Source of the DNA: Bacillota bacterium
Lineage (GTDB): Bacteria > Bacillota > Sulfobacillia > Sulfobacillales > Sulfobacillaceae
DNA length: 43,571 bases
Direction of reading: 5' to 3'
Assembly: GCA_021806205.1 (NCBI GenBank)
Contig: JAJZXX010000090.1
Location: forward strand, 1 to 43,571
The translations under genes and the position numbers were made by a program. Below, piece by piece: positions 1 through 43,571 of this stretch. The notes beneath the pieces are model-generated. The model was given only the letters and a program-made list of their open reading frames with translations, did not search any database and was not told the origin of the DNA. Each line of letters starts with the position of its first letter. Positions within the stretch are counted from its first letter, which is position 1.

Positions 1-204
1 CGCGAGCCAGTTGACACGGTCAGCCAGCCACCGGACGGCCAGACTCAAGCCGCTATTCGGAAATGTATTAGGATCTTGCGCCAGCTCGACCTCGCCGGCG
101 GTCCGTGTTTTCATACCCATACGGGATTCGTTCGACATCGCCAGGGAAAGTCCTTTGCGTGACACTTCTGACTTTACTAGCGAAAATCGCTGAGGGGCCA
201 ATGT

Positions 205-438
205 TTACTTGCGGAGACTGAGCCGCGTGATGGCACGTCGTTTCACTGCGTGTGGTGTCGGATGTGCTGGGCGTCGTCGGCTGGGTGATGCTAACCGCGT
301 GGTGGAGGGCCGGGCCCATCCCTGCACCTCCAGAAGGTTATAGACCGACTTCCCATACGATCCGGTGGACTCCAAGGAGACGCGCGCAATCGCCTCTTCG
401 ACCAGCCATGCCCGCAGGGCGTGTAAATCGGCCGTCAA
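205..438 (-). pseudogene. IS110-family transposase remnant
   Basis: A short minus-strand frame contains a run typical of the N-terminal RuvC-like (DEDD) domain of IS110 transposases: LHALRAWLVEEAIARV, then SLESTGSYGKSVYNLLE, matching the family pattern of a conserved ESTG/EATG and a YxxLLE helix. After about 40 residues the frame turns into arginine/proline-rich nonsense. No C-terminal transposase_20 domain is visible. I read it as a small decayed piece of an IS110 element; ends were not found. Confidence 0.6.
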
Positions 439-604
439 CGTCCGAAACGTTCGGGTTTCCTACTGACCGGCGTCAGTTGGTCAGGGTCTTGATGACGAAC
501 TGTCACCGCCGCCGTGCCCTTATGAATACATACATCCCCGGATAACTTCGGGAGCCCCCGCGCAGCTGAGTATCACTTAGGCTAAATTAGAGCCGAAATG
601 GACG

Positions 605-1222
605 ATGTCGGTTGTGACACTGCTTGAATGGCAGGATCATTTTAGAACGGAAGATGCGTGCCAGAAATATCTATTCCAGCAGCGGTGGCCGAAGGGATTT
701 GTTTGTCCCCAGTGCCAATGTACGAGTTACTGGACGGGTCAGCGGTCCGACCGGACTACCCCTTTGTACGAGTGCGCTGGCTGTGGCCATCAGGCGTCCC
801 TCACGGCCGAGACACTCTTCCATCGCACCAAAGTCGCCCTGCAGGTGTGCTTTTTTAGCCACTTTTCTGGTTGCCGGCGACAAAGGGGATCCGCATTGGT
901 GCTGAGTCGCGAACTCGGTCTGCGTTACGGTACGGCACCGCTTCTCCACCATAACATTCAACAAGCCATCAAGGCCCGCAATGCCCACTACCAATTGGGG
1001 AGCCTGGTCGAATTGGGTGACACCTATTTTGGCGAGGTGAGTCACGGTGAGGGAAAACGGGGCCAGGGCACGAACCAAGATCCCATGATCGTAGACGTGA
1101 GCTTCAATAGCCCAGGGCACCCCCGCCATATTTTCATGGACGCGGTGCTGAATTTGAAGAAAGACACGGTACTCGAAGTCCTTCCTCAATCAGCGAATCG
1201 AATCCCAAGGTGTGTGGCATAG
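605..1222 (+). pseudogene. IS1595-family (ISXO2-like) transposase, truncated
   Basis: The N-terminal half carries the zinc ribbon typical of IS1595 transposases (CPQC near residue 35 and CAGC near residue 58), then the helix region and the start of the DDE-like domain with LVELGDTYFGE, where family members usually read VELDETYVGG. The product is about 205 residues, against roughly 280-320 for intact family members, and the C-terminal region with the last catalytic residues is missing. Downstream frames to about 1700 show nothing that restores it. The first acidic residue is E rather than D/E-D-E, another sign of decay. The element is probably immobile. Confidence 0.7.
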
Positions 1223-1707
1223 CGATGGGGCAGCCGGTGCCCGAGCCCACGGGATCCCTTTCTACGCGTCTCGTCGTTCGTGGGCCCGGGAACCCGAAGT
1301 CTGTTCCGCGTGCGTGGTGACCACCAAACCATCAACAATACGAAATGTCCAAGACGTTCCGGGTCAAACTGTTTCGCGGATGCGTGATCCCACAGAAGGG
1401 TCTACCGTCGCGAGACGCAGCGCAGAGGCAGACTTCGGCGCCAAACCCAAATTTTCATTTTCATGCAGCGAAAGCGGCATAGGAAACTGTCTGGTTAATA
1501 CCGTGTCACCCGTTACCTTATGCCGCTCCATGCGAGCGATTGACATCCTAACATTCATATTGTTGCCAAGACATTGCGAAGGCTGTGTAAGGGAGCAATG
1601 CGGGCAAGACATCTGTCGGCTGACCAGGACATTTCGGCGGAAGGTTGCAAACGTACGGGGCTGGGCTATGCGGTCACACGCACCACCCGGCCCTTAGACT
1701 AAACCTA
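1223..1707. other. Intergenic debris, no gene recognised
   Basis: About 480 bases separate the transposase remnant from the dehydratase gene. Open frames exist on both strands but have no recognisable domain, no ribosome binding site and irregular composition. The stretch is most likely decayed tail of the upstream IS1595-type element plus the 3' flank of the minus-strand dehydratase gene. Confidence 0.4.
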
Positions 1708-2868
1708 TTAGACGGGCCGAAAGCCCTTACGTTGTTCCCACCCGGTCCGGAATAACGGTAGGAAGTTTTGCGGTTGATATGGATGCCTGGTAATTTCGTC
1801 GATGTTCAGATCTGCACCCAACCCGGGCGCATCCGGTGGGTTCGTATACCCATCCTTTTGCGTAAGATGAAACGTCAGCAGTTGGCCCTCCCACTCCGCA
1901 TTGAATTCGTCGAAAAACTCATGAAGATAAAAATTGGCGCTGGCCGCGTTCAGGTGGGCGCACACCAACGAGCAAATAGGTCCCTGAGCACTGTGAGGCG
2001 CAATCACGGCGTTATGGGCGTGTGCCATACCCATCACGTCTCGGGCCGCCGTGAGCCCCATGTGCTGCGGCTCTAGCTGCACGATACTGACTCCGTCATG
2101 GGACAACAACTCCGAAAATTGCTCTCGCGAATAGTAGTCTTCACCGCAAGCGATCGGTACGGGAGAGCGTCTGGCCACCTCGACCATGGAGGCAATACGA
2201 TAGGGTGGCACGGCGGCTTCAAACCAAGAGGGTACATATGGCGCAATGGCCTCCGCGAATTGCAAGGCGGTAGCCACCGAAAATCGATTGTGCCCTTCTA
2301 TGAGAATATCCACGTCAGACCCAACGGTCTCACGAACAGCGGCAACAATGTCGACAGCTAGACGAAAGTCCGGGCGATCAACGACCCGCCACGCTGATCC
2401 AAAGGGATCGAACTTCAACGCAGTATAGCCTTTGTTGATGACCTCCTTGGCTTGGTCAGCGAATGCTTCAGGAGTGCGTCCTGCTTCGGATTGATACCAG
2501 CCATTTGCATAGACGCGCAATTTCTCCTGCACTCGTCCCCCTAAGAGTTCGTATAGGGGCACCCCCAATGCCTTGCCCTTAATGTCCCAACAGGCTGTCT
2601 CGATGGCGCTTAACGCCGCGCCTTGAATTTGCCCACCATCAGAAAAGAAATCGCGAAACAGCAACAAGCTCAATCGGTTAGTATCGAAGGGATTCATTCC
2701 TTTGACCAGTTGAAACATCTCGTGAATAGCTGTCTCCGTTGTATGGCCAAACCCATTTACCGTTCCCTCTCCAATACCAGTGATTCCTTCATCCGTATGT
2801 ACCCGACAAAATAACCAGTTCTTCCACTCGTTCCCGGCAATATACGTCTCAACTTCGGTAATCTTCAT
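1708..2868 (-). CDS. Mandelate racemase/muconate lactonizing enzyme family sugar-acid dehydratase
   Basis: This 386-residue protein has the full enolase-superfamily layout. An N-terminal capping domain (MKITEVETYIAGNEWKN...) precedes a barrel with a KFDPF lysine motif near residue 155, metal-binding acids in ILIEGHNRF, WFEAAVPP and ACGEDYYSR, and the APHS histidine characteristic of the mandelate racemase subgroup. Such enzymes dehydrate sugar acids (galactonate, gluconate, arabinonate) to 2-keto-3-deoxy acids; the exact substrate cannot be read here. The start at 2868 was preferred over 2886 because GAGGAG lies about 10 bases upstream. A 42-residue ORF ends 14 bases before it, and a decayed ketoglutarate-semialdehyde-type dehydrogenase lies further upstream. 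That context fits an oxidative sugar-acid route to 2-oxoglutarate. The usual WFEEP motif reads WFEAA. Confidence 0.88.
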   Translation of the reverse strand: MKITEVETYIAGNEWKNWLFCRVHTDEGITGIGEGTVNGFGHTTETAIHEMFQLVKGMNPFDTNRLSLLLFRDFFSDGGQIQGAALSAIETACWDIKGKALGVPLYELLGGRVQEKLRVYANGWYQSEAGRTPEAFADQAKEVINKGYTALKFDPFGSAWRVVDRPDFRLAVDIVAAVRETVGSDVDILIEGHNRFSVATALQFAEAIAPYVPSWFEAAVPPYRIASMVEVARRSPVPIACGEDYYSREQFSELLSHDGVSIVQLEPQHMGLTAARDVMGMAHAHNAVIAPHSAQGPICSLVCAHLNAASANFYLHEFFDEFNAEWEGQLLTFHLTQKDGYTNPPDAPGLGADLNIDEITRHPYQPQNFLPLFRTGWEQRKGFRPV

Positions 2869-2882
2869 GACGCGCTCTCTCC

Positions 2883-3011
2883 TCACTGCTTATAAATTGG
2901 GGCGTTAGCCCAACGCGGTCCGATGTGGTCGGCGTAACGATCCAAATAGGGACACTCCGGCACGCCAACATATGCCGCATCTTCGGCGTTTCGCCATGAC
3001 CATAGATTCAT
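2883..3011 (-). CDS. Small ORF (42 aa) ahead of the dehydratase
   Basis: An ATG preceded by GAGGAGTG (about 11 bases upstream) opens a 42-residue frame that begins MNLWSWRNAEDAAYVGVPEC and ends in APIYKQ. It stops 14 bases before the dehydratase start, so the two are probably co-translated. The composition is protein-like (rich in W, Y, P, D), but I do not recognise a family. It could be a genuine small protein, the C-terminal relic of a lost enzyme, or a leader peptide. It lies between a decayed aldehyde dehydrogenase and an intact dehydratase. Confidence 0.45.
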   Translation of the reverse strand: MNLWSWRNAEDAAYVGVPECPYLDRYADHIGPRWANAPIYKQ

Positions 3012-3038
3012 TATAATCAATCACTCCTCACTTTAGGA

Positions 3039-3400
3039 TTACAAGCCTTGAACGGCAACCGTCTTGGTCTCCGTGTAGAAATCCACGGCTACTGACCCCT
3101 GCTCACGCGAATGCGAACTCGACGGCTTTACGCCGCCGAACCTGATATTCTACCCCGACCGTCTCTTGATTCACCCGCGTCATACCCACCTCCAGCGTCT
3201 CCCCAACGTGCATCGCGGTACTTAGACTTTGGGTGGACACCGACGCACTCAACCCATAGCGGGCACCGTTAGCGATATGAATCGCCTCGTCAATCGTGGG
3301 CACGGGGATTACCTCTACGACCGGGCCAAAGATCTCTTCTTGCGCAATCGTAGCGTCAGGTGCCGCTACGTCAAACACCGTTCGAAACCCGGGCGTCTCA
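3039..3400 (-). pseudogene. Aldehyde dehydrogenase (2-oxoglutarate semialdehyde type), C-terminal relic with frameshift
   Basis: The minus-strand frame from about 3400 reads VFDVAAPDATIAQEEIFGPVV and then the usual ALDH C-terminal strand-helix pattern as far as GVEYQ. One frame over, it continues [15 protein letters not shown] and [17 protein letters not shown], then a stop at 3039-3041. [18 protein letters not shown] is the signature of ketoglutarate-semialdehyde dehydrogenases such as GucD/YcbD. The first three-quarters of the gene, including the catalytic cysteine region, are absent, and a small indel lies near 3150. The gene is dead. Its position just upstream of the dehydratase suggests a former sugar-acid degradation operon. 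Confidence 0.82.
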
Positions 3401-3855
3401 CACTGAAATCACATTAATCAATACGGAGAAATGGGGTTCCCCGCTTGACCTGACAGCATTGCCCCAAAGCCCCTGAGGCCACTCAGATGCAAGACCACAT
3501 AATAGGTTACGTTCAGACGCTATCAAACTTTCAATCTTTCTTGGTAACATCACCAGATGGAATATGGCCAGTTCAAGTTCCCAGGACAATGATGTGTTGG
3601 TCATCAACCATATTCCCCGACCGTAGCGGATGGAACTGCCAAACCTCCCAAGATCCTCGCGTGTCCCAGTGGCCTTAGAAAATGCTCATGGTCCAATTCT
3701 CGCGCCGCCCTCCTTTCACTAAGCCATGGATCTTTTCGTAGACTCGTTCCGCCGTTCTGCCCCTCATCATTCCACACCGTATCGTCACCCTTTTTCAATC
3801 AAGTCGACGATCATTCTCGAACGATTGGAATCGTGAGTTTGTTATCGCAATAGTC
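3401..3855. other. Degenerate intergenic stretch
   Basis: About 450 bases lie between the ALDH relic and the acyl-CoA synthetase. A minus-strand frame near 3430-3530 reads protein-like (YYVVLHLSGLRGFGAM...) before a stop, so this may be another decayed gene piece, but I cannot assign it. No RNA gene or clear promoter is seen. Confidence 0.3.
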
Positions 3856-3906
3856 TTGACAACTCATGCCTATGGTGAGACAACCAAGAAAAGGAAGGTG
3901 ACCCCC

Positions 3907-5463
3907 TTGAATTTCGCGCATCTCATTGATGGCATTGCCAAGGCCACGCCGGACCGTACCGCCCTTTTAATAGTAGACTCTGGCCAACGGGAACAACGCA
4001 TCAGCTACGGCCAACTGGTGTCTCAGGTTAACCGCCTAGGCGGATGTCTGCAACAGTTAGGCCTAGGGCACGGAGACCGAGTTTTTGTCATGATGGATAA
4101 AAGTCAATGGCCCTATCTCACCTACTTGGCGTTGCTAAAAATTGGGGCGGTCATTATTCCTGCTTCCAACCTCTTACGCCCGGATGACATTATGTATCGG
4201 GTCACCCGTGGTGAAGCCCGGGCCATTATCACCGATGAGGATTTAATCCCGGCCATTCAAGCGATACAACCCCAAATCCCCCAGGTTCGCCACTTTCTGG
4301 CGACAACCTCCGGCGTGAGGTCACCCTGGTTATCGTTACCCGATCTTATGGCTCGCCGTAGCAACACCCCCATCACGTCCCCCGTCACGCCAGATGATAT
4401 CGCCTTTATATCATTTACCAGTGGCACCACGGGCGGGCCAAAAGGAGTCATCCACACGTATCGATGGCCCTTCGAGCACCTCAAAGTCGCAGCCACGCTG
4501 TGGTTTGACGCCAAGCCCGACGACATTGCCTGGGCCACGGCTAGTCCCGGATGGGCTAAATGGGTGTGGAGTCCCTTTGTGTCGGTTCTGGGAAACGGTG
4601 CGACCGGCTTTGTTTATCAGGGCCGTTTTGACGCGCCAACCTATCTCACCTTAATGGAAAAGTACCAAGTCTCGCTCCTCTGCGCGACCCCTACGGAATA
4701 CCGGCTTATGGCCAAGGCGGACCGGTTGGATCAATATCACCTGAACTTGCGATCGGCCACGTCAGCAGGCGAACCACTCAATCGCGAAGTGATCGATACG
4801 TTTATCCGCCAGTTTGGTGTCACCGTACGGGATGGCTACGGCCAGACGGAAAATACGCTGTTAGTCGGCACCACGCCTGACATGGCAGTGCGCCCCGGAT
4901 CCATGGGCAAACCGTTTCCTGGGCTTTCGGTCGCCATTGTCGATGACCAGGGAGAGAAATTGCCTGTAGGCGCTACGGGGCATATCGCCGTTCACCGGAG
5001 CCATCCGGCATTGTTCCGAGAATATCTCAACGAACCCGAACGCACCCAGGCTCAGTTCCGCAATGATTGGTATGTCACCGGTGACCAAGGCCGTATGGAT
5101 GCTGACGGGTATATTTGGTTTGAAGGGCGCAGCGATGACATTATTATCTCCTCCGGCTACACCATTGGACCCTTCGAGGTGGAAGACGCCTTAGTCAAGC
5201 ACCCTAAAGTTGCCGAATGTGCCGTCGTGGCCAGTCCGGACCCTGATCGGGGACATATCGTCAAGGCCTTCGTTGTATTGCGAAACCCTGCGGATGCCCA
5301 TATTCCGGACCTTGTCAAACAACTCCAGGATCACGTGAAAACCATAACCGCTCCCTACAAGTATCCACGGGCCATCGAATTTGTCACATCGCTTCCCAAG
5401 ACCATCAGCGGCAAAATCCGTCGCATCGAATTACGCCAACAAGAAGCGGAAAGGCGCGATTAG
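3907..5463 (+). CDS. AMP-forming acyl-CoA synthetase (medium-chain/acetyl-CoA-synthetase-like)
   Basis: The enzyme activates a carboxylic acid to its acyl-CoA through an acyl-adenylate. All core motifs are present: the P-loop-like FTSGTTGGPKGVIH near residue 175, DGYGQTE near 320, the hinge region VTGDQGRMDADGYIWFEGRSDD near 420, and the C-terminal catalytic lysine in PKTISGKIRR. The ASPGWAKWVWSP stretch and YGQTE resemble medium-chain acyl-CoA synthetases more than FadD. I chose the TTG at 3907 because AAGGAAGG lies 8 bases upstream and the protein then begins MNFAHLIDGIAKATPD. An in-frame TTG at 3856 would add 17 residues that look non-conserved. It converges on the MFS carrier with overlapping stop codons, so a shared substrate is possible. 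Confidence 0.88.
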   Translation: MNFAHLIDGIAKATPDRTALLIVDSGQREQRISYGQLVSQVNRLGGCLQQLGLGHGDRVFVMMDKSQWPYLTYLALLKIGAVIIPASNLLRPDDIMYRVTRGEARAIITDEDLIPAIQAIQPQIPQVRHFLATTSGVRSPWLSLPDLMARRSNTPITSPVTPDDIAFISFTSGTTGGPKGVIHTYRWPFEHLKVAATLWFDAKPDDIAWATASPGWAKWVWSPFVSVLGNGATGFVYQGRFDAPTYLTLMEKYQVSLLCATPTEYRLMAKADRLDQYHLNLRSATSAGEPLNREVIDTFIRQFGVTVRDGYGQTENTLLVGTTPDMAVRPGSMGKPFPGLSVAIVDDQGEKLPVGATGHIAVHRSHPALFREYLNEPERTQAQFRNDWYVTGDQGRMDADGYIWFEGRSDDIIISSGYTIGPFEVEDALVKHPKVAECAVVASPDPDRGHIVKAFVVLRNPADAHIPDLVKQLQDHVKTITAPYKYPRAIEFVTSLPKTISGKIRRIELRQQEAERRD

Positions 5464-6674
5464 GCCTTGGCATGAGACACATCGGGGCGCTTGCCAAATT
5501 GCCAGGTTAAAAAGCCCGCAAAAGCCAAGACGAGACCTAACGCACCCCAACCAACACTGAAGCGATGGGTCGCATCGATCAAAGCGCCAAATAGGGGTGG
5601 GAAAACGGCCGCACCTAAAAATGCCGCGGTTCCCACGCCGCTCATGGCTAATCCCGAATGATGAGTCGGCACCGATTCGCCCGCCCAGGCAATAGTCAGT
5701 GCGTTCCAGCCCACCGCACCCATACCGAACACAAACCATAAGGGAATTAAAATCCAAATCGAGACGGCACCAGGCAGCATCGCCACGAATGCGGCCATCA
5801 GGGCAGCGGTGATGGCGCAACCCACAATGACCGGAGGCCGCCGTCCTCCCAGGCGATCACTCACCACACCCGTCATCACTCGGCTCACGCCCCCACCCAG
5901 TTGCGCGGCTGCTAACACCATCCCACCTGCGACCAATCCCAGGTGGTGAACCCGGTGAAGATCCGTCAAGCTAAATCCGAGTAAGACGTATTGGCCCGAG
6001 ACCATCAGGGAAGCCACCAAAGCTGGGCGCCACAGCCGGCTTATGATCGTCCGATTCAAGCGAGGCGAAGCTTTCTTCGGCGGATTTAGTCGGTGGGTTG
6101 GCATAACAGCACTAAAAATCCATCCCAAAAAGAGGAGCTCGGCGGCAAAGATCAAAAACAGCGGCCTTAAGCCCTCGGTCGCGATGCGGGGTAAAAGGCT
6201 TGCGGCCAAGAGAGCCCCAAGAGGCACCCCGGTTTGGCGGATACCCATGACCGTCCCACGGGGGCAACCACGAAATGCTGTAAAAACCGCTTTGGTGCCG
6301 GACGCTGGTACAATGGCTAATGCAGCCCCGAGCCCAAACAATAAGACGAGCAACGCGTAAAAGCCTGACGCGACCAGAAAGATCAAAGAGAGCGCCGACA
6401 TCACCATAGACCCCCAAAACAGCAGTCGGCGTGGTCCGATGCGATCGGCCATACCGCCCATCACCACCATCGACGCCATGACACCTAGCGACAGCGCGGT
6501 GGTGACTAGTCCCATCTGAGCCAGCGTCAAGTGATAGAGCGCAGCAAAAAAGACCCCCATCACCACGATACCCTGTTGAACAAATGACATCCCAGTTTGA
6601 GACACCGTCGCGATCGTCAAAAAAGCCACGGGTCCCACGCGCGCTGGGAAACTTTCGGTATCAAGTAGACGCAT
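5460..6674 (-). CDS. Major facilitator superfamily transporter
   Basis: This 404-residue protein is very hydrophobic, with about twelve predicted membrane segments in two six-helix halves. A basic GGMADRIGPRRLL loop lies between helices 2 and 3, the classic MFS motif A; a second copy, VVSDRLGGRRPP, lies in the second half. The pattern suits a secondary carrier for a small organic solute such as an organic or aromatic acid. AGGTGAG sits 6 bases before the ATG. Its stop overlaps that of the convergent acyl-CoA synthetase. The substrate is unknown; an acid activated by that synthetase is a guess from position only. Confidence 0.87.
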   Translation of the reverse strand: MRLLDTESFPARVGPVAFLTIATVSQTGMSFVQQGIVVMGVFFAALYHLTLAQMGLVTTALSLGVMASMVVMGGMADRIGPRRLLFWGSMVMSALSLIFLVASGFYALLVLLFGLGAALAIVPASGTKAVFTAFRGCPRGTVMGIRQTGVPLGALLAASLLPRIATEGLRPLFLIFAAELLFLGWIFSAVMPTHRLNPPKKASPRLNRTIISRLWRPALVASLMVSGQYVLLGFSLTDLHRVHHLGLVAGGMVLAAAQLGGGVSRVMTGVVSDRLGGRRPPVIVGCAITAALMAAFVAMLPGAVSIWILIPLWFVFGMGAVGWNALTIAWAGESVPTHHSGLAMSGVGTAAFLGAAVFPPLFGALIDATHRFSVGWGALGLVLAFAGFLTWQFGKRPDVSHAKA

Positions 6675-6749
6675 GATGCACTCACCTATAGTGAGCGTTC
6701 GACACGGCGACGCGAAATCCCCCCATAATTACCAAAATCGGGCGTAATC

Positions 6750-7140
6750 CCTGGCGTTCACGCCTGGGGATAGAAGCCCGTGGGCCCGTGAGGGCCAAAA
6801 TCTTGAAGAGTAACGGCTTTTGAGCTAAACGATTCTTGCAAGCGGATTCCTTCGGCGAAGTCCATTGCCCTTTGGGGAATCGGAGGGGGAGTCACTTCTA
6901 CAGACGGGCTTGCGAGCACGAAGAAGCCGCGAGAGTCTTGCGTCGCAAGAACGCCCGAGAGGGTCGGAGCGGTTCGTCTACGACCGGGAGAGTAAGCATT
7001 CGATGCCGAAGAATGTTGTGTGAGGCCCAGGATGGTGTAGGCGTAGTCCATGCCCTTTGGGGGCGACCCGAGAGCCTGGGAGAGCCAACAGGAGACCGGA
7101 ACCCCCCGGACCATGGTCCGGGGGGAGGCTCAAAAAACTC
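6750..7140 (+). mobile_element. Probable orphan right end of an IS200/IS605 (IS1341-type) element with omegaRNA-like sequence
   Basis: This stretch lacks a believable gene. It ends in a perfect 24-bp palindrome (7102-7125) preceded by GGAGACCGGAA and followed by GAGGCTCAA. That arrangement (C-run stem, G-run stem, GAGGTTCA-like tail) recalls the right ends of TnpB-encoding elements, whose guide RNA overlaps the end of tnpB and the right end. No tnpB frame survives upstream, since the MFS gene begins at 6674. The assignment rests on remembered resemblance, so it is tentative. Confidence 0.45.
7102..7125. repeat. Perfect 24-bp palindrome
   Basis: Six C, GGACC, a central AT, GGTCC and six G form a sequence identical to its reverse complement. 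It would fold into a very stable GC-rich hairpin on either strand. It is most easily read as the subterminal hairpin of an IS200/IS605-type right end. Confidence 0.85.
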
Positions 7141-7175
7141 AATCTTACCTGGTACATATAATGGAGTTTCGGACT

Positions 7176-7200
7176 TAGGCACCCGCTCAGTGGGTGCCTA
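7176..7200. terminator. Stem-loop between the element end and the aldolase gene
   Basis: TAGGCACCC and GGGTGCCTA form a 9-bp stem with a 7-base loop. Only TTT follows on the plus strand and no T-run follows on the minus strand. It could end transcription from the minus-strand aldolase operon, whose last gene stops at 7361, or be part of the mobile-element end. Confidence 0.4.
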
Positions 7201-7360
7201 TTTGGTGTGCTCAGCGGTACCTAAACAAGAACCCGAAATTTTTATTATTACCCCGCAACGACGGTTCTTCGGGTGAGCTACAAACCTGCCGTCAACATAC
7301 CAAAGGATGTTTGACACGAGGATTGCCAACAGGTCCCGGTGCGAGTGTCGAGAATGACCA

Positions 7361-8188
7361 CTATGGGAATAGCCTATTTTTTTGCAGTTGTGCGATAATC
7401 TTGTGACTTCGTTCCAATACCCTTTGACGTGCCGCGAGCAAGGCTTCACGGGGCTTTTGATCCCGAGTAGCATCGATACCGGCCCACCACGCACGACGTA
7501 ACGCTGTACCCACGTTGACCTTGGCAATGCCCGCCTGAATCAGGTCTGAAAATAGGTCGGCCGGCATCCCGCTGCCCCCGTGCAATACTAATGGGGCTCG
7601 AGTCGCTTCAGCAATCTCCCGTACCCGTTCGACGTGAACATCCTCTTTGGCCCTGTAGTGCCCATGCTTGCTCCCTACTGCCACCGCCAGCGCATCCACG
7701 CCCGCCCTGGACCAATAGGTTGTGGCTTCCTCGACACTGGTCAGATGCTCCCATTGGGCAGGTTCCCCATCACGAGCCACATGGCCAACCTCGCCTTCCA
7801 CGAACACTCCGTATGACTGGGCGTATGCAACGACCTCACGCGTTGCCGCCAAGTTGTCCCCAAGCGGCAGTGCCGATCCATCGTACATCACCGCGTCAAA
7901 ACCGAGATCGATCGCACGACGAATAGACTCCGGATTTTTTGCGTGGTCAAGGAGTAGCGCTATCGGCACGTGAGCCTGATTAATCAATTCCAAGAGCGTC
8001 TTGGTTAAGAACTCCCAACCCCAGATCTCTAGAGTCTCTACCGTAACCTGTAGAATGAATCCTGATTTTGCCGATTCCGCTGCCATAATCACGCCCATAG
8101 CCGTATCGATCGAATCAATATTGAGCGCAGCCACCGCCTCACCCCGAGCTTGAGCCGAAGTTACCAAATTTTTGGCGCTTCCTCTCAT
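7361..8188 (-). CDS. Class II fructose/tagatose-bisphosphate aldolase
   Basis: Zinc-dependent aldolase of 275 residues that cleaves a ketohexose 1,6-bisphosphate to dihydroxyacetone phosphate and glyceraldehyde 3-phosphate. Family motifs are LLLDHA (zinc-binding H about residue 81), EGEVGH near 133, VGSKHGHY (zinc His) near 171, LVLHGGSG (zinc His) near 201 and the phosphate-binding KVNVGT near 227. Its ATG overlaps the stop of the preceding PfkB kinase gene (ATGA), so translation is coupled. As the last gene of the GH4-SIS-DeoR-ROK-PfkB operon it most likely acts as a tagatose-1,6-bisphosphate aldolase of the KbaY/AgaY type, but sequence alone does not exclude fructose bisphosphate. Confidence 0.9.
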   Translation of the reverse strand: MRGSAKNLVTSAQARGEAVAALNIDSIDTAMGVIMAAESAKSGFILQVTVETLEIWGWEFLTKTLLELINQAHVPIALLLDHAKNPESIRRAIDLGFDAVMYDGSALPLGDNLAATREVVAYAQSYGVFVEGEVGHVARDGEPAQWEHLTSVEEATTYWSRAGVDALAVAVGSKHGHYRAKEDVHVERVREIAEATRAPLVLHGGSGMPADLFSDLIQAGIAKVNVGTALRRAWWAGIDATRDQKPREALLAARQRVLERSHKIIAQLQKNRLFP

Positions 8189-9066
8189 TGCTGGCGCACC
8201 TCTTTTCTTAGCTGTTGCACCCTATCGGGGTCGAACGTAGCCACCCCGAGTGTCTCTACACTTGCGCTAGCCGCCGCCACTGCAAATGGTAATGCCTCGT
8301 CAAGCAGGTCCCCCTTCGCCAGTCGTGCTACCAGGGTGCCCAAGAATGTGTCCCCCGCGCCCACTGGATTAATTACGTGCACCTTAGGTGCCAGCCAAGT
8401 AGTCACCTGGCCGTCAGGCCGATGCCAGCTCACGCCATCACGACCCCGAGTAATGACCATTTGTGTCTTTACCGGTCTGCCTTGCCACCCCAGTGCCTCA
8501 TACTCGTCCTGATTTGGTGTGGCGATGGTAGGTTCTTGAGCCAATGCCAATTTGAGGGCAATCCCGGACGCGTCGACGACAATGCCAGCAACCCTCTCCC
8601 GCAATGCGGCAACCCATTTTGCATACGTATCGAGGTTGAGTCCTTGCGGTAAACTGCCCGAAATCGTCACCCAGTCATCGGGTAAGACATTGGCCACAAG
8701 TTTTTTTAGCAGTTGATGCGCAACCTCAGGGTTTACCACCGGTCCCGGCGGACGAAGTTCCGTCACCGTCCCGGTGTCCGACACCAAAGTCAAACACACC
8801 CGCGAGTCTCCCGAGACAGGAACTGACAGCACCGAAAGACCCAGATTCCGAGCCCTTTGGTCGAGTTCAAATCCTACGAAACCACCTAACAAGGTGACCA
8901 CCGCGACAGAGGATCCCAACTGTTGCGCAACCCGGGCCACGTTGTTTCCCTTGCCGCCCAATTGGGCATCCATACCGCGGGCGACGTTTATCGTATCGAG
9001 GGTCAACTCTGGTCCGAGATGGTAGGTGACGTCAAGCGCCGGATTTAGGCTCACGCACCAGATCAT
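8185..9066 (-). CDS. PfkB-family sugar-phosphate kinase (1-phosphofructokinase/tagatose-6-phosphate kinase type)
   Basis: This 293-residue protein begins MIWCVSLNPALDVTYHL, the standard opening of LacC/FruK kinases. It carries GGKGNNVARVAQQLG near residue 38, ISGSLPQGL near 130, PNQDEYEALGW near 180 and the anion-hole/catalytic motif NPVGAGDTFLGTLVARL near 240. It phosphorylates a ketose monophosphate to the bisphosphate, here probably tagatose 6-phosphate. A longer in-frame start at 9201 exists but lies inside the upstream kinase gene. I chose 9066 because GGGAGGG precedes it and the ATG overlaps the upstream stop as ATGA. It is coupled in the same way to the aldolase downstream. Confidence 0.9.
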   Translation of the reverse strand: MIWCVSLNPALDVTYHLGPELTLDTINVARGMDAQLGGKGNNVARVAQQLGSSVAVVTLLGGFVGFELDQRARNLGLSVLSVPVSGDSRVCLTLVSDTGTVTELRPPGPVVNPEVAHQLLKKLVANVLPDDWVTISGSLPQGLNLDTYAKWVAALRERVAGIVVDASGIALKLALAQEPTIATPNQDEYEALGWQGRPVKTQMVITRGRDGVSWHRPDGQVTTWLAPKVHVINPVGAGDTFLGTLVARLAKGDLLDEALPFAVAAASASVETLGVATFDPDRVQQLRKEVRQQ

Positions 9067-9944
9067 GGGAGCCCTCCCTGGTGTGATGCCACCGCTATTG
9101 CCCCATACAGTCCCGCCTGATCGGAATAGCGGGCGGGAACCAACTCCGGCGGAAAAGGTAAATGATCGGCCCATTCGGACGAAAATATAGGGGCAAACCA
9201 TTCGAATCGCTGGGCAATACCGCCTCCAACCGCAACGCGCTCGACATCATATGCTAGGAGAACATGACCCACTCGGCGCGCAATTTCTTGAAATGTCTCC
9301 AGAAGATATGCGTTAACCCTCTCGTCTTCAAGATGGTCAAATAAGGTGCCGAGGTTCTGGTATGGCGAAAATTCGCGTTGCACAGTGCGGTCGAGCCCAC
9401 CACCTCCATAGGATTCTTCAAATGGCGCCTTGCCATGACGAAATCCTTCTTCCTGACGTCGCCACAAATAAGCAATCTCACCCGCTGCCCCATGGGCACC
9501 CGCATATATTTGACCGTTGATGATGAAGGACATGGCCATGCCCGTTCCTAGGTTTAAATAACCGGCGCAACGAGAGCCCTGTAAGGAACCCCACGTAAAC
9601 TCAGCAAAGCAGGCGGCACGGACGTCGTTCTCGATCACTACCGGAATGTTTGGGAAAGCCAGATGAAACTGACCTGGAAGCTTTATCTCCTGCCAGCCCG
9701 GAATATTGGGGGCCAAATCAACGCGGTCTGGATGAGTAATGCCCATTGTTGACACCCCGATAACTTGAACCGCACGATCCCGGGCAAGTTCTTGTCCCAC
9801 CCGTAGCGACGCCTCAATCAGGGCTGTTACATCCCTGTAACCGGCTACCCTAAGCCGATGGGTCTGAGTCAACAACCCATTGGCTTCAGCGATGCCGATG
9901 TCAACTTTGGTGCCTCCGAAGTCAAACCCCAAAATCTGCGCCAC
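9063..9944 (-). CDS. ROK-family sugar kinase
   Basis: The protein opens with the ATP phosphate loop ILGFDFGGTKVDIGIA and continues with IENDVRAACFAE, NLGTGMAMSFIINGQIYAGAHGAAGEIAYL and AVGGGIAQR, the ROK kinase pattern. The zinc-binding CxCGxxGCxE segment of many ROK kinases is absent and EIGH reads EIAY, so this is a zinc-less variant. It probably phosphorylates the free (amino) sugar at C6. The GTG at 9944 was chosen because GGAAGG lies about 10 bases upstream and GTG overlaps the regulator's TAG stop by one base. A TTG at 9962 would extend it by six residues. In this operon an N-acetylgalactosamine or galactosamine kinase role is inferred. Confidence 0.88.
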   Translation of the reverse strand: MAQILGFDFGGTKVDIGIAEANGLLTQTHRLRVAGYRDVTALIEASLRVGQELARDRAVQVIGVSTMGITHPDRVDLAPNIPGWQEIKLPGQFHLAFPNIPVVIENDVRAACFAEFTWGSLQGSRCAGYLNLGTGMAMSFIINGQIYAGAHGAAGEIAYLWRRQEEGFRHGKAPFEESYGGGGLDRTVQREFSPYQNLGTLFDHLEDERVNAYLLETFQEIARRVGHVLLAYDVERVAVGGGIAQRFEWFAPIFSSEWADHLPFPPELVPARYSDQAGLYGAIAVASHQGGLP

Positions 9945-10744
9945 TAAGCCTTGACCTTCCAAAGTTCCGCTTCTTCATTGGACAAACCTTTCTTCAAGCC
10001 AGGCCAATGGGCCAGCTCGGGCCCGCCCTGCACGTTAACAGCCACATAGTCCACTTGAGACCAATCGAGCAGACGAAATAATTCCTTTCTGCCGAGTTTG
10101 CTAGAATCCCATGCGGTGATCACCTCGTCCGCGATAGCGCGAAAAGTTTGGCACATTGCTGCCTCCTCTTCCCGGGCGGTCGTAAATCCAAAAGCGCTGT
10201 CAACCCCCTCAACACCAAGGATAGCCATGTCCAAATGTAAATCGCTTAGTGTACTCAAGGCTACCTTGCCAGTTGACTCGAAGTGGGGAAGTTGCACCAC
10301 ACCACCAACTACGACGACGTCCATCGATTGCAGCGCCAATTCGTACGCAATATTAATGGCATTAGTTACAACCCTCACCGACTTTCTTCTTTTGGCAATT
10401 GCCCGAGCTACCAACGCCGTGGTGGTGCCACCATTCAATCCAATGGTAATCCGTTCAGGGATATAATCCGCTAACAACAATGCGATCGCTTGCTTCGCTT
10501 GGTAGTTGGATATTTGCCGGGCCTCAAACTGGCTTCCCAAATCCTCTCGAGCTAAACTAACCGAACCGTGATAACGAACCAGAGCAATCCCAGATTGCTC
10601 TACACGTAGCAAATCCCGTCGCACCGTAGCCGTCGAACAATCAAAATGATGGGCCAAGGCGGCCACCGACATGCCTCCCTGCCGGTCCAAAAGCGCAACC
10701 ATCTTTTCTTGACGCTCTCCGCCAGTCTTTTCGGTTAATTCCAT
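9944..10744 (-). CDS. DeoR-family transcriptional regulator
   Basis: An N-terminal winged helix (MSVAALAHHF, STATVRRDLLRVEQSG, VRYHGSVSL) occupies residues 15-65. A DeoRC sugar-phosphate sensor domain follows, with TIGLNGGTTT near residue 100, VVTNAINIAYEL, VVVVGGVV and DSSKLGR near 210. Such proteins are usually repressors released by a sugar phosphate, in the manner of AgaR or GlpR. It lies inside the operon rather than at its edge, after the SIS gene and before the ROK kinase, and probably regulates the operon itself. The ATG at 10744 follows the SIS stop by one base. An ATG at 10759, overlapping that gene, is an alternative. Confidence 0.88.
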   Translation of the reverse strand: MELTEKTGGERQEKMVALLDRQGGMSVAALAHHFDCSTATVRRDLLRVEQSGIALVRYHGSVSLAREDLGSQFEARQISNYQAKQAIALLLADYIPERITIGLNGGTTTALVARAIAKRRKSVRVVTNAINIAYELALQSMDVVVVGGVVQLPHFESTGKVALSTLSDLHLDMAILGVEGVDSAFGFTTAREEEAAMCQTFRAIADEVITAWDSSKLGRKELFRLLDWSQVDYVAVNVQGGPELAHWPGLKKGLSNEEAELWKVKA

Positions 10745-10745
10745 G

Positions 10746-11768
10746 TCATCGGGCCCCATAACTCAAGTCCACAACCGGGGTGAGATTTTTTGGCGCATCC
10801 GGATCCCGCCCCGCCCCTAACGCCCAGTAGAAACCGAACCATTGTAGGGGAATCACCGCAAGTGGCCCACACCAAAGATCATCGACATCATCAGGCAAAT
10901 GAATGGCCTCTCCAGGCAGCGACTCTGTACCAAACCAGCGAGGCTGTGCTACCGTCAAAAGGCGCTGCGTGCGCTGGGCCAAGTCGTAAAGGACCTGACG
11001 CTCGTGTACGTTATACTGGGGCTGACCCAAAATCACAACCAAGTCGTCCTCCGTTAGGGACCCCCAAGGACCATGGCGAAACTCCAGCGGTCCGTATGTT
11101 GCCACGGTTTGGTTGGACATTTCCAAGCTCTTTAAAGCACCTTCTAGTGCAATACCGTAACGGATACCCGCTCCTAAGATATAGAGGCGGCGCGGCAAAG
11201 CGCGTGTCACCTGATAAATGGCATCATGAGCACGCTTCACAAAATCTGGAGCGGCACTGACCAACGCGTTCAATTCTGAAGCTCGTGAAACGGTTGCGGC
11301 AAAAGCCTTTTCAAATGCGAGCAGCATGGAACTAAACGAACTGACCATGACCACCGTGTGGTCATGGGCATAAGGGAGTACCCACGCTTGGTCCGCTCGG
11401 TTAACTAGAGGAGCTTTGGGGTTGCACGTGACACCCAGTACAGCCTTTCCTTGTTTTCGGGCGACCTCGATCGACCATAGTGCCTCTGACGTTTCTCCGG
11501 AACGCGAAATCACCACTACAGAGTCGTACCAGCCTATAAGGTCCGACCCATCCAGAATGATGTCCTGCGTCGGGACAGCACTAACGTCCATGCCCAGTTT
11601 TCGTCCGATGGCCGCCGCCGCCAATGCCAAATAATACGAGGTGCCGCTTCCCGCCAATAATACTCGACCCTTAAACGACCACTCCCGCCATTGATCCGAT
11701 GCGAGTACCTGAGCCCATGCCTCGGGCTGTGACTCAATGACCCTTCTGACCGTTCTACCTCTCTCCAT
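10746..11768 (-). CDS. SIS-domain aminosugar-phosphate isomerase/deaminase (AgaS/GlmS-like)
   Basis: The protein has two SIS domains: residues about 30-180 with AGSGTSYYLA and VISRSGETSE, and residues about 190-330 with GAGIRYGIALEGALKSLEMS and the EFRHGP signature. This double-SIS layout without a glutaminase domain is that of AgaS, which converts galactosamine 6-phosphate to tagatose 6-phosphate and ammonia, and of FrlB-type deglycases. Position between a GH4 glycosidase and ROK/PfkB/aldolase genes favours the AgaS role. The start at 11768 is preferred over 11798 because AGGAGG lies 6 bases before it. The stop lies against the regulator's start. Confidence 0.88.
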   Translation of the reverse strand: MERGRTVRRVIESQPEAWAQVLASDQWREWSFKGRVLLAGSGTSYYLALAAAAIGRKLGMDVSAVPTQDIILDGSDLIGWYDSVVVISRSGETSEALWSIEVARKQGKAVLGVTCNPKAPLVNRADQAWVLPYAHDHTVVMVSSFSSMLLAFEKAFAATVSRASELNALVSAAPDFVKRAHDAIYQVTRALPRRLYILGAGIRYGIALEGALKSLEMSNQTVATYGPLEFRHGPWGSLTEDDLVVILGQPQYNVHERQVLYDLAQRTQRLLTVAQPRWFGTESLPGEAIHLPDDVDDLWCGPLAVIPLQWFGFYWALGAGRDPDAPKNLTPVVDLSYGAR

Positions 11769-11852
11769 CGACTGCCTCCTACCTGGTTTCTTCGGCACAC
11801 CTGAGCTAATGTACGGCTAGTTATCTCAATCGTAAGCCATCGGCCCCACCGG

Positions 11853-13178
11853 CTAGTCTTGCATAAGCCGCCCAAGTCTCTTTGATGAGTACTGCGGCAG
11901 CCAGGCCGCATGAGCCTTCAAGAGATCGTCCACTAAATTCCAGACTTGATCCAAGGAAAGTATCGATGATACTAAGGGATCCATCATCGCGGCTTGATAA
12001 ATTAAATCCCGGTCCCGGGTGACGGCCGCCTTTACGGTAAGCTCCTGTACCGCAATGGCATGCCGGTTCAGCGCAGCCAATTGAGGCGGAAGCGCCGGCA
12101 CTTTCACGGGGAAGATGCCATGTTGGTTAACTAATACGGGAACCTCGACGCAACACCCATTGGGCAAATTTTCAATCAATCCGTGGTTGATCACGTTGCC
12201 TTGAAACCACCAGGTGTCCCCTGTCACTTGAGCATTGATGAAGGCAGGTGCATATTCAGAACTGGCCTCCATCAAAAATGCATGGTTTCTTGACTTCTTT
12301 AGCTCTTCTCGGATAGCCTCATACTCACCGACATTGCTCTGACTAATAAGTAAATAACGGCCCACTGGTATGTTAAACCGTTCAATTTCCTTGGGATCCG
12401 TTAAAAAGTAGTTGGTGTACTCAGCGTTGTGTTCGCTGGACTCTGTCACGAAGTATCCCAACCGCTGCATTAGCTCAAAACGGACAGCGTCCTTCTCGAA
12501 ATTCTTAGGGTCCCGAGCCACCCTAAATAAATTAGGGTACAAATCACGGCCGCGATGCTGCAACGTCACCATCCATGCCATGTGATTAATTCCGGCTGAA
12601 GTCCACTCGAGCTCCTCAAAAGGAACCTGCAAATACTCGCTAATGGCATGGGCCGTGTAATACACACTGTGACACAGTCCATAGGTCTTCAACCCGGGAT
12701 ATAGGTCATGAACCGCCCACACTACCATCGCCATGGGATTAGTATAATTTAGCAACACGGCCTTCGGTGCCTGGGATACCAGCGCTTCGGCAATTTCCAA
12801 CACTACCGGGATGGTGCGAAGCCCACGGAAGATTCCCCCGATCCCTAAGGTATCCGCAATGGTCTGATGAATGCCATACCGCTCAGGTACCTCAAAATCC
12901 ACGGCGGTCGCTGACATACCACCTACCTGAATGGCATTTACACAATAATCGACACCGACTAACGCGCCGTCAAGACCGTTAAACACCTTCACGGGGCAAC
13001 TACATCCGGCCTCCTGAACTATGCTCTTAACCATTCCTGATGCCGTGCTAAGACGTTCGGGGTTGATGTCGATTAAGTGAAATATAGTGTCCTTTAGAGC
13101 CGGGGAGCGCACGATATCGCTAACCACCTGCCGGGTGAATTCCGTGCTACCCGCCCCGACAATAGCAATAGTTGCCAT
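11853..13178 (-). CDS. Glycoside hydrolase family 4 (alpha-galactosidase/galacturonidase type)
   Basis: This 441-residue NAD- and Mn-dependent glycosidase has the N-terminal dinucleotide loop VGAGSTEF (residues 7-14), NYTNPMA near 144, the metal-binding CHS triad at 169-171 in LCHSV, and GINHMAWM around 196-203. The CHS form and NHMAW resemble MelA/LplD-type alpha-galactosidases and galacturonidases rather than 6-phospho-beta-glucosidases. It has no signal peptide, so it acts on an imported, possibly phosphorylated, glycoside. GGGAGG stands before the ATG. It is the first gene of the six-gene operon; the next gene begins 85 bases on. In this setting a galactosamine-containing glycoside is a plausible but unproven substrate. 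Confidence 0.9.
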   Translation of the reverse strand: MATIAIVGAGSTEFTRQVVSDIVRSPALKDTIFHLIDINPERLSTASGMVKSIVQEAGCSCPVKVFNGLDGALVGVDYCVNAIQVGGMSATAVDFEVPERYGIHQTIADTLGIGGIFRGLRTIPVVLEIAEALVSQAPKAVLLNYTNPMAMVVWAVHDLYPGLKTYGLCHSVYYTAHAISEYLQVPFEELEWTSAGINHMAWMVTLQHRGRDLYPNLFRVARDPKNFEKDAVRFELMQRLGYFVTESSEHNAEYTNYFLTDPKEIERFNIPVGRYLLISQSNVGEYEAIREELKKSRNHAFLMEASSEYAPAFINAQVTGDTWWFQGNVINHGLIENLPNGCCVEVPVLVNQHGIFPVKVPALPPQLAALNRHAIAVQELTVKAAVTRDRDLIYQAAMMDPLVSSILSLDQVWNLVDDLLKAHAAWLPQYSSKRLGRLMQD

Positions 13179-14246
13179 TTAAAATCCTCCCGACAATCCA
13201 ACCAAAATACTCGATGATATAGCCAGTTTTAACGGAGCAGCAGGTACCCCGTTACTTAACAACTGATTCATGCCCCTAGGGGGAAACCCATTCTCCAACA
13301 CCTTGGGCCAGCCACCTTTACTGTAGCACACCTAATGGTCTAATTCGAGCATCTAAATCAGTCAATGCGTCGTTAATGTGTCACGACAAAGGACAATGTT
13401 GACTTAAAATAGGCACCGTTGAGATATGATGTAATTGTGGATGCGCGTTCTCGGTAATTTCTGACAGGAGACGCCCACGATCCGCAACAGGGCACCCTCA
13501 GGAATGAAAAAGGGGCGGTGGGCTGGGTGAAGGCGGGGCTATATGTGGTGGTTATTGGTTTTTTGATACCAGATATAGGGGCTCAAGACTTTTTTCAAGG
13601 GAGTAAGCTCGTAGGGACAGTACGGAGCGGCGTGTTGGAACCTAACACCATTGAGCAGCAATTTCTTCACGGAGGCGCATTTGTAGGTCTCGTCGATATA
13701 AGCCAAAACGCTTTAGATTTCATGATGGAAACCCTGCTGCAGGAAATTCCTGGAGTGGCTCATACCTGAATGATCACCAGTTTCTACCAAGTCAGCTACG
13801 GAAGTGGCTTTCACAGGATTTTTGGGACGCCGAGCGTGACGGCAACGTGGCCGAGCACTCTCCCGTCCGTCATGACCGGAAAACGTGAGGACAATTCCTC
13901 TGGCCGAGTGATGCAATCGCCAATACGGGGTGACGGATGAGAAGGGCTGCCAATGTCGTCCGTTGAGATTTTCGCAATTTCCCGTGCGTTCCGAAGCAAG
14001 ATATGTTAGAGTGCAACTCAAACATGGTGGTCCTCCTCGAAGTGGTTGGTGGTACTTACTTCTTCGACAGAGCGATCACTATTTATTTGTGAACTATTCT
14101 GACTGTTTAAGGATTACCCCTGGGGATGACTCAGTGCGCATACCCAGAATTTTTCTGCACGCTATCCAGCGCGAACCACAGTAGGCGCTAATCTAAAGGT
14201 TGGTTGCGGTGGCCGACTAAATGTTGTTGGAGGAGGTAGCATCATC
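13179..14246. other. Divergent intergenic region with decayed frames
   Basis: About 1.07 kb lies between the GH4 operon (leaving leftward) and the alcohol dehydrogenase (leaving rightward). It must hold promoters for both, but I see no convincing sigma-A box pair. TTGACT at 13359-13364 read on the minus strand lacks a good -10; TTGACT near 13409 with TATGAT has a 20-base spacer. A minus-strand frame at 13811-13999 looks partly coding (VMTDGRVLGHVAVTLGVPKIL) but is unrecognised. Confidence 0.35.
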
Positions 14247-15263
14247 ATGAAAGCTTTAATCTACGAAGCACCACAGAAAATGGTCCTCAGGGAAGTGGAT
14301 CCCCCTAAATTGGGATTGTCCGATGTTTTGATCAAGGTGGCCGCCTCTGGCATCTGTGGATCAGAACTTAGCGGATTTTTAGGGCAAAGCCCCCTACGAA
14401 AACCGCCTTTAATTTTCGGACATGAGTTTTCTGGAACCATTGCCGAAGTCGGACCTAATGCTCGCCGATACTCGGTAGGAACTCGCGTCACAGCCAATCC
14501 CCTTATATCGTGTGGTCAGTGCGTGCACTGCCGGTCGTCTCAAGAACAACGTTGTGTCAATCGTAGACTGCTTGGGGCAGCCCTGCCGGGGAGCAACGCG
14601 ACTTACATTAGCGTACCAGAGTCAGCTATCGTCTCTCTCCCCGGACCAACCGACCTCGATCAAGCAGCGTTAGCTGAACCCATCGCGTATGCACTCCACG
14701 TCGCTGACTTGGCAACCATGGACGGCGGATCCGTTGCTGCGGTGTTTGGAATGGGCCCTATTGGATTGTTCATCATACAAACCCTCAAACAAGCGGGATA
14801 CCTCGAAGTCTATGTCATTGACACTAATCCGGATCGACTGGCCATCGCAAAGGCCCTCGGAGCTACAAGAACGGTGAATCCTCACCATCAGGACCCGATC
14901 GAAGAACTGGTGCACGAAGGAGAGGGACGAATCGACCTTGCAGTTGATGCAGTGGGCAGTGCCGTAACCCGACAGAATGCTGTCCGATGCGTGCGTCGCG
15001 GCGGTACAGTCATCTTCAGCGGACTACATTCAGCGGAGACATCATTGCCCATAAATGACATGGTTCGGGACGAAATTACTGCCCGAGGTGCGTTTGCATA
15101 TACTGACCAACAGTTTCTAAGGTCAGTCGAATTGCTCAGTGCGGGCACTGTGAGCCTGGATACGTCATGGATCGCCAAAGTCCCATTAGAAGATGGCGTT
15201 CACTGGTACCAACAACTGTTAACAAACCCAGGCGGAATCGCCAAAGTACTTTTGGTTCCATAA
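14247..15263 (+). CDS. Zinc-dependent medium-chain alcohol/polyol dehydrogenase
   Basis: This 338-residue MDR enzyme has catalytic-zinc ligands in GICGSELSG (Cys near 38) and GHEFSG (His near 60, followed by Glu). The structural zinc loop CGQCVHCRSSQEQRC is near 93-107, and the NAD-binding FGMGPIGLF is near 166. DTNPDRL follows, with Asp at the end of beta-2 favouring NAD(H). Relatives include galactitol-1-phosphate, sorbitol and threonine dehydrogenases. GGAGGAGGT lies about 10 bases before the ATG. It stands alone, downstream of the divergent intergenic region. It is clearly homologous along its whole length to the gene at 42171-43193, sharing GSAVTRQ and VIFSGLH. Confidence 0.9.
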   Translation: MKALIYEAPQKMVLREVDPPKLGLSDVLIKVAASGICGSELSGFLGQSPLRKPPLIFGHEFSGTIAEVGPNARRYSVGTRVTANPLISCGQCVHCRSSQEQRCVNRRLLGAALPGSNATYISVPESAIVSLPGPTDLDQAALAEPIAYALHVADLATMDGGSVAAVFGMGPIGLFIIQTLKQAGYLEVYVIDTNPDRLAIAKALGATRTVNPHHQDPIEELVHEGEGRIDLAVDAVGSAVTRQNAVRCVRRGGTVIFSGLHSAETSLPINDMVRDEITARGAFAYTDQQFLRSVELLSAGTVSLDTSWIAKVPLEDGVHWYQQLLTNPGGIAKVLLVP

Positions 15264-16583
15264 GTAATGGAATGCAATTTTTTTGTCCTACATGGACATT
15301 ACTACTCCGATGTTCATGGTTGCGATGGAATCCGTGTAAACCGGCGTGAATCGACTCGGACGAGCAGGAGGACTTGGCGTTGGACCAGGGCGAGGTCACT
15401 GCGGCTGCGCCGCACGGTTCCGTGGCCATCGCGCCAGTGAACCACCTCGATGGGCTCGACGGCTTCCTTGCGCCGTTTGGTTGTGGGGGCTGGCTGAAGA
15501 ACCTTGTGACTCAGTCTCCGCAGATCAACTTGCTCAAAAATGTAGAATTTTTCGCTCCTATTCCGAGGGATCCCAAACGAACCGACGGTTGACCGGGATC
15601 TGAAGCGCGTCGAGAATTCGACGCGTATACGCGGGCACAGTCGTCCTTCCGGAGGACCCATAACGCATGTAAGGCATCCAAAATAACCGCGTCGGACGGT
15701 TGCTGCACCTTATTTGTTAGTCTCAGTGGTGGATAACTTTGTCAAAGATTGCGACGAACCACTGGATCTCGTCGAACCCTTTCGTCCATCATGAAACTGA
15801 ATGGATGGTGACCATTCCCGGAAAAGGCTTTTGCTCCTCGCGATCCGATCGCTTTCGAAAGATTCGCCTTTCCGAGGCTCGACGGCATTGAATAGTGCAC
15901 GATGCCCTCCAATGTATGGTTCCAACCACCAGCCTTGGAATTGGGAAACCATTCTGTTCACGATCGTACGCAGTACTCGTGGCGGATCGAGGTCATCTAA
16001 GATGGTGTCATCATTATCTTTCTTGCCGCTGATGATCAGCCGGAATCGTTGCTCCACCAGCTTATTCCACCATCTCTTCCAAGGTTCGCGCATAATGTCG
16101 TTATCTTCGTGGCTACCCTAGAACTCCCTGGAGACCAACGAAAGGGATCATATCCAACGACGGGCCCCCATCCCGTAGTCGCCATGATAAAACACGCCAT
16201 GTTAAGTGAAGGCGGGAACCGCATAAGCCATGTATCAGGAACCAGAAAGCCATCCATGCGACCTTATCGCCTCCGTATCTGTTGTGTGGACGGATCTCCT
16301 ATAGTGTCGTGGCATGTGTGGTCGTGGGTATAATTTCGCATCCCAGCCGTGCGGCCCACGAGCCATTACCCCCGCGGGTTATGGCCTGGACGTCGCTCTG
16401 TTTACGCTTAACCCGACACCGAGACCTCACGGCCTTGGCCCCAAAACTCAATTCTCCGTGAACGACTAGTCCTTGCGGAGACCGGAATTACATCGGCTCG
16501 AAACGGTCAGCTTATCTTGGCGCACCGAAACTTGATTTAATAATTAACATCCTTGCCATGGCCTCGACTACCATCGCCTGGAA
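15264..16583. other. 1.3-kb gene-poor stretch with possible decayed minus-strand gene
   Basis: No recognisable gene is present. On the minus strand, frames at 16036-16257 and 15710-16093 look protein-like (WLMRFPPSLNMACFIMATTGWG; REPWKRWWNKLVEQRFRL, VNRMVSQFQGWWLEPYIGGH) and could be one gene interrupted by a frameshift near 16080. No family is identified. The rest (15300-15700, 16260-16580) shows no coding signal. Confidence 0.3.
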
Positions 16584-17342
16584 TCAAAGCCTTACAATTT
16601 CAACAGGTACGTCATTTAACGCTGAACTTGAATCCCTGTCTAAATACAGTGACCATCTCGGGTGTTTTTTCAGCGCTGTAGCAGGTACCCAGGGGGTTTC
16701 TTCCGACGTCAACATTTTTCGAACTGCTTCAGCCTTACGCTTATGGGGAACACTGGATATTACAGCACGACATTCGAGAATTTGGTATACCGTCATGGAG
16801 ATGGCCTGACTCGGAACGTCTTCGATGGAATCAAACCAACCTTCTCCTACCTGTTGTCTACGACAAGCTTCGTCCAACGTCACGATCCGATACGCCTGCG
16901 TGGTCGAGAAATCTGCAGGCGGATCGTTAAACGCAATATGCGCGTTCTCACCAATCCCGATTAGGCCCACGTCAATGGGTTGTTCGCGGATCACTGTCGT
17001 AAGCTCTAGCAAAAGACTGGTCGGATCTTTCCAGTCACCCTCAATCAGATAAGTCTCACCCATATCAACGTGGTCTAGTAAGCGTTCCCGGAGATAGCGC
17101 CGAAAGCTAGCCGGATGAGACTGGCTGATCCCAAGATACTCATCCAGATGGAACATTGTCACGCGTTTCCAGTCTACGGACAGACTCACTAGTGCCTCTA
17201 ATGTCTCGAATTGAGATGCGCCCGTGGATACTACCAAGCGCGCCCTACCGGCGCGTTCGATGGATTGATTAAGCAGTTGCGCTGCTTCTTGGGCGGCTGC
17301 CTGTCCCAGCGCTAATGGGTTCTCGGTACTGTATATTCTCAT
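16584..17342 (-). CDS. nagB: Glucosamine-6-phosphate deaminase-like isomerase
   Basis: This 252-residue protein of the NagB/RpiA fold converts glucosamine 6-phosphate to fructose 6-phosphate and ammonia. It shows VVSTGASQFETLEAL (phosphate loop), MFHLDEYLG with the catalytic Asp near residue 68, and GIGENAHIAFNDPP near 130. Compared with E. coli NagB (GIGADGHIAFNEP), the position of D141 is Asn and that of E148 is Asp. LDEACRRQQVGEGWF also follows, so it belongs to a divergent subgroup whose substrate could differ. The start at 17342 follows GAGGAG; 17372 would be too far upstream. It lies 31 bases downstream of a decayed sugar-ABC permease. Confidence 0.85.
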   Translation of the reverse strand: MRIYSTENPLALGQAAAQEAAQLLNQSIERAGRARLVVSTGASQFETLEALVSLSVDWKRVTMFHLDEYLGISQSHPASFRRYLRERLLDHVDMGETYLIEGDWKDPTSLLLELTTVIREQPIDVGLIGIGENAHIAFNDPPADFSTTQAYRIVTLDEACRRQQVGEGWFDSIEDVPSQAISMTVYQILECRAVISSVPHKRKAEAVRKMLTSEETPWVPATALKKHPRWSLYLDRDSSSALNDVPVEIVRL

Positions 17343-17373
17343 AGACTGTTCTCCTCTTCCTCTCTTTATCACC

Positions 17374-17740
17374 CTACCTGAAACTTCCTTGCGCCATGCC
17401 GCGTATGATATAGCGATTTAGCAACACCACAATGGCCATGATGCCTATAGGACCTAATAGCGTGTAAAACACTTCATGCAGGCTCTCTAACGTCCCAATC
17501 TCTAAATAGTCAATGGCTCAGTTGTTAGGCCAGAACTCAGCAACAATGGGAATAGGAACTGACCCCAGCTGAAGAGAAAAGGTATAATCGCCGTCGCTAC
17601 TAGACCAGACACCGCCAACGGGATCATGACACGAATAAGGACCGTCCAGCGAGAAACTCCATCAATACTTGCGGTTTCATCAGGGTCTACGGGTTGCCCA
17701 GTACAGAGAGACTGGCACAAATGGCTAATGACAATCTAGG
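17374..17740 (-). pseudogene. Carbohydrate ABC transporter permease (MalG-type), C-terminal relic
   Basis: The frame contains the EAA loop of MalG-type permeases (VDPDETASIDGVSRWTVLIRVM) followed by a membrane helix (SGLVATAIIPFLFSWGQFLFPLLL) and TTEPLTI. There the frame stops. One base over it continues DYLEIGTLESLHEVFYTLLG and a final helix ending in NRYIIRGMAQGSFR with a stop at 17374. So the N-terminal two-thirds are missing, cut near the 3' end of the enolase-like gene, and a frameshift lies near 17510. The nagB gene follows directly, indicating a former transporter-nagB operon. Confidence 0.85.
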
Positions 17741-17761
17741 TCGCCCAGGCATCAATGGATT

Positions 17762-19042
17762 TTATCCCGTTGGAAAAGGTTGAGCCAAGGGGGGAAATCC
17801 GAGTTCATCGTCGATGCGGAACAACCGATTATACTTGGACAAACGTTCTGAGCGGGCAATCGCCCCGACTTTGATTTGCCCTGGACCAACGCCCACCGCT
17901 AAGTCACTCATAAACGAATCCTCGGTCTCCCCCGATCGAGCCGACACCACGGTCCGAAACCCTGCCTCTTGCGCGGTGTGTACGGCAGCTAGGGTTTCGC
18001 TGATGGTTCCTATCTGATTCATCTTAATCAGCACCGCATTTGCCGCGCGCCACGCAATGCCGCGCGCGATCCGCTGGGGACTGGTGGCAAAGAGATCATC
18101 GCCTAAAATCTGCAAATGCTTACCCAGACGGGCATTGAGAAGTCTCCAGCCCTCCCAGTCGTCCTCGGCGAGCCCATCCTCCAAGGAAACCAGGGGATAG
18201 TGCTGCGCCCAACCTGCCAAAGTCTCAACCAGTTCGGAAGGCTCAAGGCTCAGACCACCGGCTACCCATCGATAACGCCCTTGGTGGTAGAAGTGGGTAG
18301 CCGCTACGTCCACCGCAATGGCACCGGTGATACCTGGCTTTAGTCCCGCCATCTCTATGGCTTTGGACAACAGCATCAGTCCGTCCTCATTGCTGACCAA
18401 AGGCGGTCCAAAGCCACCTTCGTCCGCAACCAGCGCCGCGGAATATCCGATGCGGGCTAGCACGTCCGCCAGCGACCGCCGAACGGCGTCAACGCGAACC
18501 ATGGCTTCGGGGTAGCTAGACGCTCCCAACGGTACGAACAAATAGTCTTGGATGTCGATTTGGCCCCCGGCATGCATTCCCCCGCTAATCATATTCACCA
18601 TCGGCATCGGCATGAACGGATCACCGGTGCGATGAAACAAATCCGCTAAATGGCGGTGGAGCGGAATCTGACGCCTCAGGGCAGCAACCACCGCCACGGC
18701 ACCCGACAGCCCCAACAGGGCGTTGGCGCCAAGACGCGCTTTATTGGGCGTGCCGTCCATTTCACACAGCAGTGCGTCAATTCCTGCCTGATCCTCAGGG
18801 TCCCGTCCTTGGACAGCCGGACCTAACAGGTCGTTGACATGCGCTACTGCTCGGCTGACCCCCAGACCTCCGTATCGGGAGCGATCTCCATCACGCAACT
18901 CCACCGCCTCAAAACGGCCGGTGGACGCGCCGGATGGAACCTGAAAACGGCCGCTCACTCCTTCGACACCGACCTCGACCTCCACGGTGGGATTGCCCCG
19001 CGAGTCCAAGATTTGCCGAGCATGCACTGAATCAATCACCAC
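17762..19042 (-). CDS. Divergent enolase paralogue with altered active site
   Basis: This full-length enolase-fold protein (426 residues) starts at a GTG after GAGAGGAG, inside the end of the upstream kinase gene. Conserved residues include the PSGASTG loop, H157 in GGMHAGG, E208 in ADEGGFGPP, metal ligands D245, E288 and D315, K340 in LIKMNQIG and K391 in GQIKVGA. Two active-site positions differ from true enolases. The glutamate equivalent to yeast E168 is Asp166 (IDIQDY for VDIQEF), and the histidine equivalent to H373 is Ala368 (VSARSGETED for SHRSGETED). SHADNN also reads MHAGGQ. Either activity is low or the substrate has changed. The coupled kinase suggests a phosphorylated hydroxy-acid substrate. 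A housekeeping enolase presumably lies elsewhere. Confidence 0.9.
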   Translation of the reverse strand: MVIDSVHARQILDSRGNPTVEVEVGVEGVSGRFQVPSGASTGRFEAVELRDGDRSRYGGLGVSRAVAHVNDLLGPAVQGRDPEDQAGIDALLCEMDGTPNKARLGANALLGLSGAVAVVAALRRQIPLHRHLADLFHRTGDPFMPMPMVNMISGGMHAGGQIDIQDYLFVPLGASSYPEAMVRVDAVRRSLADVLARIGYSAALVADEGGFGPPLVSNEDGLMLLSKAIEMAGLKPGITGAIAVDVAATHFYHQGRYRWVAGGLSLEPSELVETLAGWAQHYPLVSLEDGLAEDDWEGWRLLNARLGKHLQILGDDLFATSPQRIARGIAWRAANAVLIKMNQIGTISETLAAVHTAQEAGFRTVVSARSGETEDSFMSDLAVGVGPGQIKVGAIARSERLSKYNRLFRIDDELGFPPLAQPFPTG

Positions 19043-20045
19043 TTTTGCCCATCTCCTCTCGCACCACCATGGCAACATCGGCCACTGCCATCGCTTCGCC
19101 CACCACCAAACGGCTACCGATGCGGCGTGCCGTCCTTCGCTCGACATCGCCTAGGTATTCGACCGGTGACTTTCCGTCCACCCGAGCTAGCATCAGGGCT
19201 CCAGTCGTGCACATCACCTCCAGGTTGGCCGGTACCATACACGAAGCTGTATTATAGGCGTCGTAGAAGGTTTGGACCAACTCCTCGTACAGATCGGGGC
19301 TTTTACGAAAAATTGCCTTCAGCCACAAGTGGTGCATCATGAACGCAAGGTCAAATGCTGGGTGGCCCAGGTGGGCCACCTCCCAGTCCAACACAATCGG
19401 ATTGTGGTCACCCTCCGGCACAATGACATTTTTGGGGCTGAAGTCTCCATGGACAAGCACTGCGGCCGATTGCATGAGGAAATCTACAATCTCCCGCAAG
19501 GCACGCTCCTGGGGAACCGGATATCGGTCGTACAACACTTGAAAATAGGGTGCAATGCGCAGTTGATAAAACAGCGACTTATCTGCAAACATGTCAAGAC
19601 GGTCCAGGCTTTCACCGCTGTCCTGGTGCACACGCCCCAAAAACTGTCCTAAGGCCTGGGCCGTCCGCCCATCGGTCCGACCCTCCAACAGCTCAGACTT
19701 CCATACCGGGCCGTCCACAAATGTCATCACCAGCACACCGCTCCCATCATCACCACACTCCACACGCGGGACCGATCCCGATGCGATACGGGCGACCTCC
19801 TCCAACGCGATGCGCTCGACCGTGCTGCGGCGCACATCTGCCCGCCAATCTGCGGCCACTTTGAGCTTGGGCAAAGCCTGCTTGAGCACCCACCGCCTGC
19901 TACCACACGTCGCAAGCGCCACATCGCTGGACACTCCGCCCGACAGCGGCTCGACCGTCACCCGGCTGTTTGGACCAATCAGTCCACAACACTCTAAATA
20001 GCGTGCTACCTGCGCAACATCGAGGAGATTCATGGCCGAGCCCAT
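19032..20045 (-). CDS. Aminoglycoside-phosphotransferase-fold small-molecule kinase
   Basis: This 337-residue APH/choline-kinase-type protein carries the ATP-binding lysine in RWVLKQ (K55), the catalytic loop LVHGDFSPKNVIV (H199, D201, N206) and the metal-binding VLDWEVAHLGHPAFDLAF (D220). It should transfer phosphate from ATP to a hydroxyl of a small metabolite; the substrate cannot be read. Its ATG overlaps the stop of the SDR relic (TAATG), and its own end overlaps the enolase-like start by about 11 bases, so kinase and enolase-like protein are translationally coupled. An antibiotic-resistance role is unlikely in this catabolic setting. Confidence 0.85.
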   Translation of the reverse strand: MGSAMNLLDVAQVARYLECCGLIGPNSRVTVEPLSGGVSSDVALATCGSRRWVLKQALPKLKVAADWRADVRRSTVERIALEEVARIASGSVPRVECGDDGSGVLVMTFVDGPVWKSELLEGRTDGRTAQALGQFLGRVHQDSGESLDRLDMFADKSLFYQLRIAPYFQVLYDRYPVPQERALREIVDFLMQSAAVLVHGDFSPKNVIVPEGDHNPIVLDWEVAHLGHPAFDLAFMMHHLWLKAIFRKSPDLYEELVQTFYDAYNTASCMVPANLEVMCTTGALMLARVDGKSPVEYLGDVERRTARRIGSRLVVGEAMAVADVAMVVREEMGKSGD

Positions 20046-20422
20046 TAGTACGGCTTACCGGCAGTAGTACCGCCATCTACAATTAGACAACTGCCCCACA
20101 CATAGCACGCCTCGTCTGACGCTGCATGCGCTATATCCTTGGACCCTCCCAGTTCCGGTGCCAGTTGACGTTGGTGCAGGGTATCCTTGGCTTCCTCTGG
20201 ATTGTCATAAGAGTCGCGTAGGTACTTGCCCACAAACAGCGCAAGGATAGTCCCCGGCAAGAGCGCGTTGACCCGTAGGTTATAGGGCGCGTAGTCCACC
20301 TGCATCGACTTCGTCATGGCTAAAGTCGCGCCCTTGGTGGCCGAGTATGCGGTTCGACGCACGAGTCCGGTATGCACATTCGCAGACGACATGTTAATAA
20401 TTGAGCCTGCCTTTCTAAACAT
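20045..20422 (-). pseudogene. Short-chain dehydrogenase/reductase, truncated
   Basis: The frame keeps the second half of an SDR: GSIINMSSANVHTGLVRRTAYSATKGA with the catalytic Ser and YxxxK, NLRVNALLPGTI, and the C-terminal SCLIVDGGTTAGKPY. The whole nucleotide-binding half (TGxxxGxG) is missing. DIAHAASDEACYVWGS lacks the few residues that normally precede ASDE. So both a 5' truncation and an internal deletion are present. Its stop overlaps the kinase start (TAATG), indicating that it once belonged to the same operon. Confidence 0.82.
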
Positions 20423-20434
20423 GCGTAAACATGT

Positions 20435-20677
20435 TCAAATTCCTGAGCTTGCGCTCAGCACACAGAGGGGCACCGATCCCAACGATGCTTTTTGCCCCAC
20501 CCAGACTGGGGAGCCCACGTCTGGACTCGGTACCGCCATCGGCAGCACGACAGGCCTATGCCAAAATTCCTCCCGGTCTGATCCCAAAGCCGCGCAATAC
20601 GCCATCTTGACCAGCATAGAGCCACTTTTGAGATCTGGCCTGGCGACGTCCGCAATGTCGATCGACTCCCAACCCAT
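20435..20677 (-). pseudogene. Zinc alcohol dehydrogenase N-terminal relic
   Basis: The reading ESIDIADVARPDLKSGSMLVKMAYCAALGSDREEFWH matches the N-terminal strand and catalytic-zinc region of MDR dehydrogenases, where one expects CAICGSDxxEF. The Cys before GSD is lost here. After VVLPMAVPSPDVGSP the frame degenerates and the protein ends after 80 residues. It begins only a few bases after the nitrilase stop, so it was once the second gene of the operon. It appears to be a third, now dead, member of the MDR type seen in this window. Confidence 0.6.
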
Positions 20678-20681
20678 CTAC

Positions 20682-21473
20682 CTAATCGCCCGCATCGTCG
20701 TTACCCTGCTCGCCGTTCGGTATGTCCACCACCACTAGGGCATCGGCATGTGCCCCGTAAGGTGCGCGACCTGATTCACGCCCATCCGGACCAACCACCA
20801 CCGACGACCCAATGCAGTGCCAGCCGTCCCAGGCACCGCCACGAATCACGCCAACATTGCTGACGGCCACTACTGACATCCCATAACTTTGGGCGAGGTG
20901 TGCGTACGGTGTTAGCCAATAGGATAAGTATTCGTCTTGGGATTGCGTATCCCCCGGCGGGACGGCCCAGGCACAAGGAGAAAACAGCCACCGCACCCCC
21001 ATACAGCCCAGCGCCTCCCCCAGAGCAATCGACTCCATAAAGTTGTCCGCACAGATAGGAATACCCGCCAGACCCCATGGTGTCGGAGCAGCAGTCAGTG
21101 CCGTGCCGCGTGTGTACAACTCCTGCCCTTCAGGGAGTTCGTTTATTTTGCGGTGGGTCAGCGCGACGGAGCCGTCTGGATTGATCAGGATCGCCGTATT
21201 GTACACTCGGTCGCCGGAACGTTCAGTCAAACCAGCGACCACATAGATGCCAGAACGGGCGGCCTCTTGAAGAGCCTGGGTACGCTTGCCGCCGAGTGGC
21301 TCCGCTTGGGTAACCGCCCCCGGTGCCAGCCACCCTAAATCCATACACTCTGGCAACACCACAATGTCGGCCCGCTGGCGATGCGCCTGATCCACGGCCC
21401 AAAGGGCACGACTCAGATTGGTGTCAGGGCGGCCCCACTGCACCTCAATTTGTCCGAGCGCAATTCGCGGCAT
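20682..21473 (-). CDS. Carbon-nitrogen hydrolase (nitrilase superfamily)
   Basis: This 263-residue amidase-type hydrolase has the Glu-Lys-Cys triad: E42 in VLPECMDLGW, K109 in THRKINELPEG and C141 in IPICADNFM. Such enzymes cleave amides or carbamoyl groups, less often nitriles; the length and CADN motif suit a cytosolic amidase rather than a true nitrilase. The start at 21473 follows GGAGGG by a few bases; an in-frame ATG at 21539 has no support. It is the first intact gene of the minus-strand operon running through the kinase and enolase-like genes, and it faces the SDR-aldolase-RidA operon. The substrate is unknown. Confidence 0.88.
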   Translation of the reverse strand: MPRIALGQIEVQWGRPDTNLSRALWAVDQAHRQRADIVVLPECMDLGWLAPGAVTQAEPLGGKRTQALQEAARSGIYVVAGLTERSGDRVYNTAILINPDGSVALTHRKINELPEGQELYTRGTALTAAPTPWGLAGIPICADNFMESIALGEALGCMGVRWLFSPCAWAVPPGDTQSQDEYLSYWLTPYAHLAQSYGMSVVAVSNVGVIRGGAWDGWHCIGSSVVVGPDGRESGRAPYGAHADALVVVDIPNGEQGNDDAGD

Positions 21474-21490
21474 AAACCCTCCACGATCAC

Positions 21491-21862
21491 TTAATAACCA
21501 ACAGATAACTTCGGCCACCCTTTGGCGTAAGCATCGCAACGACGATGATACCCAACACCCACCATGACCGTCGGAATCATGCTAATCTCTTCAAAAGCAC
21601 CGGTGACAACTACGGCAACGATTGGCGTGTAGGTACGGTGGCTGACATGCTCCAGTTGTTCCGGGAACACCAGTTCAAACGACCACGTCAGCATAGCGCG
21701 GGCCGCCACGAAGAACACCGCCAGCATCTGCGAAAGCCCACCACCACGAGACACAACGCAGCCTATCCAAGCGACCAAAAGGATAGTAACAATGACGGCG
21801 CCGAGAATAATGTTTGAAACACGACAACTCAGCCTGGCCGAAGCCCGACACAAATGCGTCAC
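21491..21862 (-). pseudogene. APC-type amino acid permease relic
   Basis: The frame has membrane helices (NIILGAVIVTILLVAWIGCVVS, LSQMLAVFFVAARAMLTWSFELVFPEQLEHVSHRTYTPIVAVVV). The stretch WSFELVFPEQLEHVSHRTYTPIVA resembles the conserved FAWSFDRxLPExxxxVxxRxxTP region of amino acid/polyamine permeases. The flanks are out of frame and no start is visible, so it is a fragment. It lies just upstream of the nitrilase gene on the same strand, hinting that the pathway once had an amino-acid-like importer. Confidence 0.55.
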
Positions 21863-22051
21863 ACGCCAACAAACTACGCACTAACCCTGTCGCATCGCAG
21901 AGAAACACCCGAAGCCCAGACGATCCCCTACCACTAGCCTCGAAATTATCCATCCATTGACCCCACGTTTCAGTAGTCTTGTAATTCACTATTATTCTAC
22001 GACTGATACCTGGCATTTTCAATAAATTATTTATTCATCCTGATTTTTTTA

Positions 22052-22080
22052 TTGCATACCACGTATCTAGTGATTATGCT
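22052..22080 (+). promoter_or_regulatory. Sigma-A-type promoter for the SDR-aldolase-RidA operon
   Basis: TTGCAT (22052-22057) and TATGCT (22075-22080) are separated by 17 bases and lie 27 bases before the SDR start codon in an AT-rich stretch. Spacing is ideal; the -10 differs at two positions from TATAAT. Confidence 0.6.
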
Positions 22081-22106
22081 TAATATGAAGAAAAAAGGAG
22101 GAGCGC

Positions 22107-22868
22107 ATGGATCTCAACAACAAAGTGGCCGTGGTCACCGGGGCAGCCGGGTATATTGGCCGTGCCATTGCCGAGACGTTTCTTGCGGCTAATGCACGCG
22201 TAGCGTTTTTAGACGTTAACTCCGACGGGCTGGACCAGCTAGCGAAAGATCTTCAATCGCGAGGCATCGTGCGTGAACGATGGACCACCGTCACCACTGA
22301 TGTCAGTCAGCCCGAGAGTATTGCAGCGGCGTTCGAATCCGTGGACAACGAATTGGGTCTGTGCGACATCGCGGTCGCCAATGCCGGCGTCGCAGAGGCC
22401 GCGCCCTTTTTGGGTATTACCCTGGCCAACTGGCAGCGGACCATGGATATTAACCTCACCGGGGTCTTTTTGACCTGCCAGGAAGCTGCCCGGCGGATGA
22501 AGCAAAAAGGTGGCGGCGCGCTGATCACTATGTCGTCCACCAACGGACTTGTAGGCGAAAAGCATCTCGCAGCATACAACGCATCCAAGGCTGGCATTCT
22601 GTTGCTCACCAAAACCATTGCCATAGAATTGGCCCCCTTCCATATTCGTGCTAATGCGCTCAATCCCGGCATGATTGACACAGGGCTGGCCAAGCGAGCT
22701 GGACTTGATTCCCTATTCTTGGATGGCTATGTGGATAAAATACCGATGGGCAGGTTCGGCTTGCCTGCGGAGGTTGCGTCGGCCGCCTTGTTTTTGGCCA
22801 GCGATGCCTCCCAATTTATTACGGGGACTGCTCTAGTGATTGACGGCGGTCAACTTTCGGAGGAGTAG
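22107..22868 (+). CDS. Short-chain dehydrogenase/reductase
   Basis: This complete classical SDR of 253 residues has the cofactor loop VTGAAGYIGRAIA (residues 9-21), an acidic residue after beta-2 (FLDVNSD) favouring NAD(H), NAGVAE near 90, the catalytic Ser in MSSTNG, and YNASK near 157. The C-terminal LVIDGGQL is typical. It oxidises or reduces a hydroxyl/carbonyl on a small substrate. AAAGGAGGAG precedes the ATG by about 5 bases. The PLP-enzyme gene begins 6 bases after its stop, so the two are certainly co-transcribed. Confidence 0.92.
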   Translation: MDLNNKVAVVTGAAGYIGRAIAETFLAANARVAFLDVNSDGLDQLAKDLQSRGIVRERWTTVTTDVSQPESIAAAFESVDNELGLCDIAVANAGVAEAAPFLGITLANWQRTMDINLTGVFLTCQEAARRMKQKGGGALITMSSTNGLVGEKHLAAYNASKAGILLLTKTIAIELAPFHIRANALNPGMIDTGLAKRAGLDSLFLDGYVDKIPMGRFGLPAEVASAALFLASDASQFITGTALVIDGGQLSEE

Positions 22869-22874
22869 TGAGCG

Positions 22875-23969
22875 ATGTCAACCCTTAACCAATTGGACAC
22901 CCCATTTGTGGCCGTCGATTTGGATGTGGTCGAGAACAATCTCCTGACCATGCAGAAGAAGGCTGACAGTGCATGTCTCAAATTGCGTCCCCATACCAAG
23001 ACGCACAAACAGCCCTGGTTGGCCCACCGACAGCACGAACTGGGGGCTATTAGTATCACCGTTGCAAAATTGGACGAAGCCGAAGTGATGCTGAATGCAG
23101 GTCTTGCTGACATCTTCATCGCCTACCCGCTAGTCGGAGATTCCAGGGCCCATCGGCTGGCCGCTCTGATGGTTCGGGGTCTAATCCCCACCGTTTCCAT
23201 CGACTCCCATATCTCAATGAAGACCCTGGCCCAAGCCGCCGCTCTGGCGCAAAAGCCTGTGCGCGTGCTGGTGGAGGTGGACACCGGGTTCCATCGTTGC
23301 GGGCTAGCTGGGTCGGGGGTCACTGACCTCGCGTCGGCTATTGCCAAGGAGCCCGGGCTGGAACTAGCGGGGCTGATGTCTTTTGCAGGCCATATAGCTG
23401 GCAACACCAACCAAGATCGCATTGCCGCCATAATCGCCGAGGATGACGAGATACTGGGGAGGCACAAAGACGATCTGTTGAAAGTTGGCCTCGAAATCGA
23501 CACGGTGAGTGTGGGCGGCACCATCTTGTCACATAACCTTGACTATCTCAAATACGCTACCGAGATACGACCCGGCATCTATGTATTCAACGACATGGGA
23601 ATTGTGCGCAGCGGTGCGGCCACCGTCGACGACTGCGCCGCCCGAATCTGGGCCACCGTCGTCAGCCGTCCGGGTCCGGAACGCGCCGTGCTGGATGCTG
23701 GAAGCAAGATGCTGTCGACCGACGGTCCGCTCGATGGATCTTACGGCTATGTCGTCGGACACCCGGGTTGGAAAATTGCACGCATATCCGAAGAACACGC
23801 CGTCGTGGAGTTTCAAGACGGATCCGGTGCCCCCGACATCGGTCAGCGTGTGCAAATTATTCCCAACCATGTGTGTACGGTAATCAATTTGCAAAACAGC
23901 GTCGTCGGAGTGTGCGGCGGCCAGGTGCGTGCCACGCTGCCCATCATGGCCCGCGGCGGCACACATTAA
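22875..23969 (+). CDS. D-threonine aldolase / D-serine dehydratase-like PLP enzyme
   Basis: This 364-residue fold-type III (alanine-racemase-like) PLP enzyme has the cofactor lysine K42 in LRPHTKTHK. VEVDTGFHRCG lies near 135, and the C-terminal metal-binding pair is H332/C334 in IPNHVCTV, the hallmark of the D-threonine aldolase/DSD1 family. Members split 3-hydroxy-D-amino acids into glycine and an aldehyde, or dehydrate D-serine or 3-hydroxyaspartate, with Mn or Zn. GGAGGAG lies before the ATG. Position between an SDR and RidA fits amino acid catabolism in which an enamine intermediate is released. The exact substrate is open. Confidence 0.9.
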   Translation: MSTLNQLDTPFVAVDLDVVENNLLTMQKKADSACLKLRPHTKTHKQPWLAHRQHELGAISITVAKLDEAEVMLNAGLADIFIAYPLVGDSRAHRLAALMVRGLIPTVSIDSHISMKTLAQAAALAQKPVRVLVEVDTGFHRCGLAGSGVTDLASAIAKEPGLELAGLMSFAGHIAGNTNQDRIAAIIAEDDEILGRHKDDLLKVGLEIDTVSVGGTILSHNLDYLKYATEIRPGIYVFNDMGIVRSGAATVDDCAARIWATVVSRPGPERAVLDAGSKMLSTDGPLDGSYGYVVGHPGWKIARISEEHAVVEFQDGSGAPDIGQRVQIIPNHVCTVINLQNSVVGVCGGQVRATLPIMARGGTH

Positions 23970-23974
23970 CGCAT

Positions 23975-24014
23975 TTAAAGGATTAAAGGATTAAAGGATT
24001 AAAGGATTAAAGGA
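23975..24014 (+). repeat. Five perfect tandem copies of an 8-bp unit in the ridA leader
   Basis: The unit TTAAAGGA is repeated five times without a mismatch between the PLP-enzyme stop (23967-23969) and the ridA start (24024). Every copy contains AAAGGA, itself a Shine-Dalgarno-like core, and the last copy merges into the working site AAAGGAGG. Copy-number change would not alter any reading frame but would change leader length and the number of ribosome docking sites. Confidence 0.95.
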
Positions 24015-24023
24015 GGGATTATT

Positions 24024-24410
24024 GTGTCAGTTCAAGCGGTACACACCGAAAAAGCGCCCAAACCGGCGGGCCCGTACTCGCAGGCGATTATAGTCGGTCC
24101 CTTAATCTTTACCGCTGGGGTGGGCCCCATCGATCCAGTCAGCGGCCGGGTGGTAGGCGAAACAGTGGGAGAACAGACCCGCCATGTGCTGAAGAGTCTG
24201 GAGGCGATTCTAGCTGAGGCTGGCGCCACGTTTCGTGATGTGGTAAAGACGACAGTACATTTACACAACCTAAGCCGGGATTTTGCAGACTTTAACCACG
24301 CTTATGGCGAATTTTTCGCCGAACCGTATCCAGTCCGCACTACTGTGGGATCGACACTGAACCGAATATTGGTCGAAATCGATATGGTGGCTTTTAAGCC
24401 TGATCAATAA
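24024..24410 (+). CDS. ridA: RidA-family enamine/imine deaminase
   Basis: This 128-residue member of the YjgF/YER057c/UK114 family hydrolyses reactive 2-aminoacrylate-type enamines released by PLP enzymes to ketoacids and ammonia. Family features are KAPKPAGPYSQAIIVG at the N-terminus, FTAGVGPIDP, the conserved active-site arginine in YPVRTTVG near residue 105, and the C-terminal VEIDMVAF. The GTG start follows AAAGGAGG by 7 bases. It is third in the operon behind the D-threonine-aldolase-like enzyme, so it probably clears that enzyme's enamine product. An unusual tandem repeat fills its leader. Confidence 0.93.
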   Translation: MSVQAVHTEKAPKPAGPYSQAIIVGPLIFTAGVGPIDPVSGRVVGETVGEQTRHVLKSLEAILAEAGATFRDVVKTTVHLHNLSRDFADFNHAYGEFFAEPYPVRTTVGSTLNRILVEIDMVAFKPDQ

Positions 24411-24471
24411 CCCGGTATGCATGCCGCGGGTGCTAAAGCACCAACGGTGGTTATCATTCTGGAGGTGACGC

Positions 24472-25122
24472 ATGTTCGACAGCGAAGCGGCGGTCAAATT
24501 CTTGCAGCAGACCGTGACCGCCCTGGGCCGCATGATGGGAGACAAGTGTGAGGTTGTCCTGCACGACCTGAGATCTCCGGAAACCTCCATCATCGCCATT
24601 GAGCACGGAGAAGTCACGAGCCGCAAGGTAGGCGATCCTTCCACTAACCTCGGACTGCCGGTGTTTAACAATCCGTACGGGGACTACGACAAGTTCAATT
24701 ATCGCTCGACGACAAGTTCTGGAAAAATCCTCAAGTCGTCCTCCGTATACTTCAAAGACCCTTCCGGACGGGTGTTTGCCGCGCTGTGCATCAACTATGA
24801 TATTTCCGAAATGGTGATTGCCTCCAATTTGCTGCGCGATTTCACGAACACCGAAGATCAAGTCGAGGAACATTTCACCACCGACATCAACGAAGTCATT
24901 ACCCGTATTTTGGATGAAACGCTGGAGGCCACGGGAAACGCACTTCTCTTAGGGGACAAAGATGAACGGCTGAAACTCATCCGCACTCTGGACGACAAGG
25001 GCGTCTTTTCCGTCAAGGGAACGGTAGACCGCGTCGCCAAGCTGCTGGGAGTGTCCCGGGTAACCGTGTATGGGTACCTCAACGAAGTACAGGCCATGAA
25101 GCGCACCAACGTGATTGGGTAA
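24472..25122 (+). CDS. YheO/DauR-type transcriptional regulator (PAS-like plus HTH)
   Basis: This 216-residue protein has an N-terminal YheO-type PAS-like domain (residues 5-115: LGRMMGDKCEVVLHDLRSPETSIIAIEHGEV, NYRSTTSSGKILKSSSVYFKD) and a C-terminal helix-turn-helix (residues about 165-210: DDKGVFSVKGTVDRVAKLLGVSRVTVYGYL). This is the layout of DauR, the D-arginine utilisation repressor, and of related regulators that often sit beside RidA and amino acid catabolic genes. GGAGGTGA precedes the ATG. It probably senses an amino acid metabolite and controls this operon, the facing nitrilase operon, or both. Confidence 0.88.
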   Translation: MFDSEAAVKFLQQTVTALGRMMGDKCEVVLHDLRSPETSIIAIEHGEVTSRKVGDPSTNLGLPVFNNPYGDYDKFNYRSTTSSGKILKSSSVYFKDPSGRVFAALCINYDISEMVIASNLLRDFTNTEDQVEEHFTTDINEVITRILDETLEATGNALLLGDKDERLKLIRTLDDKGVFSVKGTVDRVAKLLGVSRVTVYGYLNEVQAMKRTNVIG

Positions 25123-25132
25123 TCTCATGCTG

Positions 25133-25199
25133 TGTCTCCAGGCGTCGCCGCCATGCACCTAACACCCCTAGGAACTGGCGGCGATGCAGGACGGAGACA
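25133..25199. other. Large two-part hairpin after the regulator gene
   Basis: An outer 7-bp stem (TGTCTCC/GGAGACA) encloses an inner 12-bp stem (GCGTCGCCGCCA with TGGCGGCGATGC, one G-T pair) and a 22-base loop. It begins 10 bases after the regulator stop. No T-run follows, so it is not a textbook intrinsic terminator; it may act as an RNA-stabilising end or belong to mobile-element debris. Confidence 0.5.
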
Positions 25200-25919
25200 A
25201 TGATGTGACCCACACCTTCGCGAAAAGATGGCTGATCCGACGCGTGTCGAAGTTTGACTCTCCAATCACCCCGGTTCGCGTTTCCCCTATTTGGAAGCAT
25301 TTGTCCATGCAGCATGGACCCGCAAGCCAACTCCTTGCCATTTTGTCGATCGCGGGAGGGTGAATTCCGATCTACCCGACCCCGAATGCAAGCAGTCGGT
25401 CGCCGGGTTGGCGACTCGGGCCGATGGGATTTCGCGCAAGGCGAGTGCCTGTGAGATGGCATCCGACATAGGGTCGTCACGCGGTGATGGGTGCGGGATC
25501 CAACGCCGACGATTCGGTTTCATTCGCGATGGCGCTTCGCCGTTATGGGCCATGATACCGCGACGGCGGCCGTCTTCATCACAACACGATTATGCAACTA
25601 TATTAACATAGTTCAGAATCGCTTCGGACAATCTCGCTCAAGTCAACGTCCCAATATTGCCAGACTCAAGGTCTATGACCAAAGTTTGTCACCGCCATGC
25701 GTCGGCTGCGACGCTTCGCACGGCAGAAGCATAAACGTAGCCGACGGCAGGTAAGAAAGCCCCAAAACACATCAAACAAGCGGTGATCATAGCCTCGGGC
25801 CATCCAGGATATCCTGTTGGACAACCGACACACCAACTATCAACCCCTAGGTATCAACCAACCCAGCGCAAACTGCAGGCGAGACCCTTTATTCCCTGAA
25901 CCCTAGGAAATCTCCTCAG
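25200..25919. other. Gene-free stretch between regulator and ABC operon
   Basis: About 720 bases have no recognisable gene. Frames on both strands are arginine/serine-rich and lack ribosome binding sites. A minus-strand run near 25140-25400 (VGHIIVSVLHRRQFLGVLGAWRR) could be transposase debris but is not assignable. No terminator with a T-run was found after the permease stop at 25920. Confidence 0.35.
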
Positions 25920-26798
25920 TCAGCGGATTGTGCCAGCCATAATTCCAGAGGTCAGGCGGCGCTGCAACACCAGAAACAGCACCAATATCGGAATGGTCGC
26001 CACTAACGATGCGCCCATCAAATAATTCCATTGAATGCTGTAGGCACCAATAAAGCTGTACACCCCTATCGGCAGCGGCATGAGTGACTGGGATGTCGCC
26101 AACGTCAGGGCAAAGGCGAAATCGTTCCAACTGGCGATAAACGCATAGACGCCAGCCACCGCAATCACCGGTGCTGCAATCGGAGTGAAAATCCGCCACA
26201 ATTTTTGCCAACTGGATGCGCCGTCAATGTCCACCGCTTCCTCCAATTCTTGAGGTATCTGCCGCATGAAGCCTGCAATAATCCAAACCACAAACGGCAA
26301 ACAATAAAACCCCGAATCCAAGAAAATCAGCCCAAAATAGGAGTCTGTCAAATGCAAGACACTCATGACATGATAGGCCGACACAATAATCATGGACGGT
26401 GAAAACATCTGCGTCGCCAAAAAAAGAAACAGCCATATGCGTCGGCCAAATACCTTCGTACGGGATAGGGCAAACCCTGCCGGGATGCCAACAGCCAACG
26501 CCACAACGGTGCTTCCCAAAGCGATGATCAAGCTGTTCATAAGAAAATGCGCAATCGGTAAGTCGTGCCACATGGTGATATAATTGGCCAATCGCGGATG
26601 CGCGGGCCACAAATGGTATAATGACGGGGCCAAGGTTTGGCTGGGGATTAACGACACAGACACCATGACAAACAGTGGGAACAGAGTGATAAGACAAAAG
26701 ATGCCCAGGAGAATGTAGGCTGCCCATAGTTCGCCGGGTGAATGAACCCGCGACTGTCGGAGCCGTACATCGGTTCTGGGCCTAGGGGTACCAATCAT
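25920..26798 (-). CDS. Carbohydrate ABC transporter permease, MalG type
   Basis: This 292-residue inner-membrane permease has six predicted helices. The cytoplasmic EAA loop is IPQELEEAVDIDGASSWQKLWRIFTPIAAPVIA near residue 190, the contact site for the ATPase. The C-terminus LQRRLTSGIMAGTIR is typical of MalG-type subunits. Its ATG overlaps the MalF-type stop as ATGA, so the longer frame reaching 26984 is not used. It is the last gene of the transporter operon. A badly decayed homologous copy lies at about 34690-35050. No ATPase gene is present nearby; a shared MsmK-type ATPase elsewhere is probable. Confidence 0.9.
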   Translation of the reverse strand: MIGTPRPRTDVRLRQSRVHSPGELWAAYILLGIFCLITLFPLFVMVSVSLIPSQTLAPSLYHLWPAHPRLANYITMWHDLPIAHFLMNSLIIALGSTVVALAVGIPAGFALSRTKVFGRRIWLFLFLATQMFSPSMIIVSAYHVMSVLHLTDSYFGLIFLDSGFYCLPFVVWIIAGFMRQIPQELEEAVDIDGASSWQKLWRIFTPIAAPVIAVAGVYAFIASWNDFAFALTLATSQSLMPLPIGVYSFIGAYSIQWNYLMGASLVATIPILVLFLVLQRRLTSGIMAGTIR

Positions 26799-27688
26799 AA
26801 AAGCGATCCCTCCGACTTTCGGTAGAGTGCGACATAGCCCAACGCCACCCCGATGAGTACCAAAAAGGCTAACAGGGCAGCAGCCCCTGCAAATCCGAAC
26901 TGGCCGTCGGTGAAGGCCAGCTGGTATACGAAGGTGGTCACCGTGGCCGACGAATAAGCCGGTCCCCCCTGAGTCATCACCCATATAATGGGGAACGAGT
27001 TGAAAATATACGCTAGATTAATCAATACCACCAATTGCAGCGAATTTCGAATCAATGGCACAACAATACGGGCAAATCGCTCAAATCCCCGCGCCCCGTC
27101 TATGGAGCTCGCTTCCAAAATGTCCCGCGGTATGGCTTGAATCCCGCCTAGCAATGTCAGGGTGGTAAAGGGAACGGAAACCCAGATTCCGATGAGAATC
27201 ATCACTGGGAGGGAGGTCTTCCCAGTAGCCAACCAACCGACTCGATGCGAGATGAGGTGCAAATCCAGCAGAACCGTATTGACTTGCCCATACAGGGCAT
27301 TGAATGCCATGCTTCCCCATATCGCCACAATCGTCAGTGGTATCGCCCATGGTACGATAGAAAGCGTACGAAAAAGCGGTTGCAGCCGAATTGGCAAGGA
27401 TAATGAATAGGCTAGCGCCATCGAAAGGACCACAGTGGGTATGAGGATACCGAGCGTCCACACCGCAGTATTGCGAATCACGATCGGAAATCCAGACTGC
27501 CACAGTCCGATGAAATTCTGAAAGCCGTTCGGTCCCATAATCGTGCCAAACGTATTAACATTTCCAAATGCCATCTCCACAATGTGCACAATCGGATAGC
27601 CTACAGCCAGCCCAATTAAGGCGATGGCCGGCAGCAGGTACAAAATCCCGATGTTCCTCCTGAAAATGCGGTTCCCCACTCGCTTCAC
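26795..27688 (-). CDS. Carbohydrate ABC transporter permease, MalF type
   Basis: This permease of about 297 residues has six predicted membrane helices and the EAA loop IPRDILEASSIDGARGFERFARIVVPLI near residue 200. VMTQGGPAYSSATVTTFVYQLAF is a hallmark of MalF/UgpA-type subunits. I place the start at the GTG at 27688 after GGGGGTGA. The upstream ATG-equivalent at 27736 falls inside a strong hairpin and has no binding site. It is coupled to the MalG-type gene by an ATGA overlap. Confidence 0.9.
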   Translation of the reverse strand: MKRVGNRIFRRNIGILYLLPAIALIGLAVGYPIVHIVEMAFGNVNTFGTIMGPNGFQNFIGLWQSGFPIVIRNTAVWTLGILIPTVVLSMALAYSLSLPIRLQPLFRTLSIVPWAIPLTIVAIWGSMAFNALYGQVNTVLLDLHLISHRVGWLATGKTSLPVMILIGIWVSVPFTTLTLLGGIQAIPRDILEASSIDGARGFERFARIVVPLIRNSLQLVVLINLAYIFNSFPIIWVMTQGGPAYSSATVTTFVYQLAFTDGQFGFAGAAALLAFLVLIGVALGYVALYRKSEGSLL

Positions 27689-27702
27689 GCCGTCACCCCC
27701 AC

Positions 27703-27738
27703 AGGTGGGAATCGCCCCTTGAAAGGCGGTTCCCACCT
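27703..27738 (-). promoter_or_regulatory. Intercistronic hairpin between binding-protein and MalF-type genes
   Basis: AGGTGGGAATCGCC (27703-27716) and GGCGGTTCCCACCT (27725-27738) form a 14-bp stem with a single mismatch and an 8-base loop. It lies 8 bases after the binding-protein stop and 15 bases before the MalF-type GTG. A hairpin here typically protects the upstream message and lowers permease output relative to the binding protein. Confidence 0.75.
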
Positions 27739-27746
27739 ACCCTTAT

Positions 27747-28997
27747 CTATTTCTTCAAAGCCGCTGTAACCTTGGGTTCCGCCTGGTTGAGAGCTGCCTG
27801 CGGACTCAAGGCGCCACTGTAGGCCGCTTCCACCGCATTCGTGTACGCTAGTGACACCGACTGAAATCCTGGCACCACAGGCTCAAACCGGGTCGAACCG
27901 GCCAGTGCCTTCAGATACGGAGAAAACTCCGGTGAGTTCCGGAAATAGGGCTCCGACCCGTCAAGCGACATCGTCGGCAACATGCCCTCCGCCTTGTCAA
28001 AGTACGCTCTCACCGATTTGGTGAACATGAACTTCGCAAACTCCCACGATGCCTTTTCATGAGAATTCTTGAACATAACAAAAGAATCGGTGATAGCCGG
28101 GTTCGCAGCAGCCACCCCGGGTTGACTTGGAATATTCGCCACGCCGATAGGGATCTTGTTGGCCAGCGCCAACGGCACTAGCCAGGGCCCGTCAATCATC
28201 ATGCCAATCTTCCCGGAGGCGAATACCGGTTCCAGGCCACTACGGGTTGATGCCGTCACGCTGGGCTGAGTACCGCCGCTATGGATCAGATTCACCAGAA
28301 ACTGCAGCGCCTTCACGTCGGCGGGGCTATTTGCTGTCCCTTTGGTTCCTTTCAAGATATTCCCGCCGAATCCCCACATGGTGTACCAGTAGTCTAACGA
28401 CGTTTCAACCTGAGATCCGACCAAAGCATACCCCGATTGACCAGTCTTTTTGTGAATGGCAATCGCATCGGCCGCCAACTGCGTCCATGTCTTAGGCGGA
28501 CCCGCAATTCCAGCCTTTTTGAACAAGTTCTTATTGTAAATCAATAGACGCACCGACATAGCTTCGGGAAGGCTGTACTGCACACCATTGTATTTCACCG
28601 AATTTAACGCAGCTGAATAGAACTCATGGGCAAAAGACGGTGTCATAAATGAGGTGAGTGGCTGGATGAGCCCATCCTTTACGTACCCTGGAAGCCAACG
28701 CGTCCCAATAATCGCGACATCCGGTGGATTCCCCCCACCGATCTCCGTGTTCAACACCTGCTGACCGGCTGCCCAGTTAATAACCCTGACCTTCACTTTG
28801 ATGTTGGGATGCAACTTCTCGAATTCCTGGGCGAATTTCGGGAAGAACTTGTTGGCCGCAGCACTGTATTCCATAGCATCAAAGGTAATGGTTACCGGAT
28901 GATTTTTCGCTGAAGCCGACGTGCTTGCTGCCGTCCCACAGCCCGCCAGCATTACCGCTAAGCCGGCTGCCACTGCTACTCTTGGCAACTTCATCAT
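27747..28997 (-). CDS. Carbohydrate ABC transporter substrate-binding lipoprotein
   Basis: This protein of about 416 residues begins MMKLPRVAVAAGLAVMLAGCG, a lipoprotein signal with the lipobox LAGC, followed by a Ser/Ala/Thr-rich linker. The family-1 binding-protein pattern follows: NPPDVAIIGTRWLPGYVKDGLIQPL, RLLIYNKNLFKKAGI, FASGKIGMMIDGPWLVP and WEFAKFMFTK. It captures an oligosaccharide or glycoside outside the membrane for the MalF/MalG-type permeases downstream. The start at 28997 (or the adjacent ATG at 28994) follows AAGGGG and is 7 bases after the amidohydrolase stop. The specific ligand is not deducible. Confidence 0.9.
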   Translation of the reverse strand: MMKLPRVAVAAGLAVMLAGCGTAASTSASAKNHPVTITFDAMEYSAAANKFFPKFAQEFEKLHPNIKVKVRVINWAAGQQVLNTEIGGGNPPDVAIIGTRWLPGYVKDGLIQPLTSFMTPSFAHEFYSAALNSVKYNGVQYSLPEAMSVRLLIYNKNLFKKAGIAGPPKTWTQLAADAIAIHKKTGQSGYALVGSQVETSLDYWYTMWGFGGNILKGTKGTANSPADVKALQFLVNLIHSGGTQPSVTASTRSGLEPVFASGKIGMMIDGPWLVPLALANKIPIGVANIPSQPGVAAANPAITDSFVMFKNSHEKASWEFAKFMFTKSVRAYFDKAEGMLPTMSLDGSEPYFRNSPEFSPYLKALAGSTRFEPVVPGFQSVSLAYTNAVEAAYSGALSPQAALNQAEPKVTAALKK

Positions 28998-29004
28998 TGC
29001 CCGA

Positions 29005-30306
29005 TCAACCCCTTCGTACGTTATTCCACGCGTCTTTGCTGCAGCAGGCAACTGCCGTGCTTGCCAGCACCTTGCACAACGTGATTAGACTGTCGACCCT
29101 GACAAATTCATCGGCACCGTGGGCGTTGCCGCCTTCCGGTCCTAGTAATATGACAGGGGTTCGGCTGTGTCGATTAAACATGGCACCATCACACGCAAAA
29201 GGTGCCGTAACGAGCGTCGCATCATTCCCCCGTTGACGCATGGAACTCTGCAGACAATCGACCAGGGGATGATCCTCCGCTATTGCACTTCCCCACAGTG
29301 GTGGTATAGCGGGACGCAATTCATAGCTCGACGCCTCGAATCGCGCATCCAAATGGGCAACCATTTGCTCAAGAATGTTTGGGTTTTCGTCCATGCCACC
29401 TTCGACCCAAAAAGTGGCGGTCGCCCGGGATGGAACGCGCGTCCCCATCTCCCTTAAGGCAGGGCCAGCTTGAAGACGATCAATTTCCCACGGATAGAAT
29501 TCTGTGGTTCCTGTTCTGTTTGACCGCGACGTCAGAAACTCGCCCAGCCACTGCATCATATCGATAATCGTTCGGGCGGGATTCACCGTCGCCTCCCCAG
29601 AAAACGATCGGCCTGCTTGACCCTTAACCGTCAGAGTCCAGACACTCGTACTGCGGTGCCCCGTAGCAATTTGAAGATTGGTCGGTTCCATGAGGATCGC
29701 CGCATCAATGGACGGATAGCGTAGCCGCCCTGCTAGAGTCGCGTTGGCTCCGCCGTATTCCTCATCGACCACACTTTCGAAATAAACCGTGCCGTCCAAC
29801 TGCAGCCCCAATTCCACAAGGCACCGCATGGCCATCATTCCCGCGGCCAGCCCGCCCTTCATGTCAAATGCTCCGAGACCAAAAATCGATCCATCGCAGT
29901 ACTCTCCCGCAAATGGATCGTGATGCCACCGGAGGCCATCATCCAAGTCGACCGTGTCGATGTGCCCCGTAAACAACAACGACCGCCCTTCCGACGAGCC
30001 TTGAAGAACCGCCATGACATTGGGCCTGCCGCCATAGTCGCGACCAAGATCCCGCCAGGCAGGGTGAAGCTCAATACCCTCTACGTCGCGCACATCATAC
30101 TGATCGACGGACAGATCCAGTTGCCGAAACCAGTGGGTAACTAGATTTTGTGCCGTTGTTTCGTTCCCAATAGGGGGCACATTAATGGACGGCAATTGAA
30201 TGAGTTGCTGAACCAAACTAATCAAACCGCCGCGATGACTGTCTACCCATTGATCGATGCGGTGGTCGATTTCTTGGCGAAGTCTCGATTCGTTCGTCAA
30301 GCTCAC
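29005..30306 (-). CDS. M20-family metallo-amidohydrolase (ArgE/DapE-like)
   Basis: This 433-residue protein has the M20 metal-binding sequence order: FTGHIDTVD near residue 112, GAFDMKGGLAAG near 145 (bridging Asp), SVVDEEYGG near 180 (catalytic and metal Glu), LMEPT near 210, and the C-terminal NAHGADEFV near 400. It hydrolyses an N-acyl amide or peptide bond on a small molecule, for example deacetylating or deacylating an amino acid or amino sugar. It starts at a GTG with only a weak GAAAG site and heads the ABC transporter operon, so the imported compound is probably an N-acylated one. Which one is unknown. Confidence 0.88.
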   Translation of the reverse strand: MSLTNESRLRQEIDHRIDQWVDSHRGGLISLVQQLIQLPSINVPPIGNETTAQNLVTHWFRQLDLSVDQYDVRDVEGIELHPAWRDLGRDYGGRPNVMAVLQGSSEGRSLLFTGHIDTVDLDDGLRWHHDPFAGEYCDGSIFGLGAFDMKGGLAAGMMAMRCLVELGLQLDGTVYFESVVDEEYGGANATLAGRLRYPSIDAAILMEPTNLQIATGHRSTSVWTLTVKGQAGRSFSGEATVNPARTIIDMMQWLGEFLTSRSNRTGTTEFYPWEIDRLQAGPALREMGTRVPSRATATFWVEGGMDENPNILEQMVAHLDARFEASSYELRPAIPPLWGSAIAEDHPLVDCLQSSMRQRGNDATLVTAPFACDGAMFNRHSRTPVILLGPEGGNAHGADEFVRVDSLITLCKVLASTAVACCSKDAWNNVRRG

Positions 30307-30365
30307 TTCTTTCGCAAATAAAACTCACCTGAATTGTCGCAAAGTCCTAACATGTCGCTGAAATC

Positions 30366-30394
30366 ATGATACAAGTAGTTCACTTCGTCGTCAA
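30366..30394 (-). promoter_or_regulatory. Sigma-A-type promoter of the M20/ABC operon
   Basis: Read on the minus strand, TTGACG (30389-30394) and TATCAT (30366-30371) are 17 bases apart, about 60 bases upstream of the amidohydrolase GTG. Both hexamers are close to consensus and the surroundings are AT-rich. Confidence 0.65.
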
Positions 30395-31189
30395 TACATT
30401 CGTATAACGCGAATAAAAATTTTTGGATATTCGCAGGAGGCGCTTTCATTTTCCTAATTCATCCCGTGTCATAGGCTAAACTTACCCAGGGACGTGTGCA
30501 TACCGAACACGAATAGACCGTTTCCTTGCACGTTGCACTCGGATGGTCGGGTTTGGCTTACCCATTGTGACAACAGGATCCGACAGGTGGCAGCCATTCC
30601 AGGAATGGCTGGTGCAGGCCCCCATTTCCCAAATCCCGATAGAACAGTCCATAGCGCGAGCACCGACGCTCCACGGCCGCCGCGAGCCACTCCAGAAAGA
30701 GGGGTCAGCCGGATCTGAGGTTGAATAGGCCGGATTGAGGGCACTAGACGTTCTGATTGGCCGCGGCCCATGTAGCTCGGCCTGTAATTCTTGCACCGTG
30801 ACTCGCAGTCGATTGCCGTCCGCTGGCTGGGAATCCCGCCCATGCTTGACGGCGTCGTGACGCCACAATCCGCAGGTTGCCTACACACAGCGGGTGATTC
30901 TTCATGCCTACAACGAAAATGTCATCTCCACCTTATGATATGGAATAAGTTGAGTATCAATGAGCCTGCGGACGCTCCAGCACGCCTACCTAACGGTGAG
31001 AAGTTCTACGGGCAGCCATGATCTCACCCAACTGCTGTTCGACCTCATCTGCCCACCTATCACTTACTTGGGGCCTTTCGGACTTGGACAGCCTCGCCGC
31101 GAATCTCAGAGTCAACAATACCATCTAAAATCCTCCAACCCCGAGATAACTTGGCTTTAGCAGAGAACTCGTTTACGGCAAAAGCTACC

Positions 31190-31276
31190 ACGTGAGGAAA
31201 CCTCCTCGACCTGAAGGACGAGGCTTCCTCCCCCCAAAAGCTTTGGGTTCGGTGAATATCGAACCCACCGAACCCA
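31190..31276 (-). mobile_element. Probable IS200/IS605-type right-end remnant
   Basis: On the minus strand the order is an 11-bp perfect stem (TGGGTTCGGTG at 31244-31254 with its complement at 31266-31276), then GGGGGGAGGAAGCCTCGTCC, TTCAGG and CGAGGAGGTTTCC. The GAAGCCTCGTCC-TTCAGG-...GAGGTTTCC hairpin closely resembles right ends of TnpB-type elements. No tnpB or tnpA frame survives upstream on the minus strand, apart from a doubtful 63-residue frame at 31404-31595. Confidence 0.5.
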
Positions 31277-31398
31277 GGAGCCGCTGTATCCCCCCCTTAA
31301 AAAGGGTTTTAGCAAACGGGCTCCCTGGATAATACACCATAGGCTGCTTCGTACCCAATTAATGATCCGGATGACTCAAGGGATGTTATAGAAGAACA

Positions 31399-31436
31399 CC
31401 GATTCATCCTGACGGCAAGCCGTCAGGATGAATCGG
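31399..31436. repeat. Perfect 18-bp inverted repeat with 2-base loop
   Basis: CCGATTCATCCTGACGGC (31399-31416), AA, then its exact complement (31419-31436). Such a long, nearly loopless palindrome extrudes easily as a cruciform and is normally selected against in cells. No T-run follows on either strand, so it is not a simple terminator. Confidence 0.95.
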
Positions 31437-32125
31437 CATCCGTTTTCTTCCCATAGAAGACATACCAGTATGCGGCGCTAGTTGGCACATCCGTACCACA
31501 TTGCATACCGACCCTAGGTACTGAGCAAGCCTTTCTACAGCGCTAAGCCTATGACGAAAGATCCGCGCTAGCCGTTGCAGTTTTCGGGGGAACACGCTAC
31601 AGTGAATTCAAATAATTTAAAGCCTTGGAACGTGAATCTCATTTTTGCTTGTTTCATGGATATCAATACAATTACATAGGCACAGTGACAAAACCGCGCT
31701 CCATTGCACCGTTACCGCATCATTCAACATACAGCGGCCTATTGCAGGCGTAGACGTGACATCCCAGAGGATATGGTGCGTAGGTGAGTTCGTAGCCGTT
31801 CCGGGAAGGCATCTCGAGCACCAGAAGGTCCTTCAGTCAGATTTGCACTTGCTTCCAGCATCTCTCTAGGATAGCAGGGTAACGGGGTCGATTCTGGCTG
31901 TCGAGGTTTCGGATCGAGTGCGGCGTATGGGCCAACACGATGTAGCCCGTCCAGCCTTACCGAACCAGATTGACCTGTTGGATGCACCAGCACTCCGGAA
32001 GCAAGCGGTCCATGAGTTCTCGCAGGCGACGCTAACCGCACCACGGGGCTGCACGAAGATGTTATGTTCAAGACTAGCACCAGATTCTACCACCGTCAGA
32101 GGGGGTCTTTGTTACGGAGCGCTTT

Positions 32126-33373
32126 TTGCAGGTTGGCGAAGGCCGCTTTTTACGTGGCTTCTTCGATTGGATGGTGGCTGAGTTAAATAAATCGGGATTT
32201 GACCCGGGTGATATTCTGGTCACCACTCCCCGCCCAGCCAAGCCCGGGGTTTTCAGTGTCTGGGCCGCTGTCCAGAACCAATTTGTGGTGCACCGCCGTG
32301 GCCTTTTAAACGGAGAGATGGTGGACCAGCGCGACCGGGTCGCCGCCATCAGCCGCATTCTTGATCCCCATATCGCATGGGGAGAGTTTCTGGCATCCGC
32401 CGAGAACCCAGACCTCACCATCGTTGTAAGCAACACCACCGAGGCAGGGTTGGTTTATTCTCCCACCTCGCCATCGCCCCACGAACCCGCCACCACACTC
32501 GCAGCCCGACTCACCCGCTGGTTCCATCACCGCTGGATGGTATTGGGACCCGAGTGCCCGCCCGTAGACGTGCTGCCTTTGGAACTGGTGGCGCGGAACG
32601 GACACGTCCTCCAAAAACTGATGGCACGCCATGTGGCGGACTGGGACCTACCAGAGGACTTCGATCAATGGCTGTTTGGAACCAATGCATTTTACAACAC
32701 CCTCGTGGACAGCATTGTCACTAGTGCTGGACAAGACACCTTGGACGTCATTCGTGAGCCCTATTATCGACTGGTCGTCGAAGGATTCGGGCCGCTAGCC
32801 GAACGGCTCCCCTTCCGGAAAGCAGGCCTGTCTGTCGATTTTGTAACGGATATCACCCCCTATCAGGCGCTGAAAATCCGTGCTCTTAACGGCCCGCACA
32901 CCGCTTTGGCGGCACTGGGAACACTGGCCGCTCTAAAGACCGTGGGGGAAGTCATGGCCCATCCGATTTTACGCACGTATGTCATGCAGTTGCTACAAGA
33001 GGACATTGTTCCCACCCTAGGGCGTTTTGCTCTGCCCCAGTCTGAGGTCAACCATTTCGCAACCGACGTGCTGGAGAGATTTCAAAACCCGTTTTTGGCT
33101 CATCGGCTGCGCGACATCCGGTTAAACGCTCTCGCCAAAACTACGCAACGCCTTATTCCGGCGCTGAATGACTTTTGGACCCTAAAAGGCCAACCATCCG
33201 CACGACTATGCGTGGGTATCGCTGCCGTTCTTCTAACAGAACAAGCGCCGGATCCCCGCTCTTGGTGGTCAGACACTATCGCCGCGCCCGAGTTGATCAG
33301 CGCCATCGAAGTGGCCTTGGCCAATCTGACGAGACGCGGATGGGAAAGCACGGTGCGTGAAACCCTAACATAG
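32126..33373 (+). pseudogene. Tagaturonate/fructuronate reductase-like (mannitol dehydrogenase family), 5'-truncated
   Basis: The frame runs QVGEGRFLRGFFDWMVAELNKSG (the Rossmann glycine motif of UxaB-type enzymes), then TIVVSNTTEAGLVY, FGTNAFYNTLVDSIVTS near residue 195, and VDFVTDITPYQALKIRALNGPHTALAALG near 255. That last stretch is the lysine-containing catalytic region of the polyol-specific long-chain dehydrogenases. The first usable start (TTG, 32126) lies inside the cofactor motif, with a stop 17 codons upstream and no binding site. About 20 N-terminal residues are therefore missing and the gene is probably inactive. About 415 residues remain, against roughly 480 for UxaB. It converges on the deacetylase gene. 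Confidence 0.72.
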
Positions 33374-33405
33374 GCGGCATCACTGCAAAGATCAGGTCAT
33401 ACGCA

Positions 33406-33426
33406 AGTGATTCGCGGCGAATCACT
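33406..33426. terminator. Hairpin between convergent genes
   Basis: AGTGATTCGC, one base, then GCGAATCACT give 10-base perfect arms between the reductase stop (33373) and the deacetylase stop (33441). No T-run follows on either strand, so terminator function is only suggested by position. Confidence 0.45.
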
Positions 33427-33440
33427 CTATCGTGAGCGGT

Positions 33441-34601
33441 TTACGAAATCCTCTGGTAGACTAAGCATCCCCCCTTTATTGTCTGGCAAATATCAATCGT
33501 CCCGTGAGCGTATTCAAATAGGACCAAATCAGCCGGTGCCCCCACCGCCAATCCTGCGCGAGCCGGAAGGTTCCAAAACATCGATGGCCGCCGACTGGCC
33601 ATGTCCCAAATCGTGTGCAGTCCGCCTAACTCTTGATATACCATGCGAGCCACCGCATCTTTCAACGGCGTTGCCGACCCAGCCAGCGTCGTCGATTCCT
33701 CGCCACCCATCGACAGTTTTCCGTTCTCGTGAAGGGATACCTCTCCCCCAACAGAGGTACGGTATCGGCCAGGCGCGCACCCGGTCAACGCCACTGCATC
33801 ACTTACCAGATACACCCGATGCTGCTTTACGCGAAGAATCACCTTCAAAACGTTCCAAGGCAGATGAAATCCGTCGCCAATAATGGATGCCCAAAGCCGA
33901 TCTTCCGCCAATTGGTCCCAAATATAATTGGGGTGCCGCGGCAAGACCGCATGTGTTCCATTACCCAGGTGCGTGGACAGCGTGGCACCAGCTTCCACAG
34001 CTTGACGAATTTGCGATTCATGGGCCGCAGTGTGCCCAATCGCCACTACTACTCCGCGGGATGTCGCAGCGGCAATGAATTCGGATGTGCCACGCCAGTG
34101 CGGCGAGAGGGTGATTAATCGCACCAAGCCGCCCGATGCCTCTTGGCATCGCTCGATTAGATCGATGCGGGGTGGGCATACCCACCGCGCCTCGTGGGCC
34201 CCCTTGGGACCCTCTTCGCAACTGATAAACGGTCCTTCCAAATGAAGACCGACGATACTTTCTCGAACGGACGACGGAACATCAGACCGGTTCCAAGCTC
34301 TAGCCAACTCCACTGTCTGCTCCAAGGGATGGGTAATAATCGTGGGCATAAAGGAAGTAACACCGTCTCTCCACAATGCTTGAATGCCAGCCGTAACTTC
34401 GGCGACTGTAGGCGGTACGTCATTGAAATCGATTCCACGGTATCCATTGACCTGGCAATCCACGAGCCCGGGACCGATCCAGGGAAAGGCTCCCGATATA
34501 TGGATTTCTTCAATCCGAACAATCAATGAATGGTCCATATGCACTCTGACCGTTTTTCCCGTAACATAATGTCGCCCCACCACGGATGTCAGAGTCCCCA
34601 T
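33441..34601 (-). CDS. nagA: N-acetylglucosamine-6-phosphate deacetylase-like amidohydrolase
   Basis: This 386-residue amidohydrolase has the NagA signature series: IGPGLVDCQVNGYRGIDFND near residue 42, LHLEGPFIS with the metal Glu near 120, AIGHTAAHE near 188, STHLGNGTHAVLPRHPN near 208, GDGFHLP near 240 and the catalytic Asp in LVSDAVALTG near 262. The THLGNG form replaces THLFNAM of classical NagA and marks a divergent subgroup. It would remove acetate from an N-acetylhexosamine 6-phosphate and so could feed the Aga-type operon or the nagB product. AAGGGGTGA lies about 10 bases before the ATG. A decayed malG copy lies just upstream on the same strand. Confidence 0.86.
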   Translation of the reverse strand: MGTLTSVVGRHYVTGKTVRVHMDHSLIVRIEEIHISGAFPWIGPGLVDCQVNGYRGIDFNDVPPTVAEVTAGIQALWRDGVTSFMPTIITHPLEQTVELARAWNRSDVPSSVRESIVGLHLEGPFISCEEGPKGAHEARWVCPPRIDLIERCQEASGGLVRLITLSPHWRGTSEFIAAATSRGVVVAIGHTAAHESQIRQAVEAGATLSTHLGNGTHAVLPRHPNYIWDQLAEDRLWASIIGDGFHLPWNVLKVILRVKQHRVYLVSDAVALTGCAPGRYRTSVGGEVSLHENGKLSMGGEESTTLAGSATPLKDAVARMVYQELGGLHTIWDMASRRPSMFWNLPARAGLAVGAPADLVLFEYAHGTIDICQTIKGGCLVYQRIS

Positions 34602-34689
34602 ATGAGATTGTTCACCCCTTACGCGTCATCCCGCAGTTCGTGTGCAATACCGTTCGCAACTGGTGAAGACCATCGGCACCCCAGCAATC

Positions 34690-35050
34690 AGCCAGCGCAG
34701 AAATACAATTAACGACACCAACCCTGGAATGGTGTCCACTAAAGACGCTCTCATGATGTAATTCCATTGAATCTTATAGACACCGATAAAACTATAGCAC
34801 CAATCGGAGAGACATAGCCAACGTCAATGCAAAGGTGTTCCCGTTCACAATAAACACATTGACTCCCGCCACCGAAATCACCGGCGTCGCAAATCGGTGT
34901 GAAAATTCTGCACAACTTTTGCCAACATGATTCCCCATCAATGTCAACGGCCACTTCCAATTTTTTGCGATGTCCGTGGCATGAAACCCGCGATAATCTA
35001 TATCACAAACGGCAAGCACTAAAATCCCGAATCCAGGAAAATCAGGCTGT
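34690..35050 (-). pseudogene. Decayed second copy of the MalG-type permease
   Basis: The nucleotide sequence can be aligned by eye with the intact MalG-type gene over about 25960-26370: AATTCCATTGAAT, GACACCGATAAAACTATA, GCCACCGAAATCACCGGCG, CAATGTC...GGCCACTTCC and ATCCCGAATCCAGGAAAATCAG. One frame still reads EVAVDIDGESCWQKLCRIFTPI, the EAA loop. Many indels and stops make it non-functional. It precedes nagA on the same strand, so nagA was once the gene after a sugar permease. Confidence 0.82.
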
Positions 35051-35952
35051 CAAATGTCATTTAATTCAACGAGGATATGTCAAACAATTCACCCGTCGAG
35101 AATTCCTTGAAGGTCATCATAGCATGTCATCCCGCAGCGGGGATCATGGATGACCGAGAAAATGTGAAACTATGTCACTCACAGACATGGGTTGCGCCCT
35201 GAGGAGGCTGGCATGTTAGGGTGTTTTCTCCGTCCGAGGGAGATGCCAGATGGTCTACTCCGTGCGGCCATGAGCGGTTAGTAGCGGTTGCAGGAATCGG
35301 GAACGGAGTAGCGGCAAGTTCACTCCGACCATAGCTCATGCATTCATTAGCTTAGTCTGCGGGTTGAGCTCTCATAGGCACTAACTTTTTCATGTAGTTC
35401 AGCAACGAAGACACTCCGACCTGCGGTGGCGACGTAGGACCGATCCCTCCCTTTAAAGGTGATAGATAGTTCACCGTTATGCCAAGCAAGGCCTTCAAAC
35501 CGTTGCACGACCACGCAATCGACGCCCGATACTCAACATAATAGTCGGCCACCGACTCCATCGGGCAGCGGAAAACGTCGGGTCCATTTTGGCTCCACTC
35601 CGCGTGAATCATCGGGAAAAGTGGGTTACATCGTGTTCATTCGCCCAAACGTTATGTCAAGAACTCTTATAAAGAAATGGCGTCCCATGCGCATTTGCCA
35701 CGACAACTTTCCATAATGCTCGGCTTAGCATAACCGTTTGTGTGAATTTTTCCATAAGAAGGGGCAACTCGATCGTCATACGCAATACGCGCAATCCGTC
35801 AAAGCGATCTTTCTGTATCTCTTGGATTCCGGATTTCCGCGAAAAACTGACCGCCCCGCAGGGACGGTAACCAAATAGATACGAACCCATGTTCTGCGAA
35901 ATATTCTGTGTTACCATGCAATTGCATCACCATGTGAAAGGGGTCCCCCGAC
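35051..35952. other. Debris including an unidentified decayed minus-strand gene end
   Basis: Between about 35612 and 35347 the minus strand reads IHAEWSQNGPDVFRCPMESV, DYYVEYRAS and, after a frameshift, VVVQRFEGLAWHNGELSITF, GRDRSYVATAGRSVFVAELH and a stop at 35347-35349. It looks like the C-terminal end of a real protein that I cannot name. The remainder has no coding signal; the acyl-CoA synthetase leader is at the right edge. Confidence 0.4.
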
Positions 35953-37548
35953 ATGATGAAAACACCTTTATCGGTGCAACATCTCTTCGAATACGCGACC
36001 ACCTATTTTCCGGATCAAGTCATCGTGGCCCGCCATGCCCATGGCGTGCATCGCTACACCTATCGAGAATTTGGCGAGAGGACGCGCCGCCTCTCGCAGG
36101 CCCTCATGTCTTTAGGGGTGGGTATTGGTGATCGGGTGGGTACGTTTTTGTGGAATGACCGCGAGCATTTGGAAAGCTACTTTGCCATTCCCACCATGGG
36201 CGCGGTCCTTCATACGATCAATATCCGGCTAGCCCCCAATCAAATTGCCTACATCATTAATCACGCAGAAGATCGCGTACTGATTGTGGACCGCGCCTTG
36301 TGGCCTGTGCTGGCGCCCCTGCGCGAGCAATTCGTCACCGTTAAGGCCATTATCTTAACCGGCGAGTTACCTGAGTCCGATCCGGCAGACACCTTGGATT
36401 ATGAGACCCTGATCAAGTCGGCCACTCCTTTGGCCCGGTACCCCGATTTGGATGAGGCGTCCCCGATGGGCATGTGTTACACGTCCGCTACCACGGGCAA
36501 TCCCAAGGGGGTAGTTTACAGTCATCGCGGCATCTATCTTCATTCCCTTACGCTAGGGCTGGCCAACACCATGGCCATCGGGATGTCGGACAGCGTACTG
36601 CCGATCGTACCGATGTTCCACGTCAACGCCTGGGGTGTTCCGTTTGCATCGCTATGGTTCGGCTCTAAAATTGTACTGCCCGGGCCGGCACCCACACCAA
36701 CGGAATTGCTTCAACTCTTGAATGATGAGAAAGTCACCGTAGCCGCTGGCGTGCCCACCGTATGGCTTGGGCTAGCCCGAGAATTAGACGCCCATCCCAC
36801 GCCGCTCGCCTTGCGATTAGCGGTGTGCGGTGGCTCTGCGGCACCTGAAAGCTTAATTCGACGATTTGAAGAACACTATCACATCCCATTCCTGCATGCC
36901 TACGGCATGACGGAAACCGGACCCATTGCCAGCACTGCTCGTCTAAAAACGCACCATATTAGTTTAGACTACCCGCGCCAGTTGGGCATTAAAGCGACGC
37001 AAGGGTTTTTAGTCCCAGGGCTCTCCATTCAGCTGATGCGTGATGGTGCAATCCTCCCTTGGGACGGGCATGAGTTCGGAGAGATGTGTATTCGGGGACC
37101 CTGGATTGCCGACGAATATTTTCGAGACGAGCGCTCCCGCGACACCTTTATCGACGGATGGCTTCACACGGGTGATGTAGCCTCCATCGATCCAGACGGG
37201 TACATTCACATTGTGGATCGGACGAAAGATGTCATTAAAAGCGGGGGCGAGTGGATTTCCTCGGTGGATCTGGAGAATGCCCTCATGGCCCACCCCGCTG
37301 TATTTGAGGCTGCCGTTGTCGGAGTGCCCCACCCCAAATGGGATGAGCGACCCCTAGCGTTTGTGGTGCTCAAAAGCGGCGAACGCTGCACCAAGGAGGA
37401 CCTCATCGCCCTCCTGGCCGACAAATTTGCTAGGTGGCAGTGGCCAGATGATGTGCTCTTCGTTGACGAAATCCCCAAGACGTCCGTGGGCAAGTTCCTC
37501 AAGCGCACGCTCCGCGAGCAGTATCAAAATTACTTTACCAGCGTCTAA
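35953..37548 (+). CDS. Long-chain-type acyl-CoA synthetase (FadD-like)
   Basis: This 531-residue AMP-forming ligase carries CYTSATTGNPKGVVYSHRG near residue 175, the MFHVNAWG substrate-channel motif near 220, HAYGMTETGP near 320, GWLHTGDVASIDPDGYIHIVDRTKDVIKSGGEWIS near 400-430 and PKTSVGKFLKR with the catalytic lysine near 515. MFHVNAWG and SGGEWIS place it in the FadD/medium-to-long-chain group, unlike the acetyl-CoA-synthetase-like gene at 3907. AAAGGGG lies about 9 bases before the ATG. It converges on the hypothetical gene with a 6-base gap and has no obvious partner gene; fatty or dicarboxylic acid activation is inferred. Confidence 0.9.
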   Translation: MMKTPLSVQHLFEYATTYFPDQVIVARHAHGVHRYTYREFGERTRRLSQALMSLGVGIGDRVGTFLWNDREHLESYFAIPTMGAVLHTINIRLAPNQIAYIINHAEDRVLIVDRALWPVLAPLREQFVTVKAIILTGELPESDPADTLDYETLIKSATPLARYPDLDEASPMGMCYTSATTGNPKGVVYSHRGIYLHSLTLGLANTMAIGMSDSVLPIVPMFHVNAWGVPFASLWFGSKIVLPGPAPTPTELLQLLNDEKVTVAAGVPTVWLGLARELDAHPTPLALRLAVCGGSAAPESLIRRFEEHYHIPFLHAYGMTETGPIASTARLKTHHISLDYPRQLGIKATQGFLVPGLSIQLMRDGAILPWDGHEFGEMCIRGPWIADEYFRDERSRDTFIDGWLHTGDVASIDPDGYIHIVDRTKDVIKSGGEWISSVDLENALMAHPAVFEAAVVGVPHPKWDERPLAFVVLKSGERCTKEDLIALLADKFARWQWPDDVLFVDEIPKTSVGKFLKRTLREQYQNYFTSV

Positions 37549-37554
37549 TACGTA

Positions 37555-39033
37555 CTACCTGACGTCCAAGGAGTCCAACAGGATTCTCACCGGTTCGGCT
37601 CCTTGGTCGGCTGCGTCTTGCACCCGGTCCAACATCAAAATGTCCATTACTCCCGTGCGAATCACGCTACCCGCCGCCCCTTCTTCTTGCAGCCGAGCCA
37701 CTTCACGTCTCAAAGACAATTCATTGCTGGCCCAGACCAAAACCGCCAGGTCGTCACCCATCGTGACCGTCCAGTGCATGTCGCGACTTCTTCCCAAGTC
37801 ATAGGGCTGTCGATAGTCGAACTCGGGCCCTGCGGAGAAGTGCACCGCGTTTGATGTCTGCCCGTGGGGAGGTTCCGACATGGCGTCTGCCATCTCTTCC
37901 ATATCAACGACCTCAAGCTCCGCATAATACTGCGGGTGATGGGCAAGATATTGTTCTACCTCGGTTTCTCCCAATCCCTCTTCAGCTAGCTGCTCCAAGC
38001 CGGTAATTCGCCAATAACCATTCGCATCCTCTCCTAACCGAACCAGATAGCTGCGGTCCACAATTTCCGAGTCGGTCCGGTACCAAGCCCGCACATTCAC
38101 CTGCGTGCCCTTTTCGGTGTCAAGGGCCGTACTGGCATCGAGACGCCACAACTCCCCTTGGGTCTTAGCTTCTTCCACCTTATTCGCGATATATTCCAAA
38201 ATATCGTCAGGTCGGGCACAAACGTCCATCAGGTCGTATGCCGCCAGATAGTCGCCAGCCGACACAGCATTCATTTCTGCTAAGGCGGTTTCCTCTGCCG
38301 ACAGCCTGTCGACTTCTAATGCGTAGGCTGCATCAATCCACGGTGCCACCTCTCGGTCGCCGGCCAAGACCATCCAAAGACCGACGCCCGCCATTCCGTC
38401 AAACGGGAACCCATTATTGACGGACGACTGCAGCATGGCCACCGAAGTGATTAGGCTGAGCGCCTGATCCATGGAAATCTCCATCCATTTCATCTCATTC
38501 AACGGCCCTTTATCCGTATCTTCGGCCAAGAAATATACTTCACCCAAATCCCCTGCGGCAAACCGAACCATCCACACCGCCTCAATCCCCTCGAAGTCCC
38601 CTCCCCATTGCATCCGCATCATGATGGACGCGCCATGCAAACGGTATGGGGACACCAGAATGGTTCGGATCTGGTCAACCGGCGGATACCAATTGTAAGG
38701 GGATAAAAATCGTGTGGCCCGCTCCCCGAGCTTTTCAGCTCGCTTGATGACCGAGGCACCGAGCTCCTGGCGCTTGGGGTGATCGTTTAACGCAATTAAG
38801 AGCCTTCCGATCAGGGCCATGACTTCGGGTTCATCGGGCAGTTCCTGAGCCAGGCGATATTGATCCTCAATACTCAAGCTTTGAATAATGATGTCGGCCA
38901 ATTGATCCACCCCGCCCGGCACCCATACCGCTTCCTTCATGGCGGAAATAAAAGTATCCCCCTGAAGTCCCAACATCTCCCGCAGCGAACTTAATACGGG
39001 ATATCGGCCCCGGTCGGACTTGTCATTCGGCAT
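37555..39033 (-). CDS. Uncharacterised 492-residue acidic protein
   Basis: I do not recognise this gene. It encodes a soluble, acidic protein with no signal peptide or membrane segment. Residues about 1-110 are helical (LSSLREMLGLQGDTFISAMKEAVWVPGG; IEDQYRLAQELPDEPEVMALIGRLL). A middle part has a mixed strand pattern (VYFLAEDTDKGPLNEMKWMEI). Residues about 260-350 (NAVSAGDYLAAYDLMDVC, RAWYRTDSEIVDRSYLVRLGED, GYWRITGLEQL) look like an NTF2/SnoaL-type alpha-beta unit. AAGGGGGG precedes the ATG, codon use is regular and the frame is long and clean, so it is real. It converges with the acyl-CoA synthetase. Confidence 0.85.
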   Translation of the reverse strand: MPNDKSDRGRYPVLSSLREMLGLQGDTFISAMKEAVWVPGGVDQLADIIIQSLSIEDQYRLAQELPDEPEVMALIGRLLIALNDHPKRQELGASVIKRAEKLGERATRFLSPYNWYPPVDQIRTILVSPYRLHGASIMMRMQWGGDFEGIEAVWMVRFAAGDLGEVYFLAEDTDKGPLNEMKWMEISMDQALSLITSVAMLQSSVNNGFPFDGMAGVGLWMVLAGDREVAPWIDAAYALEVDRLSAEETALAEMNAVSAGDYLAAYDLMDVCARPDDILEYIANKVEEAKTQGELWRLDASTALDTEKGTQVNVRAWYRTDSEIVDRSYLVRLGEDANGYWRITGLEQLAEEGLGETEVEQYLAHHPQYYAELEVVDMEEMADAMSEPPHGQTSNAVHFSAGPEFDYRQPYDLGRSRDMHWTVTMGDDLAVLVWASNELSLRREVARLQEEGAAGSVIRTGVMDILMLDRVQDAADQGAEPVRILLDSLDVR

Positions 39034-39294
39034 GGCTTGGCCCCCCTTGTCTGATTCTTTTCATGGTAACACAGTCCTCAAAGATTCCTCAGCCGCGATC
39101 GTCCTCTGCACCGCGAACGCATCATGTACCGGCTCAAAAACGTCACAATTTTTTCAAGTAAAACGCTCCGTCGGTTACGCGGGCAACCCTGCATCACGTT
39201 CGATCGGCTGATAGGCTGCAAAAGAGGGGGGCCAATGCTGTCAGGTTAAGCAAAAAAGTTATTTATCTCTCGATGGGCCTCATCATCACCCCGT

Positions 39295-39303
39295 GAGTTT
39301 AAC
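39295..39303. repeat. Left 9-bp target site duplication of the IS4 element
   Basis: GAGTTTAAC directly precedes the left inverted repeat and recurs exactly at 41005-41013 after the right one. A 9-bp duplication is typical of the IS50/Tn5 branch of the IS4 family. Confidence 0.9.
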
Positions 39304-41004
39304 CTAATCTTTACCCATAAGTTTTTTGTTTTCAGCGCCAACGTTGTCCGTGGTTATCATTCGCGGACAAGCGTTCTCGTTTGCAGAAAAAAATTTGACC
39401 GCGGTGTCCCAGAGCAAAGGAATTTGCGACTGCCTGTCGAATATCTAAGATATGGTAGTAGTGACACAGCAATCCAAACAATCGATCAAATCCTGGGTAT
39501 TCCGGGAACTGGGCCTCGCCTTATTGGGTGACGCGCGGTTGACCGCGCGAGCTTTACGTCTCGCCAGTGATTTGGCTGCGCATCCGGGGCTCTCCCTCTC
39601 GAGTCTCTATGAGAGTGATTGGGCCGGCCTCAAAGCGGGCTACCGATTCTTCGATAATCCGAAGGTGACCCCCGCGAAATGACTGGCACCTCATCAGGCG
39701 GCCACCTGGGAACGGGCCGCGTCGGAACCAGTCGTCCTGGTCGCGCAAGATACGACGTATTTTAATTTTACGCGTCATGCCGCCACGACAGGAATGGGAT
39801 CCATGGGGCCCGGCCTGGAGCAAGGGTACTTCTTGCAGAGTGCCTTAGCGTTGACAACGGATGGGGTACCGCTGGGTCTGGTGGGCCAAATCGCATGGGC
39901 CCGCGATCCCGAAACCCGAGGGAAGCGTGCAGCACGTCGGCAGTTGCCCATTGAAGAGAAAGAAAGCCATCGTTGGCTCAAGATTCAGGAACAGATTGCG
40001 GCCCGCGTGCCGGACGACACACCAACCGTGCTCATGGGGGACCGTGAATCCGATATTTATGAGTTATTGATTGCCCCGCGGAAACCTCAGCAGGAGCTAT
40101 TGATCCGCGGGGCCTGGGACCGCAAACTCGCAAATCCCTTGGGATAACATCTCTGGGCGGCTGCCGAGGCCGTGCCCGTTATCGGAGCCATGACGATTAC
40201 GGTGCCGCGGCCGGGCCAGCGGGAACGCGAGGCGACGTTAGAGTTGCGAACCACCGTGGTCCAGATGGCGCGACCCGGTCAACGTGCGGCCACCGCCCCG
40301 TCGGCCCCTCCCCTGACCGCCGTCTTGGCGCGTGAAATCGCGCCCCCGGATGAGGTGAAGCCGATAGAATGGTTGCTCTTAACCACATTGGCTGTCGCCA
40401 CCCCCGTAGACGCGGAGCGCATCGTTACGTGGTACAGCTATCGTTGGCGCATTGAACGCCGACATTTCACGTTAAAATCGGGGGGAGTCAGGTCGAAGAC
40501 CTGCAATGAGAAAGTCGTGAGCGGCTGGAACGGGCCATTACGCTCTATTCCATTGTCGCTTGGCGCCTGTTGTGGATGACCTATCACGTACGCATTGACC
40601 CCGACCAGTCTCCCACCGTCGCGTTCTCCCCGGACGAAATCAGCGTCTTGGAGCGCCTGGCCACCACGCAAAAGCCGACGCGACCGGCGGGCCAAACCTT
40701 GACGGTTCGGGCGATGGCCAAACTCGGCGGGTTCCTGGGCCGCAAGAGTGACGGCGAGCCGGGGGTCAAAACCTTGTGGCGGGGTTATCGCCAATTGCAG
40801 TGACTCTGTTGGTGGGACACGGTGCGAAAAAACCCGTCATAAGATCTTCGATGTGCCCTGGCCCGTCCTCAAACCCACCTCCTCAGTCCCGACGCCCCGG
40901 ACATTGGGCGCCTCCTATCCCGGAACCTGGTGACGGGTTCCCACGTATCGGGGCTGCTTGCGCTCCTCTGTGGAAATATATTCCTGTCCATGGGTAAAGA
41001 TTAG
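39304..41004 (+). mobile_element. IS4-family (IS50/Tn5-like) insertion sequence, complete ends, dead transposase
   Basis: The 1701-bp element is bounded by 15-bp perfect inverted repeats (CTAATCTTTACCCAT at 39304-39318 and its complement at 40990-41004) and flanked by the 9-bp direct repeat GAGTTTAAC. The single transposase frame inside is interrupted at several places. The preserved target duplication shows that it arrived by transposition at this very site and has not moved or been rearranged since. Confidence 0.9.
39452..40803 (+). pseudogene. IS4-family Tn5-type transposase, multiply interrupted
   Basis: Conceptual translation gives an N-terminal Tn5-like dimer/DNA-binding part (WVFRELGLALLGDARLTARALRL; GLKAGYRFFDNPKV), the first catalytic Asp in VAQDTTYFNFT, the second in LMGDRESDIYEL, and the perfect Y(2)R(3)E(6)K box in WYSYRWRIERRHFTLKSG. 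The C-terminal segment ends at 40803. Lesions are in-frame TGA at 39680, TAA at 40145, a frameshift in the G-run near 40480, and TGA at 40507 in the restored frame. Full length would be about 450 residues. The lesions fall within or between the catalytic motifs, so no active protein can be made without recoding. Confidence 0.9.
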
Positions 41005-41013
41005 GAGTTTAAC
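41005..41013. repeat. Right 9-bp target site duplication of the IS4 element
   Basis: Exact copy of GAGTTTAAC found at 39295-39303, immediately after the right inverted repeat. Confidence 0.9.
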
Positions 41014-42090
41014 GGGGTATCTTTCGGGTGGGGTTCGGTCTGTTTCTCGGTATGAAAGAATAGGAAGGCATCCCTCTGTTGATTGTGACACGATGTCTTG
41101 TGCTTGAGGGAAACCCCTGCGAGACCCGCATCACAAAGCGGATGTGATGGGCGCGGAGCCATAAAATGAGGTCGGCAGACGGCTACCCGCGATCAAAGAG
41201 CACCAAATTGGGGGGGCCGATGGCGCGAGTGGGGGGGGGGGTAGTACCATAAGGGTAGGGTAAAAAAAATAGACCGAGGGTGCGTAGGCTGTTGACCTAC
41301 CCTCGGTCAGATCATGGTGATCGATGGCTATCATAGCGCTGACTGTCTCTTTATGTCAGGCCTTACGCGGAGAATGGGGGCCTCGACCGTCTTGTCCCAC
41401 CGATACTCGGCATTCCTTGATCCGCAACGGCACGTTTCTCCTCCGGCCCGTGGGGAATCGTGAAGCCCCCCTGCGCATTCAACGGCCGTATACGTTCCAT
41501 CTGTGGCCGGTGGTTCGGGCGGTCGGGTGGCGGGCGAGCAGGCTACTGGGAATCCCCAGGCTCCCATCGGGCGCTGGATTGCCGGGAGCGTGCTGTGGGG
41601 GTGGCTCCCCAGCACATTCTTTGCCGGGCTGGCAGGCATGACCGCCACAACGTCGTACGCTGACGGTGGAGGTGAAAACGATGTCGATGACGCCTACGAC
41701 GTCTACTGCTACCGTCACCCAGGCCGTGGGCATCGCACGCTCCTGGGCGCGTCCATGAATACTGAGGGTCCGGAAGCGTCCCCTTTGAGTTTTCGGATCG
41801 GTCGAATCCAAGGTCAGAAAGACGCGTCGCGACATGCCAACACAAGTTCTACGTCCAACACTTAGCTCGTCTCACCGATACAAGAAAGGTCCTATTCCTA
41901 TTCAACAGGCCATCGACGAGTTCTGTCGTGGTTATCCCGTGTTCCTAATGAGATCCTTTCACACCTCCGTCGACTCCCGGGACAATGAGGGATTATCAAG
42001 ACGCAATTATATAGCAGAACCAAACACCACATCGTCCGTGCACAATCCTCACCGACCTACCAGTGAGGCGCGGATACCGCCGAGTTGCTT
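41014..42090. other. Debris region with poly-G tract
   Basis: No gene is recognised. A minus-strand frame around 41480-41835 starts RRVFLTLDSTDPKTQRGRF, which could be the first catalytic strand of a DDE transposase, but it degrades at once. Homopolymers include G7 near 41211 and G11 at 41231-41241. Confidence 0.35.
41261..41308 (-). terminator. Rho-independent terminator (minus strand)
   Basis: On the minus strand GACCGAGGGTAGG (41308-41296) pairs with its complement ending at 41272 (a 4-base bulge interrupts the stem) and is followed by TATTTTTTTTA (poly-A at 41262-41269 on the plus strand). This is a good intrinsic terminator for leftward transcription, perhaps originally serving the gene at 42171-43193 or the transposase-like debris just upstream. 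Confidence 0.8.
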
Positions 42091-42170
42091 GAACGGATAA
42101 CGGGAAACTGTCGCGTCCGGTTCTCGGGGGAGGGGAGGAAGCAGCCGCAGGGCTCTAGACCTGCCCGACT
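42091..42170 (+). ncRNA. Probable group II intron 3' end (domains V-VI)
   Basis: GAACGGATAACGGGAAACTG, then TCGCGTCCGGTTC, folds into a two-part hairpin with a GAAA tetraloop, matching the domain V form GAGCCGGAT...GGGAAACT...GTCCGGTTC common in bacterial group II introns. It is followed by a G-rich stem and ends CTGCCCGACT, similar to class C intron 3' ends. The domain V base is slightly eroded (GAACGG for GAGCCGG). No reverse transcriptase frame is recognisable upstream, so this is a 5'-truncated copy. Its end abuts the stop codon of the dehydrogenase gene on the other strand. Confidence 0.55.
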
Positions 42171-43193
42171 CTAAGGAGCCAGGAGTACCTTAGCAATTCT
42201 CCCGGGATTGGTGATAAGTTGCTCGTACCAATGCCCACCGTCAGCAAGAGGTGCCTGCACAATCCAGTGGTTCTCCAGTCCCACGGCCCCCTGCGCAATG
42301 ATATCGACGCTCCGGCAGAATTGGTCGTCGCGATAAGCGAAAGCACCCCTCGTAATGATCTCGTTACGTACCATATCATTGACGACAAGGCTGGTCTCAG
42401 CCATGTGCAGCCCACTGAAAATGACGGTGCCTCGCCTACGGACCAGTGATACGGCGGTTTGTCGCGTAACTGCACTGCCTACCGCATCAACGACCGCATG
42501 GGCACCTAATCCGTCGGTGGCGTCCGCGATAACGAGAGCCACATTGTCGTGCAGTGGATTGAATGTCGCCTCCGCGCCCAGAACCTGCGCAATAGCCAGA
42601 CGCTCAGGATTAGTGTCGACTGCATACACGTGAGTCGTACCATAATGGAGCGCCACTTGAAGCACAAACAGTCCTATCGGACCCATCCCAATGACCACCA
42701 GCACCTCCCCGGACTCCAGGGTCAGCATTTCGATGACATGGACAGCATAGGCGATGGGTTCTGCCAGTGTGGCCTGTTCGAAGCTGAGCGCACTCGGGAG
42801 CAACACCACCCGATCCTCAGGCACCGCTACATAAGCAGCGTTACTTCCCGCACGAGCAACGCCCAAAAGGCGACGGTCCGCGCACAATTGCTCCTCGCCG
42901 GCCCGACAAAAGGTGCAGTGCCCGCAGGAAATTAGTGGATTGGCGGTGACCCGCGATCCCTTGACGAGCATAGTTCCCGAACCTGTGTCGGCGATGCGGC
43001 CGGAAAACTCGTGGCCGAAAATCAGCGGTGGCTTACGGACGGAGCTTTGTCCCATAAAACCGCTGAGCTCCGATCCACAGATGCCAGAATAGGCAACTTC
43101 CACCACCACCTCACCTGGAACGGGATAGGGCGGATCCACCTCACGCAGAGTCATAGTGCGGGGCCCTTCATAAATAAGCGCCTTCACCGGCAT
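42171..43193 (-). CDS. Zinc-dependent medium-chain alcohol/polyol dehydrogenase (paralogue)
   Basis: This 340-residue MDR enzyme is clearly homologous to the gene at 14247-15263. Shared blocks include GICGSELSGF, the nearby KPPLIFGHEFSG, RVTANPLISCG, the structural zinc loop CGHCTFCRAGEEQLC, GMGPIGLFVLQ with the NAD-binding glycines, VDTNPERLAIA, DAVGSAVTRQTA and VIFSGLHMAETSL. The two enzymes therefore probably act on the same kind of polyol or sugar substrate. AGGAGGG lies 5 bases before the ATG. It stands alone, with the group II intron end immediately beyond its stop. The order of zinc ligands is intact, so it should be active. Confidence 0.92.
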   Translation of the reverse strand: MPVKALIYEGPRTMTLREVDPPYPVPGEVVVEVAYSGICGSELSGFMGQSSVRKPPLIFGHEFSGRIADTGSGTMLVKGSRVTANPLISCGHCTFCRAGEEQLCADRRLLGVARAGSNAAYVAVPEDRVVLLPSALSFEQATLAEPIAYAVHVIEMLTLESGEVLVVIGMGPIGLFVLQVALHYGTTHVYAVDTNPERLAIAQVLGAEATFNPLHDNVALVIADATDGLGAHAVVDAVGSAVTRQTAVSLVRRRGTVIFSGLHMAETSLVVNDMVRNEIITRGAFAYRDDQFCRSVDIIAQGAVGLENHWIVQAPLADGGHWYEQLITNPGRIAKVLLAP

Positions 43194-43470
43194 CCATCCC
43201 TCCTACATCAAATGTTAGTTTGATACGACTTGCAGGTCGATTCAAAACGTCCGAGATAATACCGTGATTAAATCACCCATGATAGGCAGTTCCCCGCATC
43301 AGGTAACAGCTCAGGTCTTCGACTGACGCTACTAAGTCGATTTCGAGTATACTGTTATCTGGGTCCGCCCAAACGGGGCTCTGCACCCGATACGGTAGAC
43401 CGAAAATGTTGCTGTACACCCTGTGACGATAGACGGCAGTCTTTGGGCTCTTTCTCAAATTGTCGGATGC

Positions 43471-43571
43471 CTACCCCGCCAGATCCTCCACACGGAGGAC
43501 ATTGTAGGCATTGAGCAACTCGAGCCCCGCGCGTCCGCCGCCGCGCCGATGTTTCATTTTGATCCGGCTGT
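43471..43571 (-). CDS. Partial C-terminal coding end at the window edge
   Basis: Thirty-two residues (SRIKMKHRRGGGRAGLELLN, then AYNVLRVEDLAG) precede a TAG at 43471; the gene continues beyond the window. The composition is protein-like, but the family cannot be named from so short a piece. It could be a transposase tail. The gap 43194-43470 shows no gene; it must contain the promoter of the dehydrogenase at 43193, which I could not pin down. Confidence 0.4.
   Translation of the reverse strand, partial: SRIKMKHRRGGGRAGLELLNAYNVLRVEDLAG

Follow-up and report, generated by a model that had tools for sequence, protein, structure and literature searches.

Tandem repeats in untranslated leaders, where a change in length is neutral to the reading frame, have been described for the synthetic ribosome-binding-site repeats of Egbert and Klavins (2012, as relayed in PMC5263891 and PMC3936740) and for the variable G-repeat of Helicobacter pylori tlpB (PMC8295292), both of which tune expression. 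The five-copy octamer array found before ridA belongs with these leaders, but its unit is itself Shine-Dalgarno (SD)-like, the spacer between SD and start lies outside the array, and the array is known from one genome of the species. Coupled operon junctions (PMC10666635, PMC12548453) provide a second comparison: the neighbouring genes lie on the same strand and relatives have a short gap with an SD, whereas here the gap, enlarged by the array to 54 nt, exceeds the efficient range. Finally, the CsrA/RsmA-controlled leaders of hag, hcnA and pgaA (PMC4066749) share with the ridA leader at least three A(N)GGA sites, one of them over the SD, and a csrA gene in the genome. Unlike in those leaders, the sites here derive from a perfect repeat, lie 8 nt apart, are putative and were picked out by an unselective rule. 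The ridA array is real and of an already known, ordinary kind.

Table 1. Features of the ridA locus (positions in the analysed window)
Feature	Coordinates	Strand	Evidence
SDR-family dehydrogenase, first gene of likely operon	22107..22868	+	Pfam adh_short_C2 E 2.9e-63
PLP enzyme, D-serine dehydratase / D-threonine aldolase / BhcC-like kind	22875..23969	+	Pfam D-ser_dehydrat E 3.4e-24, Ala_racemase_N E 2.7e-23
Five perfect tandem TTAAAGGA units	23975..24014	+	sequence, tandem-repeat call, shuffles
AAAGGAGG, likely working Shine-Dalgarno (last unit + GG)	24009..24016	+	sequence; duplex energy
ridA, Rid family deaminase, GTG start	24024..24410	+	TIGR00004 112.7 bits, above cut-off; Pfam Ribonuc_L-PSP E 1.8e-30
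YheO/DauR-like PAS_6 + HTH_22 regulator, next downstream of ridA	24472..25122	+	Pfam PAS_6 E 1.6e-34, HTH_22 E 2.9e-18

The window analysed is the 43,571-nt contig C175 of a draft genome of 3.77 Mb in 254 contigs. The four plus-strand genes of Table 1 (SDR dehydrogenase, PLP enzyme, ridA and PAS-HTH regulator) are separated by successive gaps of 6, 54 and 61 nt and likely form an operon. The PLP enzyme, which can also be described as D-serine-dehydratase/3-hydroxyaspartate-aldolase-like, scored 171.8 bits against the BhcC model, far below the cut-off of 690, and its TAA (23967-23969) is the left border of the array. RidA proteins clear reactive enamines, such as 2-aminoacrylate, produced by PLP enzymes (PMC9127364, PMC5636819). 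Hence, it makes sense that a PLP enzyme adjoins ridA.

The first-pass annotation had described an exact five-copy TTAAAGGA array filling the ridA leader, with AAAGGA in each unit, of slippage type and free to change the leader length without breaking a frame, and all of this was confirmed. The array is uninterrupted, with 5 copies of 8 bp, 100% matches and a tandem repeats finder (TRF) score of 80, and is clearly the top array of the window. It was never reproduced in 100 dinucleotide shuffles, which excludes a chance origin. Because it lies wholly between the upstream TAA and the ridA GTG at 24024, gain or loss of units leaves the reading frames intact. Such a perfect tandem repeat in a regulatory position is a feature by which contingency loci are recognized. 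The array contains no ATG, GTG or TTG, and TAA is present in all three of its frames; alternative starts or a longer RidA beginning inside the array were thereby ruled out. No promoter-like site was found in the array or just upstream of it.

A second site with two adjacent TTAAAGGA units was not found in the draft genome. Statistics on arrays genome-wide rest on a 737-kb sample; there, no other perfect array outside coding sequence reached four copies. On contig C19 (L188, positions 8691-8737), a 12-bp array (GGTGAACCCCCT × 3.9) looks in-frame coding, as VNPL repeats.

We have then considered which part of the array serves ridA. The five units are not equivalent, as only the fifth continues into GG to form AAAGGAGG. 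The terminal AAAGGAGG is followed by a 7-nt spacer (24017-24023) and pairs with the anti-SD tail at -13.5 kcal/mol, against -5.8 kcal/mol for an internal unit. The standard tail was assumed in this calculation, since pattern and Rfam searches of eight genomes of the genus found no 16S gene. The four internal units have no start codon within reach. Together, these data indicate that the terminal AAAGGAGG is likely the SD used to start ridA.

Folding of leaders with one to nine units predicted that the cost of opening the SD shifts by about 1 kcal/mol or less, with no trend, and that the GTG is slightly more or less exposed depending on whether the copy number is odd or even, an effect of weak unit-to-unit pairing. 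With no trend in the modelled accessibility, extra units are not expected to raise initiation; moreover, the distance from SD to start stays constant whatever the copy number. Folding of the whole region was no better than that of shuffles. A putative coupling-switch stem between the upstream stop region (CACACATTAA) and the ridA start (TTATTGTGTC) was rejected, as 914 of 2,000 shuffles paired equally well.

The enzyme-ridA pair is also present in the genomes G001 (two copies), G003, G007, G029 and G013 (two copies), in none of which it is accompanied by the array. The junctions of G007 and G029, which are placed in different genera, were counted once, since 4,079 bp around the pair (L143, G007:C18; L144, G029:C94) are 99.4% identical; this identity reflects either a recent transfer or a misbinned contig. 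Six orthologous junctions were thus compared (two in G001, one in G003, one for G007/G029 and two in G013). Their stop-to-start gaps measure 10-25 nt, compared with 54 nt here, and each holds a single GGAGG-type SD that, at several junctions, overlaps the stop codon. In G013 (L125, contig C11), one ridA homologue carries at its start a 9-bp tandem duplication (ATGGATGCG) that doubles the start codon. In the 42 genomes of the order, three copies of AAAGGA with a period of 8 were found at just two sites, this one and one in G039, and three units with trailing GG were found in 1 of 398 sampled genomes of the phylum, namely this one. This rarity, with the absence of the array from the relatives, shows the array to be young and specific to this lineage.

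These results suggest that the array probably arose when slippage expanded the ribosome-binding site of ridA in this lineage, widening the spacer and uncoupling ridA from the upstream enzyme. We infer an ancestral leader with a single unit, reading TAA-CGCAT-TTAAAGGA-GGGATTATT-GTG, whose 22-nt gap would resemble those of the relatives; the gain of four further octamers by slippage would be the simplest route to the present state. One to five units correspond to stop-to-start distances of 22, 30, 38, 46 and 54 nt, respectively. Ribosomes would initiate ridA at the terminal AAAGGAGG, and the upstream units would form an A-rich leader devoid of start codons, acting at most as a landing pad. The main physical effect would likely be that ridA starts 54 nt past the upstream stop instead of about 22 nt, outside the efficient termination-reinitiation range.

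In Escherichia coli gene pairs, a 14-nt gap lowers reinitiation by 40-80%, and a 38-nt gap by 80-90% or fully (PMC10666635). The stop-start overlap or very short gap typical of translational coupling is absent here, and since 54 nt exceeds the efficient range, ridA would be translated independently of the upstream enzyme. By the same E. coli data, however, the relatives' own gaps of 10-25 nt would couple only partly, and scanning across longer gaps has been reported in vitro (PMC12548453). Loss of coupling to the upstream gene nevertheless appears likelier than tuning by the number of docking sites, and additional copies would have a near-neutral effect.

The copy number might have no consequence at all for ridA expression, the array being a neutral product of slippage. 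Its unique and lineage-specific occurrence and the lack of a copy-number trend in the folding model are compatible with this, but the gap has more than doubled relative to the relatives, which should affect any coupling; we consider strict neutrality unlikely. It was also proposed in the first-pass annotation that gain and loss of units, if frequent, could step RidA output between cells. An uninterrupted perfect five-copy octamer array in a leader speaks for such a rheostat, and synthetic repeats near ribosome-binding sites do tune output (Egbert and Klavins 2012, in the account given by PMC5263891 and PMC3936740). Against this, a correctly spaced SD is provided by the last unit only, a change in copy number leaves the SD-to-start spacing as it is, and the SD accessibility of the model is trendless, the mild odd/even alternation in GTG exposure notwithstanding. 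Multiple standby sites on synthetic leaders, in addition, gave no cooperative gain (PMC3936740). The companion claim of that annotation, that the number of docking sites tunes RidA, was not supported: only the terminal AAAGGAGG stands at a usable distance from the start and accessibility is predicted to be trendless over one to nine copies, so that such tuning is not favoured. Furthermore, ridA is a metabolic gene of the housekeeping type and differs in this from most known contingency genes. Taken together, a contingency rheostat is quite unlikely.

A dimeric CsrA could instead bridge the A(N)GGA motifs of the array and block the ribosome at ridA. CsrA is encoded in the genome (PF02599 match, 73.6 bits, contig C90), and the ORFs beside it read as flgL and fliW. 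The array contains five A(N)GGA motifs. The ridA leader as a whole holds six such sites, including one that overlaps the SD; this is the maximum among 619 sampled leaders, whose start codons were picked by a simple script and not from annotation. The leader also satisfies a published, CSRA_TARGET-like rule (three or more A(N)GGA sites including one at the SD, with at least two pairs 10-60 nt apart). Yet 85 of the 616 leaders sampled (14%) satisfy this rule, which hence hardly discriminates, and the high site count is due to the repeat itself. Neighbouring units, 8 nt apart, fall under the 10-nt bridging minimum, and only pairs at least 16 nt apart would serve (PMC4066749); the relatives, in turn, retain csrA but lack the array. 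Regulation by CsrA is therefore highly improbable, and the ridA leader as a candidate CsrA target is only a lead.

It also seems very unlikely that the number of units controls the degree of uncoupling of ridA from the upstream enzyme (or the amount of CsrA bound) and thereby shifts, in heritable and reversible steps, the ratio of the PLP enzyme to the deaminase, which may clear reactive by-products of that enzyme. Were the copy number to vary and have an effect, the locus would be a natural counterpart of the synthetic repeat-tuned ribosome-binding sites; the targets of repeat tuning would then be a metabolite-damage-control gene and the stoichiometry of an operon.

For now, the locus is a clear case of SD motifs multiplied by slippage, with independent parallels before unrelated genes. 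The literature on tandem or duplicated Shine-Dalgarno sequences yielded no direct counterpart. Among the matches listed for non-coding tandem TTAAAGGA arrays, which come from many phyla, 13 of 57 immediately preceded the start of an ORF in the sense orientation, compared with 2 of 57 in the antisense orientation, indicating that SD units are duplicated recurrently. In G039, an unrelated, independent AAAGGACG × 3 array (L166, C82:2791-2812, minus strand) directly precedes the SD AAGGAGGG, and the ORF behind it is small (61 aa) and membrane-like, and is not ridA. In a Deltaproteobacterium metagenome-assembled genome (L029, at about 6886-6925), five perfect TTAAAGGA units are separated by 7 nt from the ATG of a downstream ORF of 102 aa.
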